Source: Corynebacterium callunae DSM 20147 (GTDB lineage Bacteria > Actinomycetota > Actinomycetes > Mycobacteriales > Mycobacteriaceae). Taken from it: a stretch of DNA of 64,000 nucleotides. The stretch spans positions 1,612,001 through 1,676,000 of the forward strand of contig NC_020506.1 in NCBI RefSeq assembly GCF_000344785.1. Reading direction: 5' to 3'. The notes below the pieces were generated by a model that searched no databases, had not been told where the DNA came from, and saw nothing but the letters and a program-made list of their open reading frames with translations. Both the position numbers and the translations under genes were made by a program. This document shows, piece after piece, positions 1 through 64,000 of this stretch; position 1 is the stretch's first letter; the number at the start of each line of letters is the position of its first letter.

Positions 1-1471
1 TTCCAGTGTCTTCCATGCCTGGCACAAATGGGCGTGCGTCTAGTTCCTCTACCTCGAGGGTTTCTAGCGCTTTATTAACCACACCGCGGGTTTCACGCAA
101 ATCAGGTGAACAGGTGGAATAAACCACAATGCCACCAGAACGTGCCTTCTTAATTGCTGATTCCAAAAGCTCAAATTGCAAAACGTTGAGCTCTGCAATG
201 TCACTTTCTTGTTTACGCCAACGAGCTTCTGGACGGCGACGCAATGCGCCCAGACCAGAACAAGGTGCATCAACCAGCACGCGGTCATAATTATTCTCGA
301 GGTTGATGGAACGGCCATCGCCCACATGAATTTTGACTGGCAGGCCGCGGACTGACTTCTCAATCAAGCGTGCACGGTGTTCAGAGATCTCCACCGCATC
401 CAATTTGGCACTTTCCATACGTGCCAAAGAACCAACCAGCGCTGCCTTGCCACCTGGGCCTGCACAAAGATCAAGCCACTTGCCTTGATCATCGTTAACA
501 GGAATCTCTGCGAGCGCGCGGGCAATCAGCTGGGAACCTTCATCTTGAACGGCTGCTAAGCCCTCCTTGATGGGTTCAATATCGGCAGGGTCGCCACCTT
601 CCAAATAAACGGCATAAGGAGAATACTTTCCTTCTTCGCCGCCTACGATTAGTGCTAATTCTTCAGCGCTGATCTCACCTGGACGAGCCACCAGGTGGAC
701 AACTGGACGCTCGGAGTCTGCTTCTAGAGCAGCTTCCAATTCTGCCGCTGGCAAAAGCTGCGCAAAACTACGCGCAATCCACTCTGGGTGCGCGGTACGG
801 AAAGCAACCTTGGCGATTTCCTCGCTTGGCTCCAACTTATCCAACCAAGCTTCAGGAGAGGTACGAGTGATATTGCGCAGGATGGCATTGGCAAAACCTG
901 TGGCCTTGAACTTCTTCAGGCCACCCACCATCTTTACCGAGGTATCTACTGCGGCGTGATCCTCCACGCGCATAAAGAGCACCTGATAAGCGCCCAAACG
1001 CAAAATATCAAGGATTTCTGGGTCGATATCAGAAAGCTCACGGCCCGATGCTGCCTTGATAATAGAATCCAACAGCCCCTGCTTACGCAAGGTGCCATAG
1101 GTGATCTCCGTAGCAAATGCTGCGTCACGGCCACTGAGATTGTGCTTGCTCAACAGGCGTGGCAATACCAAGTTGGCATAAGCACCGCCGGTGCGCACAC
1201 GGTCAAGCACCTCAAATGCGATTTCGCGCGGCTTATCTACACCCAGGGAACGTAAGTGGCGGATTTCTCCGGAGGCATCGCGGCCATAAAGCTGTTTCTT
1301 GGCAGGACGCCCAGGTCCCTGGGGTCGCTTATTTGGCATATTCTTATTTTGTGCGCCACGCTTAGGTGCACTACGACCGGGAGTCTGACGCTGCTGTCCG
1401 GACTTCTGAGCTTCAGGTTCTGGACCTTTGGCACTACGTGAGCGGAAGCCGCCCGATTTATCAAGGCTCAT
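1..1471 (-). CDS. rsmB: 16S rRNA (cytosine-C5) methyltransferase RsmB/Sun, 3' end cut by window
   Basis: Methylates a cytosine of 16S rRNA with S-adenosylmethionine, in the cytoplasm. About 490 codons are visible and the C-terminus runs off the window. The start (MSLDKSGGFRS) overlaps the fmt stop as ATGA, so the two genes are translationally coupled. After a basic, Gln/Pro/Lys-rich N-terminal tail of about 60 residues comes a NusB-like RNA-binding domain (IAFEVLDRVRTGGAYANLVL), then the methyltransferase domain with the SAM site DLCAGPGGKAA, the catalytic motif VDAPCSGLGALRRRPE and the second cysteine in YSTCSPDLRET. Both catalytic cysteines expected in the RsmB/NOP2 family are present. The long basic tail is usual in actinobacterial members. 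Confidence 0.93.
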   Translation of the reverse strand, partial: MSLDKSGGFRSRSAKGPEPEAQKSGQQRQTPGRSAPKRGAQNKNMPNKRPQGPGRPAKKQLYGRDASGEIRHLRSLGVDKPREIAFEVLDRVRTGGAYANLVLPRLLSKHNLSGRDAAFATEITYGTLRKQGLLDSIIKAASGRELSDIDPEILDILRLGAYQVLFMRVEDHAAVDTSVKMVGGLKKFKATGFANAILRNITRTSPEAWLDKLEPSEEIAKVAFRTAHPEWIARSFAQLLPAAELEAALEADSERPVVHLVARPGEISAEELALIVGGEEGKYSPYAVYLEGGDPADIEPIKEGLAAVQDEGSQLIARALAEIPVNDDQGKWLDLCAGPGGKAALVGSLARMESAKLDAVEISEHRARLIEKSVRGLPVKIHVGDGRSINLENNYDRVLVDAPCSGLGALRRRPEARWRKQESDIAELNVLQFELLESAIKKARSGGIVVYSTCSPDLRETRGVVNKALETLEVEELDARPFVPGMEDTG

Positions 1472-2406
1472 AGAAATTTCGCTTCCTGTTCAAGATGGAC
1501 GCCACGCGCCCAGTCTGCTGCTTTCATCATTTTTTTACCTGGTGGCTGAATCTCCACCACTTCTACGGCAGTTGTGCCTGTTCCTACATAAACGGCAGAT
1601 TTACCTGCGCTAATAACGCCCGGTTCTAGAACCGGTGCCTCGCCTGAGAGCTTGACTGGCGCAACCTTGAGGCGCGCGTCGGCAAGCGTGGTCCACGCGC
1701 CCGGGGCTGGAGTATGTGCCCTGATGTGGCGGTCGATGACCTCCGCAGGCTGTGTCCAATCAATGCGGGCATCCTCAGTGGAAATTTTTGAGGCATAGGA
1801 CGCCTCGCCGACCTGTGGCTGCGGGGTGATGCTGCCATTTTCTAGGCCAGTCATGGTCTCAACCAACAAATCACCACCGCTATATGCCAAACGCTCAAGG
1901 AGATCGTCGGCGGTATCGGTGGGCAGAATTTGCTCTTCCAAGGTGGAGAGGATCACTCCGGTATCGAGGCCTTCATCAATACGGAAGGTTGTGGCACCAG
2001 TAACCTGATCACCCTCGCGAATCGCAGCCTGTACCGGCGCAGCCCCACGCCATGCTGGGAGCAGGGAAAAGTGCAGATTTACCCAACCGTGTGGTGCAAT
2101 TTCCAGCAAATCTTTAGTGATCAACTGCCCAAAAGCAACCACCGGCAAACAATCGGGAGCCAGTTCTTGCAAGCGCTGGCGCACTGCTTTTCCATCTTCA
2201 CTATCAGCTTTTAATGTTGCAGGCTTTAACACCTCGATGCCGTGCTGAGCGGCAAGTTCCGCAACTGCCGAAGGATGCAAAGTCCTTCCACGTCCGCGAC
2301 GAGCATCGGGCTGTGTCAACACAGCCACCACCTCATGCTCTGAATCAATTAATTTTTGCAGCGCAACAACTGCGGGTTCGGGAGTTCCGGCAAATACCAG
2401 GCGCAT
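1468..2406 (-). CDS. fmt: Methionyl-tRNA formyltransferase
   Basis: Transfers a formyl group from 10-formyltetrahydrofolate to Met-tRNA(fMet), which makes the initiator tRNA. The protein has 312 residues, normal for the family. The N-terminus MRLVFAGTPEPAVVAL, the motif HFSLLPAWRGAAPVQAAI (catalytic His and SLLP loop) and the C-terminal tRNA-binding domain are all present. It lies downstream of def and overlaps rsmB by four bases. The def-fmt pairing is classic because deformylase removes the group that Fmt adds. The ATG follows a GGAAGGA ribosome-binding site. The 61-base gap to def holds a tandem repeat, described separately. Confidence 0.97.
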   Translation of the reverse strand: MRLVFAGTPEPAVVALQKLIDSEHEVVAVLTQPDARRGRGRTLHPSAVAELAAQHGIEVLKPATLKADSEDGKAVRQRLQELAPDCLPVVAFGQLITKDLLEIAPHGWVNLHFSLLPAWRGAAPVQAAIREGDQVTGATTFRIDEGLDTGVILSTLEEQILPTDTADDLLERLAYSGGDLLVETMTGLENGSITPQPQVGEASYASKISTEDARIDWTQPAEVIDRHIRAHTPAPGAWTTLADARLKVAPVKLSGEAPVLEPGVISAGKSAVYVGTGTTAVEVVEIQPPGKKMMKAADWARGVHLEQEAKFL

Positions 2407-2416
2407 ATGGTTTCCT

Positions 2417-2458
2417 TCCTACTGGGACTGTCCTACAAGGGCTGTCCTACTGGGGGCG
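2417..2458. repeat. Three tandem 14-base units between def and fmt
   Basis: Three consecutive 14-mers fill most of the gap: TCCTACTGGGACTG, TCCTACAAGGGCTG and TCCTACTGGGGGCG. All begin TCCTAC. They lie between the def stop (2468) and the fmt start (2406), just upstream of the fmt ribosome-binding site on the minus strand. No protein or terminator explains them. Confidence 0.8.
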
Positions 2459-2467
2459 ATCTTGGGG

Positions 2468-2977
2468 CTAGCTATTAAACCAGGTGGATGCACGGATTAC
2501 ACCCATTGCTGCCTTACGTTCCGCAGGCTCCAGTCGCTTGAGGAAAAGCACCCCATCAAGGTGGTCAGTTTCATGCTGAATGCAGCGCGCCAACAGTCCA
2601 TTTGCCACAAATCCAATGGGATTGCCATCTTTATCTCGGCCGGAAAGTCGTACAGTCTCATATCGTGTGGTTTCCGCAGAAACCTCCGGGATGGACAAGC
2701 ATCCCTCATTACCGGTCTGAGTTTCCTCATTTACTGGCTCCCACACCGGGTTGACTACATGGCCACGCATGCCACCAGGCTGGTGGGAAGTATCAAACAC
2801 AAATACGCGGCGCAGCACTCCAACTTGGTTGGCAGCAAGGCCAACTCCCCCGGCGTCTTCCATGGTGTCAAACATGTCTGCAATCAGGGTTGCCAAAGAT
2901 TCATCAAAATCGACAACCTCATCGGCGCGGCTCACTAGAACGGGGTCGCCAAACAATCTGACATCACGAACAGTCAT
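2468..2977 (-). CDS. def: Peptide deformylase
   Basis: Removes the formyl group from the N-terminal methionine of new proteins; a Fe2+/Zn2+ metalloenzyme. It has 169 residues. The three deformylase motifs are visible in order: GVGLAANQVG near residue 43, EGCLSIP near residue 92 with the metal-binding Cys, and QHETDHLDG near residue 134 with the HExxH metal site. It is the first gene of the def-fmt-rsmB run. The start MTVRDVRLFGDPVL is the usual one for the family. About 180 bases separate it from the upstream priA stop; I see no clear terminator or extra gene there. Confidence 0.97.
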   Translation of the reverse strand: MTVRDVRLFGDPVLVSRADEVVDFDESLATLIADMFDTMEDAGGVGLAANQVGVLRRVFVFDTSHQPGGMRGHVVNPVWEPVNEETQTGNEGCLSIPEVSAETTRYETVRLSGRDKDGNPIGFVANGLLARCIQHETDHLDGVLFLKRLEPAERKAAMGVIRASTWFNS

Positions 2978-3157
2978 AGTGGGTGAAAAGCTCCTTGCAT
3001 AAAACGATGGAAATAAACTCTTACTCTTATCCTATCGTCACCGCTTGGAACTTCCCTACCCCGCGTCTGATCGGACATAAGTATCTGCAAGCATTAAAGC
3101 AAAAATCAGGGAGATCCAGGCTTCCGAGCGAATTCGAGGTGAACCTGAGGTCCTCAC

Positions 3158-5215
3158 TTAACCGATGTGCAGCGGATCCATTTGTACCCGCAAAGGCAAA
3201 TCATTTTTCCGTGCCGCCCGCGCCACCTGCGCTGCTCGTAGTGCATGGCCCAACTCAGCCCGCGGTCCCAAAGGTGTACGAATCAAAAGACGCTGCACCG
3301 GACCAAATTTTTGTTCATCATATTCGCCAGGCAAAGTCACACCCGGTGGCAGATCAACTGGCCCCAAAACTTCGGCTTGGGCTGGTAACTCCACCAATTC
3401 CAAGAAATTGTCCAAAGCAGCACTAGCACCATCAACTGCTGCCATATGCACTGAAGGCGGAAACATTACCTCCCGGCGGCTTTCCAACTCCGCAGCTGCT
3501 GCTCCCACAACATCCCAGCGGATCAGCGATTGCACCACCGGGAAGGCAGCGTCAGCAACCACAATTACCTGTCCCCCATGCAAATGGGAATGCACCATGG
3601 TGGCAGCTGCCGTCCACTTGCTCAAAGTATCTTCAGTGGCACGCAGATCTTGCCGCCCCATCAATGCCCAAGTATCTAGCAACAAACAGGCGCCATAATA
3701 ACCATGGGATTCCGGGCCGGAGTATTGCTGGGAACCATTAAGAACCCGCGGTTCAGCACCAGGAGTTGCCACCACAATTGCTGGACGGTTGGGAATAGTA
3801 TCCACGATCTTATTTCCGCCCGAGGTAATAATGCGCACTGCTGGAAAAGCGCGACCAAGCTCCTCAGCAGTTCTTTCCGTACCCAACACCACCGCGCGCA
3901 GCTTTGGAGAACCACAGCTTTGACAGCGGAAATTAGAATCCGGGCGTCCACACCACCGGCAGGTCGGCACTCCGGCGTGCGTGGGGCTGCCCTGTGGCAA
4001 CCCCAGTGGCCCATTACAGTGCCGGCAGCGCGCCGGGGTTCGGCAATTTCCACAAGCCAGCGTGGGTACATATCCTTTGCGGGGCACCTGAATCAGCGCT
4101 GGTTGTTCGCGATCCAGAGCGTCTCGCAGTGCCTTAAACGCCACCGCAGGCAGGCGTGCCGAACGCGCCAAAGGATCACGTTCCAGCTCAAAATCGGAAT
4201 CGGCCACCGCTTGAATTCGAGGCATGCGGGTGCGCAGCGTCTCACGCGGAGCCACCAAATTATGCATCCACCCAGATTCCACCAGCAGCTCAGTCTCTGC
4301 GGTACGCGCATGGCTGGCAATAATAAGCGAGCATTTTTCCAGCGCCGAACGTGTCGTCAAAACCTCCCTGGCGTGCACATAAGGCGCGCGCGGATCAACC
4401 AGGTTATCATCCCCATCACCGACAATGATGGCCAATTTAAGGTCTTTAACCGGCGCAAACGCCGCGCTGCGAGTACCGACCACCAGGCGCCCCTGCCCCT
4501 GCAGCACGGACAAAAACCGCCGATAGCGGGCCTGTGGCCCGAGACCAGAATTTAAAACGGTGATCTGCTTAGCGGCAACGAGGGTGCGTAGTGCGGCTTC
4601 AAGCTTATCGACGTCTCGTTGATCGGGAAGCACAATTAAGGCGCCAGCTCCATCAACCACAACTTTCACTGCCAATGATGCAAGTGCCAAAGCCCAATCA
4701 TCACCTGGAGCAATCTGCCACGCAGCACGCGCAGTAGTGCCAGCTAAAACCGCATCGACAAAAGACTGTCCATGCTGATAAGCAGACCAGGAAGAAAGAT
4801 CTGGTTCCAGGGCAGTGCCCAATTCTTCCCAGGTACTTTCCAATTGAGAGTCCTCTGCTCCCGCATGACGTGCTGGTATCGCTGACCGAATCAAATCCGA
4901 GCGCACCCCGCTATATCTTTCGGCAAGGGCTTCAATCAATTGAGAAAGCTGTGGTGGATAAACCACAAAGGGTGAAATTACGCGATCCAACCACGCCAAG
5001 TTTCCTTTATGTGTGGTGGAAGCAGTGCGTGAGATGAGTATTGCGTCGACAAGCCTGCCTGCAAACCGGATCCTGACCCGCACACCTGGTTGGGCATCGC
5101 GGTCTTGATCCGCGCTGATGCGATAATCAAAAAGGCGGTCCAGGTGGGGCAACCCTAGCAATGGAAGAACCCGCGCCACTGATAACTCTGGAGCGGGGAC
5201 GCGGGTTGATGCCAT
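3158..5215 (-). CDS. priA: PriA-like primosomal protein N', helicase motifs lost
   Basis: PriA restarts stalled replication forks. This 685-residue protein has the N-terminal DNA-binding part (RVLPLLGLPHLDRLFDY) and the zinc-binding cysteine pairs at about residues 388-430 (CGNCRTPARCRHC, CRWCGR, CQSCG). The Walker A loop GxTGSGKT is replaced by the region around QIAPGDDWALALA, and the DEEH box is replaced by IIVGDGDDNL. It therefore cannot be expected to hydrolyse ATP as a helicase. This is a known feature of actinobacterial PriA, where a structural loading role is assumed. It sits between metK and def on the same strand, 26 bases after metK. Confidence 0.9.
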   Translation of the reverse strand: MASTRVPAPELSVARVLPLLGLPHLDRLFDYRISADQDRDAQPGVRVRIRFAGRLVDAILISRTASTTHKGNLAWLDRVISPFVVYPPQLSQLIEALAERYSGVRSDLIRSAIPARHAGAEDSQLESTWEELGTALEPDLSSWSAYQHGQSFVDAVLAGTTARAAWQIAPGDDWALALASLAVKVVVDGAGALIVLPDQRDVDKLEAALRTLVAAKQITVLNSGLGPQARYRRFLSVLQGQGRLVVGTRSAAFAPVKDLKLAIIVGDGDDNLVDPRAPYVHAREVLTTRSALEKCSLIIASHARTAETELLVESGWMHNLVAPRETLRTRMPRIQAVADSDFELERDPLARSARLPAVAFKALRDALDREQPALIQVPRKGYVPTLACGNCRTPARCRHCNGPLGLPQGSPTHAGVPTCRWCGRPDSNFRCQSCGSPKLRAVVLGTERTAEELGRAFPAVRIITSGGNKIVDTIPNRPAIVVATPGAEPRVLNGSQQYSGPESHGYYGACLLLDTWALMGRQDLRATEDTLSKWTAAATMVHSHLHGGQVIVVADAAFPVVQSLIRWDVVGAAAAELESRREVMFPPSVHMAAVDGASAALDNFLELVELPAQAEVLGPVDLPPGVTLPGEYDEQKFGPVQRLLIRTPLGPRAELGHALRAAQVARAARKNDLPLRVQMDPLHIG

Positions 5216-5241
5216 AAATCCGAAGATACTACATAGCCGTT

Positions 5242-6465
5242 TTAGGCCAGATTGAGGGTGGAGCGAAGCGCCTCAACACGGTTGGTTGCTTCCCAAGGAA
5301 GATCCACATCGGTACGACCAAAGTGGCCGTATGCTGCAGTCTGCGCATAAATTGGGCGCAATAGATCAAGCTCGCGAATAATTGCTGCTGGACGCAGGTC
5401 GAATACCTCAAGCACTGCTGCCTGAATTTGCTCGTCGCTTAGTCCTTCTTTATTAGTGTCGAAGGTTTCAACATAAAGTCCAACTGGCTTTGCGCGACCA
5501 ATTGCATAAGCAACCTGTACCTCAGCACGATCCGCCAGGCCTGCAGCCACAATGTTCTTGGCTACCCAACGCATTGCATACGCCGCGGAACGGTCAACCT
5601 TGCTGGGGTCCTTGCCGGAGAATGCTCCGCCACCGTGGCGAGCCATTCCACCATAGGTATCAACAATGATCTTGCGGCCAGTCAAGCCAGCATCGCCCAT
5701 TGGTCCACCCAAGATAAAAGAACCTGAAGGGTTAATCAGCACATTGATTTCCTGGGTGGCAAGGTGCTTAATATTGGCATCCTTGATAACCCAATCGATA
5801 ACATGCTCACGCAGCTGAGTTTCCAGCCAGCTACGGTCTACTTCTGGATCATGCTGCGTGGAAATGACCACGGTGTCCAGGTGAGATGGCTGATCCTGCG
5901 CGTCATATGCGAAGGTGACCTGGGTCTTTCCGTCTGGACGCAGGTGCGGAACGATGCCCTCTTTGCGAACCTGGGTGAGACGACGAGACAAGCGGTGCGC
6001 CAAAGCGATTGGCAGTGGCATAAATTCCGGGGTTTCGTTGGTGGCATAACCAAACATCAGGCCCTGATCGCCGGCACCTGCGCGGTCATCTTCATCCACG
6101 TCATCATTGGCGCGAGCCTCATCAGAATTATCCACGCCGTCAGCAATTTCCTGGGACTGCTCACCGATGGACACAGAAACGCCACAGGTGCGGCCATCAA
6201 AGCCAACCTCAGAGGAGTTAAAGCCGATCTCAATGAGCTTATTGCGGACCAGCTGTGGGATTTCCACATATTCACTGGTACGGACTTCTCCGACGACATG
6301 CACAATGCCGGTTGTCACCACGGTCTCTACGGCAACGCGAGATAGCGGATCTTTGCTGAGGAGAGCATCGAGGATTGTGTCTGAGATTGCGTCGCAGATT
6401 TTATCCGGATGCCCCTCGGTCACAGATTCACTGGTGAACAAACGGACGGCAGTTGGCTGAGCCAC
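5242..6465 (-). CDS. metK: S-adenosylmethionine synthetase
   Basis: Makes S-adenosylmethionine from methionine and ATP, in the cytoplasm. The 407-residue length is normal for the family. Visible motifs are [16 protein letters not shown] at the N-terminus (ATP and Mg site), [12 protein letters not shown], and the P-loop-like [19 protein letters not shown]. The start is GTG with GAAGGG upstream. A perfect TAGAC-N6-GTCTA inverted repeat 57-72 bases upstream fits repression by the methionine/cysteine regulator McbR. The upstream coaBC gene is 91 bases away, so metK probably has its own promoter there. Confidence 0.98.
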
Positions 6466-6521
6466 AAATACCCTTCTTTCGAAGAAAATTAACTAATAAG
6501 TTTTGAATACTTAAAACAATA

Positions 6522-6537
6522 TAGACCAAGCTGTCTA
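6522..6537. promoter_or_regulatory. McbR-type operator upstream of metK
   Basis: The inverted repeat TAGAC-CAAGCT-GTCTA matches the TAGAC-N6-GTCTA consensus reported for McbR, the TetR-family repressor of sulfur amino acid genes in C. glutamicum, where metK is a known target. It lies in the coaBC-metK gap. The mcbR gene is not in this window. Confidence 0.85.
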
Positions 6538-6556
6538 ATTGTGCAATTGGGCTAGT

Positions 6557-7804
6557 CTACTGCTGAAATGCAGTGGCCCTATCCCAGATCGCCGCAGCCA
6601 CCTCAAGCTTGCTACCCTGCTTAACTTCTTCGACTCCCCCATGGGCATCCAAAATCCAGCCTTGGTTGTCATCATGGCCAAATACCTTGCACACCCCAAC
6701 CTCATTACACATGAGCAAATCGCAGCCCTTTTTATGAAGTTTGGCCTGCGCATATTCCAAGGCACTGGTTTTTTCATCGCCAGTTTCCGCCGCAAAACCT
6801 ACAATGACCGGGGTTTTTGACAATTCTCCTGCAGTACGGCGCTGCACCGTGGTGGCCAAAATATCTGGATTTTCAAGCAGATGAATAACACTTAAGGCAT
6901 CTTCATCAGAACCCTTCTTTAGCTTTGAGCTGGCTTGGGTATCTGGACGAAAATCAGCCACTGCTGCAGCCATCACGATAAAATCAGCATCTGTAGCGCG
7001 GGCTTGTACTGCCTCAAACATGTCGCGCGTAGAGGTGACTTTAATAACCTCAGCTCCTGCTGGAGTGGATAGCTCTACCGTATTTCCCGCCACGATGGTG
7101 ACCTTTGCACCGCGTTGAGCTGCGATCTCCGCAAGTGCAAAGCCTTGTTTGCCAGAGGAACTATTGCCAATAAAACGCACCGGATCAATATGTTCCTGGG
7201 TTCCACCAGCAGTAATGAGAACCTGTTTGCCCTCGAGGTCGCGTGGCAAGGTAACGCCAGAAGCGATGGCATTGGCGATATCTACAATTTGTTCTGGATC
7301 AGGCAAGCGGCCTGGACCAGTATCCTTGCCCGTCAGCCGGCCGTGTGCTGGTTCAATAACGGTAATGCCGCGTTCCCGCAGGGTGTTGACATTAGCCACA
7401 GTAGCTGGGTTAAACCACATCTCTGTATGCATGGCAGGGGCAATTACTACCGGACAAGTGGCAACCAAAATAGTGGCAGCCAAAAGATCATCTGCACGCC
7501 CCGCCGCCAAACGCGCCATCAAATCTGCGGTAGCCGGTGCAATCACAATGAGATCAGCTTCCTGGCCAATTTTGACATGTTGCACCCTGTCCACCTGGTC
7601 AAAAACGGTGGTGGACACTGGATTTCCAGATAATGCTTCAAAGGTTGCTTTACCTACAAAATTGAGGGCTGCTGCGGTGGGGACCACTCTTACGTCATCG
7701 CCGACCTCTTTAAATGCCCGAATGATCTGGCAAGCCTTATATGCTGCAATACCTCCGGCAACACCGACGACAATTTTGCGGGCTGGAGTGGTCTGTGAAG
7801 ACAT
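6557..7804 (-). CDS. coaBC: Bifunctional phosphopantothenoylcysteine decarboxylase / synthetase
   Basis: Performs two steps of coenzyme A synthesis: ligation of cysteine to 4'-phosphopantothenate (CoaB half) and decarboxylation to 4'-phosphopantetheine (CoaC half). The N-terminal flavoprotein domain has IVVGVAGGIAAYKA, the active-site His in RVQHVKIG, and PAMHTEMW, the family's PxMNxxMW motif with His for Asn. The CoaB domain begins near residue 185 with LITAGGTQEHIDPVRFIGN. I chose the ATG at 7804 because AAGGA lies nine bases upstream; a TTG two codons earlier is possible. It follows rpoZ on the same strand after a terminator. Confidence 0.95.
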   Translation of the reverse strand: MSSQTTPARKIVVGVAGGIAAYKACQIIRAFKEVGDDVRVVPTAAALNFVGKATFEALSGNPVSTTVFDQVDRVQHVKIGQEADLIVIAPATADLMARLAAGRADDLLAATILVATCPVVIAPAMHTEMWFNPATVANVNTLRERGITVIEPAHGRLTGKDTGPGRLPDPEQIVDIANAIASGVTLPRDLEGKQVLITAGGTQEHIDPVRFIGNSSSGKQGFALAEIAAQRGAKVTIVAGNTVELSTPAGAEVIKVTSTRDMFEAVQARATDADFIVMAAAVADFRPDTQASSKLKKGSDEDALSVIHLLENPDILATTVQRRTAGELSKTPVIVGFAAETGDEKTSALEYAQAKLHKKGCDLLMCNEVGVCKVFGHDDNQGWILDAHGGVEEVKQGSKLEVAAAIWDRATAFQQ

Positions 7805-7903
7805 AGACAATGATCCTTAAAGGTCTGGAGAGATTTAATCCTCCACCACTCTAGTGCTGAGTCTTTTAAACTCGCACAGAAGCCTGCCCTCAGGCATGCC
7901 AAA

Positions 7904-7986
7904 AACACCCAACCGCAGCACAACGGTGCTCAGTGGGTGTTATTGGCGTGTGAAATTTTAGGCCACTTAAGAAGCTAAAAGCTTCT
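7904..7986 (-). terminator. Two hairpins after rpoZ (likely terminator)
   Basis: Reading the minus strand after the rpoZ stop, a small hairpin (AGAAGC-TTTTA-GCTTCT, 7970-7986) is followed by a larger one. That one has arms AACACCCA (7904-7911) and TGGGTGTT (7934-7941) and an inner AGCAC/GTGCT stem, and is followed by TTTTTGG. The second looks like an intrinsic terminator between rpoZ and coaBC. The rest of this 189-base gap would hold the coaBC promoter; I see no gene in it. Confidence 0.7.
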
Positions 7987-7993
7987 AAAAGTT

Positions 7994-8281
7994 TTAGCCT
8001 TCCTCGTGATCCAACAGACCTGCGTTGATTTCACGCAGTGCGATGGACAATGGCTTCTCACCTGGCTGTGGGGTTACGAGTGGTCCGATGAACTCGAACA
8101 CTCCCTCATCAGCCTGCTGGTAGAAGCTGTTGATCTGACGCGCGCGCTTAGCGGCGAAGATCACGAGCGCATATTTGGAAGTGACCTTATCCAACAGCTC
8201 GTCGATCGGAGGGGCAGTAATGCCCACTGGCGGATCGAAGACGGCCTTGGTGGCGTTGGTCTCGTTGCTCACGTTGGTCAC
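7994..8281 (-). CDS. rpoZ: RNA polymerase omega subunit
   Basis: Small subunit that helps assemble and stabilise RNA polymerase. About 95 residues. It carries the omega core [28 protein letters not shown], in which the run of Ala and Arg after KY is diagnostic, and ends in [15 protein letters not shown]. Three in-frame GTG codons are close together (8287, 8281, 8272); I chose 8281 because AAAGG is five bases upstream. It lies downstream of gmk as in many bacteria, with an 89-base gap, and is followed by a terminator. Confidence 0.95.
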
Positions 8282-8370
8282 TGACACCTTTTCAAAAGTT
8301 TGTAGACAGTAGTTAAAGAGCGGAAAGGATGCTCAATCGACAAAGCATACCTTACCTCCCTGCTATTTGG

Positions 8371-8943
8371 CTAAGCGCCGAGGAGCACATCCTCAATTGC
8401 CTTCACGGCTTTTGCCACATCATCATTAATGATCACGTGCTTAAACTCGCTTTGTGCAGCCAATTCCTCGCGTGCGGTTTCCAGCCTGCGAGCAATGACG
8501 TCTTCACTTTCAGTACCTCGCCCAGTCAATCGATCGACCAAAACTTCCCATGACGGTGGTGCCAGGAAAACGGTTTCAGCCTCGGGCATGAGGCGTGCAA
8601 TATTTCGAGCACCAGCGAGATCAACCTCAACTAGTACTGGACGACCAGCCTGCAGTGCCTCATTTACTGGCCCTGCGGGAGTGCCTGATCGTTGCAATCC
8701 ACCATGAATATCTGCCCATTCGAGCATTTCACCACGGTCGATCTTCGCCTGAAATTGTTCAGCGCTGACATAGAAATAATCTTTGCCTTCTACTTCCCCA
8801 GGACGTGGAGCCCTGGTGGTCATAGAAACACTGAAATACAGGTTTGGAACGTCATTGCGGAGGCGATCAACCACAGTCGACTTTCCGACTGCCGAGGGGC
8901 CCGCAAGAATTACGAGCCGGCCTTGTTGGTTATCGCCCGACAC
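8371..8943 (-). CDS. gmk: Guanylate kinase
   Basis: Phosphorylates GMP to GDP with ATP. The protein has 190 residues. The P-loop [14 protein letters not shown] is at the N-terminus, followed by the GMP-binding signature [22 protein letters not shown] and LEWADIHG. It starts at a GTG only six bases after the mihF stop, so mihF and gmk are probably one transcript, the arrangement known from mycobacteria and corynebacteria. rpoZ follows. Confidence 0.97.
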
Positions 8944-8949
8944 TGAGAA

Positions 8950-9270
8950 TTAGCCTTCGAAGCCGAAGCGCTCGAGTAGGGCGCGACGCTGACGGTCACC
9001 CAGGCCACGCAGACGGCGGGTCTGTGCAATTCCGAGCTCGTCCATGATCTCTTTTGCCTTGACCTTGCCAACCTTTGGAAGAGCCTCGAGAAGAGCGGAG
9101 ACCTTGGTCTTGCCGATGATCTCATCGGACTCAGCCTTATCCAGAACGTCCTTGAGGTTGGTGTTGCCGCGCTTCAGGTTCTCCTTGAGCTCTGCGCGTG
9201 CCTTGCGTGCTTCTGCTGCCTTAGCAAGAGCTGCTTTGCGCTGCTCATCAGTCAACTGTGGAAGGGCCAC
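8950..9270 (-). CDS. mihF: Integration host factor, actinobacterial type (mIHF)
   Basis: Basic nucleoid-associated DNA-binding protein of about 106 residues, unrelated in fold to the enterobacterial IHF heterodimer. The long N-terminal helix is rich in Ala, Lys and Arg (LPQLTDEQRKAALAKAAEAR). The C-terminal helix-two-turn-helix part has LEALPKVGKVKAKEIMDELG and ends RRALLERFGFEG. I placed the start at the GTG at 9270 because GGAGG lies seven bases upstream; the frame stays open for 12 more codons upstream but has no comparable site. In mycobacteria this protein is essential and was found as a factor for phage L5 integration. Confidence 0.95.
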   Translation of the reverse strand: MALPQLTDEQRKAALAKAAEARKARAELKENLKRGNTNLKDVLDKAESDEIIGKTKVSALLEALPKVGKVKAKEIMDELGIAQTRRLRGLGDRQRRALLERFGFEG

Positions 9271-9411
9271 GGGGTTCCTCCGTAATCGTAAGTTTCTAGT
9301 TACCAACGGACACTTTAAGTATCCGGAAATCGAGGGTACACGTGGTGAATGCCAAGCATGTCAGCCTGCGATTTTCGAATAGTCTAGCACTACTTGCACA
9401 AACACAAAGGT

Positions 9412-9468
9412 GGCACCGCCCCTTTCTTGTAAAACCGCTGGTCACAGCGTTACAAAGGAGGCGGTGCC
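9412..9468 (-). terminator. Long hairpin downstream of pyrF
   Basis: Arms GGCACCGCC (9412-9420) and GGCGGTGCC (9460-9468) are perfectly complementary, and an inner CGCTG-gtca-CAGCG stem sits at the tip. It begins six bases after the pyrF stop, so it most likely ends the pyrimidine operon. The T-run after it on the minus strand is weak. The rest of the gap up to 9271 should contain the mihF promoter. Confidence 0.7.
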
Positions 9469-9474
9469 ATTTCT

Positions 9475-10311
9475 TTATGACCTGGGGAAACCTGGAAAGT
9501 CTGTTGCAGTTTTTGCTACAGAATTCCGCAAATTTTCCACATCTGGGCCTTGGGAGAGGACGGATCTGGACACATTTGGGAATGCCAGATGGTTCATATC
9601 TCCGGCAATTTCTGCAATGTCCGCAGCGGTGCCGCCTTGTGCTCCCACACCCGGCATGAGGATGGGTCCATTAAGCGCTGAGAGCTGTGGAGGATTGCTC
9701 AAGGTAGCTCCCACCACCACGCCCACGTTGCCAGCCTTGCCATGAGCTGCATGCCCGGCATTTACCTCTGCTACTGCGTCGATAATCTGCTGGGAAATGC
9801 TGCGTCCATCTGGCCCGACCTGGTCCTGCAACTCCCGTGCTTCAGGATTTGAGGTGGCAGCAAGGACAAATACTCCCCTGCCATGTTCCTCCGCAAGTTC
9901 CAAAACTGGAGCTAAAGAACCAAAGCCGAGATAAGGCGACACGGTTACAGCATCACTAACAAGCGGTGAGGCTGGATCAAGCCATGCAGTGGCATAACCG
10001 GCCATCGTGGAGCCGATATCGCCGCGTTTGGCGTCTGAGACCGCCAAACAGCCCTTTTCACGCAAGGTTCCGATGGTTTCTTCCAGCACGGCGAAACCTT
10101 GGGATCCAAATTGCTCATAAAAGGCAACCTGTGGTTTTACCAATGCCACCGTGTCTGCAAAAGCTTCCACGCAGATGCGTGAGAACTCCGCAAGACCAGC
10201 CACGTTCACGGGCAGCCCCCAGGCCTCCAGCAGGCTTGCGTGAGGATCAATTCCTACGCAGAGCCTGCCCTTCAGCGCAGCGGCGTCGAGAAGCTTCTCG
10301 CCGAATGTCAA
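9475..10311 (-). CDS. pyrF: Orotidine 5'-phosphate decarboxylase
   Basis: Last step of UMP synthesis: decarboxylates OMP to UMP. The 278-residue length and sequence fit the longer mycobacterial-type (type 2) PyrF. The catalytic Lys/Asp motif is VSDAKRGDIGSTM near residue 92, the phosphate-binding end is LMPGVGAQGG near residue 220, and the N-terminus is MTFGEKLLDAAALKGRLCVGIDPH. The start codon is TTG, four bases after the carB stop, which points to translational coupling. It is the last gene of the pyr operon. Confidence 0.95.
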   Translation of the reverse strand: MTFGEKLLDAAALKGRLCVGIDPHASLLEAWGLPVNVAGLAEFSRICVEAFADTVALVKPQVAFYEQFGSQGFAVLEETIGTLREKGCLAVSDAKRGDIGSTMAGYATAWLDPASPLVSDAVTVSPYLGFGSLAPVLELAEEHGRGVFVLAATSNPEARELQDQVGPDGRSISQQIIDAVAEVNAGHAAHGKAGNVGVVVGATLSNPPQLSALNGPILMPGVGAQGGTAADIAEIAGDMNHLAFPNVSRSVLSQGPDVENLRNSVAKTATDFPGFPRS

Positions 10312-10315
10312 GGCC

Positions 10316-13300
10316 CTAGGCCTTCTTTGCGTGGTCGAGCTCTTGGAGCGCGCGGACGCTGACGATGCCGTTCTTAACGGCCTCGATGCCCTGTACTGCA
10401 GCAGTTGCGCCCTGCACGGTGGTGATCAAAGGAACACCTACGGTGACAGCCGCTGCGCGGATGTCGTAGCCGTCGTGGCGGGCACCTGCAGAACCTGCAG
10501 GGGTGTTGAGGATCAAATCAACTTCACCCTCGCGGATGCGGTCGACGATGGAACGACCCTCCACACCGTCACGGATATCGGAAGCCTTGAGGACAACCTC
10601 GCAGTCGATGCCGTTACGACGCAGCATGCCGGCGGTTCCCTCGGTAGCCATGATCTTGAAGCCCAGGGAAGAAAGACGCTGGATTGGCAGGATCAGAGTG
10701 CGCTTGTCGCGGTTAGCAACAGAGACGAAGACGGTTCCCTCGGTGGGAAGTGCACCGAAAGCGCCAGCCTCAGCCTTGGCATAAGCCGCACCGAAGTTAT
10801 CGGCCAAGCCCATAACTTCACCGGTGGACTTCATCTCTGGGGAGAGCAAGGTATCGAGGGTCTTGCCATCAGGACGACGGAAGCGGTTGAAAGGCAGGAC
10901 TGCTTCCTTCACGGCGATTGGAGCGTCCATTGGGAGGGATCCACCGTCGTAATCGGTTGGGATCATGCCCTCAGCGCGCAGTTCAGCGATGGTAGCACCC
11001 ACTGCAATGCGAGAGGCTGCCTTTGCCAGGTTCACGCCAGTTGCCTTGGATACGAAAGGCACGGTGCGGGATGCACGAGGGTTAGCCTCGATGACGTAGA
11101 GAATGTCATCCTTGAGGGCGAACTGCACGTTCATCAAGCCCTTAACGCCGATTCCCATTGCCAGCTTCTTGGTGGACTCACGAACGTTGGCGATATCCTG
11201 CACACCCAAGGTCATTGGAGGCAGTGCACATGCGGAGTCACCGGAGTGAATGCCGGCTTCCTCAATGTGTTCCATGACGCCAGCGAGGTAAACTTCTTCG
11301 CCATCGCAAAGTGCGTCGACGTCGATTTCAATGGCGTTGTCAAGGAAGCGGTCAACAAGCACTGGGTGCTCGGTGGAGAGCTCAGTTGCACGGTTGATGT
11401 AATCCTCAAGGGATGGCTCATCATAAACGATTTCCATGCCACGGCCGCCCAGCACATAAGAAGGACGAACCAGCACTGGGTAGCTGATCTCATTAGCTAC
11501 GGTGCGCGCCTCTTCGAAAGAAGTTGCAGTACCGAATGCAGGTGCAGGGAGGTTCTCGCGCTTGAGCAAAGCACCAAATTCGCCACGGTCTTCAGCCATG
11601 TTGATAGCTTCTGGAGAGGTACCGATAACTGGGACGCCAGCTGCCTTGAGGCGCTCTGCCAAGCCCAGTGGGGTCTGGCCGCCAAGCTGGACAATAACAC
11701 CAGCGACGGTGCCGGACTGAGACTCAGCGTGGTAGACCTCCATGACGTCTTCGAAGGTCAAAGGCTCAAAGTAGAGGCGGTCTGCGGTGTCGTAGTCAGT
11801 GGACACGGTCTCTGGGTTGCAGTTAACCATGACGGTTTCATAACCCACACGGGATAACTCCAGCGCAGCGTGGACACAGGAGTAGTCAAACTCGATGCCC
11901 TGGCCGATGCGGTTTGGACCGGAGCCAAGGATCAAGACCTTTTCACGCTCGGTCTGTGGTGCAACTTCAGACTCTGCAGCTGGATCTAGCTCATATGCGG
12001 AGTAGTGATAAGGAGTCTTAGCCTCAAACTCCGCTGCACAGGTATCAACGGTCTTGAATACTGGGCGGATACCCAGGGACAGGCGCAGACGACGCACGCC
12101 ATCTTCGCCAGCAAACTCAGGGCGCAGCGCTGCGATTTGTAGGTCGGAAAGACCCATGAATTTAGCTTCGCGGAGCAGGTTCTCATCGAGGAATGGGGCG
12201 TCGACAAGCTTCTGGCGGAAGTTAACCAGGGACTCCAGCTCGGCGAGGAACCACGGATCAATGGAGGATGCCTCGTGGAGTTCTTCGACGCTGGCACCCA
12301 GGCGCATAGCTAGTTCGACGTCGTACATGCGGCCTTCGGTAGGACGCTTGAGGTCTTCTAGCACTGCGTTCTTATCAAGAGCGCGGTCGCCAGCAAAGAA
12401 CTCGTCGGACTTGGTCCAGAAACCCTGCTGCTTGGTCTCGAGGGAACGCAATGCCTTGTTCAGGGCTGCGATGTAGTTACGGCCCAGGGACATAACCTCG
12501 CCCACGGACTTCATGGTGGTGGTCAGGGTGTCGTCAGCGCCGACAAACTTCTCAAAAGCAAAGCGTGGAGCCTTGACTACTACGTAGTCAATGGTGGGTT
12601 CGAACGCTGCTGGGGTCTCACCGGTGATGTCGTTGTTGATCTCATCAAGGGTGTAACCAATAGCTAGCTTCGCTGCCATCTTGGCAATTGGGAAGCCGGT
12701 TGCCTTGGATGCCAATGCAGAGGAACGGGACACGCGTGGGTTCATCTCAATGGTGATGATGCGGCCGTCGTCAGGGTTGATAGCGAACTGGATGTTACAT
12801 CCACCGGTATCAACGCCAACTTCGCGGATAATGGCAATGCCCTGGTCGCGCATCTTCTGGAATTCGCGGTCAGTTAAGGTCAGTGCAGGAGCCACGGTAA
12901 CGGAGTCGCCGGTGTGAACACCGAGCGCGTCAACGTTTTCGATGGAACAAACAACAACTACGTTGTCAGCGCTATCGCGCATCAGCTCAAGCTCAAATTC
13001 CTTCCAACCAAGGATGGATTCTTCGATGAGGACGTTTGCTTCTGGTGAGGCTGCAAGTCCGCCACCGGCGATGCGCTCCAGGTCTTCGGTGTTATAAGCC
13101 AGGCCAGAACCCAGGCCACCCATGGTGAAGGAAGGACGCACAACAACAGGCAAGCCAAGCTCTGCCACAGTCTCGTGTACTTCTTCCATGTTGTGGCAGA
13201 CGCGGGAACGAGCTGACTCGCCGCCGATGGTTGCCACGATGTCCTTGAACTTCTGACGGTCTTCGCCACGCTCGATTGCTTCAATATCAGCACCGATGAG

Positions 13301-13657
13301 CTCTACGCCGTACTTGTCCAAGATGCCTAGACGATCAAGCTGGATAGCTGCGTTAAGTGCAGTCTGTCCACCCAGGGTTGCCAGGACAGCATCGATTGGG
13401 TGACCCTGCTCGATTTCCTTGGCGAAAATCTTGTCAATGTATTCCGGCTCGATTGGCTCCACATAGGTGTGGTCAGCCATCTCAGGGTCGGTCATGATGG
13501 TTGCTGGGTTGGAGTTGATCAGGGTAACGCGCAGGCCTTCTTCTTTAAGGATGCGGCAAGCCTGGGTTCCGGAGTAGTCAAATTCACAAGCCTGACCAAT
13601 AACGATGGGGCCGGATCCGATAACGAGGACGTGGTTAATATCTGAACGCTTTGGCAT
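10316..13657 (-). CDS. carB: Carbamoyl-phosphate synthase large subunit
   Basis: Makes carbamoyl phosphate from bicarbonate, ammonia delivered by CarA, and two ATP; the product feeds both pyrimidine and arginine synthesis. The protein has 1113 residues and two homologous ATP-grasp halves: the first begins [20 protein letters not shown], the second (about residue 565) [20 protein letters not shown]. The C-terminal MGS-like allosteric domain (about residues 960-1113) contains [22 protein letters not shown] and NTPAGSAG. It starts five bases after the carA stop. Confidence 0.98.
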
Positions 13658-13662
13658 TGTTT

Positions 13663-14850
13663 TTATGCGCCTTTCTTCTGAGCGTCGGCATCCATCAGTT
13701 CAACAAACTGATCAAATAGGGGGCTTGCATCGTTGGGGCCAGCTGCGGCCTCTGGGTGGTACTGGACGGAATATGCACGTCCGGACTTCAATGCCACACC
13801 TTCTACAACGCCATCGTTGAGGCAGGTGTGGGTAACAATTGCGGTGCCAAAGTCAGTCTCGAACTCTTGGCCAGCCTCACCCTTAAGTGCAAAGCCGTGG
13901 TTCTGCGCAGTGATATCAATCTTGCCGGTGACGTGGTTCTTCACTGGTACGTTGATGCCGCGGTGGCCGAACTTCAGCTTGTAGGTTTCCATTCCGAAAG
14001 CACGGCCCAGGATCTGGTTGCCGAAGCAGATGCCAAAGAAAGGAATATCTTCGGCCAGGATCTCACGGACAATGTTGACCATGGTGTCAGCGGTAGCAGG
14101 GTCACCAGGGCCGTTGGAGATAAACACACCCGATGGGTTGTACTGCTTAATCTCCTCATAAGGCGTCTCAGCAGGCACAATCACGGTGCGTACACCGCGA
14201 GCTGCAAATCGACGCGGGGTGTTCTGCTTAATGCCCAGATCATAGGCAACAACAGTGTGGCGAATTTCGCCTTCAGCCTCGATAATGTAGGTCTCCTTGG
14301 TGGACACCTCGGTTGCAAGATCTGCACCAGACATTGCAGGCTGGTTCTTTACGATCTCAATGAGTTCCGCTACTGGACGCTCTGCATCGGTGCCGGAGAA
14401 AATGCCTGCTGCGATGGAGCCTTCCTGGCGAATGTGGCGAACCAAGGCACGGGTATCAATGCCACCGATGCCGACAACACCCTGGTCGGCCATTTCCTGC
14501 TGCAAGGAGGTGGTGGCGCGCCAGTTGGATACGCGAGCGGAAAGATCTCTAATAACGAGGCCTGCAACCCAGATCTTGCCATCGCGGGATTCGTCATCTT
14601 CTTCATTCCAACCGGTGTTGCCGATTTGAGGAGCGGTAGAAATCACGATTTGGCGGTGATATGAGGGGTCAGTCATGGTCTCTTGGTAACCGGTCATGGC
14701 AGTGGTAAATACTGCCTCGCCCAGAGTGGTTCCCACGGCGCCGAAGCCGAAGCCGCGGAAAGTGCGTCCATCTGCAAGGACTAGGTAAGCCGGAACGGAT
14801 CCGATCTCGGTTACTCCTTGGTAGCTGTTCTCATTGGTGTTAGTACTCAC
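13663..14850 (-). CDS. carA: Carbamoyl-phosphate synthase small (glutaminase) subunit
   Basis: Hydrolyses glutamine and passes ammonia to CarB. About 395 residues. The N-terminal domain starts [21 protein letters not shown]. The class I glutaminase triad is present: nucleophile Cys in [16 protein letters not shown] and the His/Glu pair in [12 protein letters not shown] chose the GTG at 14850 ([11 protein letters not shown]) because an AAAGG site is nearby and the family starts here; the frame stays open 26 codons further up. The 140-base gap to pyrC contains two palindromes, so carAB may have its own control. Confidence 0.96.
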
Positions 14851-14910
14851 GGTGACTACTGTCGCCTTTCGTGTGTGTGCCCCTTTATCAGGGGCGGGTT
14901 GAGAATTCTC

Positions 14911-14947
14911 TGAATGAAGTTTATTCAATACTTTGCATGATATGCAA
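14911..14947. promoter_or_regulatory. Two inverted repeats upstream of carA
   Basis: TTGCAT-gat-ATGCAA (14933-14947) is a perfect 15-base inverted repeat, and TGAAT-N7-ATTCA (14911-14927) lies next to it on the carA side. They are 61-97 bases upstream of the carA start. The TGAAT/ATTCA half-sites resemble ARG-box halves but the spacing is not classical. An arginine or pyrimidine regulator is possible; no protein can be assigned. Confidence 0.45.
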
Positions 14948-14990
14948 TGCAGTGTGGAGTTGGTAAATACGCCCCCACAGAAGCGAAGCC

Positions 14991-16364
14991 CTAGGCGTTA
15001 ACCGGCACTTCCCCATTCTCACAGGTAATCTTGCCGCGCAAAATGGTGTGGGTAACTTTGGCACTGAATTCCTGGCCTTCAAAAGGAGTGTTATCTGCCT
15101 TGGAAGCAAATTCCGCTCCATGAGCAGTCCAAGCGCGACCAGGATCAACAATAGTGAGGTTTGCAGGTTCACCGGCGGCAATTGGACGGCCGTGGCCTGG
15201 CAAGCGGGTGATTTCTGCAGGCTTCTCGCTCATTACGCGAGCCACAAAGCGCCAGTCAGCAAGGCCAGTGGCAATGAAAGTATCCACGATGATGGCCAAG
15301 GAGGTTTCCAAACCGAGCATGCCCGGCTTCGCATTTTCAAACTCACAGCACTTATCTTCGGAACCATGCGGAGCGTGGTCGGTGGCAACAACGTCGATGA
15401 TGCCGTCGAGAAGCGCCTGCTTAAGTGCTTCGGTGTCGCGGCTTTCGCGCAACGGTGGGTTCACCTTATTAACCGCATCGTAGGTGGCCAGACGCTCATC
15501 GGTGAGGGTGAGGTGGTGCGGGGTTACCTCGGCGGTAATTGGAATTCCCTGGCCCTTAGCCCAGCGCAAAAGTTCCACGGTGCCCTCGGTGGAAGCGTGG
15601 CAAATATGCACGCGGTTGCCATAGTCGCGCGCCATAATGGCGTCGCGGACCACAATTGATTCCTCAGCAACACGTGGCCAACCACGTAGTCCCAGGCGAG
15701 CGGCGTTTTCACCCTCGTGAGCGGTTGCGCCCTGGGTAAGTCGGTGATCCTCGGCATGCTGCGCAATAAGCACATCCATACCCTTTGCATATTCCAAAGC
15801 GCGGCGCATAACTAGCGGATCGTCAACGCACTTTCCATCATCGGAGAACATGCGAACCTTAGCCTCGGAACGAGCCATCATGCCAAACTCGGTCAATTCC
15901 TTGCCACCAAGGCCCTTGGTTACAGAACCAACTGGGTGTACATCACAAAGGCCGATATTTTGGCCCTTAAACCACACAGACTCAGCAATAACTGGCTGAT
16001 CCATCACTGGCTGGGTATTTGCCATGGTAAACACTGCGGTAAAACCACCCTTGGCAGCAGCCGCAGAGCCGGAGGCAATGGTTTCAGTATCCTCACGGCC
16101 AGGCTCTCGCAAATGCACGTGCATATCGACGAATCCAGGTAGCAGCACTCCGCCTTGCGCGTCAATCGCACGGTCTACAGAATCGCGGTCTGCGGCGGTG
16201 ATCTCTGCAGCAATTTCCGCAATGACACCGTCTTTCACCAAAACGGAAGTGGGCTCGCCCTCTCCATATACCAAGGTGTTTTCAATAAGGAGGGTTCCTG
16301 CTGCAGCTGGTGCCAATGCACCGGTAGCTGGGTACTCGGCTGGGTTGTGAGCTTGATTTTCCAT
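14991..16364 (-). CDS. pyrC: Dihydroorotase
   Basis: Cyclises carbamoyl aspartate to dihydroorotate, a zinc amidohydrolase of pyrimidine synthesis. About 457 residues. Metal ligands are visible in [11 protein letters not shown] near residue 80, [21 protein letters not shown] and VATDHAPH near residue 330. The sequence is a type I (long) dihydroorotase. ATG at 16364 and GTG one codon earlier are both possible behind AAAGGA. It follows pyrB by 91 bases, a gap holding short inverted repeats (GCTGGCC/GGCCAGC at 16407-16434) of unknown role. Confidence 0.97.
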
Positions 16365-16455
16365 CACTCTTAAGTCCTTTTCACTAATTTTGCACTGTCA
16401 TTTTTTGCTGGCCATTCCGGTCATACAGGCCAGCCTGGTCAGACCAGTGAGTGGA

Positions 16456-17394
16456 TTAGATAGTGGCGTCTACGCCAGCAACGAGCGCAAAAAGTACTGC
16501 CATGCGCATATGAACACCGTTATTAACCTGCTGCAATACTGCAGTACGTGGAGCATCTGCCACCGCGAAATTGATTTCCATGCCGCGCAGCATTGGGCCG
16601 GGGTGCATAATGATCGCAGAATCTTTGAGGCGAGCTTCGCGGGCCTTGGACATGCCATAAAAAGTGGCGTATTCGCGGTGAGATGGGAAAAATCCGCCCT
16701 GCATACGTTCCTGCTGCACGCGCAACATCATGACTACATCGGCGTCAGCAATTTCCGCATCCATGTCATAGGAGAAGCGCACTGGCCAGTTTTCTACACC
16801 CATTGGCAGCAGAGTTGGAGGAGCCACCAGAACAACCTCAGCGCCCAGCTTGGACAGCAGATCCACATTGGAGCGCACTACGCGGGAGTGCAGACAGTCG
16901 CCAACGACGACAACTTTAAGACCTTCGATGCGACCCAAACGCTGGCGAATGGTCAGTGCGTCAAGCAAAGCCTGGGTTGGGTGCTGGTGTGCACCATCGC
17001 CGGCGTTGATCACACTGGGGCCATGTCCACCGGGAGCCACATACTCGGCTAATTGCTGGGCTGCACCTGATGCAGGGTGGCGCATAATAATGGCGTCTGC
17101 ACCGATGGCGGTAAGGGTTAGGCCGGTGTCTTTAAGGGATTCGCCCTTTTTCACGCTGGAGGAAGAAGCGGAAATGTTGATCACATCTGCACTCATCCAC
17201 TTGCCTGCGGTCTCAAAGGATGAGCGGGTGCGGGTGGAGTTTTCATAAAAAAGTGTGAAGATGGTGCGACCACGCAAGGTCGGCAGCTTCTTTACTTCCC
17301 TGCCCTCCAGCACCTCCTTAAAACGATCTGCCTCATCCAAAAGGCCAGTGATCTCATCGCGGGAAAGATCCGCAATAGAGAGGAGGTGCTTCAT
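16456..17394 (-). CDS. pyrB: Aspartate carbamoyltransferase catalytic subunit
   Basis: Joins carbamoyl phosphate and aspartate, the committed step of pyrimidine synthesis. 312 residues. The carbamoyl phosphate site [13 protein letters not shown] is near residue 50, with [12 protein letters not shown] near residue 136 and [11 protein letters not shown] near residue 262. No pyrI-type regulatory subunit is nearby, as usual for this class, which works with PyrC neighbours. The ATG follows directly on the pyrR stop (TAA immediately before ATG), showing tight coupling. Confidence 0.98.
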
Positions 17395-17970
17395 TTAGTT
17401 TTCCCCTTCGGTCAGACGGGTCAGGGTCACGGCATCGCGACCGTCAATTTCTTTAAGCAGCACAGAAACATCTTCAGCGCGCGCAGTTGGCAAGTTTTTG
17501 CCCACATAGTCGGCGCGAATAGGTAGTTGGCGGTGACCGCGATCAACCAGCACGGCTAGCTGCACATTGCTGGGGCGTCCGACATCGCGCAGTGCATCAA
17601 GAGCAGCGCGAATGGTACGGCCGGAGAAAAGTACATCATCAACCAGGATGACGGTGGCATTATCAATTCCACCTTGGGGAATTGAGGTAGCCTGCAGTGC
17701 GCGGTGTGGTTTATTGCGCAGATCATCACGATAAAGGGTGATGTCAATGGCGCCGGTGGCGATACGCACACCGGAGAACTCTTCGATTTTTTCGGCGAGC
17801 CTGAGGGCCAGCGGGACTCCACCTGAGGGGATTCCTAGCAGCATGACCCGATCCGCGCCTGCTGAATCAAGCGCGGTCTTTTCTATAATCTGGTGCGCGA
17901 TGCGTGCGATTGTGCGACTGACGTCGTCTCCATTAAGGAGTTCCAACTCAGTGCTTAAACCTTCGCTCAT
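17395..17970 (-). CDS. pyrR: PyrR, pyr mRNA-binding regulator / uracil phosphoribosyltransferase
   Basis: Binds pyr mRNA in response to UMP and has residual uracil phosphoribosyltransferase activity. 191 residues. The PRPP-binding loop is [21 protein letters not shown] near residue 107; [14 protein letters not shown] and the basic [19 protein letters not shown] match PyrR proteins. I chose the ATG at 17970 because an AAGGAGG site is five bases upstream; the frame runs 24 codons further up without such a site. It is the first gene of the operon and its own leader carries a PyrR-binding loop. Confidence 0.97.
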
Positions 17971-17973
17971 CGT

Positions 17974-18056
17974 GACCTCCTTCCCCGCCTCTCTGTGCGG
18001 TCCTTTAAAGGATGTCGAAATTTGCATTAAATTCTGCAACAACCACCGAGATGGTT
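17974..18056 (-). promoter_or_regulatory. PyrR-binding loop overlapping the pyrR ribosome-binding site
   Basis: The minus-strand leader carries CAGAGAGGC (17995..17987), the conserved core of PyrR-binding loops. A CCGC/GCGG stem (18000..17997 with 17988..17985) closes a loop around it. An outer GACC/GGUC pairing (18002..17999 with 17977..17974) reaches into the Shine-Dalgarno AAGGAGG (17982..17976). Just upstream are the palindrome TCCTTTAAAGGA (18001-18012) and a small AACCA/TGGTT hairpin (18041-18056). No terminator follows, so translational repression, as described for mycobacterial PyrR, fits better than attenuation. The remainder of the gap up to 18328 should hold back-to-back promoters. 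Confidence 0.75.
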
Positions 18057-18328
18057 ATTACCTAAAAATCATGGCACAAAGTGGTGCTTTCAAGCTACCC
18101 ACTCTCTTTACACCTGCCACACCGCGTTCTCATAAGCTGACTATGATCTTTAACCAACGCCCTGAAAAACGTGATAGCAGTGGTGCAACGTGAAGTGGAA
18201 AACCCAGCGTCACCAAAATGCTAAAGCTGATGCTACATCATGGCAGCCAAAACTGTCATAATTGTTTGATGTAGGGCACCCCGGTTGTTCAAGCCGGAAC
18301 CAAAATCCACCGATTGGGAGAAGCACCT

Positions 18329-19846
18329 GTGAGTCTTACCACCAGCCATTTTATCCCTTTTCCCCGCGAAGAGGTGTGGGATTGGCATACTCGCAAGGGT
18401 GCCGTCGCGCGTCTAACCCCTCCTTTTGTTCCGCTTACCCCCATCGCTCAGGCCTCGCGTCTAGCAGATGGCACCACCATCTTCAGTTTGCCGGCCGGGC
18501 TTAAATGGGTGGCGCGCCATGATCTCTCCGGTTATATGGCCGGCACCCGCTTTACCGACGTCTGCCTCACCGCTCCCGTCAAAGCACTTGCCAATTGGCG
18601 CCACGTCCATAACTTCATTGATCAAGACGGCGGCACTCTCATCACTGATTCGGTGAGCACTCGCCTACCAGCAAACACACTCACCGGTATGTTCGCCTAC
18701 CGCCAAAATCAACTTCTTAAAGATCTCACCTTCCTTAACAGCACCAAAGCGCTTTTCGACGGCGCCCCCCGCAGGATTGCGCTGACGGGGTCACGCGGGC
18801 TGGTGGGCCGTGCCCTTATGGCACAGCTCCAGACTGGTGGCCATGAAGTCATTCAATTAGTGCGCAAAGATCCTAAACCTGGACAAAGACTCTGGAACCC
18901 CCAAAGCCCGGCAACAGATCTCCTTGAAGGTATTGACGTTCTCGTGCATCTTGCCGGCGAACCAATCTTTGGACGCTTTAACGAATCTCATAAAGAAGCC
19001 ATCTCTCAGTCCCGCACCGAACCAACCAGGTTATTAGCGGAATTGGTAGCCACTTCCCCATCCTGCACCGCTCTAATCTCTGCCTCAGCAATTGGTTTTT
19101 ATGGCCACGACCGCGGTGACGAGATTCTTGATGAATCCTCTACTTCCGGCGATGATTTCCTGGCGCAGGTATGCCGTGAATGGGAAGCAGCCACTACCCC
19201 TGCCAGCGCAGCTGGCAAGCGGGTGGCATTAATCCGCACCGGTGTCGCGCTCAGCGGCGGCGGGGGCATGTTGCCCTTGCTCAAAACCTTGTTCTCTACT
19301 GGACTGGGTGGCAAGTTTGGTGATGGAACCTCGTGGTTTAGCTGGATTGCCCTGGACGACCTCACTGATATCTACTACCGAGCCATCGTCGATAAGCAAA
19401 TTAGTGGTCCGGTCAACGCGGTTGCGCCCAACCCGGTGTCCAATGCGGAGATGACCAAGGTTTTGGCCAGTAGTTTGCACCGTCCGGCGTTTTTGCAGAT
19501 CCCTTCGCTGGGGCCGAAGATTTTGCTGGGCAGCCAGGGCGCGGAGGAATTGGCTTTGGCTGATCAGCGCACGGCGCCTGCAAAGTTGCAGGAACTTGGC
19601 CATAGCTTCCGTTATACCGATATTGCTGCTGCGATTGCCCATGAATTGGGCCTTGAAAAGCTTGCCGACGCCGCCCAGCAATTAGAGATCGAAGCCGAAC
19701 GTAAACAGGAACGCGCCGATCAAAAGGCTGCCCGCAAAGCCTTAAAGCGTGCTGCTCCAACTGAGTCGAATCTGGTAGATCCCGAGCAGATTGAGCAAAG
19801 CATCCTGTCCTCAATCCTTAATTTCCGACGGAAGCGCAATGACTAA
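18329..19846 (+). CDS. SRPBCC domain fused to TIGR01777-type NAD(P)-dependent epimerase
   Basis: A two-domain protein of about 505 residues with no assigned substrate. Residues 1-145 look like an SRPBCC/START-like ligand-binding fold (FPREEVWDWHTRKGAVARLTPP). From about residue 150 an SDR Rossmann domain begins with IALTGSRGLVGRALM, followed by DVLVHLAGEPI and SASAIGFYG. The C-terminus carries a DUF1731-like part and a charged coiled tail rich in Glu, Lys, Arg and Ala. I chose GTG at 18329, which has GGGAG nine bases upstream. An 8-base inverted repeat (CTACATCA at 18233, TGATGTAG at 18267) brackets a CATAAT -10 candidate upstream. Two YbjN-like genes follow. Confidence 0.8.
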   Translation: MSLTTSHFIPFPREEVWDWHTRKGAVARLTPPFVPLTPIAQASRLADGTTIFSLPAGLKWVARHDLSGYMAGTRFTDVCLTAPVKALANWRHVHNFIDQDGGTLITDSVSTRLPANTLTGMFAYRQNQLLKDLTFLNSTKALFDGAPRRIALTGSRGLVGRALMAQLQTGGHEVIQLVRKDPKPGQRLWNPQSPATDLLEGIDVLVHLAGEPIFGRFNESHKEAISQSRTEPTRLLAELVATSPSCTALISASAIGFYGHDRGDEILDESSTSGDDFLAQVCREWEAATTPASAAGKRVALIRTGVALSGGGGMLPLLKTLFSTGLGGKFGDGTSWFSWIALDDLTDIYYRAIVDKQISGPVNAVAPNPVSNAEMTKVLASSLHRPAFLQIPSLGPKILLGSQGAEELALADQRTAPAKLQELGHSFRYTDIAAAIAHELGLEKLADAAQQLEIEAERKQERADQKAARKALKRAAPTESNLVDPEQIEQSILSSILNFRRKRND

Positions 19847-19909
19847 GTTCGGTATCTGTAGTGTGGTGGCAAGTAATAAAACCCGTTTTTGGAAGGACTG
19901 AAACTCCCA

Positions 19910-20380
19910 GTGCCTGATGCCACCTCATCTCAGCTTGTCGAGGACTTTAGCCTCGACATGGTGGTCACTATTCTTCAAGATGAAAAACTTGATTATCGAA
20001 TTGAAGAAGTAAGTGACTCCACCGTTATTCGAACCGGCTTTGTCAACGCCGCGATTAGTTTTATCAACGTAGATGGCACCCTCACCATGGAAGCCATGTG
20101 GCGCGGCGCCCCCACCACCGAGCAAGCCGCAGCCGTGCTCGCCGCCACCAATGAGTGGAACCTCACCCAGTTTGCCCCCACCCTGCGCTTTTTTGAACTT
20201 GATGAAGGCACCCTAGCCATCAACGCGCTGCGCAATATCACCACCTCCCAGGGTCTTAGCCACAATCAGGTTGGCTCTTTTGTGATGAGCTCCATTGACG
20301 CCACCGTGCACTGCTTTGAGTGGTTGGAAGAGCAATTCCCTGACCTTGTTGACTGGAAGGACGACCACCATGAGCACTAA
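19910..20380 (+). CDS. YbjN-domain protein 1
   Basis: About 156 residues, with the alpha/beta pattern of YbjN proteins, which resemble type III secretion chaperone folds and have no assigned activity. Typical pieces are MVVTILQDEKLDYRIEE, FINVDGTLTMEAMWRG and AAVLAATNEWNLTQFAPTL. I used GTG at 19910 (PDATSSQLVEDF); a GGAAGGA lies upstream but at long spacing, and a TTG seven codons earlier is the alternative. Its 3' end overlaps the next YbjN gene by 11 bases. It lies 63 bases after the SDR fusion gene, so they may be cotranscribed. Confidence 0.72.
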   Translation: MPDATSSQLVEDFSLDMVVTILQDEKLDYRIEEVSDSTVIRTGFVNAAISFINVDGTLTMEAMWRGAPTTEQAAAVLAATNEWNLTQFAPTLRFFELDEGTLAINALRNITTSQGLSHNQVGSFVMSSIDATVHCFEWLEEQFPDLVDWKDDHHEH

Positions 20381-20819
20381 TCACACCGCGCCTATTCCGG
20401 TAACTATCGACCGTGTTGCTTTGATCATGAAGGAATTCGGTATCGATCTTTTAGTCAACAATGATCACAGCTCTGGTGCGCAGGTTGCCAGCGCAAACCT
20501 CAACGGCACCAACGTCATGTTCGCCGTTATTGGATCCGTGCTCATCGTGCGCGCCGATCGCCCGACCGAAACCGCAGTCTCCGAGGGCAATCCCCTTTGG
20601 CACCTTGCCTGCAACCAGGTCAATTGCTTTAACTTTGCGGCCAAGGCCGTCGTGGTGGACCGCAGTGAAAAGGCCATCATCCGCGCGGAGAAGGACATTC
20701 TCATTGCTGCCGGCCTTAACAATGCGCAGCTGTCTGCGAGCCTGAAAACCGCCATCGACCATGTGTTGGCAATTCAAGACGCAGTAGCCAAAGCCGCCGG
20801 CGAACTGAGCCAGGCTTAG
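20370..20819 (+). CDS. YbjN-domain protein 2
   Basis: About 149 residues, a second YbjN-like protein diverged from its upstream partner (VALIMKEFGIDLLVNNDH, LNGTNVMFAVIGSVLIVRAD, HLACNQVNCFNFAAKAVVVD). The ATG at 20370 sits behind AAGGA and overlaps the end of the upstream gene by 11 bases, so the two are translationally coupled and may act as a pair. Function is unknown. A strong hairpin follows eight bases after the stop. Confidence 0.75.
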   Translation: MSTNHTAPIPVTIDRVALIMKEFGIDLLVNNDHSSGAQVASANLNGTNVMFAVIGSVLIVRADRPTETAVSEGNPLWHLACNQVNCFNFAAKAVVVDRSEKAIIRAEKDILIAAGLNNAQLSASLKTAIDHVLAIQDAVAKAAGELSQA

Positions 20820-20827
20820 CCGATTCA

Positions 20828-20873
20828 AAAAGGAGGGGTTGCTACACCATGTGGTGTAGCAACCCCTCCTTTT
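20828..20873. terminator. Bidirectional terminator between YbjN pair and nusB
   Basis: A perfect inverted repeat with 22-base arms (AAAAGGAGGGGTTGCTACAC..., 20828-20849 and 20852-20873) and a two-base tip. The A-run before and T-run after make it symmetric, so it can stop both the plus-strand YbjN pair and the minus-strand nusB transcript. Confidence 0.92.
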
Positions 20874-20884
20874 AAACCCGATTC

Positions 20885-21478
20885 CTATGCTTGCTCAGGT
20901 GCATCCTCTGCAGCAACCTCAGTGACTTCAGTGACTTCATCAATGGAGTCATCCCATGGTGCAACAGGGGCATCCTCATCATCCATAAGTGCAGCAGCAG
21001 CCTGCGGATTTTGAGCGCGTTCGCGCAGTGCCTCTACCTTATGCGCCATGGAATCCAGCGTTGCATTGATATATGCGCTGGAATTGTCGGTTGAGTACTG
21101 GGAGGCAATCTCCACAGCTTCAACAACGGCGGTGGTAACAGGGACATCAGAGTTGTAGATCATTTCCCAACATGCCACACGCAAGATTGCGCGGTCCACA
21201 GAAGGCAAGCGTCCCAGCGTCCAAGTCTCAGCGATATGCTCTTCTAGAAGCTCATCAATGGTGTCCAATTCAACTGCCACACCATTGATAATTGCCTCGG
21301 TGTACTCCGCTACGGGGGCAACAACAGGCTCGATGGCGGTGGCTAGCTTGTGGCGGTCTTCAATAATTGCCACGGGATCAACATCACGGGATTCCGCTTC
21401 AAAAAGGATATCTACCGCACGCCTGCGTGCCTTATAGCGGGATCCATGGCGCTTGTAGTCGTGTTGACGCTCGCTCAC
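20885..21478 (-). CDS. nusB: Transcription antitermination factor NusB
   Basis: Binds boxA RNA with NusE and supports rRNA transcription. 197 residues; the NusB fold covers about residues 10-150 (SRYKARRRAVDILFEAESRD, LPSVDRAILRVACWEMIYN, VAVVEAVEIA-like helix, STDNSSAYINATLDSMA). The last 35 residues are an acidic tail with a direct repeat (EVTEVTEVAAEDAPEQA) not needed for the fold. It follows efp by 89 bases; that gap has a small AGCCACA/TGTGGCT hairpin (21514-21535). The efp-nusB order is common in Gram-positive genomes. Confidence 0.95.
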   Translation of the reverse strand: MSERQHDYKRHGSRYKARRRAVDILFEAESRDVDPVAIIEDRHKLATAIEPVVAPVAEYTEAIINGVAVELDTIDELLEEHIAETWTLGRLPSVDRAILRVACWEMIYNSDVPVTTAVVEAVEIASQYSTDNSSAYINATLDSMAHKVEALRERAQNPQAAAALMDDEDAPVAPWDDSIDEVTEVTEVAAEDAPEQA

Positions 21479-21567
21479 GTTGAGTTCTCTTAGTTCCTGT
21501 CAGAATAGGTACAAGCCACACTAAAAAATGTGGCTCGTGGGTGTCGGGTGAATCTTTAAAAAGAATC

Positions 21568-22131
21568 TTAGCTGTTCACGCGGGAAAGGTATGAACCGTC
21601 GCGGGTATCAACCTTGAGAACGTTACCAGTTTCGATGAACAATGGGACCTGAATTTCAGCGCCGGTCTCCAAGGTTGCCGGCTTGGTGCCACCGGTGGAG
21701 CGGTCACCCTGCAGGCCTGGATCGGTGTGCTCAACACGCAGATCAACAGAAACTGGGAGCTCTCCGAAGAGTGCTTCACCCTCGTGGAAGGAAACCTGAA
21801 CGCGCATGTTCTCCAAGAGGAAACGGCCTGCGTCACCAAAAGCATCTGGGCTGAGCTCATACTGCTCGAAGGTCTTATCGTCCATCACAATGTAGGAGGT
21901 TCCATCATTGTAAAGGTAGGTGACGTCGCGACGGTCAACAGTTGCGGTCTCAACCTTGACGCCCGCGTTCCAGGTCTTGTCAATGGTCTTGCCGGAGACA
22001 ACGTCCTTCAGCTTGGTGCGTACGAATGCTGGGCCCTTGCCTGGCTTGACGTGCTGGAACTCGGTGATCTGCTGGAGCTTGCCATCGATCTTGAGCACAA
22101 GACCGTTCTTGAAATCAGCGGTGGTTGCCAC
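21568..22131 (-). CDS. efp: Elongation factor P
   Basis: Relieves ribosome stalling at polyproline stretches. 187 residues in three beta-barrel domains. The conserved loop [20 protein letters not shown] contains the Lys at the tip position modified in some bacteria. Further signatures are [17 protein letters not shown] and [23 protein letters not shown] at the end. I chose GTG at 22131 (ATTADFKNG) with GGGAG upstream, giving the normal family length; the open frame continues 18 codons upstream. pepQ precedes it. Confidence 0.97.
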
Positions 22132-22226
22132 GGATGTGATCTCCCTCATGGATAACGTGATGTGAGCGCTTTTCCCGCGGCCCAAATCGAGGGCTGGGCG
22201 GAAAAAGACTGTTTAGCTCACCCAGA

Positions 22227-23318
22227 TTACACTATGCGAAGGTCCTTGCTTACTTTGGTAATGATTTCCGGCGCACCTTCGGTGATGATCAGCGTATCTT
22301 CGATGCGCACACCACCCTTTCCTGGAACATAAATTCCCGGCTCAATAGTCAAGGTAGAACCGGCATCCAAAACGCCAGGGGCATTTTTTGCAGCACCCGG
22401 AGCCTCATGAACTTCCAGACCAATTCCGTGTCCGGTGGAGTGCACAAAATACTCACCATATCCAGCATCTTCAATGATGGAACGGCACGCAGCATCAATA
22501 TCAGCAAGCGGGGTGCCAGCATAAGCGGCCTCCACACCAGCCAGTTGGGCGCGCAGCACCACATCATAAATCTCAGCTTCAAAATCTCCCGCCGAACCCA
22601 TTACCAAAGTACGGGTCATATCGGAGTTAAAACCACGAGAATGCGCACCAAAATCAATAGTCACCAAATCGCCGTGAGAAAGTACTCGGTCTCCAGCGCT
22701 GTGGTGAGGCTTTGCGGAATTCAGACCGGAAGCAACGATGGTGTCAAAGCTGGTGCGCTCGGCACCAAGCATGCGCATGCGATATTCCAAATCTGCTGCG
22801 ACCTGACGCTCGGTGCGTCCCTCGGCCAACTCGCCGGCGGCCAACAAATCCTCAAAAGCTTGGGATGCCAAAGCTGCAACTTCACGCAGGCGATCTAACT
22901 CAAAATTGTCCTTGTGCAGGCGAATTGACTCCACCACACCAGTTACCGGCACCAAAGTGACATCTTCTTGCAACGCATCTTTGAGCGCATCAAGTTCCGC
23001 GATGGTGGTTTGCGAAGCTTCAAACGCTATACGACGCGGCCCTGCAACCTGGCTCAACAGCGCCACGGCCGAGTTACGTTCCATCAGTGCCTCAATATCA
23101 GGCACTTCTTCCGCAATTTGGGTGGTATAACGTCCATCGGTGCAAATCTGTGCGGAAAGATCCTTATTCACAATCAAGGCTCCATTGGAACCAGTGAATC
23201 CGCTGAGATAACGCACGTGGATGGGGCTGGTCACCAGAATTGAATCAATACGCTGGGCTGCCAGCTTTGCAGCAAGCGCACGCCTTCGAGTTGCAAATCG
23301 GGTATCTGCCAAAGCCAT
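22227..23318 (-). CDS. pepQ: Xaa-Pro aminopeptidase/dipeptidase, M24 family
   Basis: Cleaves X-Pro peptides; cytoplasmic dinuclear metallopeptidase. 363 residues with an N-terminal creatinase-like domain (IHVRYLSGFTGSNGALIV) and a C-terminal pita-bread domain. All five metal ligands are visible: Asp in VTIDFGAHSRG and NSDMTRTLV, His in STGHGIGLEVHEAPG, Glu in LTIEPGIYVPG and VRIEDTLII. It sits between aroB and efp, an arrangement common in actinobacteria, and its start is 30 bases after the aroB stop. Confidence 0.93.
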   Translation of the reverse strand: MALADTRFATRRRALAAKLAAQRIDSILVTSPIHVRYLSGFTGSNGALIVNKDLSAQICTDGRYTTQIAEEVPDIEALMERNSAVALLSQVAGPRRIAFEASQTTIAELDALKDALQEDVTLVPVTGVVESIRLHKDNFELDRLREVAALASQAFEDLLAAGELAEGRTERQVAADLEYRMRMLGAERTSFDTIVASGLNSAKPHHSAGDRVLSHGDLVTIDFGAHSRGFNSDMTRTLVMGSAGDFEAEIYDVVLRAQLAGVEAAYAGTPLADIDAACRSIIEDAGYGEYFVHSTGHGIGLEVHEAPGAAKNAPGVLDAGSTLTIEPGIYVPGKGGVRIEDTLIITEGAPEIITKVSKDLRIV

Positions 23319-23347
23319 TTTCTCTCCTTTGTTTAAACCATTTATAC

Positions 23348-24448
23348 CTATTTTGCGCTGATAGCCTCATATGAAGCAATCAACGCCTCGCGGGAAGGAC
23401 CCTCAATGCGGGTTACCTGGGCAACATCAGTTAGCGCTACAAAGCGAATATTGCCATCGCGATTTTTCTTATCACGGGTCATGCCCTCATAAAGTTCTTC
23501 GAAGGCACCGCCTTCGTAGGTGGTGGGCAGCCCGATGGACTCCAGAATCGCACGGTGCCGCCCGAGCAGGGAGGTGTCGATAAGCCCCAGGTTGTGAGAA
23601 AGATTGGCGATAAACATCATGCCCACCGCAACGGCATTGCCGTGGCGCCACTGGAAATGCTCGCGCAATTCCACGGCATGGCCGAAGGTGTGTCCATAAT
23701 TAAGAATTTCACGGAGGTTGGATTCTTTAAGATCTTGGCCCACCACGGAACCCTTGACTGCCACCGAACGCCAAATCAACTCAGGCAAATGTGAACCCTC
23801 AGTTTCTTTTTGCAGGCAGGCCTGGGGGTTTGATTCATAGAGCGCAAGGATTTCAGGATCGGCAATAAAGCCTGTCTTAATAATCTCCGCAGAACCAGCA
23901 ATAAGTTCTGCATCAGGCAGGGTCTGCAGACGCTCAGTATCAATGAATACTGCATCTGGTTCGTGGAAAGCACCCACCAAGTTCTTGCCGGCTGCGGTAT
24001 TAATGCCGGTCTTGCCACCGACGGCAGCATCAACCATTGCCAACAAAGTGGTTGGCACCTGAATAACCTTCACCCCGCGCATCCATGCGGCTGCCACAAA
24101 ACCTGCAAGGTCCGTTGCTGCCCCGCCACCGAGTCCAATGACGATATCGCGGCGGCCGAATGCGGCGTCGCCAAGCTGATCCCAACAAGCACCGGCAACC
24201 TCTAAGGTCTTGGCAGCTTCTGCATCTGGCACATTGAGGTGCAAAACCTTAAGGCCACGCGCCAGCAACTCATGATCCAGCTGCTCAGCGATGCTATTGA
24301 GAGGCTCTTGGTGCACAATTGCGACCTGCTCGGCACCGGAGTTGCTAATGCGCTCGACGATGAGCGAACCCAAGTTAGCGCCAATGGTCACATCATAAGG
24401 TGAGGCGCTATTAACGTGGACGGTGTTGAAAATTTGCGGGGCATTCAC
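23348..24448 (-). CDS. aroB: 3-dehydroquinate synthase
   Basis: Second step of the shikimate pathway: converts DAHP to 3-dehydroquinate, using NAD and a divalent metal. About 366 residues. The NAD site is [18 protein letters not shown], followed by [20 protein letters not shown] and the metal-binding [16 protein letters not shown] used the GTG at 24448 ([12 protein letters not shown]) with AAAGG upstream; the frame runs 18 codons further. It is the third gene of the aroC-aroK-aroB cluster; the 77-base gap to aroK has a short GC-rich inverted repeat. Confidence 0.96.
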
Positions 24449-24525
24449 AAGTGCACAACCTTTACTGTGTTTAAATTTCTTAGCAAAATCGGGCGGACGC
24501 ACACCTCGCGACCACCCGATATTTA

Positions 24526-25128
24526 TTAATGATTTTCAATATGATGCAATACCGCAGCTACTACCTGCTGCGGGCTGCGATCCTTGGTACGCAATCGAAA
24601 AGTTGCCACCTCTTCATACAAAGGCGTACGTACCTTCACCAGATTACGATAGTGCTCCGCAGGATCGGCTGCCTGTAAAACGGGACGAGTACGCTCACCT
24701 GCAGTTCGGCGAATGCCCTCCTCCACCGGTACGTCAATCCAGATCACCTCATGATCCTTTAATAACTCACGGGTAGAATCGGTCAACACTGCCCCACCGC
24801 CCAAGCTCACCACGCCGGTGGTCTCCAAAGCCTTGGCAACATATTCAGCTTCCATCACGCGGAAAGCTGGTTCGCCCAGTTCACTAAATACAGCACCACA
24901 AGCTTTGCCGGTTGCTTGCTCAATTAGCTCATCAGAATCCACCAGCTCGGTATTCAGGGCGCGCGCCAGGCGACGGCCAATGGTGGTCTTGCCAGCCCCC
25001 GGCAACCCAATCAGTACCACGATTGGGCGATCGCCACAGTTTTGGCTTGCAAACTCCGGTGCCTCCGGTGCCTCCGGTGCCCCTGGAGCCTCGGATACCT
25101 CTGGGAGTTCTGATTCTTTAGAGCTCAT
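24526..25128 (-). CDS. aroK: Shikimate kinase
   Basis: Phosphorylates shikimate at O3. About 200 residues. The P-loop [18 protein letters not shown] is near residue 42, the shikimate-binding DSDELIE and VSLGGGAVL follow, and the lid region is RTRPVLQ. The start ATG at 25128 lies inside aroC (11-base overlap), implying coupled translation. The first 35 residues are an unusual Glu/Pro/Ala-rich extension ([12 protein letters not shown]) encoded by tandem 9-base repeats; the usual kinase starts only after it. It is flanked by aroC and aroB. Confidence 0.95.
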
Positions 25129-26332
25129 CAGAGAACTCCATACGCTCCTGAAGTCCCTTAACGTAGCTGGCAATATTATTTTTGGTTTCCGCGAGAGAAT
25201 CGCCACCGAACTTTTGCAGTACAGCGCGCGCCAGCACCAGTGCAACCATGGCTTCAGCAACCACGCCAGCGGCTGGAACTGCGCACACATCAGAACGCTG
25301 GTGAATGCCAGTGGCCGCTTCACCGGTTGACATATCCACAGTCTTCAAAGCACGCGGCACAGTAGAAATTGGCTTCATCGCAGCACGAACACGCAGGGCT
25401 TCCCCATTGGTCATGCCACCTTCAAGGCCACCTGCACGGTTACTGCTACGGTGCACGCCGTCCTCATCGCGGTACATTTCATCGTGGGCTTCAGAACCAC
25501 GACGACGCGCTTCCTCAAAGCCATCGCCGATTTCAACACCCTTAATTGCCTGAATGCCCATCAATGCAGCGGCAATCTGCGCATCCAAGCGATCTTCGCC
25601 AGAAATGTGGGATCCCAAACCGATAGGCAGGCCCTCGACGATTACCTCCACAATGCCACCGAGAGTATCGCCAGCTTTCTTAGCAGCTTCAATCTCCGCA
25701 ATCATTGATTCCTCAGCTTCTTTGCCAAAGGCGCGCACTGGGGAGTTATCAATGTTTTCAATATCGGCAAAGCGTGGATTTGGGCCCTCATAAGGAGCAG
25801 AGCGCCCGATAGAAATGACATGAGAGAGCACCTCGACGCCGAGGGTCTCGCGCAGGAAGGAACGTGCCACGGTTGCAGCAGCTACGCGAGCTGCAGTTTC
25901 ACGGGCAGAAGAACGCTCAAGCACATTGCGTGCGTCATCAAAGCCGTATTTCAGCATGCCAGCGTAATCAGCATGTCCAGGACGGGGGCGGGTGAGCTTG
26001 GCGCCGCGTCCCGAAGACATGGCAGCAACATTTTCTGGATCAGACATATCAAGCGCATCTGAAGACATGATGGTGGTCCACTTTGGCCACTCAGAGTTGC
26101 CGATCATAATGGCGATGGGACTACCCAAGGTGAGGCCATGGCGAATTCCGGTGAGGAAGGTGAGTTCATCCTGCTCAAACTTCATGCGCGCGCCACGTCC
26201 ATATCCAAGTCGGCGGCGAGCCAATTGATAGGAAACCTCATCCTTGGTCACGGGCACGCCCGCAGGCATGTGCTCAACTGTGGCGATTAACGCCTGGCCA
26301 TGGGATTCACCAGCTGTAGTCCATCGAAGCAT
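25118..26332 (-). CDS. aroC: Chorismate synthase
   Basis: Converts EPSP to chorismate with reduced FMN. About 404 residues. Signatures are [16 protein letters not shown] at the start, [42 protein letters not shown] and [21 protein letters not shown] near the end. I chose the ATG at 26332; a second in-frame ATG three codons upstream (26341) lies within a GATAAT -10 element placed seven bases before 26332, which would give a leaderless mRNA. It heads aroC-aroK-aroB. Confidence 0.95.
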
Positions 26333-26339
26333 GCCTAGC

Positions 26340-26345
26340 ATTATC
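26340..26345 (-). promoter_or_regulatory. Candidate extended -10 element of aroC
   Basis: On the minus strand TGC-GATAAT is followed by seven bases and then the aroC ATG, so transcription would start at the A of the start codon. Leaderless mRNAs are common in corynebacteria. No convincing -35 or ribosome-binding site is seen, which agrees with this reading. Confidence 0.45.
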
Positions 26346-26385
26346 GCACGAAACCGCGATTGTGCCGCATACAGCCCGCGCTAAC

Positions 26386-26802
26386 TCACATAAAAATCAC
26401 ATAAGCGCAGGTAGAGGCAATGGACATGCTTGGTCCGTGGGGAATATATACCACCCCTCGCCTACCCTTCATCACCCGAAGAATTCCACCCAGTAAGACA
26501 GAAATTAATGATGATCCCACAATTGCCAGCACTAAGGCCTCTGCCCCCAAGCTAAAAACGGCCGTCCCCAACCCTGCTGCAAATTTCACATCTCCCCCGC
26601 CGATCCCGCCAAAGAGCACCGCCGTTAGAAAATACAGCCCCGCCCACAACAATCCGCCGCCCATCCACAACGGATCCTGCAGCGCAGCCCACAGATTTAT
26701 AAACAGCGCTCCGGATAATGTTAGCCAGTTCGGCAGCCGCCGCCACCGCAGATCCCAAAAGACCAAAAGCGCGCACCACAGTGCGAAAATAAAGTGCCCC
26801 AT
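26386..26802 (-). CDS. Short type 4 prepilin peptidase (A24 family)
   Basis: Membrane aspartic protease that removes leader peptides from prepilins. 138 residues, much shorter than enterobacterial PilD because it lacks the N-terminal cytoplasmic methyltransferase domain. Both catalytic aspartates are visible: FWDLRWRRLPN near residue 17 and GGIGGGDVKFAAGLG near residue 73, separated by hydrophobic segments typical of four to five membrane helices. No pilin or tad assembly genes are in this window, so its substrates must be elsewhere. It is 54 bases from the aroC start and on the same strand. Confidence 0.85.
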   Translation of the reverse strand: MGHFIFALWCALLVFWDLRWRRLPNWLTLSGALFINLWAALQDPLWMGGGLLWAGLYFLTAVLFGGIGGGDVKFAAGLGTAVFSLGAEALVLAIVGSSLISVLLGGILRVMKGRRGVVYIPHGPSMSIASTCAYVIFM

Positions 26803-26860
26803 ACCCTGTTTGACTGCGTTTTAGGCCCCCAGGTTCCCTGCTTTGCGACGCAACCCCAGC

Positions 26861-27169
26861 TTAAGAATGGGCGTGGGTGCCCCCAAGATGATGCAGCAAC
26901 TTATGGGTGGCCTCATCTACTAAGCGATATCTAGTAACTCGGCCTTCTTTGAAAGATTCCACAATATTATTCTCTGCCAAATTCACCAACGCAGCCGAAG
27001 CCGTTGGAAGGGACACTCCAACAGTTTCTGCCAGCTCTGAGACCGTGGCTTCCCCAGGTCCGCGGTGGTGCATGGCAAGAAGCAGGCTGAGCCGAGTGCG
27101 ATCACCCATGAGCTTAAAAAGTGGCGCCCATTGCTGCGCCAAACTCAAAAGTTCTTGTTCCTCCGCCAT
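26861..27169 (-). CDS. ArsR-family winged-helix transcription regulator
   Basis: 102 residues with an ArsR/SmtB-type winged helix (PLFKLMGDRTRLSLLLAMHH, VSELAETVGVSLPTASAALVNLAENNIVESFKEGRVTRYRL split over residues 40-90). The ELCV-type metal motif is absent, but the C-terminus is His-rich (HKLLHHLGGTHAHS), a possible metal site. It is divergent from a metal-chelate importer with only 53 bases between the two starts, so it probably controls it. Effector unknown; a metal or cobalamin-related signal is inferred. Confidence 0.82.
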   Translation of the reverse strand: MAEEQELLSLAQQWAPLFKLMGDRTRLSLLLAMHHRGPGEATVSELAETVGVSLPTASAALVNLAENNIVESFKEGRVTRYRLVDEATHKLLHHLGGTHAHS

Positions 27170-27222
27170 GTCCTACCCCATCGTTAATAGTCAATTACTT
27201 GTTTGAGTGTTAAGGTTTTTCC

Positions 27223-28302
27223 ATGCTCCTCAAGGCACAACCCGATGTTTCAGCGCTTGGTCTTAATACTCAAAAACACCAAGCCCTTTGGTGGACACTG
27301 TGCCTCGGTGTAATTCTAGCTTTAAGCATGGGGCTCGGAATTCTTATCGGCGCCTCAGAAACTTCACTTTCCCAAGCTTTATCTATCTTGGGTCACCACC
27401 TATTTGGCATGCCGCTGACCAGGCTGGATAACGCTCAACTTCATGACGCCGTTGTCTGGGATATCCGCACCCCGCGAGTAGTTTTAGCAACCGCTATCGG
27501 TGCAGGCCTTGCACTGTCCGGCGTCATTCTGCAGGTACTTGTGCTTAATGTACTGGCAGATCCATATGTTTTGGGGGTGAATTCCGGTGCTAGTTGTGGG
27601 GCTGCTGCTGCCCTCCTATTTGGACTCGGTGCAGGTTTTGGCGATTATGCTCTCCAGGGCAGTGCCTTCCTGGGGGCGCTGGCCGCCAGCATCTTAATCT
27701 TTAGTGTTGCACGCGCCGCGGGGAGGTTGTCGTCGATACGCTTATTAATGTCCGGGATGGCCGTAGGTTATCTGCTTTCCGCAGCCACCAGCTTCCTGAT
27801 TTTTTCTTCGAGCTCTGCCGAGGGCAGTCGCTCGGTGATGTTTTGGCTGCTGGGCTCGCTGGGGCTGGCCGCCTGGGATGGGCCTTTGGCCATAATCACC
27901 CTTGTGGTGGCTGGATCACTGGCCGCGGTGATGCTGCTTGGTCCGCACCTTGACGCGCTGAAGTCCGGGGATGAAACCGCACTTACCCTCGGCATCTCCC
28001 CTGACCGCCTGCGCCTTGGACTTTTGCTCATTGCCTGTTTATTGGTTGGCGCCATCGTTGCTATGGCGGGCAGCATTGGTTTTATTGGCCTTGTTGTACC
28101 ACACCTGGCACGGCGAATTGTAGGCGGAACCCACCGCCTGCTTGCCCCTATCGCTGCACTTCTGGGCGCTATTTTGCTGATCTGGGCAGATATTTTGGCA
28201 CGCACTTTACTTGCCCCGCAAGAAATCCCCATTGGTATTATCACTGCCCTAGTTGGAGCGCCTTTCCTGCTGATTCTGGTGCGCAAAATGGCTGCAGCCT
28301 AA
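27223..28302 (+). CDS. FecCD/BtuC-family ABC importer permease
   Basis: Membrane subunit of an importer for iron-siderophore, heme or cobalamin. 359 residues with about ten hydrophobic segments. The family motifs are DIRTPRVVLATAIGAGLALSG near residue 84, LADPYVLGVNSGASCGAA, and near the end GSIGFIGLVVPHLARRIVG, the loop that contacts the ATPase. The ATG follows the 53-base divergent promoter region. The lipoprotein and ATPase genes follow directly, so the three form one transporter operon. Confidence 0.9.
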   Translation: MLLKAQPDVSALGLNTQKHQALWWTLCLGVILALSMGLGILIGASETSLSQALSILGHHLFGMPLTRLDNAQLHDAVVWDIRTPRVVLATAIGAGLALSGVILQVLVLNVLADPYVLGVNSGASCGAAAALLFGLGAGFGDYALQGSAFLGALAASILIFSVARAAGRLSSIRLLMSGMAVGYLLSAATSFLIFSSSSAEGSRSVMFWLLGSLGLAAWDGPLAIITLVVAGSLAAVMLLGPHLDALKSGDETALTLGISPDRLRLGLLLIACLLVGAIVAMAGSIGFIGLVVPHLARRIVGGTHRLLAPIAALLGAILLIWADILARTLLAPQEIPIGIITALVGAPFLLILVRKMAAA

Positions 28303-28323
28303 CCCTAGAAAGGATAAAACTCC

Positions 28324-29283
28324 GTGAAAAAATCTGTTCTCGCTACTGCACTTGCCGGTAGTTTGCTGCTCAGCGCATGTGCAAAGCCGGCAGAAACTAG
28401 CGATAAAGCAATCACTGTAGAAAACTGCGGGGCCACCGTTTCATTTGACAGCGCGCCAGAAAAAGTAGTGCTGATGGATAGCGCAGCTGTACCCACCCTT
28501 AATGGCCTCGGTGTGTTGGACCGAGTAGTTGCCAAAGCTGGGGCATTTCCGGCAGGTTATTATCAAGAGCCTCTGGCCAGCACGGTAGCTAATATTCCCA
28601 GCCTTAGTGAGCGAGTGGATGCTACCGGCCATGTGCTGATTTCCAAGGAGGTGGTGGTTGCCTCCCAACCGGATTTAGTTATCGGCGAAACCGACACCAT
28701 TAATCGCGCCACGCTAGCCAGCAACGAAATCCCGGTGGTTGATGAGCCGGCCTTTTGCGGCAGCCTTAACCATGACGTCACTTTTGCAGATGTGTGGTCT
28801 CAAATTGATACCTATGGCACTATTTTTGACCGCAAAGACGAGGCCACAGCCTTGACTTCATCACTCCAGCAGCGTTTGGCAGAACTTGAATCCCAGGCCT
28901 TAACCGAAAATAAAACCGTGGCTATTGTTTATCCCACCCTCGGCGGAGGCGTGATGTATGCCTATGGGCGCGGCTCAATGTCCAATCCGCTGGTGGAAGC
29001 AGCTGGCCTAAATAATGTTTTTGGAGATCAATCGGAAAGAGTTTTTGAGATCACCGCCGAGGAGCTAATTTCCCGAAATCCGGACTATATTATTGTGCTC
29101 CACAGCGAAGGTGATCCGGCTGCACATATTCGAGAGGTAGCCAATCTCCAGGGATCAGATGCTCTCCAGGCCCTACACTCTGGCCACGTCCTCCCGCTTT
29201 TCCTTAACTTTGCCGAGCCTCCTTCCCCTCTAGCACTAGACGGCCTGGAAAAGATCCTGGATTTCCTAGCTGAGCACCCATGA
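28324..29283 (+). CDS. Solute-binding lipoprotein of the metal-chelate importer
   Basis: 319 residues. An N-terminal lipoprotein signal (ATALAGSLLLSACAKP) predicts lipidation at Cys20. The remainder fits a periplasmic-binding-protein-like II fold of the FhuD/BtuF type (VVLMDSAAVPTLNGLGVLDRVV, VVASQPDLVIGETD, NPDYIIVLHSEGDP). It starts at a GTG behind AAAGGA and ends in ATGA with the ATPase start. The ligand is unknown; siderophore, heme or cobalamin are all possible. Confidence 0.88.
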   Translation: MKKSVLATALAGSLLLSACAKPAETSDKAITVENCGATVSFDSAPEKVVLMDSAAVPTLNGLGVLDRVVAKAGAFPAGYYQEPLASTVANIPSLSERVDATGHVLISKEVVVASQPDLVIGETDTINRATLASNEIPVVDEPAFCGSLNHDVTFADVWSQIDTYGTIFDRKDEATALTSSLQQRLAELESQALTENKTVAIVYPTLGGGVMYAYGRGSMSNPLVEAAGLNNVFGDQSERVFEITAEELISRNPDYIIVLHSEGDPAAHIREVANLQGSDALQALHSGHVLPLFLNFAEPPSPLALDGLEKILDFLAEHP

Positions 29284-30035
29284 TCACTGCCACAAACCTG
29301 CACCACTCCTTTGACACTCACCCGGTAATCAATGGCGTCTCTGTTGAAGTCCCAAACCACGGCACTCTCGGACTCATCGGCCCCAATGGCAGCGGCAAAA
29401 CAACCTTGCTACGCGCGCTTTATGGAGCTTTAAATACCGATGCTGGCCAGGTAACGCTAGATGGCACAGCCCTCCAGCAAATTCCCCGCAAGAAAATTGC
29501 GCAAACAATGGCAGTAGTGGTGCAAGAACATCACGCGGAGCTCGCCATGACCGTGGCCGAACTGGTTCTTCTCGGTCGCCTGCCCTATCAGCGATTCCTT
29601 GCCAGCGGCAAAGATGACCAACAAAAAGTGCAGGCAGCGCTAAAAAAGGTGGGCGCCCTCCACTTAGCCACCCGACAATTTGGCGAGCTGTCCGGTGGCG
29701 AACGCCAAAGAGTTCTCATCGCCCGCGCCTTAGTACAAGAAGCCAGCCATATCCTCCTTGACGAGCCCACCAACCACCTTGATATTCGTTATCAGCACGA
29801 GGTGCTTCATCTGGTACGCACGCTCGACACCAGCGCAGTTGTGGTGCTCCATGATCTAAACCTGGCGGCGGCTTATTGCGATCGGCTCATTTTGCTGGAC
29901 CACGGCCACATCACAGCGCAGGGCACTCCCGCTGAGGTCTTTACAGCAAAAAACCTGGAGGCAGTCTATGGCGTCCAGGTTAAAGTGCATGAGGTAGATG
30001 GGGAAATTCTGCTACATTTCCGGCGTCAGGCCTAA
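29280..30035 (+). CDS. ABC importer ATPase (FepC/BtuD type)
   Basis: 251 residues, with all nucleotide-binding motifs intact: Walker A GPNGSGKTTLLRAL near residue 36, Q-loop VVQEHHAELAMTV, signature LSGGERQRVLIARAL near residue 138, Walker B ILLDEPTNHLD and the switch histidine in VVLHDLNLAAAYCD. The start overlaps the lipoprotein stop by four bases. Its last 24 bases overlap the convergent aroE gene. Confidence 0.93.
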   Translation: MITATNLHHSFDTHPVINGVSVEVPNHGTLGLIGPNGSGKTTLLRALYGALNTDAGQVTLDGTALQQIPRKKIAQTMAVVVQEHHAELAMTVAELVLLGRLPYQRFLASGKDDQQKVQAALKKVGALHLATRQFGELSGGERQRVLIARALVQEASHILLDEPTNHLDIRYQHEVLHLVRTLDTSAVVVLHDLNLAAAYCDRLILLDHGHITAQGTPAEVFTAKNLEAVYGVQVKVHEVDGEILLHFRRQA

Positions 30036-30848
30036 GGATTCTTCCAAAGCCGCGCGCATGCTTTCCCGCGGCGCCCCGTGGCCGGTAAATTGCTCAAATT
30101 GTCCAAAAGATTGATAAGCCAACATCACATAGCCTCCGACTGCGGGAAATCCGGCCGCGCGCGCTGCCTGCACCAAAGGTGTGGGCCACGGATCATAGAT
30201 CACATCAAGCACCGGCGCCTGCGCGATCGTCTTTTCTAAGCCGACAATTCCTGCCGAAGGAACCGTGGAAATAACCACTGCTGCCTGCGACACTGCCGCT
30301 GCAATATCGCCGTCAAAGCCAATAAATTCCAAAACCGTGGGTTTTTCGTCGAAAAGCGGGGCTAGTTCGGCACTGCGGTCTGAACGGTTGACCACCGCAA
30401 TATGTGCCACGCCCGCCTCTAAAAGTGCCCAGATAGCTGGGCGGGCGGTGCCACCGCCGCCAATTACCACCGCATGCTTGTCGACGAGTTCCTGGCCGTC
30501 TAAGAGCTCACTAAGAGCTCCCTTAATACCGTCAACATCGGTATTGTCGGCCCGCCACCCATTATCGGTCCGCACCAAGGTATTCGCAGCCCCAATTGCA
30601 CGAGCACGCTCTGTAACCTCATCTGCGAACTTCAGCGCCGCAAATTTCGCCGGCATCGTCACCGAAAAGCCTCGGTAGCTCCCATCCACGGCACCAACCA
30701 GCGCTGCCAGCTGCTCGCCCTCGCACTCAAAACGACCATATTCCCACTGGTCCAAACCAAGTGCGCGGTAACCGGAATTATGCAAAATGGGCGAACGAGA
30801 ATGTTCAATGGGCAAACCGAGAACGGCGGCGCGGTGGGTGATCTCCAA
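30012..30848 (-). CDS. aroE: Shikimate dehydrogenase
   Basis: Reduces 3-dehydroshikimate to shikimate with NADPH. 278 residues. The substrate-binding pocket is in GLPIEHSRSPILHNSGYRALG near residue 11 and FSVTMPAKFAALKF, where Lys is the catalytic residue; NTDVDGIKGAL and the nucleotide-binding VIGGGGTARPAIWALLEAG follow. It lies apart from aroC-aroK-aroB but downstream of mltG, a common actinobacterial order (alaS-ruvX-mltG-aroE). It converges on the importer ATPase and overlaps it by 24 bases. Confidence 0.94.
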   Translation of the reverse strand: MEITHRAAVLGLPIEHSRSPILHNSGYRALGLDQWEYGRFECEGEQLAALVGAVDGSYRGFSVTMPAKFAALKFADEVTERARAIGAANTLVRTDNGWRADNTDVDGIKGALSELLDGQELVDKHAVVIGGGGTARPAIWALLEAGVAHIAVVNRSDRSAELAPLFDEKPTVLEFIGFDGDIAAAVSQAAVVISTVPSAGIVGLEKTIAQAPVLDVIYDPWPTPLVQAARAAGFPAVGGYVMLAYQSFGQFEQFTGHGAPRESMRAALEESLGLTPEM

Positions 30849-30865
30849 TTCTTGCTCCCTGCTGC

Positions 30866-30907
30866 GGTTGGAATCTAGCGTTTAGAATCTAGCGGTTGGA
30901 ATCCAGC
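30866..30907. repeat. Three tandem 14-base units overlapping the mltG stop
   Basis: Units GGTTGGAATCTAGC, GTTTAGAATCTAGC and GGTTGGAATCCAGC follow each other without gaps. The mltG stop codon lies in the second unit, and the third encodes its last residues. The array fills much of the mltG-aroE gap. Confidence 0.85.
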
Positions 30908-32058
30908 ACGCCACTGTTTAGCGCGCGCTCGGTATCTGCCTGGTGCTGCTCAAAGGTCTCATTAAAGACAGTCGTGCCATCGGTATCAATGGTCACAAAG
31001 TAGAGCCAATTGCCCTCTGCAGGATTTTCCATTGCCTGCAAAGCCTCAGTGGAAACCGCAGCAATAGGAGTCTGCGGCAGACCATCCATCGCGTAGGTAT
31101 TCCATGGGGTCACAGTTTGGCGATCCTCATCAGTGGTAGCAACTTCTTGCTCCGACAGGCCATAGTTCACCGTGGAATCGAACTGCAGCTGCATCGGTGC
31201 TGCCAAGCGGTTCAAAATAACGCGTGCGACCTTATCAAAATCGCCTGCAGGAGCCTCGCGCTCAATGAGGGAAGCAGCAGTCAGCAACTCATAAGGAGTC
31301 AGACCAATCGCCTGCGCACGGCCCGTAATATCAGTCTCCGCCAACTGTGCAGCAGAACGAGTGATCAAATCAGTCAAAATGCCCTGGGCATCATTAGAAG
31401 GATTAACTACATACTGACCCGGCATAATCAGGCCTTCGAGGCGCTTAGGATCATTACCGCGTGCTTCAACCCCAGCAATAGCCCACTCAGGAACACCCAG
31501 CACTGCTGGATCAACCGTGGAAGCTACCTGCTGTAGATCCTCGACGCTAATACAATTTTCCGAGCCCTCAGTACAGGTCACCGCGGAAATCTGAGAATAG
31601 ATTCCCTGGCGGGTATCCCCACCAACCACCGTGACATCCATCAACGTTGCACCGCCGTGGATATCAAGCAAATCCACCTGGTTATCAGGGTTTAGCAAAG
31701 CCTCCACCGCAGCGGCAGCACTCATCTGCTCCTGCAAACGGAAGAATCCTGGCTGCACATTTCCGGCGTTGGCGTTATTACTAGCCGCGGTTTGGAAAGC
31801 CTCATTGGTGGCCACAATATCGCGTTCCACTAGCTCTGGACCAAGCTCAGAAATTGAGGAACCCTCAGGAATCTCCACCAGCTGAGTCACGCCATTCCCC
31901 TCGCCTTGATAATCCTGCCCACCCCTATTGGAGGTTGCAACACCGATATAAATGACGGCGCCGATAATCAAGATAAGCGCGGCAATAACCACAGCAATAA
32001 AACGCTGACGCCTCTTTACATATACAGGTTCCATCCGGCGGTTTCGGATATTTGTCAT
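30889..32058 (-). CDS. mltG: Endolytic murein transglycosylase MltG
   Basis: Cuts nascent peptidoglycan strands and is thought to release glycan chains. 389 residues: short basic cytoplasmic N-terminus, one transmembrane helix at about residues 16-37 ([19 protein letters not shown]), then a YceG domain. The catalytic Glu lies in [18 protein letters not shown] near residue 267, and [17 protein letters not shown] is the conserved end. The ATG overlaps the ruvX stop by four bases (ATGA), indicating coupling. The extreme C-terminus is encoded by a tandem repeat. Confidence 0.92.
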
Positions 32059-32627
32059 CCTGGGAGGTTTCCCTTCTCGTCAGAGCTATTTTCTAAATAA
32101 GTACTATCGGCTGGTTCTAATTTGGCTGTGCGTCCGTCCAGCCAGGTTTGTAAAATCTCAACCGCGGCAGCCTGGTCGATAACCTTGCGCCCCGCTTTTT
32201 CGCTGATTCCCGAAGACCGCAACGCTTGTGTGGCAACCACTGTGGTCAGGCGTTCATCACCGAGGCGAACGGGAATTTCTTTGCCTTCGGCGCTGAGAAT
32301 GCCCTCGTTTTTTAAACGACGACGAACCCTAAAGGCAATTTCCTTAGCCTGCTTTACACTTGCCGAACCATTGCCCTTGAGATCTGTCGGCAAACCAACA
32401 ACCACCTCGACTACAGAGTATTCCTTAATCAGCTGCAGGAGTCTGTCAACATCGGCCAGATCAGGTCCCTTTAATCCAGTTTCCCGCTTAATGGTTTCCA
32501 CCGGCATTGCCAAACGAGCTTCACGATCAGATGCCGCTACACCAATCCGCACGGTGCCAACATCCACGCCAAGTCGCCGGCCGAGACCGGGGTCATCCAC
32601 ACCGGGAGTATCAGGATTCACCTTCAT
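32055..32627 (-). CDS. ruvX: YqgF/RuvX Holliday-junction resolvase-like nuclease
   Basis: RNase H-fold nuclease implicated in pre-16S rRNA 5' processing; originally proposed as a Holliday-junction resolvase. 190 residues; [19 protein letters not shown] holds the first catalytic Asp near residue 22, followed by [28 protein letters not shown] with the second acidic residue and [12 protein letters not shown]. Upstream is a 354-base gap to alaS holding repeats and a terminator. The order alaS-ruvX-mltG-aroE is conserved in actinobacteria. Confidence 0.93.
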
Positions 32628-32690
32628 AAGGGTCCGGTTTACCTTTCTGGAAAACTCTGTTTTAAAAAAACCTTTTATTTATTAACTTGG

Positions 32691-32734
32691 TGCGAGCTAG
32701 GTTCGAGCTAGGTGCAATCTAGATGCAATCTAAA
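32691..32734. repeat. Four tandem 11-base units upstream of ruvX
   Basis: TGCGAGCTAGG, TTCGAGCTAGG, TGCAATCTAGA and TGCAATCTAAA, head to tail with no spacers. The period is about one helical turn and every unit contains CTAG or CTAA at the same register. It lies about 64 bases upstream of the ruvX start. Confidence 0.85.
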
Positions 32735-32888
32735 GGCGCCACCTTGTGTCCCAAGGCACATCATCAAATTTAGCCGGTCACAGCAGCAGAAAGTTTATTT
32801 CCGCATGTGTTGAGCCAAAGATTTGCTGAGAAACTCTCAGTTTACCCCGCAGCCGAGCCTTAACTTTTTTCACGCAACTGTGGCCTTT

Positions 32889-32927
32889 ATCAAAACTATA
32901 TAGAACCAATATCAAAACTATATAGAA
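32889..32927. repeat. Two 17-base direct repeats downstream of alaS
   Basis: ATCAAAACTATATAGAA occurs at 32889-32905 and again at 32911-32927, with a 5-base spacer and an offset of 22 bases. It abuts the alaS terminator. The AT-rich TATATAG core could be promoter-like on either strand, but no matching -35 was found. Confidence 0.85.
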
Positions 32928-32961
32928 AACCGGGGTCCTCTGGAAAGAGAACCCCGGTTTT
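32926..32961 (-). terminator. alaS terminator
   Basis: Arms AAAACCGGGGT (32926-32936) and ACCCCGGTTTT (32951-32961) enclose a 14-base loop. It starts 20 bases after the alaS stop and the stem ends in a short T-run on the minus strand. Confidence 0.88.
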
Positions 32962-32981
32962 AACCAGGCTCAAAGATGAGC

Positions 32982-35648
32982 TTAGAGGCCTTCAATTTCT
33001 GCGCGAACGGCAGCGAATCCGGCTTCCAGGCCAGCGATATTAGCGCCAGAGCCCTGTGCCAAATCAGCCTTTCCACCGCCACGGCCATCAATGTAGCCGC
33101 CAACCAGCTTGACCAAGTTGCCGGAATGAGCGCCACGCTCTACAGCAGCCTTGGTTGCAGCAACCACAAATGGAACCTTGTCGCCATCAGCGGAGGCCAA
33201 GACCAAAACGCCCTCACGAGCACCCAACTTATCCTTCAAGTTGGTTGCGATGGTGCGCAGATCGCCTGCGGAAGTACCATCCTTAACACGCAGCAACAAG
33301 GTGCTAACACCCTTAATATCCTGCGCATTATTCAACAGATCAGCGGTCTGAGCCATAAGCTGCTGACGGTGCAGTGCCTCAATTTCCTTCTCTGCTGCCT
33401 TGAGCTTGTCCACCAGCTGAGCAACGCGTTCTGGAAGTTCCTCGGAAGGAGCCTTCAGGGAGCTAGCCAAGCCTTCAGCCAGTGCACGTTCCTTGGAGAG
33501 GTAGTTGAAGGAGTTCAAACCGGAGTATGCCTCAATACGACGCACGCCTGAACCAACCGAAGCCTCACCAAGCAGCGCAACTGGGCCAATCTGAGAAGAA
33601 TGTGACACGTGGGTACCACCACAAAGCTCCATGGAGAATGGTCCGCCGATTTCCACCATGCGCACAGTGCTGCCGTAGTTTTCACCGAAGAGCGCCATTG
33701 CACCCATAGCCTTAGCTTCCTCCAGGGAGGTCTCAATGGTGTGCACGGGCCAGTCGGTATCCACCGCTTCATTGGTGATGACCTGAATCTGCTCCAGTTG
33801 CGCAGGGGTGAGTGGCTCTGTGTAGTTAAAGTCGAAGCGCAGGTAGCCCGGCTTATTCATAGAACCTGCCTGCACTGCAGTCGGCCCCAGGACCTGACGC
33901 AGCGCCGCATGGATCAGGTGGGTTGCGGTGTGTGCCTGGCGTGCCGCATGGCGCCATTGCTTATCGACGGATGCAACGACCTTATCTCCAACTGCAAGGC
34001 CGCCATTCGCCACAACTGCCTTGTGGACCCACAGCTTCTTACCGATCTTCTGCACATCCTGGACATCCAACACAGTATCACCCATGAGGATCTGTCCGCG
34101 GTCACCCAGCTGTCCACCAGACTCTGCATAAAGTGGGGACTGATCCAAAATGACCTCAACCTCTTGGCCTTCTGCAGCCTCATTGATCTTGACGCCTTCA
34201 GAAAGCAAGCCCAATACCTTGGAATCCGACTCCAACTCGCTGAAACCGGTGAATACGGTTGGGTTATTGTCCACCCACTCGCGGTAGATAGACAGATCTG
34301 CGTGACCGTGCTTCTTAGCCTGGCTATCAGCCTTTGCGCGGGAGCGCTGTTCCGCCATGAGGGTTTCAAATCCCTCTACGTCAACCTTGAGGCCAGCTTC
34401 TGCCGCCATTTCCAGGGTCAAATCGATTGGGAATCCATAGGTATCGTGCAGCGCAAATGCCTGTGCACCTGCGACGGTGGCCGAACCTGCAGCCTTAATG
34501 CTCTCGGCAGCCTCTTCAAAGAGGTGAGTGCCGGAGACCAGAGTCTTCAAGAAAGCACGCTCTTCAGTGATAGCAACGCGGAGGATGCGCTCGCGGTTCT
34601 GCGCGATTTCGGGGTAAGAAGGAGTCATGGTGTCCATGATGGTGTTCATGAATTGCTCCATGGTCTCACCGGTTGCACCCAGCAGACGAGCAGAACGAAT
34701 AATACGACGCAGCAAACGACGCAGGATGTAGCCACGGCCCTCATTGCCCGGGGTGACTCCATCAAGAATAAGCATCATGCCGGTACGGGAGTGATCAGCA
34801 ATAACGCGGAAACGCACGTCAGCGGTGTTATCAGAACCGTAAGTAGTTCCGGTCAGAGCTTCTGCTACTTCGATAACTGGACGCAAAAGGTCAGTTTCAT
34901 AGACGTTTTCCACGCCCTGCAGGATGCACGCTACGCGCTCGACACCCATACCGGTATCGATATTCTTCTTTGGCAGGTCGCCGACGATCTCGAAGTTATC
35001 CTTGCCGATACCAGCGCCGCGTTCCTTCTCCATGAAGACCAGGTTCCAGATCTCCAGGTAGCGGTTATCGTCTGCTTCTGGTCCGCCATCCTTACCGTAC
35101 TTCTCACCACGGTCATAGTAGATCTCAGAGCAAGGTCCACAAGGCCCAGGGATACCCATGGACCAGTAGTTATCAGCCATTCCGAGGCGCTGAATGCGCT
35201 CTGCAGGAACACCAATCTTCTTTTCCCAGATCTCGGCTGCCTCATCATCGTCCAAGTAGACGGTAACCCAGAGTCGCTCCGGATCAAGGCCATAACCGCC
35301 ATCTTCAACCTTGTCAGTCAACAAGGTCCAGGCGTGGGTAATTGCACCTTCCTTAAAGTACTGACCAAAGGAGAAGTTGCCGGCCATCTGGAAGAAGGTG
35401 TTGTGGCGGGTGGTGATGCCAACCTCTTCAATATCAAGAGTACGAACGCACTTCTGAATTGAGGTAGCGGTGCCATTTTCAAAAGGTGGGGTCTGCTGAC
35501 CAAGGAAATATGGCTTGAATGGAACCATGCCTGCATTGACAAAGAGCAGGTTTGGGTCATCGAGAATCAACGACGCGCTTGGTACAGCCTGGTGACCGGC
35601 CTTAACGAAGTGATTAGTGAAGCGCTCCCTGATCTCATGGGTCTGCAC
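32982..35648 (-). CDS. alaS: Alanyl-tRNA synthetase
   Basis: Charges tRNA-Ala. 888 residues: class II catalytic core ([38 protein letters not shown]), anticodon-independent tRNA recognition domain, editing domain with the metal-binding [16 protein letters not shown] near residue 568 and [13 protein letters not shown] near residue 680, and a C-terminal DHHA1 domain (Gly-rich [17 protein letters not shown]). All editing-site ligands are present. rarA lies 114 bases upstream on the same strand; the gap shows no gene. Confidence 0.98.
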
Positions 35649-35762
35649 AGCGGTATCCTGCCTTAGAACTTCTCGAATAGTTTCAGCGCACGCAAAATCG
35701 CACGCCGTTATTTGGACAAGAGTTAACTTTACCTGCCATGTCTACTTCATGAGCAACCCGGG

Positions 35763-37157
35763 CTATTTGCCACCCCGAATGATTCGTCGCAGCCTGCCAA
35801 TAAACTCACTAATTCGCTTCTCACCACCATGTTCGCTGGGCTGATAATACACCCGGTCCCGCAGGTTTTCGGGCAGATAATCCTGGCGCACCACTCCCCT
35901 TGGATCATCATGCGGATAGACATATCCCACGGCATTCCCCAGCTTTTTTGCACCCTCATAATGCCCATCACGCAGGTGTGCTGGGACCGTACCGATATTT
36001 CCTTGTTTAATATCAGTCAAGGCGCTATCCATTGCCATTATCACCGCATTAGATTTTGGTGCCAACGCCAAATGAATGGTGGCCTGAGCCAGATTGATTC
36101 TTGCTTCTGGCATACCAATAAGTTGAACCGCTTGAGCTGCAGCAACAGCTACCTGTAGTGCCGTTGGGTCGGCCATCCCAATATCTTCACTGGAATGCAC
36201 CACCAATCGTCGAGCGATAAACCGAGGATCCTCACCAGCATCGATCATGCGCGCTAGATAGTGCAGAGCGGCATCAACATCTGATCCTCTAATTGACTTA
36301 ATCCAGGCGCTCACCACGTCATAGTGCTGATCACCATCACGGTCATAACGCACAATTGCGCGGTTAACGTTTTCTTTAACGGTGGTGAGATCAAGCTCTT
36401 CCCCATCAGCCACAGCTTCTGCTGCTGCTTCAATATAGGTAAGACCGCGCCGAGCATCTCCACCAGCAAGCAGTACCAGCTGATCGATTGCCTCCGCGCT
36501 GGCGGTGATGCGCCCTGCGAGCCCGCGCTCGTCGATAAGCGATCTTTCCAGCAGGGTCTTGATTGCCTCTTCAGTAAGTGGCTCCAACTGCAGGATCAGC
36601 GATCGTGACAGTAACGGCGCAACCACTGAGAATGAGGGATTTTCAGTGGTCGCCGCCAGTAGCAACACCGTCCGGTTTTCGACGGCAGAGAGCAGTGCAT
36701 CCTGTTGAGTTTTGGAGAAACGGTGTACCTCATCGATAAATAGCACTGTTTTTTGACCCAATTGCAGGTCCGTGCGAGCCCGTTCAATCACCGAGCGAAC
36801 TTCCTTCACCCCCGAGGACAGCGCGGACATCGCCACAAAGCGATCACCAGCTGCTGCAGAAATCAACGAAGCGATCGTAGTTTTTCCAGTTCCGGGTGGC
36901 CCATAAAGAATGACGGAGGCTTCTCCGCTACCTTCAATAAGTCTGCGCAGCGGCCGACCAGGTCCTAGAAGATGCTGCTGCCCGACAACTTCATCAAGGG
37001 TACGAGGCCGCATTCGCGCAGCTAATGGAGCATGCCCACCCGGATGGAAATATTGATCAGCTGCTTTTGGGCTTCGCCACCCTACCGAGCCGGAATTTCC
37101 CGCTTGTTCTGAGGTGTCTGAAGCTTCGGGTGTTTCAAAGAGCGAATCCTGGGCCAT
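35763..37157 (-). CDS. rarA: RarA/MgsA replication-associated AAA+ ATPase
   Basis: Replication-fork associated clamp-loader-like ATPase of the RarA/WRNIP1 family. About 464 residues. [23 protein letters not shown] opens the AAA+ domain, Walker A is [14 protein letters not shown] near residue 87, Walker B is [23 protein letters not shown], and [14 protein letters not shown] is the sensor region. The C-terminal oligomerisation domain has [20 protein letters not shown] started at the ATG of [11 protein letters not shown]; the frame is open 21 codons further up but without family sequence. alaS follows. Confidence 0.93.
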
Positions 37158-37238
37158 ATTGGTCAGGTTAGTCCCTTCTTGCGTGTGACTTCGAACCAGG
37201 TACAACAGCCGCCCAGCCAAAAATTGTGGTGGGCATGG

Positions 37239-38819
37239 TTATAAGCCCAGTGCAGACCCCCACACCAGGCACCACCAACCACACACACCCACCTCCCCAA
37301 ACAACCCCAACTGCCCCCCACCCGGCGGATCCGGCGGATCAGGAACATCCGACATACCCGGCGGATCAGGTGGATCAGGCAGATCCCCTTCCCTCAACTT
37401 CTGATGCTTCGCCCGCGCCCACGCACCACCCGACAACCCAGCTGCAACACCATCATTAAACACCACCCCACCACCAACAACCCGCCGCCCCACACGACCC
37501 GTCACCTCATCACGAACCATAAACCCCTTCCCATTAACCCCACCACGAGAATCATCATTACGCGGATGATCCCCAAAACACTGCGGCGTCAAATTCACCA
37601 CATCCGTCAACCCACCACGCACCCACGGATCTACATGATGAATCTCACAATCAATCAACGCCCGCGAACACCCAGGAGCAGAACACACCAACTCCGACGC
37701 CAACAACGCCACCTTCTGCTCCAACGACGCCGACCGACTCATCCGACCCAAATGCAACGCCCGACCAGACTCACCATCCAACACCACCCCAAAGTCATAC
37801 TTCGCAGCCCCCAACAACAACACCTCACCCAACGTCAACCCAAACCCCGTATTCGTCGGATACCGATGCCCCAACCCCCGCTTTTCCACCAACTCCACAT
37901 CATCAGTAGTCATCGACACCACAATGCTGCCAATCCCACGACGCCCCTTGACCGTAAAACCCTGATGAAAACGCTCAAACACATAATGCACCGCATCAGC
38001 CAACCGCTGACCAGCACTACGACCATCCAACTCCACATCCCCACCAACCAAACTGCCCTTCGTCGACAACGGCGCACACGCAGCCTTCATCAACGCCGCC
38101 GTCGCAGATGGCACCAACCCCGAAATACGCACCAACCCATCAGCATCAGCCTTACTAAAAGCAACATAACGGTGAGCCATCGCCGCTACCGGATCAGGAG
38201 CTATCCCATTGGCTTTGACCACCTGATCACGCACCCACAACCCCAGATCATCCACCCCACGCCACTTCGCCTGACTAACAGCCTGCGCAAACAACACCTC
38301 ACGAGAATCCACCGCCACCCCAGACAGTCTGTCTAACTCACGGTTAATCACCACCAACCGATCAGGACTGACCACCACCGATCCTGAACGATGAGAGCCG
38401 ATAACCTCAGCCACCACATCCACCTCAGGAACAGACACCGCGGGCGCATCACCATCGGCCACCTCAGCCTCAGCATCAACCACCGGCAAAGCCTCTACGA
38501 CAGCGGGTTTATCCTGCGGGAACAATGACTTACCCAACGCCACCCTGTTAAACGCCTCTACGCGTGACACTCCTAAACGCTCAACGAGATAATCAGTGGT
38601 TTTTGCAGACCCCACCCTCGTGCCGGCGTGGGCTAGTTCAGCCATCACAGCCACCGCAGCGTTAATCACCCCACGTTGGTTAAACACATGTTCCAACCGC
38701 ACAAGGTCTGCTTCGTTGTCATTAAATACCTGTGCTGACAGGTCAGTGGATAAGGCGGTGATGATGGCTTTGATATGGGTGTCTAATGCATCAACGTGGT
38801 GTGTTAATGACGCCATCAT
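37239..38819 (-). CDS. DUF222/HNH endonuclease domain protein (13E12-repeat family)
   Basis: 526 residues. An N-terminal helical DUF222 region (about residues 60-330) is followed by an HNH nuclease near residues 385-425: CSAPGCSRALIDCEIHHVDP, RGGLTDVVNLTPQC and the final GDH. Both Cys pairs and the HH motif are intact, so it could be an active nuclease. Family members are multicopy in actinobacteria and thought to be mobile-associated; function unproven. The C-terminus is a Pro/Asp-rich repeat (PDPPDPPG) encoded by 9-base repeats. From about residue 80 on, base composition is strongly skewed: 24 C against 4 G in plus-strand bases 37501-37560. Confidence 0.85.
   Translation of the reverse strand: MMASLTHHVDALDTHIKAIITALSTDLSAQVFNDNEADLVRLEHVFNQRGVINAAVAVMAELAHAGTRVGSAKTTDYLVERLGVSRVEAFNRVALGKSLFPQDKPAVVEALPVVDAEAEVADGDAPAVSVPEVDVVAEVIGSHRSGSVVVSPDRLVVINRELDRLSGVAVDSREVLFAQAVSQAKWRGVDDLGLWVRDQVVKANGIAPDPVAAMAHRYVAFSKADADGLVRISGLVPSATAALMKAACAPLSTKGSLVGGDVELDGRSAGQRLADAVHYVFERFHQGFTVKGRRGIGSIVVSMTTDDVELVEKRGLGHRYPTNTGFGLTLGEVLLLGAAKYDFGVVLDGESGRALHLGRMSRSASLEQKVALLASELVCSAPGCSRALIDCEIHHVDPWVRGGLTDVVNLTPQCFGDHPRNDDSRGGVNGKGFMVRDEVTGRVGRRVVGGGVVFNDGVAAGLSGGAWARAKHQKLREGDLPDPPDPPGMSDVPDPPDPPGGGQLGLFGEVGVCGWWCLVWGSALGL
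37322..37386. repeat. 9-base minisatellite in the HNH gene
   Basis: Degenerate units GGCGGATCC, GGCGGATCA, GGTGGATCA and GGCAGATCC recur around a short unique piece and encode the PDPPDPPG repeats of the protein C-terminus. Confidence 0.75.
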
Positions 38820-38968
38820 CTCCCCCTTTGGTGTTTGTGTGTTCCCCGTGGTTTTCTGCTTCTTATTTTAGTGGCTCATGTGTTCGATAGCAATAGTGGT
38901 TGCGAACATTTTTTCGAACCTTAAACCAGAACTTTAGACACCACCCAAACCCTCAAAAAATAAGTAAA

Positions 38969-39002
38969 CCCCTGGTCATTAGCCTAAACCAATAACCAGG
39001 GG
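38969..39002 (-). terminator. Terminator of the APH-fold gene
   Basis: Arms CCCCTGGT (38969-38976) and ACCAGGGG (38995-39002) form a hairpin 25 bases after the gene stop, followed on the minus strand by a T-rich stretch ending in TTTTTT. The upstream remainder of this 207-base gap would carry the HNH gene promoter. Confidence 0.85.
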
Positions 39003-39026
39003 CACATTCGCCATAAAACCAAACAG

Positions 39027-40226
39027 CTAATCCCGCGCAGCGATTGCTTTGATTACATCGTCAGCAAAGCGTGCAACTTCTGGAAAACGGGGATCCATGC
39101 CACGGGCTGCAAATCTCTGCAAGGCTTCAAAGGTTTCACCGAGGTCGCGACGACCCAACTGATCTCCATCCAGAGCATGAGGGGCGGTGTATTCTTCCAA
39201 TTGCTCAAAATCCAAGGTCGTGATTCCGTCCTCGGAAGTGCGCAAAAAATTGACCACGGAAGAAATCGAACCCAGCTTCATCAAGGCAATGCTGGAAAGC
39301 GCCCAGCCAATCAATGCGGTGACAACTCGGGCCTGCAAACGCTCTTCATTGTTGACATTGGGCCAAATGCCTCGAACTTCTTGCACCCAAGAATCAATAA
39401 GCTCATCGGCTTCATCGTCAGTAATTGGATGACTGAAAATAAATTGCGGGAAACCGGCGATAACACTTGCAATATCAAAGGTCGCATCACGGAACCCAGC
39501 CACCTCATAGTCCAAAAAGTGGGTTTTTTCAGCGACGATAATATTGTCAGGTGAAAGATCAAAAGGCGTAAATGCGCGGTGACGGCCTGAGATGAGGCGT
39601 CGTTTAGCATCGCGCGCAAAGTCATTAACTACCGCCGGGATCTTAATTCCGGCATCTTCAAGAACCTTTGCTCCGACATCAATTGCTGCTGGCAGCAACC
39701 TATCGCGCTGTTTTTGCATGGTTGCGGTAGCTGGATAACGGGCCAGCATGCGCGCCATCAGCACATCAAAGTCGGCTTCACGGTCTGCGGTTGCAGCATG
39801 CAAACTACCCAAGGACTGGCCGAGGTTGCGCAAAATTTGCATGCGCTGATCGCCAGTGCGTTGCTCCAAAAGCTCGGCAAAGGTATCGCCATTGCCTGAA
39901 TCTGAAAGCACGATAATCCGCTTATCAATGTCATAAGCCAAAATAACGGGTCCGGGCCGCACGTCTTCAGTTAATGAGGTGGTGAATTGATAAGAAACAA
40001 CCTCGCGAACCAACGCGGAATCATCAAAAACATCGCCAGTTGCTGGCACATATTTCAAAATGACGGAGCGCTGTTGTAAAAAGGGAGAATTGGCCACGCG
40101 CGCCCGCAGGACGGTGGCAGTGCTCGACCCACCCAATTGCTCAATCTCAGAAAGCGTTTGGGTTCCGCCATAGCGTTTCGTCAACAGCATTTCGGCAATT
40201 CCAACGATTTCTTCGTGGCTTAGCAT
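39027..40226 (-). CDS. Aminoglycoside-phosphotransferase-fold kinase-like protein
   Basis: 399 residues of unknown substrate. The fold is recognisable: VILKYVPATGDVF near residue 50 (Lys of the ATP site), FDLSPDNIIV near residue 222 and FLDYEVAGFRDATFDIASVI near residue 235. In the usual Brenner motif HGDxxxxN the His is replaced by Pro here (PFDLSPDN), while the catalytic Asp, the Asn and the second Asp are kept. It may phosphorylate a small molecule or be a regulator; resistance should not be assumed. aspS lies upstream. Confidence 0.75.
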   Translation of the reverse strand: MLSHEEIVGIAEMLLTKRYGGTQTLSEIEQLGGSSTATVLRARVANSPFLQQRSVILKYVPATGDVFDDSALVREVVSYQFTTSLTEDVRPGPVILAYDIDKRIIVLSDSGNGDTFAELLEQRTGDQRMQILRNLGQSLGSLHAATADREADFDVLMARMLARYPATATMQKQRDRLLPAAIDVGAKVLEDAGIKIPAVVNDFARDAKRRLISGRHRAFTPFDLSPDNIIVAEKTHFLDYEVAGFRDATFDIASVIAGFPQFIFSHPITDDEADELIDSWVQEVRGIWPNVNNEERLQARVVTALIGWALSSIALMKLGSISSVVNFLRTSEDGITTLDFEQLEEYTAPHALDGDQLGRRDLGETFEALQRFAARGMDPRFPEVARFADDVIKAIAARD

Positions 40227-40288
40227 GGGTTTCGTCTCCTTCTATGTCCACTTAATACAGCTAGACCTTTTTCTATGGTACAGATCAC

Positions 40289-40333
40289 CCAACAAAGCGG
40301 GGGTGATATAGGTTACTTCACCCCCGCTGGTTG
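40289..40333 (-). terminator. Hairpin downstream of aspS
   Basis: Arms AGCGGGGGTGA (40296-40306) and TCACCCCCGCT (40318-40328) with outer CCAAC/GTTGG pairs (40289-40293, 40329-40333) form a long hairpin between the aspS stop and the APH-fold gene. On the minus strand the sequence after it is not T-rich, but the stem is strong. Confidence 0.75.
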
Positions 40334-40358
40334 GCCGGGTACCGTGGGTGCCAGGCGG

Positions 40359-40380
40359 CGTCGAAAAGCGCTTTTCGACG
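40359..40380. repeat. Perfect palindrome after aspS
   Basis: A 22-base perfect palindrome with the core GTCGAAAAGCGCTTTTCGAC ends two bases from the aspS stop (40383). The same core occurs at 54499-54522. It has no loop and no T-run. Confidence 0.9.
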
Positions 40381-40382
40381 TC

Positions 40383-42179
40383 TTATTGCTCGGATTCAGC
40401 TGCCTTCTTAGGCTTCGCGTCAATTCCGGCTTCCTTACGCTGCTGCGGAGTAATCGCTGCAGGTGCGTCGGTCAGTGGATCAATTCCACCGCCGGACTTA
40501 GGGAAGGCAATGACGTCGCGGATGGATTCAAATCCACCTAGCAGAGACACAATGCGGTCCCAACCAAATGCGATTCCGCCGTGAGGAGGAGCGCCGAAGG
40601 CGAAGGCATCAAGCAAGAAGCCGAACTTTTCACGAGCTTCTTCACCGGTAATTCCCATTACTTCAAATACGCGCTCCTGAACAGCACGCTGGTGGATACG
40701 GATGGATCCACCACCAATCTCATTGCCGTTGCAGACGATGTCATAAGCATAAGCCAGAGCCTCACCTGGGTTCTTATCGAAAGTATCGAGGAACTCAGGC
40801 TTTGGAGAGGTGAATGCATGGTGCACTGCGGTCCACTTGGAGTGGCCCAACGCAACATCGCCGGAGGCAGTTGCATCTGCAGCAGGCTCGAACATTGGAG
40901 CATCAACGACCCAGGTGAAAGCCCAGTCGCCTTCCTTGATCAGGTCCAGCTTCTTAGCGATCTCGCCACGAGCTGCACCCAAAAGCGCACGGGAAGACTT
41001 GGTCTCACCAGCAGCGAAGAAGATGCAGTCGCCTGGCTTAGCGCCAACGTGCGCAGCAATGCCAGCGCGCTCTTCTTCGGTGATGTTCTTAGCAACTGGT
41101 CCGGACAGCTCGCCGTCTTCGCCAACAAGAATATATGCCAGGCCCTTAGCGCCGCGCTGCTTTGCCCATTCCTGCCAAGCATCCAGCTGGCGACGTGGCT
41201 GGGAAGCACCACCCTCCATGACAACTGCGCCAACATACTCATTCTTGAACACACGGAAAGAGGTGTCCTTGAAGAAGTCAGTGCACTCGGTGATCTCAAT
41301 ATCAAAGCGCAGGTCTGGCTTATCAGAGCCGAAACGGCGCATCGCATCTGCGTAGGTGATACGTGGGATGGGAGTCTTGATCTCATAGCCGATCAGCTTC
41401 CACACTGCAGAGATGACTTCTTCAGCCAGAGCGATAACATCATCCTGGTCAACGAAGGACATTTCCACATCCAGCTGAGTGAACTCAGGCTGGCGGTCTG
41501 CACGGAAATCCTCATCGCGGTAACAACGAGCGATCTGGTAGTAACGCTCCATGCCTGCAACCTGCAGCAACTGCTTAAAAAGCTGTGGAGACTGTGGCAA
41601 AGCGTAGAAGGTACCTGGACGCAAACGAGCGGGCACCAAGAAGTCACGTGCACCTTCTGGGGTCGAGCGAGTCAAGGTTGGGGTCTCGATTTCGGTGAAA
41701 TCGTGGCTATCCAAGACAGTACGAGCTGCCTTGTTAGCTGCAGAACGCAAACGCAGAGCGTTGGCTTGCACTGGACGACGCAGATCCAGGTAGCGGTACT
41801 TTAGGCGAGTCTCTTCGCCGACCTCACCAGCAGAGGAAGAATCCTCAATCTGGAATGGCAGTGGAGCAGATTCGTTGAGGACCTCAAAGTCGGTAACGCT
41901 AACTTCAATATCACCGGAAGCGAGGTTAGGGTTCTGGGAACCTTCAGGACGCTCTTCGACAACGCCGGTAACCTTGAGAACAAACTCGCTGCGCAGTGCG
42001 TGTGCACGCTCAGCAACGTCCTCATTGCGGAAAACTACCTGGGCGATTCCGGTGCGGTCACGAAGATCGATGAAGATCACGCCACCGTGGTCACGGCGAC
42101 GGTTAACCCAGCCAGTCAGGGTTACTGACTGGCCTGCGTTTTCTTTACGAAGCTCGCCAGAGAGATGAGTGCGCAGCAC
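40383..42179 (-). CDS. aspS: Aspartyl-tRNA synthetase
   Basis: Charges tRNA-Asp; actinobacterial versions may also serve tRNA-Asn. 598 residues: N-terminal OB-fold ([22 protein letters not shown]), class II catalytic core with [18 protein letters not shown] near residue 218, an inserted GAD domain (about residues 290-420) and the motif 3 region [20 protein letters not shown] near residue 540. The C-terminal tail is Lys/Glu-rich. It is followed by a palindrome and a hairpin, then the APH-fold gene. Confidence 0.97.
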
Positions 42180-42240
42180 GTTGTTGGAAGTCCTTCCACT
42201 TGAGAATGTCAGTCGATGGTTTCTGATTCAGGCCCGGGCC

Positions 42241-42284
42241 GATCCATAGATCACCCACAGATTATCCACGGATCACCCAAGGAT
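42241..42284. repeat. Four tandem 11-base units upstream of aspS
   Basis: GATCCATAGAT, CACCCACAGAT, TATCCACGGAT and CACCCAAGGAT are adjacent; positions 2, 4-6 and 9-11 agree in all four. They lie 62 bases upstream of aspS in the 302-base divergent gap to the metallopeptidase gene. The remainder of the gap is GC-rich and shows no gene. Confidence 0.75.
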
Positions 42285-42481
42285 TTCTCCCGGGCGCACG
42301 CGACAAAAGGCATGCAAACTGCCCAGAAACAGGCAACACTGGCATTGTACCCGCCCGCGCCCGCCCCTAGAACTATTAGGACAACTAAAAGAACCCGCAG
42401 CTGTGGCCAAAATGTATAAGCTCTACCAATTTGTTATGCTCAATCCCCGCTATTCCCTGTTTATTGTGTAATGATTTCCTC

Positions 42482-43369
42482 ATGACTTTTCGTGACGATG
42501 TAACCCGTTCCGGCGGAAATGCCCGCAAAGGTGGCGGCGGTAAAGGTATGGCCATGGGCGGCGGCATCGGTGGCCTATTGCTGGTAGGCCTCTTCATCCT
42601 GCTCGGTGGCGACCCCGGCCAGGTGGATGACCTGCTCGGCGGCAGCACGGATCAAAGCCAAGTTGAATCCGCTCCAGGCTCTGGCTTTACAGAATGCAAA
42701 ACCGGAGCAGATGCCAATGCCAATGATGACTGTCGCCTCTATTACACCTCATTCTCAGTTAATGAGACCTGGGCGTCTATCCTGCCCGCCCAGGCAAATA
42801 TTCAGTACGTCGAACCTACGTTGACCATTTTTGAAGGTGGCACAAACACTGGTTGTGGCGCTGCATCATCCGCAACTGGACCTTTCTACTGCCCAAGCGA
42901 TCAAAATGCCTATTTTGACACCAGCTTCTTCCAGCAGATGGAACAATTCGGTGGCGAAAACGCTCCGCTTGCACAGATGTACATCGTGGCTCATGAGTAT
43001 GGCCACCACATCCAAAACCTCGAAGGCACTCTGGGTCTGTCTGACTACAACAACCCCGGCGAGGATTCCAATGCGGTGAAGATTGAGCTGCAGGCTGACT
43101 GCTACGCCGGCGTGTGGGCAAGCTACGCCGACAAGGGCGAAAACGCCATGCTCGAGCCGATTAGTGATGCACAACTCGATGACGCTCTCACCACAGCGGC
43201 TGCCGTGGGCGATGACAATATCCAGAAGCAATCCGGTGGAGAGGTCAACCCTGAAAGCTGGACTCACGGTTCTTCTGAACAGCGCAAGGCATCCTTCTTG
43301 GACGGCTATAACACTGGCCAGATGAGTTCCTGCGATTACCTTGGCCGCAACGCCTACCAAAACAGCTAA
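42482..43369 (+). CDS. Neutral zinc metallopeptidase, YpfJ-like (M103-type)
   Basis: About 295 residues with a short N-terminal cytoplasmic part rich in Gly/Lys, one transmembrane helix (MGGGIGGLLLVGLFILLGG, about residues 21-43) and an extracytoplasmic peptidase domain. The zinc site is VAHEYGHHIQNLEG near residue 178, with a third ligand candidate in ELQADCYAGVWA near residue 205. The ATG at 42482 is chosen because MTFRDDVTRSGG is the usual start of these proteins; no ribosome-binding site is seen. Divergent from aspS. Confidence 0.85.
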   Translation: MTFRDDVTRSGGNARKGGGGKGMAMGGGIGGLLLVGLFILLGGDPGQVDDLLGGSTDQSQVESAPGSGFTECKTGADANANDDCRLYYTSFSVNETWASILPAQANIQYVEPTLTIFEGGTNTGCGAASSATGPFYCPSDQNAYFDTSFFQQMEQFGGENAPLAQMYIVAHEYGHHIQNLEGTLGLSDYNNPGEDSNAVKIELQADCYAGVWASYADKGENAMLEPISDAQLDDALTTAAAVGDDNIQKQSGGEVNPESWTHGSSEQRKASFLDGYNTGQMSSCDYLGRNAYQNS

Positions 43370-43420
43370 GACGCTTTTTGACGAACCCCCGCCCCAACAA
43401 TTTAGGTGAATAATGGGCTT

Positions 43421-44383
43421 ATGACCTATGAAGCACTCATTGTTGGCGGCGGGCAATCTGGTTTAGCGACGGCCTACTATCTTTTAAGAGCTGGCGTAGA
43501 CACCCTGGTTCTTGATGATCAGCCCGAACCCGGTGGTGCTTGGCTGCATGTATGGCCTTCAATAACTCTCTTTTCCACCGCGGAGTTTTCAAACCTTCCA
43601 GGCTGGCCCATGCCAGCCTTTGATGGCTTCCCCAACTCTGAGCACGTGGTTAATTACCTCACTGCCTATGAAATGCGCTATTCCATTCCTGTGGAAAGGC
43701 CTGTTCGAGTAACCAAAGTTAGCCAGGATGGTCAAGCTTTTAGAGTTGACTCCCCCACCAAAAGCTACAGCGCACAACATGTTATTGGCGCCACCGGAAC
43801 CTGGTCTGCACCTTTTATCCCAAGCTTCCCCGGCACTTTCACAGGCACCCAATGGCATGCCTCCACTTACCGTGGCATCGCAGAATTTCGTGGCTCCTCA
43901 GTTGCCGTGGTGGGCGCCGCAAACTCCGCTGCCCAAATCGCTGCTGAGCTAAGCTCCGTTGCTGATGTCACCTGGTATACCCGCCATGAACCTCGTTGGA
44001 TGCCCGATGATATTGATGGCCGAGAGCTTTTTAGACGCAACCGCTTACGCGCTCTCGCCATTCAGCGAGGCGAGGAAGATCCCGGTGCAGACTCCAACTT
44101 GGGCGATATTGTCATGCTGCCCGAGGTCTTAAAAGCTCGCGATTCCGGCCGACTTAAAGCAACCCCGCTTTTTAAATCCCTCAATGAAGTCCACACTGAT
44201 CACCTCATTTGGTGCACTGGTTTTAGGCCAGCTCTTAAACCTTTTAGAGGCACTGAAGGCATCCACTACGTGGGTTATGGAGACTGGGTTGGGCCAGGCG
44301 CTGCCACCATCACCGGTGTTGGTCCTTATGCCAAAAGAGCGGCTGCAGCAATTGCCGCAACTGTGGGAAAACGGGTTAAGTAA
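43421..44383 (+). CDS. FAD-dependent monooxygenase-like oxidoreductase (CzcO/flavin monooxygenase type)
   Basis: About 320 residues. The FAD Rossmann motif is ALIVGGGQSGLATAYYLLRAG at the N-terminus; a second dinucleotide motif VVGAANSAAQIAAEL for NADPH lies near residue 160, and WCTGFRPAL, the C-terminal motif of flavoprotein monooxygenases, near residue 263. Substrate unknown. I chose ATG at 43421 over the GTG at 43406 because the FAD motif then begins at the usual distance. The 3' end overlaps the convergent helicase gene by eight bases. Confidence 0.82.
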   Translation: MTYEALIVGGGQSGLATAYYLLRAGVDTLVLDDQPEPGGAWLHVWPSITLFSTAEFSNLPGWPMPAFDGFPNSEHVVNYLTAYEMRYSIPVERPVRVTKVSQDGQAFRVDSPTKSYSAQHVIGATGTWSAPFIPSFPGTFTGTQWHASTYRGIAEFRGSSVAVVGAANSAAQIAAELSSVADVTWYTRHEPRWMPDDIDGRELFRRNRLRALAIQRGEEDPGADSNLGDIVMLPEVLKARDSGRLKATPLFKSLNEVHTDHLIWCTGFRPALKPFRGTEGIHYVGYGDWVGPGAATITGVGPYAKRAAAAIAATVGKRVK

Positions 44384-47018
44384 TGCCCAATCGCGCCCGC
44401 TCTGCGTCGATAATGCTGGCTGCCAATTGAGACTCGGTAATATCCACGGCATCGGGTACCTCGGCGGATTCTGAGAGTCGGGCATAAACGTCAAAGATTT
44501 CCTTTTTGCCAGCCAAGATCTCCAGCATTCTTTCATCGGCGGTTTCATCACCAATTAGGCGGTGTACCTGCACAGTCGCTGTTTGTCCCATGCGGTGCAC
44601 ACGAGCCACGGCCTGCTGTTCGATCGTGGGCTTAACCTGGGGTTCGCAAATAATGCACAAGGAAGCTGCTTGAATATTCAGCCCCACTCCACCGGCACTA
44701 ATCTGCGCAATCAAAGCTGAACCCGCTGGAGCCTGGCTCAGTTCGTCGACAAGCTCTTGTCTTTTTAGGGCCGGCACCTCCCCAGAAATGCGGCCGACCA
44801 CCCGGGCCCCGAGGTGTTTTTCCAGCTCGTCGAGGACATCGAGGAAGAAGGTGAAAATGAGCGCCTTGCGGCCGTGTTCTTCTGCCTCCTCTAGCAGTTC
44901 TTGGATGCGTGCCATTTTGGCGGATACGCCCTGTTCTGGTGGGCTAATCATGGCGACTCGGCGCATACCCATCCAATTTCCGGCGGCAACTTCTGCTTCA
45001 TAAGCGGCGCGATCGGCTGGGGTTAGTTCAATCCAGTCGATTGAATCGGTGCGCTCTGGAAGTTCGTCAAGGACATCAGCTTGATTACGGCGCAAATAGG
45101 CTGGCGCAATGCGTCGCCTAAAATCCTCCGCACCCATGGTGGACATACCAGGCACGATGAGATCTGGCTGGATGTAATTGATGAGGTTAATAAACTCACC
45201 CACCCGATTCTCCAAGGGAGTGCCTGTCATCAAAAGCGCATATTCAGCATCCTTAACCAACTGAGCCAGCGCTTGGCTGCGTTTGGTGGCGGGATTCTTT
45301 ATCAAATGCGCTTCATCAGCAATGATCAATCCCGGCGCGGGAATGTCCATGCTGCGGGCACCATCGTAGGTGCAGACCATAATTCCATTGCTTTTGCTCC
45401 AGGCACTAAGCGCCTCAGTTTTGGCATCACCATGGGCTACAAATACCGGCAAGTCACTAAAGCGGCGACATTCGCGCACCCAGTTAACAATCACAGAGGC
45501 CGGGACCACGACCAAAACTCGGAAATCATTTTTGGTGGCTACAAGGTGTGCCGCCACAGAAATTGCCTGCACCGTTTTACCCAGGCCCATGTCATCGCCA
45601 ATTAAGACCTTTTCACGGACGAGGGCGAAACGTGCGCCATAAGACTGGTATCCACGCAGATGTAGATCTTTGATGTGGGTGGTATCCAATTTAAGCTCAC
45701 GGATACGTTTGAGGGTATCCGCATCCAGCAGTTCCTCATCTGCCTCAAAATCGCGGCCCAAGAGGTTGGACAACAGAGCCTGGTAGTGCGCTGGGCGGGC
45801 GAGGTAGTCTTCCCACACGTCGGCAGCAGGTTCTGTGATGGATTGAGGATAGAAGAGATTGGGATTGGCATTGACCCAGTCCAGATCGGAACTAAATTGT
45901 TCCCAGATCCGAACTCCGCGGTCTGCTCCGCTGCCCACCACAATATAAGGCTGCGCGCTAGGAGTGATGTTTTGAACATAGTCAATAACCCGTGCCCGGC
46001 GCGCGCGTTCGTCTGGGCTTAGTGTTTCTGCCTGGCCAAATTTGCTCAAAATCTTGATGAGCTCCATGGCTGGAGGGGAAGGTTCGGTGCCGATAAAGGT
46101 GGTTTGCCTATTTAGTGCTTCGGTCTCCAGGGTTTGGGCTGCCGCTTTCATTCTTTGGGCAGTCTGTTCACCGATTCCAGAGACGGTGGTAAGCAAGGAA
46201 ACATCGGCGCGCAGCACATCGGCCACGGTGGAAACCCGGATAGAATCTAAGGAACCAAAGCGCAATCGGTGGTCAGTTGCGGTGCGTAGCGCATCAACGG
46301 GCAGTTCTGCCATCAGGATCTGCACTCGACGCCTATTAAGTTCCTCGAGGCAGCGTTTGGCCTCGCCGTATAAGCGGAATTCTGAATTGGGATCTTGGGC
46401 ATAGCGTTGGACTACCCGGCGCGCCTGCACAAGTGATTGTCCATCCCATTGTTGGAAGGCTGGATCAGATAACCCAAGGCTGGTGGCAAGAGCAGCGCGT
46501 GCGGATTCAAGATAGTGCTCGCCTAGTCCATGGACTCCGGGGAAAAGTTCCACGCCTTTTTGTTGGCGCTCACGCGCAAGGTCCGCCACTTCTAAAAGGC
46601 GTCCTACTTCCCTGCCAACTGGATCAGTTTCATCTAGTTTGACCATGAGGTCAAAGGCAGCCTGGTCACCAGCTTGAACCGCGGAAGGGCTAAAGAGCCT
46701 TTTAAGAAGTCCTCCTTGGCCAGCGCGTACCTGCTGTTGCAAACCAGGGATAACGGCAACTGATGCCACATAGGAGCTGAGTTTTTCCGGCGCTCCCAAG
46801 CCATCCAAAAAGAGTTGGATATAAAAATTTACCGGCCAGTTCACTGCTGTTGGCGCAAAAAGGTGCACAGCGGATTCCACATCACCAAAGGTGGTGGGGC
46901 TTTGCACACTGACTTGCCCCTGCGTCTGTAAAAGACGATGTAGCTGAGAGGCTGACTGTGCAGTGTTTAAAGCCTGCTGTGCACGACCAAGCAGGTTAGA
47001 AATCTGGGCGGTGTCCAT
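44376..47018 (-). CDS. SNF2-family DNA translocase/helicase
   Basis: 880 residues. A helix-hairpin-helix (SLLTTVSGIGEQTAQRMK) near residues 278-295 precedes the SNF2 ATPase core: Walker A DDMGLGKTVQAISVA near residue 476, DEAH box IIADEAHLIKNPATKRS near residue 568, and motif VI QQAVARVHRMGQTATVQV near residue 825. The N-terminal 250 residues resemble no domain I recognise. Such proteins remodel protein-DNA complexes or assist repair or restriction, but no methylase or nuclease neighbours it. It is downstream of no operon partner on its strand and converges with the flavoprotein gene. Confidence 0.88.
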   Translation of the reverse strand: MDTAQISNLLGRAQQALNTAQSASQLHRLLQTQGQVSVQSPTTFGDVESAVHLFAPTAVNWPVNFYIQLFLDGLGAPEKLSSYVASVAVIPGLQQQVRAGQGGLLKRLFSPSAVQAGDQAAFDLMVKLDETDPVGREVGRLLEVADLARERQQKGVELFPGVHGLGEHYLESARAALATSLGLSDPAFQQWDGQSLVQARRVVQRYAQDPNSEFRLYGEAKRCLEELNRRRVQILMAELPVDALRTATDHRLRFGSLDSIRVSTVADVLRADVSLLTTVSGIGEQTAQRMKAAAQTLETEALNRQTTFIGTEPSPPAMELIKILSKFGQAETLSPDERARRARVIDYVQNITPSAQPYIVVGSGADRGVRIWEQFSSDLDWVNANPNLFYPQSITEPAADVWEDYLARPAHYQALLSNLLGRDFEADEELLDADTLKRIRELKLDTTHIKDLHLRGYQSYGARFALVREKVLIGDDMGLGKTVQAISVAAHLVATKNDFRVLVVVPASVIVNWVRECRRFSDLPVFVAHGDAKTEALSAWSKSNGIMVCTYDGARSMDIPAPGLIIADEAHLIKNPATKRSQALAQLVKDAEYALLMTGTPLENRVGEFINLINYIQPDLIVPGMSTMGAEDFRRRIAPAYLRRNQADVLDELPERTDSIDWIELTPADRAAYEAEVAAGNWMGMRRVAMISPPEQGVSAKMARIQELLEEAEEHGRKALIFTFFLDVLDELEKHLGARVVGRISGEVPALKRQELVDELSQAPAGSALIAQISAGGVGLNIQAASLCIICEPQVKPTIEQQAVARVHRMGQTATVQVHRLIGDETADERMLEILAGKKEIFDVYARLSESAEVPDAVDITESQLAASIIDAERARLGIT

Positions 47019-47056
47019 GGCGTCGATTCTGCCATGTCCACCGCCCAGGTTTGCGT

Positions 47057-47089
47057 AATACCTAGGGAATACCTAGGGAATACCTAGAT
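47057..47089. repeat. Three tandem 11-base units overlapping the YhgE stop
   Basis: AATACCTAGGG, AATACCTAGGG and AATACCTAGAT are adjacent between the SNF2 start and the YhgE/Pip gene; the stop codon of the latter (TAG on the minus strand, 47084-47086) falls inside the third unit. Confidence 0.92.
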
Positions 47090-48943
47090 TTTCAGCTCTG
47101 GGTGATAATCCTTCATGCGAACCACCTTGTTCACGCGGTTGGCGATGGTGGAGATAATTAGCATCAAAGCCCAAATCAATGCCAAAACCCAAATTGCTTG
47201 CAGGAAGCGGGGATCGTCATTAGGGGTTTCATTGAAGATCATTTGGCGGATGAGGTTGACCGCATATGTGATGGGGTCATAGGTATGGAACCATTGGAAG
47301 AACTTTGCCTGAGTTTCCACGGGATATAGGCCACCAGATGCTACTAGCTGGAAAGACATCATCACGATGGAAAGCACACGCCCCACTGGTGCACCGCCCA
47401 CGTTATTAAACATATGGGTGATGGAGATGAAGATCCAGGAGATAACCACCATGGCAATCCAGAGCCCGAGTGGGTGTGCTGGATTGAGGTCTAGCAGGTA
47501 GTTAAGAACTACCCACATGAGAGTTGCTTGTCCAAGTCCGAGCACCATTGCTGGCAGGTAGGTTGCCAAGGTGGCACGGAATCCACCGAGGCGGGAATCG
47601 ATAGCGCGACGGCTATGTGGTCGCAGGATCATCCAGGATACTGTCGCTCCCATAAAGAGACCCACGCACATAAAGAATGGTGCCAGGCCAATGCCAAATA
47701 GTGGCAGAGTGTCACCTTGGTGCTCAGTTCCAACAGGGGTAGCAATAGTGGTTTCTGCTCCATCGGCGAAGGTTGGAAGTTTTTCCGCACCATCGCTGAT
47801 TTTTAGGGCCAGCTCATTAGAGCCTTCATCGAGCTGCACGGTGCCATCACGGAGTGCTGTTGCACCGACAACAAGTTGTTCAGATCCGGCTGCTAGTTGG
47901 CTAGTGCCATCGGCAAGGGTGCGGGCACCTACGCTGAGCTGGCTGGAGCCATCTTTAAGTTGCTGCAGGCCGGAAGCAAGAGTCTGGGAGGCTGTTGCTG
48001 CATTATCAATGCCGGAGCGATAAGTGCTGGAAGGGTCTGAAAGCTGGGAAGCAATCGTGGCTGCTCCATCACGCAAGGTAATCAATTGGGTATTGATATC
48101 TGGTGCGAGAGCAGTCAGGGGTGCTACCTGGTCAACCAATTGGCTAACACCATCGGAAACTTGCGTGGCACCATTTCCCAATTCCTCGGTGCCGGCTTCT
48201 AGCTGGCTCATGCCATTAGCTAGGGTCTGGCTACCTGTAGCCGCCTCGCCGATCTTGCTATCGAGCTGGCTGACGCCGTCGGCAAGCGTTTGGGCTCCCT
48301 CGTTGGCCTGGTTGATGCCGTCATTGAGGGTGACTGCGCCGTCGGCAAGAGCAATGGCGCCATCATTGGCGGTGTTCATACCTTCGCTGAGCTGGGTGGC
48401 ACCGTCGGCTGCCTGGGTCATGCCTTCATCGATGGTGGAAAATCCCACGAGCATATTGTCCACAATGCGCGCGCCGAACTCATTGTCCATGCTGTTGACA
48501 ACGGTATTTACTACCTGGTTACCAAGCATGGAAGCAATAAAGCCATTGCTATTATCAAAAACAGCATTAACCGTGGCAGGTTGCGGGTTATCCGTTGCCA
48601 CGCTGGCAATAGAATCGCTGAAGTTTTCCGGAATTTCGATACCAAAATAGTAGGTGCCATCATTGATGCCTGTGCGCGCTTCTTCGGCGCTGACTTCAAT
48701 AAAGTTAATACTGTCCTGGTTGAGTAGGGTTTCAACTACCTGCGAGCCTGCATCAAGCTCACCCTTATCTTCATTGACCACTGCGACCGGCAACTTGGAG
48801 AGTCCGCCGATGGGGTCATAATATGCCCACACAAAAACGCCGCCAAAGAGCAGTGGCATCAACATGACCACCAAAAAGCCCAGGGGTGGCAGTTTTCCGC
48901 GGCCAAATCTTTTTAGTTCAGAACCAAAGTGAATGAGCGCCAT
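47084..48943 (-). CDS. YhgE/Pip-family ABC-2-type membrane protein
   Basis: 619 residues. One N-terminal transmembrane helix (LPPLGFLVVMLMPLLFGGVFVWAYY broken over residues 18-42), a large extracytoplasmic domain, and about five C-terminal helices with the ABC-2 membrane domain (TVSWMILRPHSRRAID, MSFQLVASGGLYPVET). The central region is a regular Gly/Leu/Asp-rich repeat of about 7-11 residues (ADGAVTLNDGINQANEGAQ) that should form a long coiled or rod-like structure. Family members act in phage infection or drug/lipid export; this one is coupled (TAATG) to a degenerate ABC ATPase. Confidence 0.87.
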   Translation of the reverse strand: MALIHFGSELKRFGRGKLPPLGFLVVMLMPLLFGGVFVWAYYDPIGGLSKLPVAVVNEDKGELDAGSQVVETLLNQDSINFIEVSAEEARTGINDGTYYFGIEIPENFSDSIASVATDNPQPATVNAVFDNSNGFIASMLGNQVVNTVVNSMDNEFGARIVDNMLVGFSTIDEGMTQAADGATQLSEGMNTANDGAIALADGAVTLNDGINQANEGAQTLADGVSQLDSKIGEAATGSQTLANGMSQLEAGTEELGNGATQVSDGVSQLVDQVAPLTALAPDINTQLITLRDGAATIASQLSDPSSTYRSGIDNAATASQTLASGLQQLKDGSSQLSVGARTLADGTSQLAAGSEQLVVGATALRDGTVQLDEGSNELALKISDGAEKLPTFADGAETTIATPVGTEHQGDTLPLFGIGLAPFFMCVGLFMGATVSWMILRPHSRRAIDSRLGGFRATLATYLPAMVLGLGQATLMWVVLNYLLDLNPAHPLGLWIAMVVISWIFISITHMFNNVGGAPVGRVLSIVMMSFQLVASGGLYPVETQAKFFQWFHTYDPITYAVNLIRQMIFNETPNDDPRFLQAIWVLALIWALMLIISTIANRVNKVVRMKDYHPELKI

Positions 48944-49620
48944 TAGTTGGCCTCCTTGATGGACCTAGTTGATGCAGCGGAGTCGGTGATCGGCAGGTAG
49001 AAATCGGCGATGTCGTCAAAATCTGGGTTTGGCGAAACCACAACTACAGGCACACTTTCTGAAAGTTCTTTGAGGCTTTCCAAAATCTCGGCCCGCAAAG
49101 TCATGCTGCGTACCTGGTCAGGATCGTCCACAATCAAGGCTGCGGCCTGTGGTCGCGCCACCAAGCTCAGAGCAACGCGCAGCTTAAAACGCTCAACCAC
49201 GCTCAACTCGCCCACCGCTTGGCTCGGATCAAGGTTTAAAGAAAGGTGCTTTGCGACGCTTACCCACTGCTCGTAGGTGTCAATGTTTCTGGGTGTGGGA
49301 CGGTACCAGGGGCTGGCCCACGCGATTTGCTCGCGCACTACGGTGCGCACATTTACCAGACGTTCCAGGGAGTCAATCTCGGAGACTCCCGCGAGCGCAA
49401 TATTTTTTGCAAGGGTGGATGTTTTTGCCGGCTGGCCAGCGAGTTCAATGCTTCCGGCTTTTGCCTTCATGCGTCCACTCAAAACCATGGAAAAGGAGCT
49501 GGCGTGGGATTCACGGCCAGTTTCTAGCAGAGTCAGCCCGCGGGCTGCTGGAATCTCAACATCGGCGAAGTCGGTATCGCGGATGGTGATTCCAAATGTT
49601 GTCAAAATTGGAGTGTTCAT
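48943..49620 (-). CDS. Degenerate ABC ATPase-like protein paired with YhgE/Pip
   Basis: 225 residues with the outline of an ABC ATPase but with all key residues altered. The Walker A site is ETGRESHASS (about residue 33) without the GK[ST]; the LSGGQ signature is LSVVE (139-143); Walker B is ALIVDDP with Asp for Glu; and the switch His is replaced in VVVSPNPDFDD. It probably does not hydrolyse ATP. Its stop overlaps the YhgE/Pip start (TAATG), so both are made in fixed ratio. A TetR regulator is divergent, 114 bases away. A structural partner of the membrane protein is inferred. Confidence 0.72.
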   Translation of the reverse strand: MNTPILTTFGITIRDTDFADVEIPAARGLTLLETGRESHASSFSMVLSGRMKAKAGSIELAGQPAKTSTLAKNIALAGVSEIDSLERLVNVRTVVREQIAWASPWYRPTPRNIDTYEQWVSVAKHLSLNLDPSQAVGELSVVERFKLRVALSLVARPQAAALIVDDPDQVRSMTLRAEILESLKELSESVPVVVVSPNPDFDDIADFYLPITDSAASTRSIKEAN

Positions 49621-49633
49621 TTGTCTTCTTCCC

Positions 49634-49658
49634 TAAGTGGAGGGAACACTATCACTTA
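49634..49658. promoter_or_regulatory. Candidate TetR operator
   Basis: TAAGTG (49634-49639) and CACTTA (49653-49658) are inverted with a 13-base spacer in the divergent gap between the degenerate ABC gene and the TetR gene. Position fits autoregulation and control of the ABC/YhgE pair. Evidence is the symmetry only. Confidence 0.4.
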
Positions 49659-49734
49659 ATGCTGTAATATCATACGGACTAACCAACCCCCGCTGTCAAC
49701 CTGACATCGAAGTACCTGGAGGAGGCCCCAGTTT

Positions 49735-50307
49735 ATGCGCACTGATGCACTTGTTCGGCGACAAAAAATCATCATGACCGCCTGCGAGCTTTATCGCAGC
49801 AAGCATCACGATTCATTGACCATGGAAAACATCGCGGAAAAGGCTGGAGTTGGCATTGCCACGCTTTATAGAAATTTCCCAGATCGCTTTTCTTTGGACA
49901 TGGCCTGTGCGCAATTTCTTTTTGAGGGCGTCATTGGTTTAGAGGAAGAAGCCGTGGCTGCCTTTGACAACAATCCCCGCGAAGTCTGGATCTCCTTCAA
50001 TAAGGCACTTATCGATAAAGGCCTAGGGTCCCTCGTGCCGGCCCTTGCACCTCGTAGCCTTGATGAACTTCCCCCCGAAGTTTCAGTGCTGCGTGAAAAA
50101 ACTAAAGTGCTAACCGAGGCCCTTATTGAACATGGGAAAAAGCACAAGCTCGTACATGCAGACATCGATGCTCGCACTTATATTGTGGGCTTAATTACCG
50201 TCTCCCGAACTCCTTTGCCAGCACTTGCCGCTGTTACCGAGAACCTTTCCACCACCCTGCTTGGTATTTTCCTCGCGGGCCTAGAACACGGCGGCCAGCC
50301 GGTGTAG
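49735..50307 (+). CDS. TetR-family regulator
   Basis: 190 residues. The N-terminal helix-turn-helix is clear (RRQKIIMTACELYRSKHHDS, TMENIAEKAGVGIATLYRNF), the rest is an all-helical ligand-binding part with no assignable ligand. It starts behind GGAGG. It is divergent from the degenerate ABC/YhgE pair and most likely represses it; a HEPN-motif/CBS-like protein follows 24 bases downstream, so it may be cotranscribed with it. Confidence 0.88.
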   Translation: MRTDALVRRQKIIMTACELYRSKHHDSLTMENIAEKAGVGIATLYRNFPDRFSLDMACAQFLFEGVIGLEEEAVAAFDNNPREVWISFNKALIDKGLGSLVPALAPRSLDELPPEVSVLREKTKVLTEALIEHGKKHKLVHADIDARTYIVGLITVSRTPLPALAAVTENLSTTLLGIFLAGLEHGGQPV

Positions 50308-50331
50308 CCCAATCTCACTAAAGTCGGGCGT

Positions 50332-51048
50332 ATGACTCCCAACATCGACCGAGCTACGCAATTCCTCGCAGCCTTTAACGATATTGAATCCCACCTAAGA
50401 TTCCGCCTTAATGCCGATATCTCCGATTCTTTTCGGTGGATGGTGGGACAAGCTGCAAACCGGCGCCTCATCAATCCAGCCCAGGAAGAAGTCCTGAAGT
50501 CTTTTAGTGAGTTAAGAAACGCCATTAGCCACGGCACTTATCACAACAATAAGCCCATCGCGGACCCCCGACCAGACACCGTGGCCACCATTGAAAAGAT
50601 CCGCGACGTACTACTTAATCCACCCCTAGCTTTAAAAGTTCTGCCAGCACAACAGGTAAAAATCTTCTATAGCAATAGCTCCATCGCCGAAGTCTTGGAG
50701 CTTATCCGCACCACTGAAATTTCCCAGTTCCCCATCTATCAAGATGGCGAATACCTCAGTTTGCTCACCACCAACACCATTGCCCGCTGGATTGCCGCTG
50801 ACCTTAAAGACAACGCGAAGATCAACGCCAAGACAATCAAAGATGTATTGAGGTTTGCAGAAAGCTCAGATACTGCTGTCCTACTTCCTCGCTCCGCCAC
50901 CGCCCAAGAGGTGGTAGATGCCCTAACTAGCCCCGAGCTGCCATGGTCAGTGATCATTACCGAAAACGGCACAAAGCACCAAAAGCCACTGCGTCTAATA
51001 ACGGGTTGGGACCTCCGTCTCCTCCTTGAAAAGCTGGAAAACCCTTAA
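50332..51048 (+). CDS. Protein with HEPN-like RxxxxH motif and two CBS-like domains
   Basis: 238 residues of unknown function. The N-terminal helical part (about residues 1-100) contains ELRNAISHGTY with R62 and H67, the R-x4-H signature of HEPN nucleases. The C-terminal part (about 110-238) looks like a CBS pair: FYSNSSIAEVLELIRTTEISQFPIYQ and AVLLPRSATAQEVVDALTSPELPWSVIIT. CBS pairs bind adenine nucleotides. It follows the TetR gene by 24 bases. An RNA-cutting or nucleotide-sensing role is inferred, not shown; HEPN folds can be inactive. Confidence 0.62.
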   Translation: MTPNIDRATQFLAAFNDIESHLRFRLNADISDSFRWMVGQAANRRLINPAQEEVLKSFSELRNAISHGTYHNNKPIADPRPDTVATIEKIRDVLLNPPLALKVLPAQQVKIFYSNSSIAEVLELIRTTEISQFPIYQDGEYLSLLTTNTIARWIAADLKDNAKINAKTIKDVLRFAESSDTAVLLPRSATAQEVVDALTSPELPWSVIITENGTKHQKPLRLITGWDLRLLLEKLENP

Positions 51049-51067
51049 TGTAATGCCTTTTTAATCA

Positions 51068-51100
51068 TTTGTTGCACGCGTCAACAAAATGTTTTAGAAT
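51068..51100 (+). promoter_or_regulatory. Promoter with operator upstream of the LLM/FMN-reductase pair
   Basis: TTGCAC (51072-51077), 17 bases and TAGAAT (51095-51100) form a good sigma-A promoter. The perfect inverted repeat TTTGTTG-cacgcgt-CAACAAA (51068-51088) overlaps the -35 box, as an operator would. A half-site CAACAAA recurs at 51111. The regulator is not identified. Confidence 0.7.
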
Positions 51101-51152
51101 GGTGACATATCAACAAACTTTAGTTAGCAGCCTCCAGAAAGAAGCGCATATC

Positions 51153-52274
51153 ATGCAATTCGGAATTTTCACCATCGGCGATGTCACCGTAGATCCCAAC
51201 ACCGGCAAGGCTCCCACTGAGGCCGAGCGCATTGAGGCAATGACTCAAATTGCCCTCAAGGCAGAAGAAGTTGGATTAGATGTTTTCGCCACCGGCGAGC
51301 ACCACAACCCTCCCTTCGTTCCTTCTTCCCCAACCACTCACCTGGCTTATATCGCAGCAAAGACCGAAAAACTGCTGCTTTCCACCTCTACCACCCTGAT
51401 CACCACCAATGACCCAGTGAAGATTGCCGAGGACTTCGCGTTCTTGCAGCACCTTTCCGGCGGCCGTGTTGATTTGATGATGGGACGCGGAAACACTGGC
51501 CCGGTTTACCCATGGTTTGGCAAGGATATCCGTCAGGGCATCCCACTAGCTATTGAGAACTACCACCTACTGCGTCGTTTGTGGCGTGAGGAAGTAGTGA
51601 ACTGGCAGGGTAAGTTCCGCACTCCATTGCAGGGTTATACCTCTACCCCAGCTCCACTTGATGGTGTTGCGCCTTTCGTTTGGCACGGTTCCATCCGCTC
51701 CACCGAAATTGCAGAACAGGCAGCCTTCTACGGCGATGGCTTCTTCCACAACAACATTTTCTGGAACAAAGAGCACACCGCGCAAATGGTAAACCTCTAC
51801 CGTCAGCGTTTTGAGTACTACGGCCATGGCCAAGCTGATCAGGCCATCGTTGGTCTGGGTGGACAGGCATTTATCGGCGACACCGAAGCAGAGGCCAAGA
51901 AGTTCTTCCGCCCTTACTTCGACAACGCTCCGGTTTATGGCCACGGCCCATCCATGGAGGACTTCACCCGCATGACACCACTGACCGTGGGTACTGCGGA
52001 ACAAGTCATCGAGCGCACTATGGAATTTGCTGACTGGGTGGGCGATTACCAGCGCCAACTATTCTTGGTTGATCACGCCGGTCTGCCACTTGAGGTTGTC
52101 CTGGATCAGATCGAACGTCTGGGTCGCGATGTTGTTCCTGAGGTCCGCCGTCGCATGGAAGAGCGTCGCCCAGATCACGTTCCTTCCGATCCTCCAACCC
52201 ACAGCTCCCTGTTGGCTAACCCAAATAGCCCACACTTCAAGGTAAACCCCGGCCAGCCATCCGATGAGAAATAA
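51153..52274 (+). CDS. LLM-class flavin-dependent monooxygenase, CE1758 family
   Basis: About 373 residues. Luciferase-like TIM-barrel monooxygenase (MQFGIFTIGDVTVDP, GLDVFATGEHHNPPF, HLSGGRVDLMMGRGNTGPVYPWFG) of the family named from C. efficiens CE1758, which always pairs with an FMN reductase. It uses reduced FMN and oxygen; the substrate is unknown. ATG at 51153 sits at the family start; an open frame of 28 codons upstream lacks family sequence. The reductase gene begins nine bases after its stop. Confidence 0.9.
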   Translation: MQFGIFTIGDVTVDPNTGKAPTEAERIEAMTQIALKAEEVGLDVFATGEHHNPPFVPSSPTTHLAYIAAKTEKLLLSTSTTLITTNDPVKIAEDFAFLQHLSGGRVDLMMGRGNTGPVYPWFGKDIRQGIPLAIENYHLLRRLWREEVVNWQGKFRTPLQGYTSTPAPLDGVAPFVWHGSIRSTEIAEQAAFYGDGFFHNNIFWNKEHTAQMVNLYRQRFEYYGHGQADQAIVGLGGQAFIGDTEAEAKKFFRPYFDNAPVYGHGPSMEDFTRMTPLTVGTAEQVIERTMEFADWVGDYQRQLFLVDHAGLPLEVVLDQIERLGRDVVPEVRRRMEERRPDHVPSDPPTHSSLLANPNSPHFKVNPGQPSDEK

Positions 52275-52283
52275 GGAGAGACA

Positions 52284-52970
52284 ATGCGCAAGCTCACTGT
52301 AGTTACTGCAGGTCTATCCAATCCTTCAACCACTCGCTCTGTTGCTGATCAGCTCACCAAAGCAGTTAATGCTGCGGTGACTGCTCGTGGAGAAGCGCTA
52401 GACATCGAAGTTATTGAGATCCGCGATCTCATCTTTGATCTCTCTACCTCCTTCACCAGCGCCGGTATGAGCTCACCAGCACTTGACGCTGCCAAGGAAC
52501 GCCTGGCTAACTCCGATGGTCTTATTGCGGTGACCCCAGTCTTCACCGCTAGCTATTCCGGCATCTTCAAGATGTTCTTTGATGTACTTGATCCCAAGAC
52601 TATTGTGGGTCTGCCTACCATCATTGCGGCATCGGCTGGGTCAGCCCGTCACTCCCTCGTACTAGATCATGCCATTCGCCCGCTGTTTAACTACCTGCGA
52701 GCAGTGGTTGTCCCCACCGGTGTCTTTGCCGCCACCGAGGACTTTGGTACCGAAGCAGGTGCAGATTTTGAAAGGCGAGTTAATCGCGCAGCCGGCGAAC
52801 TAGCAACCCTTATGCTGCAGGATTTCAGCAGCGTGGAGGGTCTAGGCGGCGCAACTGCCAATCAGGACGCGGATCTATCCTTCCGTCGCAATCGCCACAC
52901 CGGCGTAACCCCTGGTGAGAACTTCAGCAGCTTCGCTGATCTTCTCAAAGGCCACGACGGCGCCAGCTAG
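52284..52970 (+). CDS. FMN reductase partner of the LLM monooxygenase, CE1759 family
   Basis: 228 residues, NADPH-dependent FMN reductase fold (VVTAGLSNPSTTRSVADQLTKA at the N-terminus, VTPVFTASYSGIFKMFFDVLD in the middle). It would supply reduced FMN to the upstream monooxygenase. AAGGAGA lies before the ATG. A strong terminator follows 13 bases after the stop, so the pair is a two-gene operon. Confidence 0.9.
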   Translation: MRKLTVVTAGLSNPSTTRSVADQLTKAVNAAVTARGEALDIEVIEIRDLIFDLSTSFTSAGMSSPALDAAKERLANSDGLIAVTPVFTASYSGIFKMFFDVLDPKTIVGLPTIIAASAGSARHSLVLDHAIRPLFNYLRAVVVPTGVFAATEDFGTEAGADFERRVNRAAGELATLMLQDFSSVEGLGGATANQDADLSFRRNRHTGVTPGENFSSFADLLKGHDGAS

Positions 52971-52983
52971 AAACTGAACACAA

Positions 52984-53028
52984 TGCCCGTCACCCCGTGT
53001 AAAAACACACAGGGTGGCGGGCATTTTT
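52984..53028 (+). terminator. Terminator of the LLM/FMN-reductase operon
   Basis: GCCCG-t-CACCC and GTGT pair with ACAC and GGGTG-g-CGGGC around an A-rich tip, followed by ATTTTT. The stem starts 15 bases after the reductase stop. The rest of the gap to sdaA (53138) should contain the sdaA promoter; I see no clear site. Confidence 0.9.
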
Positions 53029-53138
53029 CACTTTCCGCGTGGGAAAACCACCTAAACAAAACTAGATGGCTAAAATCGGGCGAATCCTATTCAGTTCAAA
53101 TTCTATTTTGCACCTAAAGTAAAGGCCCACCTTCAGCC

Positions 53139-54488
53139 ATGGCAATTAGCGTTGTAGATCTTTTTAGTGTCGGTATCGGACCATCATCCTCCCATACCGT
53201 CGGCCCCATGCGAACGGCATTGGAGTTTATCAAGCACTCCCCCAGTGAGCATGTGGATATTGTGCTGCACGGTTCGCTGGCTGCAACAGGTAAAGGCCAC
53301 AGCACAGATCGTGCGGTGTTATTGGGTCTGGTGGGATGGGAACCCACCACCGTGCCTATCGACGCGGCCCCCATCCCCGGCGCACCGATTCCAGCCGAGG
53401 GAACAGTCAGCGGTCCCCTCGGCACAATAAGTTATTCACTCACCTTTGATCCAACGCCTCTTAAAGAACATCCAAATGCAGTTACCTTCAAGGGCAGCAG
53501 CACCCGCACTTATCTTTCAGTGGGCGGTGGCTTCATTCTGAGCCTTGAGGAACTGCTAGATCGTGGACCGCTCGGCTCTGGTGCATCAACTGTTCACCCA
53601 GAAGTGGTTTTGACCAAACCTTTTAAAACTGCAGCCCAGTTACTCTCCTTTGAAGAAGACTTTGCAAAGGTCATGGAGGTTAATGAAACCGCCATTCATG
53701 GCGACATTAATAAGGTTTATGCGCACTTGGATCACGTATGGAAGATTATGCAGGACTGTGTGGCTCAAGGCATCGCAACTCCTGGCACCTTGCCTGGTGG
53801 GTTGAATGTCTCCCGGCGCGCGCCGATGGTGCATGACCTGGTCAAAGGTAAGCACAATATCGCATTGGGTTCTTCCCTCGACGCCATGGAGTGGGTCAAC
53901 CTTTATGCCTTGGCTGTCAATGAGGAAAATGCTGCCGGTGGTCGCGTGGTTACCGCACCAACCAATGGTGCTGCCGGAATTATCCCGGCTGTCATGCATT
54001 ATGCACGCGATTTCCTGGCCGGTTTTGATGGAGAAAAAGCTCGTATTTTCCTTATGACCGCAGGTGCAGTGGGCATTATCATCAAGGAAAATGCCTCAAT
54101 TTCCGGCGCAGAAGTAGGATGCCAGGGTGAGGTTGGTTCTGCGTCCGCTATGGCAGCTGCCGGCCTTTGTGCGGTGCTAGGTGGAAATCCGCAGCAGGTG
54201 GAAAACGCCGCGGAGATCGCCTTGGAGCACAACTTGGGGCTTACCTGCGATCCAGTCGGCGGCTTGGTGCAGATTCCATGCATTGAGCGCAACGCTATTG
54301 GCGCGGTCAAAGCTATTAATGCCGCACGCCTGGCTCGTATCGGCGAGGGAAATAACCGCGTGAGCTTGGACGATGTAGTGGTGACCATGGCGGCTACGGG
54401 TCGCGACATGCTCACCAAATATAAGGAAACCTCCATGGGTGGTTTGGCAACCACCCTCGGTTTCCCCGTCAACTACACCGAGTGTTAG
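53139..54488 (+). CDS. sdaA: L-serine ammonia-lyase (L-serine dehydratase)
   Basis: Converts L-serine to pyruvate and ammonia with a [4Fe-4S] cluster. 449 residues, single-chain form with fused beta and alpha domains. The N-terminus has [25 protein letters not shown]; the Cys ligands lie in the C-terminal half ([34 protein letters not shown]). Such enzymes are oxygen-sensitive and a known serine-degrading route in C. glutamicum. It converges on hisS and the palindrome between the two stops could end both transcripts. Confidence 0.96.
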
Positions 54489-54498
54489 GGCGAGGGGC

Positions 54499-54522
54499 GC
54501 GTCGAAAAGCGCTTTTCGACGC
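54499..54522. repeat. Perfect palindrome between sdaA and hisS
   Basis: A 24-base perfect palindrome with the core GTCGAAAAGCGCTTTTCGAC lies between the convergent sdaA and hisS stops. The same core follows aspS at 40359-40380, and partial copies occur at 18745-18762 (inside the SDR gene) and near 57604. Confidence 0.9.
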
Positions 54523-54528
54523 AAACCT

Positions 54529-55818
54529 CTAGCTCTCTAGTTTGTCCTGCAAGAACTGCAAAACTCCATCAAGGGCAACATCGTACTGCTCATGCGCGCG
54601 CATGTTCTTGATAGCGATGGAGTCATTCTCCAGCTCCTGCTCGCCGAGCACGAGGGTGTAGAGCGCGCGGGAGCGATCAGCGCCCTTCATCGCGCCCTTT
54701 AGACCTCGGTCACCATAGGACATATCGGCAGAAATACCTGCCGCACGCAGCTGATTAATAACCACAGCTAGAACTTCCTTGGCTTCGGCGCCAAGTGCGA
54801 CACCATAAACATCAACACGACGCTCAGCGCCTACGGTGACACCCTCGGCTTCCAAAGCAAGCAAAGTGCGATCCACACCGAGGCCGTAACCGATGCCGGA
54901 AAGGTCCTGTCCGCCAAGCTGTGCCATGAGGCCGTCATAACGACCACCACCACCGATGCCGGATTGTGCACCCAGGCCATCGTGAACAAACTCAAAACAG
55001 GTCTTGGTGTAGTAGTCAAGACCGCGCACCATGCGTGGGTTGACCTCATAAGGCACACCCATATCGTCCAGTAGACCGGTGACAGTCTCGAAGTGCTCGC
55101 GGCAATCCGCATCCAGGTGATCAAGCATCAATGGTGCATCCGCAGTCATTTCCTTGACCTCTGGGCGTTTATCATCAAGCACACGCAGTGGATTGAGCTC
55201 CGCACGCTTGCGAGTCTCCTCATCCAATGGCAAAGCAAAGAGGAAATCCTGCAGCTTCTGGCGGTAGGCCGGACGGCAGTTACGGTCACCAAGGCTGGTG
55301 AGCTCCAGACGGAAACCCTTTAGTCCGAGGCTGCGGTAGGAACGATCCGCCAAGGCAATGATCTCAGCATCTAGTGCTGGATCATCGATACCAATGGCCT
55401 CGACACCAACCTGCTGCAGCTGGCGGTAACGGCCAGCCTGTGGACGCTCATAACGGAAGAAAGGACCTGCATAGTTGAGCTTTACGGGAAGTTGACCGCG
55501 GTCCAAGCTGTGTTCAATAACTGCACGCATGACACCAGCGGTACCTTCTGGACGCAGGGTAACGGAACGATCACCGCGGTCAGCAAAGGTATACATTTCC
55601 TTGCTCACCACGTCGGTAGATTCACCAACGCCACGGGCAAAAAGTCCGGTGTCTTCAAAGATTGGCAGCTCAATGTGCTCAAAGCCAGCATTATGTGCCT
55701 GCTGAATAAAGTTATCGCGTACTGCTAGGAATGCAGCAGACTGTGGAGGGGTGTAATCAGGTACACCCTTAGGGGCAGTAAAGGGCTGAATCTTCTCGGA
55801 CTTTTTCTGTTCACTCAC
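54529..55818 (-). CDS. hisS: Histidyl-tRNA synthetase
   Basis: Charges tRNA-His. 429 residues: class II core with motif 2 [21 protein letters not shown] near residue 84 and [21 protein letters not shown], HisA-type motif [14 protein letters not shown] near residue 294, and the C-terminal anticodon-binding domain. It is downstream of the MBL hydrolase gene on the same strand, 51 bases away, an order seen in corynebacteria. Confidence 0.97.
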
Positions 55819-55869
55819 GATTATTAACGATACCTATTCACTGTGTTGGTGTAGTACTTGCCTGGTTTT

Positions 55870-56517
55870 TTAAGAGTTTAGGGCGCGCAAATAAGGGTTG
55901 CTCATACGCTCGGCTCGCATCGTGGTGGTTGGACCATGTCCAGGCAGGATTTGTAAAGCATCATCAAGGCCCAAAACTACGGTGCGCAAGGATTCTTGCA
56001 TGGCTGCGTCATCGGACCATTCCAAATCGGTGCGACCAATTGATCCCTTAAAGAGCACATCACCTGAGAAGCAATATTCCTTGCCAACCAACAAAGTACA
56101 ACCAGGGGAATGTCCTGGTGCATGAGCCAAGCTAAATTCTTCGCCTGCCAGCGTGATGGTTTCTCCGTCGACAAGCTCCTGCAGTTCTTCTGGAGTTGGT
56201 GAGATCATATTGGCAGCGTCAAAAAGCAACGCGGACTTGGATCCCGAAGCTTTATAGGATTCCAGGAAGAAGGCATCTGCAGCGTGGATATAGACCTGTG
56301 CATTAAAGCGCTGTGCCACTGCACCAGCGTCCCTGATGTGGTCAATATGGCCGTGAGTCAGCACAACCTTATCTACCGTCAAATCATTACTGGTGATGTA
56401 TTCCACCAGGTTGTCATATGAGTGCATACCCGGATCGATGATGGCTACTTCATTTCCACCGCGAACCACATAACAATTGGTCTTATAAGGACCTGCTGCA
56501 AAGCCGAGAATCTCCAT
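55870..56517 (-). CDS. MBL-fold metallohydrolase (glyoxalase II-like)
   Basis: 215 residues. The metallo-beta-lactamase motif THGHIDHIRDAG is near residue 54, followed by further ligands in HAPGHSPGCTLLV, FSGDVLFKGSIGRTDL and ILPGHGPTTTM. Substrate unknown; relatives include hydroxyacylglutathione hydrolases, but corynebacteria use mycothiol instead of glutathione, so a mycothiol thioester or another ester is more likely. hisS follows. Confidence 0.88.
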   Translation of the reverse strand: MEILGFAAGPYKTNCYVVRGGNEVAIIDPGMHSYDNLVEYITSNDLTVDKVVLTHGHIDHIRDAGAVAQRFNAQVYIHAADAFFLESYKASGSKSALLFDAANMISPTPEELQELVDGETITLAGEEFSLAHAPGHSPGCTLLVGKEYCFSGDVLFKGSIGRTDLEWSDDAAMQESLRTVVLGLDDALQILPGHGPTTTMRAERMSNPYLRALNS

Positions 56518-56674
56518 AGGCCACTAGTCTAATGCTCCCCTTCCCAAAATTAAGAACACGCTGCAGCTTCCTCCAATCTTCACACGGTAGAGTGGCTCAA
56601 GTTAGTATGGTGAAGATTTTTGACTCAGGTTAAAAATGACCAAAGACACTGAATGAGGCAAGGGATCAAACTCT

Positions 56675-57520
56675 GTGAGTACAAATAAGGATCGCCGCCA
56701 AAAGGCGCTCTCCCAGCTTGAAAAAGAAATCAAGAGCCGGGATTTGAAAGAAAAAACGAAACCATTGACAGTTGTTTTTGCTTCTTTGGCTGTCATCCTC
56801 GTTGTCGTTGGCGGAATCTGGTACGCCTCAACTCGGGGAACCGAAGATGAGGCAATCACGGCAGAAGAAACTTCAGCTACCACCACTGAAGCACCAAGCT
56901 ATGAGACCTTGTCTCTTGCCCGCACCACCCCACTTGCAGACACTGTCACTTGTGAATACACCGACGCTGGCGAGGCTTCCCGCACGGTTTCCAAGCCTGC
57001 TACCGAGAACATCCCAGCAACTGGCACTGTGACCGTCAATTTGGCTACTGCTCAGGGCAATATCGGTATGGAACTCGATCGCTCTGTATCCCCTTGTACC
57101 GTTAATGCCGTTGAGCACTTTGCAGCTGAGGGCTACTACAACGACACTGTCTGCCACCGCATCACCACTTCTGGCATCTACGTGCTCCAGTGTGGCGATC
57201 CTAGCGGCACCGGCGCTGGCGGACCTGGTTTCAACTTTGCCAATGAGTACCCCACCGATGAAGCAACTGATACCACCAATCCTGTGATCTACTCCCGCGG
57301 CACCATTGCAATGGCTAACGCCGGCGTTGGCACCAACGGTTCCCAGTTCTTCCTGAACTACCAGGATTCCCCACTGCAGCCTAACTACACCTACTTCGGC
57401 AAGATCACCGATGAAGGTCTAGCAACCTTGGACTCCATTGCAGCAGCCGGCGCTGCTGACGGTGCCAGCGATGGCGCCCCAGCTACCGAGGTTCGCATTA
57501 GCACTGCTACTGTGAGCTAG
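56675..57520 (+). CDS. Membrane-anchored or secreted peptidyl-prolyl isomerase (cyclophilin)
   Basis: 281 residues. A charged N-terminus (STNKDRRQKALSQLEKEIKSRD split) precedes one membrane helix at about residues 34-52 (VVFASLAVILVVVGGIWYAS), then a linker of Thr/Glu, then the cyclophilin domain from about residue 110: CHRITTSGIYVLQCGDP with the catalytic Arg, GTGAGGPGFNFANEY and GSQFFLNYQDSPLQPNYTYFGKI. It likely folds exported proteins. The start is a GTG behind AAGGGA. A terminator follows the stop. Confidence 0.9.
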   Translation: MSTNKDRRQKALSQLEKEIKSRDLKEKTKPLTVVFASLAVILVVVGGIWYASTRGTEDEAITAEETSATTTEAPSYETLSLARTTPLADTVTCEYTDAGEASRTVSKPATENIPATGTVTVNLATAQGNIGMELDRSVSPCTVNAVEHFAAEGYYNDTVCHRITTSGIYVLQCGDPSGTGAGGPGFNFANEYPTDEATDTTNPVIYSRGTIAMANAGVGTNGSQFFLNYQDSPLQPNYTYFGKITDEGLATLDSIAAAGAADGASDGAPATEVRISTATVS

Positions 57521-57531
57521 TTTTTCCCTTG

Positions 57532-57565
57532 AGCCGTGATCCCCTGCGGGGTATCACGGCTTTTT
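57532..57565 (+). terminator. Terminator of the cyclophilin gene
   Basis: AGCCGTGAT-CCCC pairs with GGGG-TATCACGGCT around TGC, and TTTTT follows. It starts 12 bases after the stop. Confidence 0.92.
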
Positions 57566-57591
57566 CATGTCTACAACAGGGTGTGCGACCT

Positions 57592-57613
57592 AGAGCTTTT
57601 AAAGAGCTTTTCG
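57592..57613. repeat. Two tandem 11-base units
   Basis: AGAGCTTTTAA and AGAGCTTTTCG are adjacent in the gap after the cyclophilin terminator. Their end resembles half of the GTCGAAAAGC... palindrome. The 57521-57959 gap also contains inverted repeats CCCC-gaaaa-GGGG near 57755 and GTGAAC/GTTCAC (57826-57850). Confidence 0.6.
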
Positions 57614-57887
57614 ACGGGTGACTGCCAGGAAATTATTAGATAGCACTATCTTTTCGGAAAGTGAATATTTGTCTAGAAAAATACTGCAGTTGCGGCTCCC
57701 TTGCAGGGAAAATTGCAGTTGAATGCAATACATACCCACATACATAGCTAACCCCGAAAAGGGGTGTTAATTTCTTCCAATTCTAATGCAAAGGCATGAA
57801 AATCTCAGCTTTTACCTAATAAAGAGTGAACTTTGGCCTCTTTGGTTCACAGACTGAGAGTTTTCGTCATATTTCATCACGTAACCC

Positions 57888-57916
57888 TTGCACGTAGATA
57901 ACACCACGGTTAAGGT
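57888..57916 (+). promoter_or_regulatory. Candidate promoter of the small secreted protein gene
   Basis: TTGCAC (57888-57893) and TAAGGT (57911-57916) are separated by 17 bases, close to the sigma-A consensus for corynebacteria, and lie 44 bases upstream of the ATG. The inverted repeat GTGAAC-N13-GTTCAC ends 37 bases before the -35 box. Confidence 0.55.
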
Positions 57917-57959
57917 GATCAGAGAAAATTATATTTCCCTGAAACGAAGGACCCAGGAC

Positions 57960-58307
57960 ATGAAGCTCTTCTCCCGTACCTCCCTGGTTGCACTTGGCAC
58001 TGCAGCAGCAATTTCCGCCTCTGCACTCTCTGTTCCTGCTTTTGCTCAGGATGTCTCCACCACTGCAACCACCACCGAGACCACCTCTGCGGCACCAACC
58101 ACTTCTCAGACCAGCACCCCTGCTGCTCCAATCACCGTGACCGAGACCAAGACCTCCGTTGTCACTGCTACCCCTACCAAGGAAGCAGAGTCCGGCTCTT
58201 CTGACACCAAGAACATCACCGCTTGGATCAGCATCATCACCGCAATCATCGGTGCGCTCTCCACCGTCTTGTCCTTCACCAGCAAGCTGGATACCTTCTT
58301 CAAGTAA
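57960..58307 (+). CDS. Small secreted protein with signal peptide, Thr/Ser/Pro-rich linker and amphipathic C-terminal helix
   Basis: 115 residues of unknown function. A signal peptide (RTSLVALGTAAAISASALSV, cleavage after AFA at residue 29) is followed by a Thr/Ser/Pro-rich linker (31-80) and a helical C-terminus (ITAWISIITAIIGALSTVLS, about 86-105). The composition suggests a cell-envelope protein; the helix recalls small corynebacterial channel peptides, but no homology can be claimed. GAAGGA precedes the ATG. It is a single-gene unit bounded by terminators, which is compatible with high expression. Confidence 0.7.
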   Translation: MKLFSRTSLVALGTAAAISASALSVPAFAQDVSTTATTTETTSAAPTTSQTSTPAAPITVTETKTSVVTATPTKEAESGSSDTKNITAWISIITAIIGALSTVLSFTSKLDTFFK

Positions 58308-58330
58308 GTCTTTACTTTAAGAACTCTAAA

Positions 58331-58364
58331 ATCCCAGTGTGATTCTTGCTCACACTGGGATTTT
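58331..58364 (+). terminator. Terminator of the small secreted protein gene
   Basis: ATCCCAGTGTGA pairs with TCACACTGGGAT around TTCTTGC, followed by TTTTT. It starts 23 bases after the stop. Confidence 0.93.
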
Positions 58365-58379
58365 TCCTATCTTCAGCAC

Positions 58380-58413
58380 AAATGCCCGGGACCACTAATG
58401 GTCCCGGGCATTT
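58380..58413 (-). terminator. Terminator of rel
   Basis: Arms AAATGCCCGGGACCA (58380-58394) and TGGTCCCGGGCATTT (58399-58413) are perfectly complementary around a 4-base tip, 12 bases after the rel stop. Symmetry allows it to work in both directions. Confidence 0.9.
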
Positions 58414-58425
58414 GTCGTGTTTTAC

Positions 58426-60708
58426 TTAACCGCCTGAGGTTACGCGGTATACATCAAAGACGCCTTCTGCATTTCTCAATTGAGTCATCAACGATCCCAA
58501 CTGCTTCGTATCAGATACTGCAAAAGTAAAGCGCACGGTGGCTACTCTATCCTCCGATGAGTGCGAGTGCATCGCAGTAACAGAGACCTTTTGCTCACTG
58601 ATCACCCGGGTGAGCTCAAAGAGCAGACCTTCACGATCAAGTGCCTCCAATTGCAGGGTGGCAGAAAATATGGAGCCCCTACCTTCGGAAGCCCAAGCCA
58701 CTGAAACCATACGTTCTGGCTCTTCGCGGAGCTTTTCTGCGTTGGTGCAATCGGTACGGTGCACCGACACTCCACCACCACGGGTAACAAATCCAAAGAT
58801 CTCGTCACCAGGTACTGGCATACAACACTTAGCGAGCTTAGCCAACACATCTTGGCTGCCCTCGACAAGGATTCCCGTCTCGCCATCGGTATTGGCACGA
58901 GAATTCACTAGCTCGCTAAATGGAGTGCGAGCAACCAGAGCATCTTCGGCATCTTCGAAATCGCCAAAAATAGCCATGAGACGATTGACCACGTGCTGCG
59001 CCGAGACCGAACCCGAGCCGATGGCGGTGTACAAGGCATCAACATCCGGATAGTGCAGCTCTGTTGCCACAGTCTTCATAGAGGTGGCGTTAAACAGGCG
59101 GTGCATTGGCAAGCCACCACGCTGAATAACTGCTGCGAGGGAATCTCGACCAGCCTCCAAGTATTCTTCGCGACGTTCCTTAGCAAACCATTGGCGAATC
59201 TTCGCCTTGGCACGTGGGGACACCACAAAGTCTTGCCAGCCACGGCTAGGTCCGGCGTTTTGATCCTTCGAGGTGAAGATCTCAACACGATCACCGGACT
59301 TCAGCTTGGTTTCCAAAGCAACCAGCTTGCCATTAATTTTGGCACCAATGCAGCGGTGACCAACCTCCGTGTGAACAGCATAAGCAAAGTCCACAGGGGT
59401 GGACTCAACCGGGAGGTTGACCACATCTCCCTTCGGAGTAAAGACGAAGATCTGCTTTGAGGTCAGGTCATAACGCAAGCTGTCAAGGAACTCATTAGGA
59501 TCGGCAGCTTCTTTTTGCCAATCCAACAGCTGACGCATCCACGCCATCTGATCAACCTCAGCTTGCTCACCGTTGTGGCTGCCTTTGGTTTCCTTATAAC
59601 GCCAGTGCGCAGCAATGCCGAACTCCGCGTTGTAGTGCATCTCATGAGTTCGAGCTTGCACTTCTAGTGGCTTACCACCAGGCCCCATGACCGTGGTGTG
59701 GAGAGACTGGTACACCCCAAAGCGAGGTGAGGAAATATAATCCTTAAAACGACCAGGCAAAGCGTTGAACAAGGAGTGCACCACGCCAATGGCTGCATAA
59801 CAGTTATTAACGTTATCAACCAGGATGCGGATACCCACCAGGTCAAAGATGTCGTCAAAGTCGCGGCCTCGCACGATCATCTTTTGGTAAATCGACCAAT
59901 AGTGCTTTGGTCGACCAAGAACCTCTGCGGTAATGCTATTTTCCCGCAGACCATCGGTTACTTGATCAATAATCTCTTTAAGGTAGCGATCACGGGATGG
60001 TGCACGATCTGCCACCAAACGCACGATCTCTTCATATTTCTTGGGATAAAGAATGGCGAAGGAAAGATCTTCCAACTCCCACTTCACGCTGGCCATACCC
60101 AAACGGTGGGCTAGCGGAGCAATTACTTCCAAAGTTTGGCGGGCCTTTTTGGCCTGCTTTTCTGGCGGCAGGAAGCGCATCGTACGCATATTGTGCAGAC
60201 GATCAGCCACCTTGATAACCAATACGCGAGGGTCTTGGCTCATGGCAACGATCATTTTACGAATGGTTTCAGCCTCGGCGGCAGCACCCAATGCGACCTT
60301 GTCTAGCTTGGTCACGCCATCAACTAGCCGGGCCACTTCCCCACCAAAATCATTGGTGAGGTCGTCGAGGGAATAATCAGTATCCTCCACGGTGTCATGC
60401 AGCAGAGCTGCAACCAAGGTGGTGGTATCCATACCAATTTCAGCCGCGATGGTCGCTACAGCCAAAGGGTGAGTGATGTATGGGTCGCCCGATTTACGGA
60501 CGACGCCCTCATGCAATTTCTCAGCAGTGTCATAGGCACGCTCAAGTACTGCAGCATCAGCTCGAGGGTGGAACTTGCGATGGATGCTTAGCAGCGGATC
60601 CAAAACTGGATTAGTTCTTACCCTGTTACCGGTAAGACTGCGGGCAAGCCTGGCTGACATGCTGCGCATGCCAATGGAAGATTTCTGCGGATTACGCTCC
60701 AGACTCAT
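58426..60708 (-). CDS. rel: Bifunctional (p)ppGpp synthetase/hydrolase
   Basis: Makes and degrades the alarmone (p)ppGpp in the stringent response. 760 residues with the RSH order: HD hydrolase ([15 protein letters not shown] near residue 78; [16 protein letters not shown]), synthetase ([34 protein letters not shown] near residue 330), TGS domain ([24 protein letters not shown] near residue 430), a zinc-finger region with [14 protein letters not shown], and a C-terminal ACT domain. Both HD and synthetase motifs look intact. apt lies just upstream. Confidence 0.97.
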
Positions 60709-60732
60709 TTTCCTGCCGCCTTTCTTGATCCC

Positions 60733-61290
60733 TTATTTAGGATCTCTGACCACGATGACTGGCTTGTCACCAAGACGCTCACGTCCACCGAGGCCTTCGA
60801 CCTCAATGGCAAGAACGTATCCGGAGACTTCGCCGCCACAGGATTCAATTAGTTTACGTGCTGCACCCAAGGTTCCGCCGGTAGCAAGCACATCATCTAC
60901 CAGAACAACCTTTTTATCAGCTAGTTCAATACCTTCAGATGGCAGTTCCAAAGCTGCTTTTCCATACTCCAATTCATACTCTTGGGAATGCACTGGAGGT
61001 GGAAGCTTGCCCTTTTTGCGGATTGCCATAACACCGAGACCCAGCTTGTATGCCACAGCAGAGCCCAACAAGAAGCCACGAGCGTCAAGGCCACCAATGA
61101 CATCGGCGCCCAGCTTTTCGGCTGCTTCTGCCATGGCATCAACAACTGCAGCAAATGCCTTTGCATCTGCCAACACCGGAGTGAGATCCTCAAAAAGCAC
61201 GCCCGCCTCTGGGAAATCCTGGACATAGCGGGTCTTTTCTTCAAGAGCTTGGCGAGCCCTGTCGAAGGTGCTTTGAGTTGCTTCGGTCAC
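60733..61290 (-). CDS. apt: Adenine phosphoribosyltransferase
   Basis: Salvages adenine to AMP with PRPP. 185 residues. The PRPP-binding motif [21 protein letters not shown] is near residue 127; [21 protein letters not shown] and RKKGKLPP are characteristic of Apt. It starts four bases after the lipoprotein stop (61294) and is 24 bases from rel, so lipoprotein, apt and rel are probably one transcript, the order described for C. glutamicum. Confidence 0.96.
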
Positions 61291-61293
61291 TAC

Positions 61294-62895
61294 TTAATCC
61301 TCACTTCTAGACCAACGGTCCATGTTCCATCCGATACCGGAAAGATCTGTATTTACAACAACGTTACCGACTGTGCGGTCTATCACAAACACTCGGGGCT
61401 GCGCGGCCAAAGGAATCGAGGGAACTTGCTCCCACAATTCTTCCTCGGTCTGCCTCGTAGCTGCTGGATCTGAGCCTAGAGAATTAGCACTTCCATATTC
61501 CCTATTAGGATCTACAGCTCGTAGTACTGCATCGAGCGTGCCCTCAAAACTCTGCTCATATCCCCACTCACTAACTACAGTTCGGCTGAGATCACTCAGG
61601 CTTACTTCGCCTTCAGAGGCATCTACCACGGTAATACCGGCAGGTTCACAACTAACTCTAATTGCTTCCACCATGGCAGCCTTGCGCTCATCAGGGCCGT
61701 CATATCCAATGCGAATGGTTTGACCTGCTAGCGCAGAAGCCGCATTAATATCTACGGCTAAATGCTGAGCTGGTAAGTCACCTAATTGTTGCGCAACAGG
61801 ATTTTGATGGCGCACTGAATGCACCCCAACTGCGGGCACTTCAATTCCAGAGACCCTAGATGAAGCTTGTGCAACGGCTTGTTGGTCTACACAGGCTGCA
61901 AAAGCTTGACGAGCCTCAGGGGAATACAACACTCCTGCAGAAGCCAAGGTCAACTGCTCCGTGAGCACACCAACTTCTTCTTTAATGTCATAAGGATTAA
62001 GCGGATCGTCGCGATTAACCCACGCTTCACTTTCCCAGGCGCCTACATCTGCAATTTGCAGGTTGCCATTGGTGGCAATTGCGTTGAGATCAGAACCTTT
62101 AGGCCAGACAGTTACTTCTTCCTCGATGGCCTTATCACCGCTATAAAACTCATTGGGAATTAGTTTTACTTCCCCGAATTCGCCTACGGAATCGATTTTA
62201 TAAGGGCCAAATGAAACCTGGAGAGCAGGGTTAAAGCTTTCGAGTTGGTATCCGTCATTCCAAATTTGAGCAACTGTTTCTAGCGCTACGGAATCTTTGT
62301 TATGCAAAGCCGTATTAAGCGCGTCCAAAGTTATACCAGCTTCTGCCGCGATAGCGTGGGCTGGCAACACTGTGCCCTGATCAAAGAGATAACGCCAGCG
62401 CTCCCCCTGATCTTCCTTGAATACCACGGTGGCAATATTGGAACCAGAGACGCAGTCGACTCTTTCGATTTGCTCTGCCAAAGGGACCTGAGATTTAAAG
62501 GTGCCAGGCATCTGAGCAGCAGTAGCTGCTAAGAGGAAGTCATCACAAACCACTGGCTGACCATCAGAGTATTTGGCATCGGGATTAATCGTGTAGATAA
62601 CCTGACGGTTAATTCCAGGTAGCACCTGCGCAGAGGCGAGGTCAGTATTGGGAATCATTTGGCCAGATGGACCTTGGACATAAACGCCTGGGTAAAGACG
62701 TGCTGAAAGCAGGCCGGCTTCTGTTGCTACACCCCTTAAGGAAGCAGCATTTGTGGTGGAGAGCGATGAATTAACCGCGTAGCCAAATTGGCTGGTTTGG
62801 TGGCTTGTGGGTTGTTCCCCTGCCTCACCGCAGCTAGCCAGCAACAAGGATGTCGCTATAAGTGTCACTACACTGCGTGACTTAGCAAACCTCAT
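61294..62895 (-). CDS. Family-5 solute-binding lipoprotein (DciAE-like)
   Basis: About 533 residues. The lipoprotein signal SVVTLIATSLLLASCGEA predicts lipidation near residue 21. The rest has the oligopeptide-binding (SBP family 5) layout: INPDAKYSDGQPVVCDDFLLA, and SFGPYKIDSVGEFGEVKLIPN. It corresponds to the dciAE gene known between secF and apt-rel in C. glutamicum and Streptomyces. No cognate permease is adjacent. The ATG at 62895 gives a proper signal peptide; an open frame of 56 codons upstream lacks one. Confidence 0.87.
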   Translation of the reverse strand: MRFAKSRSVVTLIATSLLLASCGEAGEQPTSHQTSQFGYAVNSSLSTTNAASLRGVATEAGLLSARLYPGVYVQGPSGQMIPNTDLASAQVLPGINRQVIYTINPDAKYSDGQPVVCDDFLLAATAAQMPGTFKSQVPLAEQIERVDCVSGSNIATVVFKEDQGERWRYLFDQGTVLPAHAIAAEAGITLDALNTALHNKDSVALETVAQIWNDGYQLESFNPALQVSFGPYKIDSVGEFGEVKLIPNEFYSGDKAIEEEVTVWPKGSDLNAIATNGNLQIADVGAWESEAWVNRDDPLNPYDIKEEVGVLTEQLTLASAGVLYSPEARQAFAACVDQQAVAQASSRVSGIEVPAVGVHSVRHQNPVAQQLGDLPAQHLAVDINAASALAGQTIRIGYDGPDERKAAMVEAIRVSCEPAGITVVDASEGEVSLSDLSRTVVSEWGYEQSFEGTLDAVLRAVDPNREYGSANSLGSDPAATRQTEEELWEQVPSIPLAAQPRVFVIDRTVGNVVVNTDLSGIGWNMDRWSRSED

Positions 62896-62968
62896 GTGCG
62901 CAGTACCCAGCCTTTCCAAAATTCTATTAGATCCGCAATTATACGGATGTCGCCCCAGAAAGTGGCAA

Positions 62969-63002
62969 ATCCCGCCGGCAGTGCTGAAACTGCTGACGGG
63001 AT
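62969..63002 (-). terminator. Hairpin downstream of secF
   Basis: Arms ATCCCG (62969-62974) and CGGGAT (62997-63002) with an inner CAGT/ACTG stem lie 14 bases after the secF stop. The T-run after it is short, so termination may be partial. Confidence 0.6.
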
Positions 63003-63016
63003 CTAAAAAAGAAAGA

Positions 63017-64000
63017 TTAACTTCTACCAGGTCGCCACGTACCACCGGAACGGTGATCATCAATCACTGGCTTGGTGATGTTGCGCTTCTTTGGCGCTTC
63101 ATCTGCAGCAGGGGCACTCTCATGCTCCCCAGTGACCGCGCCGAGTGGCACGGCAGGGGTGGCGTCGATAAGCGCGTTCTTTTCCTGCCTGGAAGCAACA
63201 ACCTCAGCGGTGTGCTTCTTGGTTTTGGACAGGCGGGTCTTGAGGCTGACCAGCAATGGGGTCGCGAGGAATACGGAGGAGAAGGTGCCTTCGATAACGC
63301 CGATGAGCTGGATCAGCGCAAGGTCCTTCAAGGTGCCCACGCCCATCATCCATACTGCAACAACCATCAAGGCGATAATTGGCAGCGCGGAAATAATGGT
63401 GGTGGAAATAGAACGCATGAAGGTCTGGTTAACCGCCAGGTTTGCCTGTTCGGCATAGGTGCGACGGTGACTACCCTCGTAACCAGCAGTGTTTTCGCGG
63501 ACTTTGTCAAAAACCACCACGGTGTCGTAGATGGAGAAGGTCAGCACCGTCAGCAAACCGATAACAGTTGCTGGAGAAACCTCAAGGCCAATCACTGCAT
63601 AGGTGCCGGCGATAATAATGCCGTCAACTACCAAAGCGAGCATGGCCGCGATTGCCATTTCGCGCTCCAGGCGGAAAGCAATATAGATTGCTGCAACCAC
63701 CAAGAAAGCGATGAGAGCAAGGACCATACGCTGAGTGATGGTGGAACCCCAGGACTCCGAAACAGTGGAGTTACCGATAGCATCGGGGCTGGGCTGGCCC
63801 TCAGCGTTGAGAGGTTGGAATTCCTCATAAATGGCCAGGCGAGCTTTTTCAATCTGCTCATCGCTAAGGCGCTCGGAATGGATTTCCAGAGTACGGGACT
63901 CGCCGGAGCCAACGATCTGCACGGTTTCCGGCTCAACGCCGGTAGCTTCGACGAAGGTTTCTTCAACTGCCGTGGTGGAATAATCCGCCGCTGGCATGTT
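63017..64000 (-). CDS. secF: Protein translocase subunit SecF, 5' end cut by window
   Basis: With SecD, uses the proton gradient to complete protein export through SecYEG. About 327 residues are visible; the first transmembrane segment and start lie beyond the window. The SecD/SecF signature helices are present: MVLALIAFLVVAAIYIAF, VIGLLTVLTFSIYDTVVVFDKVRENT, NQTFMRSISTTIISALPIIAL and VIEGTFSSVFLATPLL. A basic C-terminal tail ends RSGGTWRPGRS. The lipoprotein gene follows after about 120 bases. Confidence 0.96.
   Translation of the reverse strand, partial: NMPAADYSTTAVEETFVEATGVEPETVQIVGSGESRTLEIHSERLSDEQIEKARLAIYEEFQPLNAEGQPSPDAIGNSTVSESWGSTITQRMVLALIAFLVVAAIYIAFRLEREMAIAAMLALVVDGIIIAGTYAVIGLEVSPATVIGLLTVLTFSIYDTVVVFDKVRENTAGYEGSHRRTYAEQANLAVNQTFMRSISTTIISALPIIALMVVAVWMMGVGTLKDLALIQLIGVIEGTFSSVFLATPLLVSLKTRLSKTKKHTAEVVASRQEKNALIDATPAVPLGAVTGEHESAPAADEAPKKRNITKPVIDDHRSGGTWRPGRS

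Follow-up and report, generated by a model that had tools for sequence, protein, structure and literature searches.

A predicted HEPN-CBS protein encoded behind a putative CssR-type repressor in Corynebacterium callunae, and its family

Fusions of HEPN and CBS domains, with or without an HD domain, were noted in 2013 in a survey in which nucleotides were proposed to regulate RNA stability (PMC3710099). In 2026, in the DefensePredictor study, anti-phage defence was shown for DS-11, a one-protein CBS plus HEPN system of E. coli, and this defence is lost when the HEPN catalytic residues are mutated or when the CBS residue Y157 is replaced with alanine (PMC13092281). In the same report, Y157 is a predicted adenine contact, and gating of the HEPN domain by an adenine derivative was proposed (PMC13092281).

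A third relevant description comes from C. glutamicum, where ncgl1579 shares a transcript with the gene of the TetR repressor CssR, opposite which lies the divergent ABC operon ncgl1576-ncgl1577 (PMC8176726). In that study, gentamicin and cadmium cause a strong rise of the NCgl1579 protein, and a cssR deletion strain contains similarly high NCgl1579 while its growth is almost identical (PMC8176726). The "CBS" of NCgl1579 was taken there as cystathionine beta-synthase, and a role in cysteine synthesis was suggested; four further species, C. callunae among them, were said to have nearly the same locus organisation (PMC8176726).

Here we describe the C. callunae gene found at such a locus. It lies in a 64,000-nucleotide stretch, the whole of which is called the window below, in a genome of 2.93 Mb in three contigs. 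The features of the locus are collected in Table 1.

Table 1. Features of the HEPN-CBS locus, in window positions
Feature	Position	Strand	Evidence
SNF2 helicase, DpdE/DrmD-like	44376..47018	-	PADLOC DpdE/DrmD, about 430 bits
YhgE/Pip-type permease, NCgl1576 counterpart by layout	47084..48943	-	NCBIfam TIGR03061 and TIGR03062 above cut-off
Degenerate ABC ATPase-like protein, NCgl1577 counterpart by layout	48943..49620	-	Pfam ABC_tran, E 0.0057
Palindrome TAAGTG-N3-G-N5-C-N3-CACTTA, putative CssR-type operator	49634..49658	.	pattern match
TetR-family repressor, CssR counterpart	49735..50307	+	Pfam TetR_N and TetR_C_43; layout as in PMC8176726
HEPN-CBS protein gene (P0001)	50332..51048	+	ORF with ATG start, 238 aa; genus-wide matches
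HEPN domain (predicted), residues 1-98, four helices	50332..50625	+	domain-alone AF2 model, structure matches, HepT-like Pfam
L61-R62-N63-x3-H67 motif, presumed catalytic	50512..50532	+	conservation; alignment with HepT and 6dtd
CBS pair (Bateman module), residues 97-238	50620..51045	+	Pfam CBS; VIA structure matches
P134-I135-Y136 of the first CBS motif	50731..50739	+	P134 152/152, Y136 151/152
Downstream anchor: LLM monooxygenase, FMN reductase, sdaA (+), hisS (-)	51150..55818	.	LLM and FMN reductase by Pfam/NCBIfam; sdaA and hisS presumed from their sequence

Domain anatomy and the LRNxxxH motif

The first-pass annotation had read R62-N-A-I-S-H67 (codons 50515-50532) as the R-x4-H signature. 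The pattern is indeed present, but in its bare form it is insignificant, because 22.7% of 20,000 shuffles of the 238-aa protein contained it by chance. In the same shuffles, RN...H arose in 1.5% and LRN...H (L-R-N-x3-H) in 0.21%. Conservation of R62 and H67 among homologues, which had been proposed as a check, turned out to be complete: R62, N63 and H67 are each found in 152/152 distinct full-length family sequences, the window's included, and L61 in 151/152. In the same set, the residues of the CBS part range from P134 and Y136 (Table 1) to W153 (149/152), T146 (145/152) and D227 (129/152). The set is limited to sequences that match 190 or more model positions, and the truncated plasmid copies L197, L198 and L199 and the later relatives L266 and L267 stand outside it. 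Peptide patterns, one of them containing the motif, had been used to fetch the loci of 45 of the 152 sequences; in a recount without these 45, R62, N63 and H67 were present in 107/107.

Two alignments gave the same picture. Alignment A1, whose 62 rows were picked from the loci fetched by then and not from all 112 matching genomes, has 12 invariant columns, L61, R62, N63 and H67 among them. Alignment A2 (32 rows) adds Micromonospora, Marmoricola, Planococcus, Alkalihalobacterium, Oceanobacillus, Rhodococcus and a Chloroflexota plasmid, and its invariant columns are F11, L55, L61, R62, N63, H67, A77, P79, P97, P134, Y136 and G213. Judged by sequence conservation in the family, and not by the bare pattern, the motif is more than a chance occurrence.

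The structure lists of the full-length model (pLDDT 92.7, pTM 0.84) held CBS matches only, among the matches listed, and the HEPN part was therefore modelled alone. The resulting AF2 model consists of four helices with a pLDDT of 83.5. Foldseek ranks 1-27 of this domain were all chains of HEPN entries, at E 0.25 or worse. VIA ranks 1-18 were HEPN-type, either by title or by the table in the 2013 survey (PMC3710099). With the VIA aligner, helical bundles with Z under about 13 may share just an arrangement, and the values here are 1wwp, Z 10.1 (rmsd 3.6, 93 aligned), as the best match, then 5yep HepT, 8.6 (3.6, 94), 1jog, 8.1 (3.5, 93), 2hsb, 7.6 (2.7, 90), sacsin HEPN, 7.5 (3.3, 95), and the MtlR complex, 7.1 (2.9, 88). 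Rank 19 was 2jpu (Z 6.8), which bears no family name, followed by designed coiled coils at Z 5.9 and below. The comparison with HEPN folds, also proposed as a check, thus returned a HEPN-like bundle in both searches, with modest scores.

Profiles pointed in the same direction. A PDB profile search with residues 1-98 (77 rows, E up to 10) gave 13 matches, and the best 4 of the 13 were 6dtd (titled "nuclease", which we take to be a Cas13b) and three HepT entries, at E 0.013-0.045. In the three alignments shown, LRNxxxH falls on the LRNxxxH of HepT and on RNAFSH of 6dtd. When each A1 sequence was scanned alone against Pfam at E up to 1, HepT-like models matched 40/62 members (best 5.5e-5), HEPN_RiboL-PSP 27/62 (best 0.0014) and HEPN_MAE_28990 11/62 (best 0.0068); the next family was DUF6953, with 8/62. 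Among 20 mainly Bacillales members, RiboL-PSP matched 6, HepT-like 6, Apea 3 and Cthe2314 2. The window protein alone gave no Pfam HEPN match at E up to 10. The HEPN domain is accordingly worded here as a prediction, which draws on the agreement of motif, profiles and fold, every single score being modest.

The CBS pair was recovered more directly, in line with the earlier suggestion for the C-terminus. Pfam found one CBS motif in the window protein (E 9e-5, 23.2 bits versus a curated cut-off of 24), and at E up to 1 it matched 56/62 A1 members (best 3.7e-13); the mainly Bacillales set was matched in 20/20. VIA aligned residues 97-238 with CBS pairs at Z 11.5-13.7 among the 50 matches listed. 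These were, for example, 2rc3 (Z 13.7, rmsd 2.7, 123 aligned), MJ0100 (13.0, 2.5, 118), AcuB with ADP (13.0, 2.8, 122) and an AMPK-gamma pair with AMP (12.3, 3.7, 134), and the matches include AcuB with Ap4A, ADP or AMP as well as AMPK-gamma. Searches of NCBIfam, PADLOC (E up to 10) and PDB sequences with the window protein alone gave one weak match, of CBS type, in NCBIfam. The HEPN-CBS protein had weak matches only in PHROGs (E 0.1 or worse) and none at E 0.001 or below among BFVD structures, where the top match was a Megaviridae CBS protein.

The usual CBS motif carries an acidic residue of the ribose-binding kind. The second CBS motif of the family keeps the residue (D227), and the first is mostly without it: position 149 is mostly T, A or G, with D in 8/152. 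Y136 is a candidate counterpart of DS-11 Y157. Two relatives lack this tyrosine, L202 (V; gene at 1456-2196) and, by eye, L267 (R; 7989-8714), and they may sense another ligand because the residue is otherwise nearly invariant in the CBS part.

The CssR-type locus

The first-pass annotation had placed the gene beside a TetR gene and an ABC/YhgE pair, and so it stands: the TetR gene ends 24 nt upstream of the HEPN-CBS gene, the two probably forming one operon, and the ABC/YhgE pair is divergent. All three features of the CssR operon are present in the window, namely a TetR gene directly upstream, a divergent ABC pair and a 25-bp operator-type palindrome between them. The palindrome, TAAGTG-GAG-G-GAACA-C-TAT-CACTTA, is perfect and lies between the ABC and TetR genes; the published CssR operator pattern is TAA(G)TGN3GN5CN3CA(G)TTA, 25 bp (PMC8176726).

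Within the 64-kb window, this palindrome is the sole site with at most one mismatch to the pattern used. Sites with up to three mismatches occur at chance level (35 found versus 32.6 expected). When 3000 stretches of 240 bp were drawn at random from the window, 138 of them held a site with at most three mismatches, and 8 held one with fewer than two, all at zero mismatches, as expected from the palindrome itself. Among 15 other loci with an upstream TetR gene, L071-L073 have the operator palindrome with one mismatch, and at a comparable position L034, L045, L076 and L078 have three-mismatch palindromes. The three-mismatch site of L064 is farther off, and L148 and L156 have four-mismatch sites only. 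In L048, L059, L061, L142 and L152, no operator-type site was found.

The window locus matches the C. glutamicum cssR locus, and by layout, operator and species list the HEPN-CBS gene corresponds to NCgl1579. The protein of C. glaucum (L170), a species named in PMC8176726 as having a similar protein, belongs to the HEPN-CBS family. By layout, the degenerate ATPase and YhgE pair corresponds to the drug- and metal-protective operon published there (PMC8176726). By eye, the ABC ATPase-like protein is without the Walker A lysine.

Distribution and neighbours of the relatives

Within the genus, 112/201 genomes gave a match, the window's own included, and 89/201 gave none. The surroundings were counted in 108 distinct loci, a set without duplicates of one gene and without 17 loci set aside (L065, L172, L175, L178, L182, L187, L189-L191 and L193-L200); two of the 108, L126 and L155, are MAGs labelled Mycobacteriaceae and Actinomycetales and not Corynebacterium. 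Downstream, in the same arrangement, hisS occurs in 98/108 loci, sdaA in 79/108 and LLM in 63/108. At least one of the three is found downstream in 107/108 loci, and the exception, L038, has 5-kb flanks only. The description of this place as the most accessory part of the window therefore does not fit the HEPN-CBS gene, since 107/108 loci keep downstream neighbours; yet matches occur in only 112/201 genomes. On these conserved downstream settings, a mobile accessory gene in this genus was rejected.

Upstream, the counts are lower bounds, because at least 8 kb of upstream DNA was present in 77/108 loci, 4-8 kb in 27 and less in 4. A TetR gene lies within 0.9 kb in at least 9/108 loci, and ABC and YhgE genes lie upstream in at least 18/108 each. 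Given these numbers, the CssR unit looks like a later neighbour of the gene. A divergent SNF2 helicase gene is found upstream in at least 35/108 loci.

Outside the genus, the Planococcus order gave a match at E 1e-10 or better in 115/200 genomes, one per genome in the rows listed, with four (G789, G801, G805 and G839) lacking the HEPN part and a few more incomplete. In 26 mainly Bacillales loci, the surroundings recur, and no obligate or conserved partner was seen. An ABC ATPase and permease pair is often near the gene in the Planococcus order (permease cluster c2 in 15/26 loci, these being L244-L263 and six others); it differs from the YhgE pair of Corynebacterium and may be there by chance. 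A FastTree tree separates a Corynebacterium-rich side from a Bacillales-rich side, its deep, long branches being unsure.

Wider searches depended on the query. A phylum search with A2 gave matches in 124/246 genomes, most of the matches listed covering the CBS part alone; among those listed, the sole near-full-length match besides the window's own genome was in G484. A genome-contig scan with the single protein P0001 found no relative, and the scan with A1 found 87, of which 80 were kept. A viral-contig scan found none with A2 and one, L267, with alignment A5; for the HEPN-CBS protein of L267, Pfam at E up to 0.01 gave nothing. A match on a Pseudomonas plasmid (H15, E 0.6) was taken as chance, since its frame resembles a coiled-coil protein. 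HEPN-CBS genes also occur in wastewater "phage" records (Enterococcus, Listeria), in L200 at 8995-9699 and in L266 at 595-1275. The phage label of L200 is doubtful, because its formate-tetrahydrofolate ligase and signal peptidase II neighbours look host-chromosomal.

Outside the conserved settings, strong defence models or annotated systems stand within about 5.5 kb at 7/15 independent loci (L065, L196, L197/L199, L198, L187, L267 and L175), a count of one locus per independent case, with one to three hand-picked neighbours at most loci, that is not a controlled rate. No rate is claimed because the scanned neighbours were chosen by hand. Left out of the 15 were L100-L103, L178, L266 and Bacillales loci with few shared neighbours (e.g. 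L250, L251, L259). For orientation, the E. coli study gives 2% of all genes as lying within ten genes of a known defence gene (PMC13092281).

The defence neighbours are varied. In C. alimapuense, a second, 30%-identical copy (L065) lies 0.7 kb from a 585-aa gene resembling the PglW N-terminus (E 1.5e-118). On the C. glutamicum plasmid pBL90, a broken copy adjoins SIR2 and HerA genes (HerA E 6e-176), and on two Rhodococcus plasmids shortened copies lie about 3-6 kb from restriction-modification genes. On a Chlorohelix plasmid, the copy comes immediately after an Eco57I-type methylase gene, and a type III methyltransferase lies 3.4 kb off. In Planococcus (L187) the HEPN-CBS gene follows a GmrSD gene; in Micromonospora (L175) a type I restriction gene lies about 5.3 kb off, together with a PD-T4-6-like protein kinase; and in the IMG/VR contig L267 a YobI/Tmn NTPase lies about 1.7 kb off. 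The eight loci without a strong system are L195/L104 and L172, with helicase or HNH neighbours (weaker or general models), L182 and L202, with integrase neighbours, and L189/L190, L191, L194 and L200, with housekeeping neighbours among the few scanned. Several relatives outside the conserved settings thus look like cargo.

C. alimapuense holds two HEPN-CBS genes in all, one at the usual locus (L082/L153) and the divergent L065 (4983-5711). The pBL90 copy (L198) spans 9001-9513 and the Rhodococcus copies (L197, L199) about 8940-9460. Damage in plasmid copies takes the form of an internal stop or of adjoining IS21 genes, and such broken copies suggest that mobile copies are often lost.

Proposed function and comparison with described systems

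The earlier HEPN plus CBS interpretation is supported; RNase activity, ligand and biological role are proposed for the window protein. We consider it reasonably probable that the protein is a latent HEPN RNase under the control of an adenine-type ligand, that it probably serves defence, and that drugs and metals induce it here. The computed observations behind this reading are the domain anatomy, the invariant motif, the conserved locus, the defence genes near relatives and the operator match.

In the proposed mechanism, two copies would pair through their HEPN domains, as in the HEPN family, and R62 and H67 of both would build one RNA-cleaving site. The CBS pair, with Y136 in its pocket, would bind an adenine-type nucleotide and so hold or release that site, a step for which DS-11 is the precedent. 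The default state would be latent. A change in nucleotide level or a signal nucleotide, for example upon phage infection, would switch the enzyme on, RNA would be cut, and growth or phage multiplication would stop. In the C. glutamicum clade, layout and operator suggest that the gene stands behind a CssR-type repressor; antibiotics and heavy metals would therefore raise the amount of the protein. As the C. glutamicum counterpart is abundant in healthy derepressed cells, it should be latent by default, or inactive. The almost identical growth with high NCgl1579 leans towards a protein that is non-toxic by default, which fits either a gated or an inactive enzyme.

Three observations speak against this reading. 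A phage-defence gene would not usually sit in recurrent chromosomal settings such as those in Corynebacterium and in the Planococcus order; residue 149 of the first CBS motif is mostly not acidic, and L202 and L267 are without Y136; and the window protein has no Pfam HEPN match, its HEPN scores in Foldseek, the PDB profile search and VIA being modest.

The first of these observations brings up the most serious alternative, which we nevertheless hold to be unlikely. It says that the protein is a chromosomal stress or RNA-turnover RNase, in which adenine nucleotides tune HEPN cleavage so that translation is adjusted when drugs, metals or energy shortage stress the cell, with no anti-phage role. 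Stable synteny at 107/108 distinct genus loci, the one match per genome in 115/200 Planococcus-order genomes with recurrent neighbours and no obligate partner, and the induction of the CssR-controlled protein by drugs and metals in C. glutamicum (PMC8176726) all agree with such a role. It accounts less well for the known defence genes near relatives elsewhere (7/15 loci) and for the 89/201 genus genomes without a match, and the sole CBS plus HEPN protein known to have been tested in print is anti-phage (PMC13092281).

A regulator whose HEPN domain is non-catalytic and serves binding or dimerising, as may hold for MtlR-like proteins, is quite improbable. The cssR deletion strain of C. glutamicum grows almost identically despite high NCgl1579 (PMC8176726), and the MtlR complex is among the structural matches. 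However, R62, N63 and H67 are invariant in 152/152 sequences, whereas the 2013 survey describes several HEPN families in which the Rx4-6H motif is absent or partial (MtlR 60%) (PMC3710099).

Still less probable, and in our view very much so, is the toxin of a toxin-antitoxin pair with a separate antitoxin, be it an MNT nucleotidyltransferase or the TetR or ABC neighbour, even though the HEPN fold resembles HepT toxins and another gene ends 24 nt upstream. A search with the PF01909 model alone gave a sole match in the genome, about 197 kb away in a 700-aa frame; this non-adjacent match led us to reject an MNT-type pair. As for the other neighbours, a TetR gene lies within 0.9 kb in only 9/108 genus loci (a lower bound), no conserved partner was seen in the 26 mainly Bacillales loci, and the C. 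glutamicum TetR gene can be deleted with almost identical growth (PMC8176726). The cystathionine beta-synthase-related role in cysteine synthesis suggested for NCgl1579 (PMC8176726) is barely conceivable and, as an enzyme, rejected, for all that the protein has in common with it is the abbreviation and a regulatory CBS module: in the window protein Pfam finds CBS alone (E up to 10), in its relatives it also finds HEPN families (E up to 1), the structural matches hit the C-terminal CBS region of that enzyme (chain residues about 327-549), and the 238 aa are covered by HEPN and CBS-pair models, with no PLP-dependent domain.

Returning to the gated, probably defensive RNase, a broader generalisation can be drawn, which we put forward as doubtful: across large parts of Corynebacterium and of the Planococcus order, chromosomes would carry a HEPN-CBS immune-type RNase as a fixed gene, which in the C. 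glutamicum clade would stand behind a drug- and metal-sensing repressor. If this were true, translation-targeting antibiotics would fill the cell with latent RNase ready to be triggered by a nucleotide signal, and a single switch would act in both drug tolerance and phage defence, coupling the sensing of chemical attack to an immune effector. An unassigned, misread gene of an industrial model bacterium becomes a candidate switchable RNase open to test. Its gating, ligand and phage effect are directly testable, because an NCgl1579 antibody, the cssR deletion strain and inducing conditions are in print. The family also indicates that CBS plus HEPN proteins have a wide distribution and a long chromosomal history that extend beyond the E. 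coli system with shown defence, and that the question of the DS-11 ligand can be put in a second, very different host.

Compared with described systems, the HEPN-CBS architecture (2013, PMC3710099) and CBS plus HEPN defence (2026, PMC13092281) are known already. The 2013 fusions share with the window protein the idea of nucleotide-responsive RNA degradation; the table of the survey places alr3009 (CBS plus HD) among the Swt1-like entries, and its text mentions a Pelobacter protein (PMC3710099). Unlike them, the window family gave no match to HD, and its HEPN matches tend towards the HepT-like or RiboL-PSP models. With the HepT of HepT-MntA the window protein has in common the HEPN fold and the LRNxxxH motif, but it differs in its fused CBS sensor and in having no MNT partner nearby. 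The likeness to DS-11 is one protein with both HEPN and CBS domains; in contrast, the available account of DS-11 describes no drug-sensing repressor (PMC13092281). With cssR-ncgl1579 and ncgl1576-ncgl1577, the window locus shares gene order, a TetR gene, a divergent ABC pair and the 25-bp operator type, and the available part of the C. glutamicum study reports deletion of cssR and of ncgl1576-ncgl1577, with ncgl1579 kept (PMC8176726). What is new, within the searches made, is the wide, chromosomally kept family, its company of defence genes in other places, a new assignment for NCgl1579 and the pairing of such a gene with a drug-sensing repressor.
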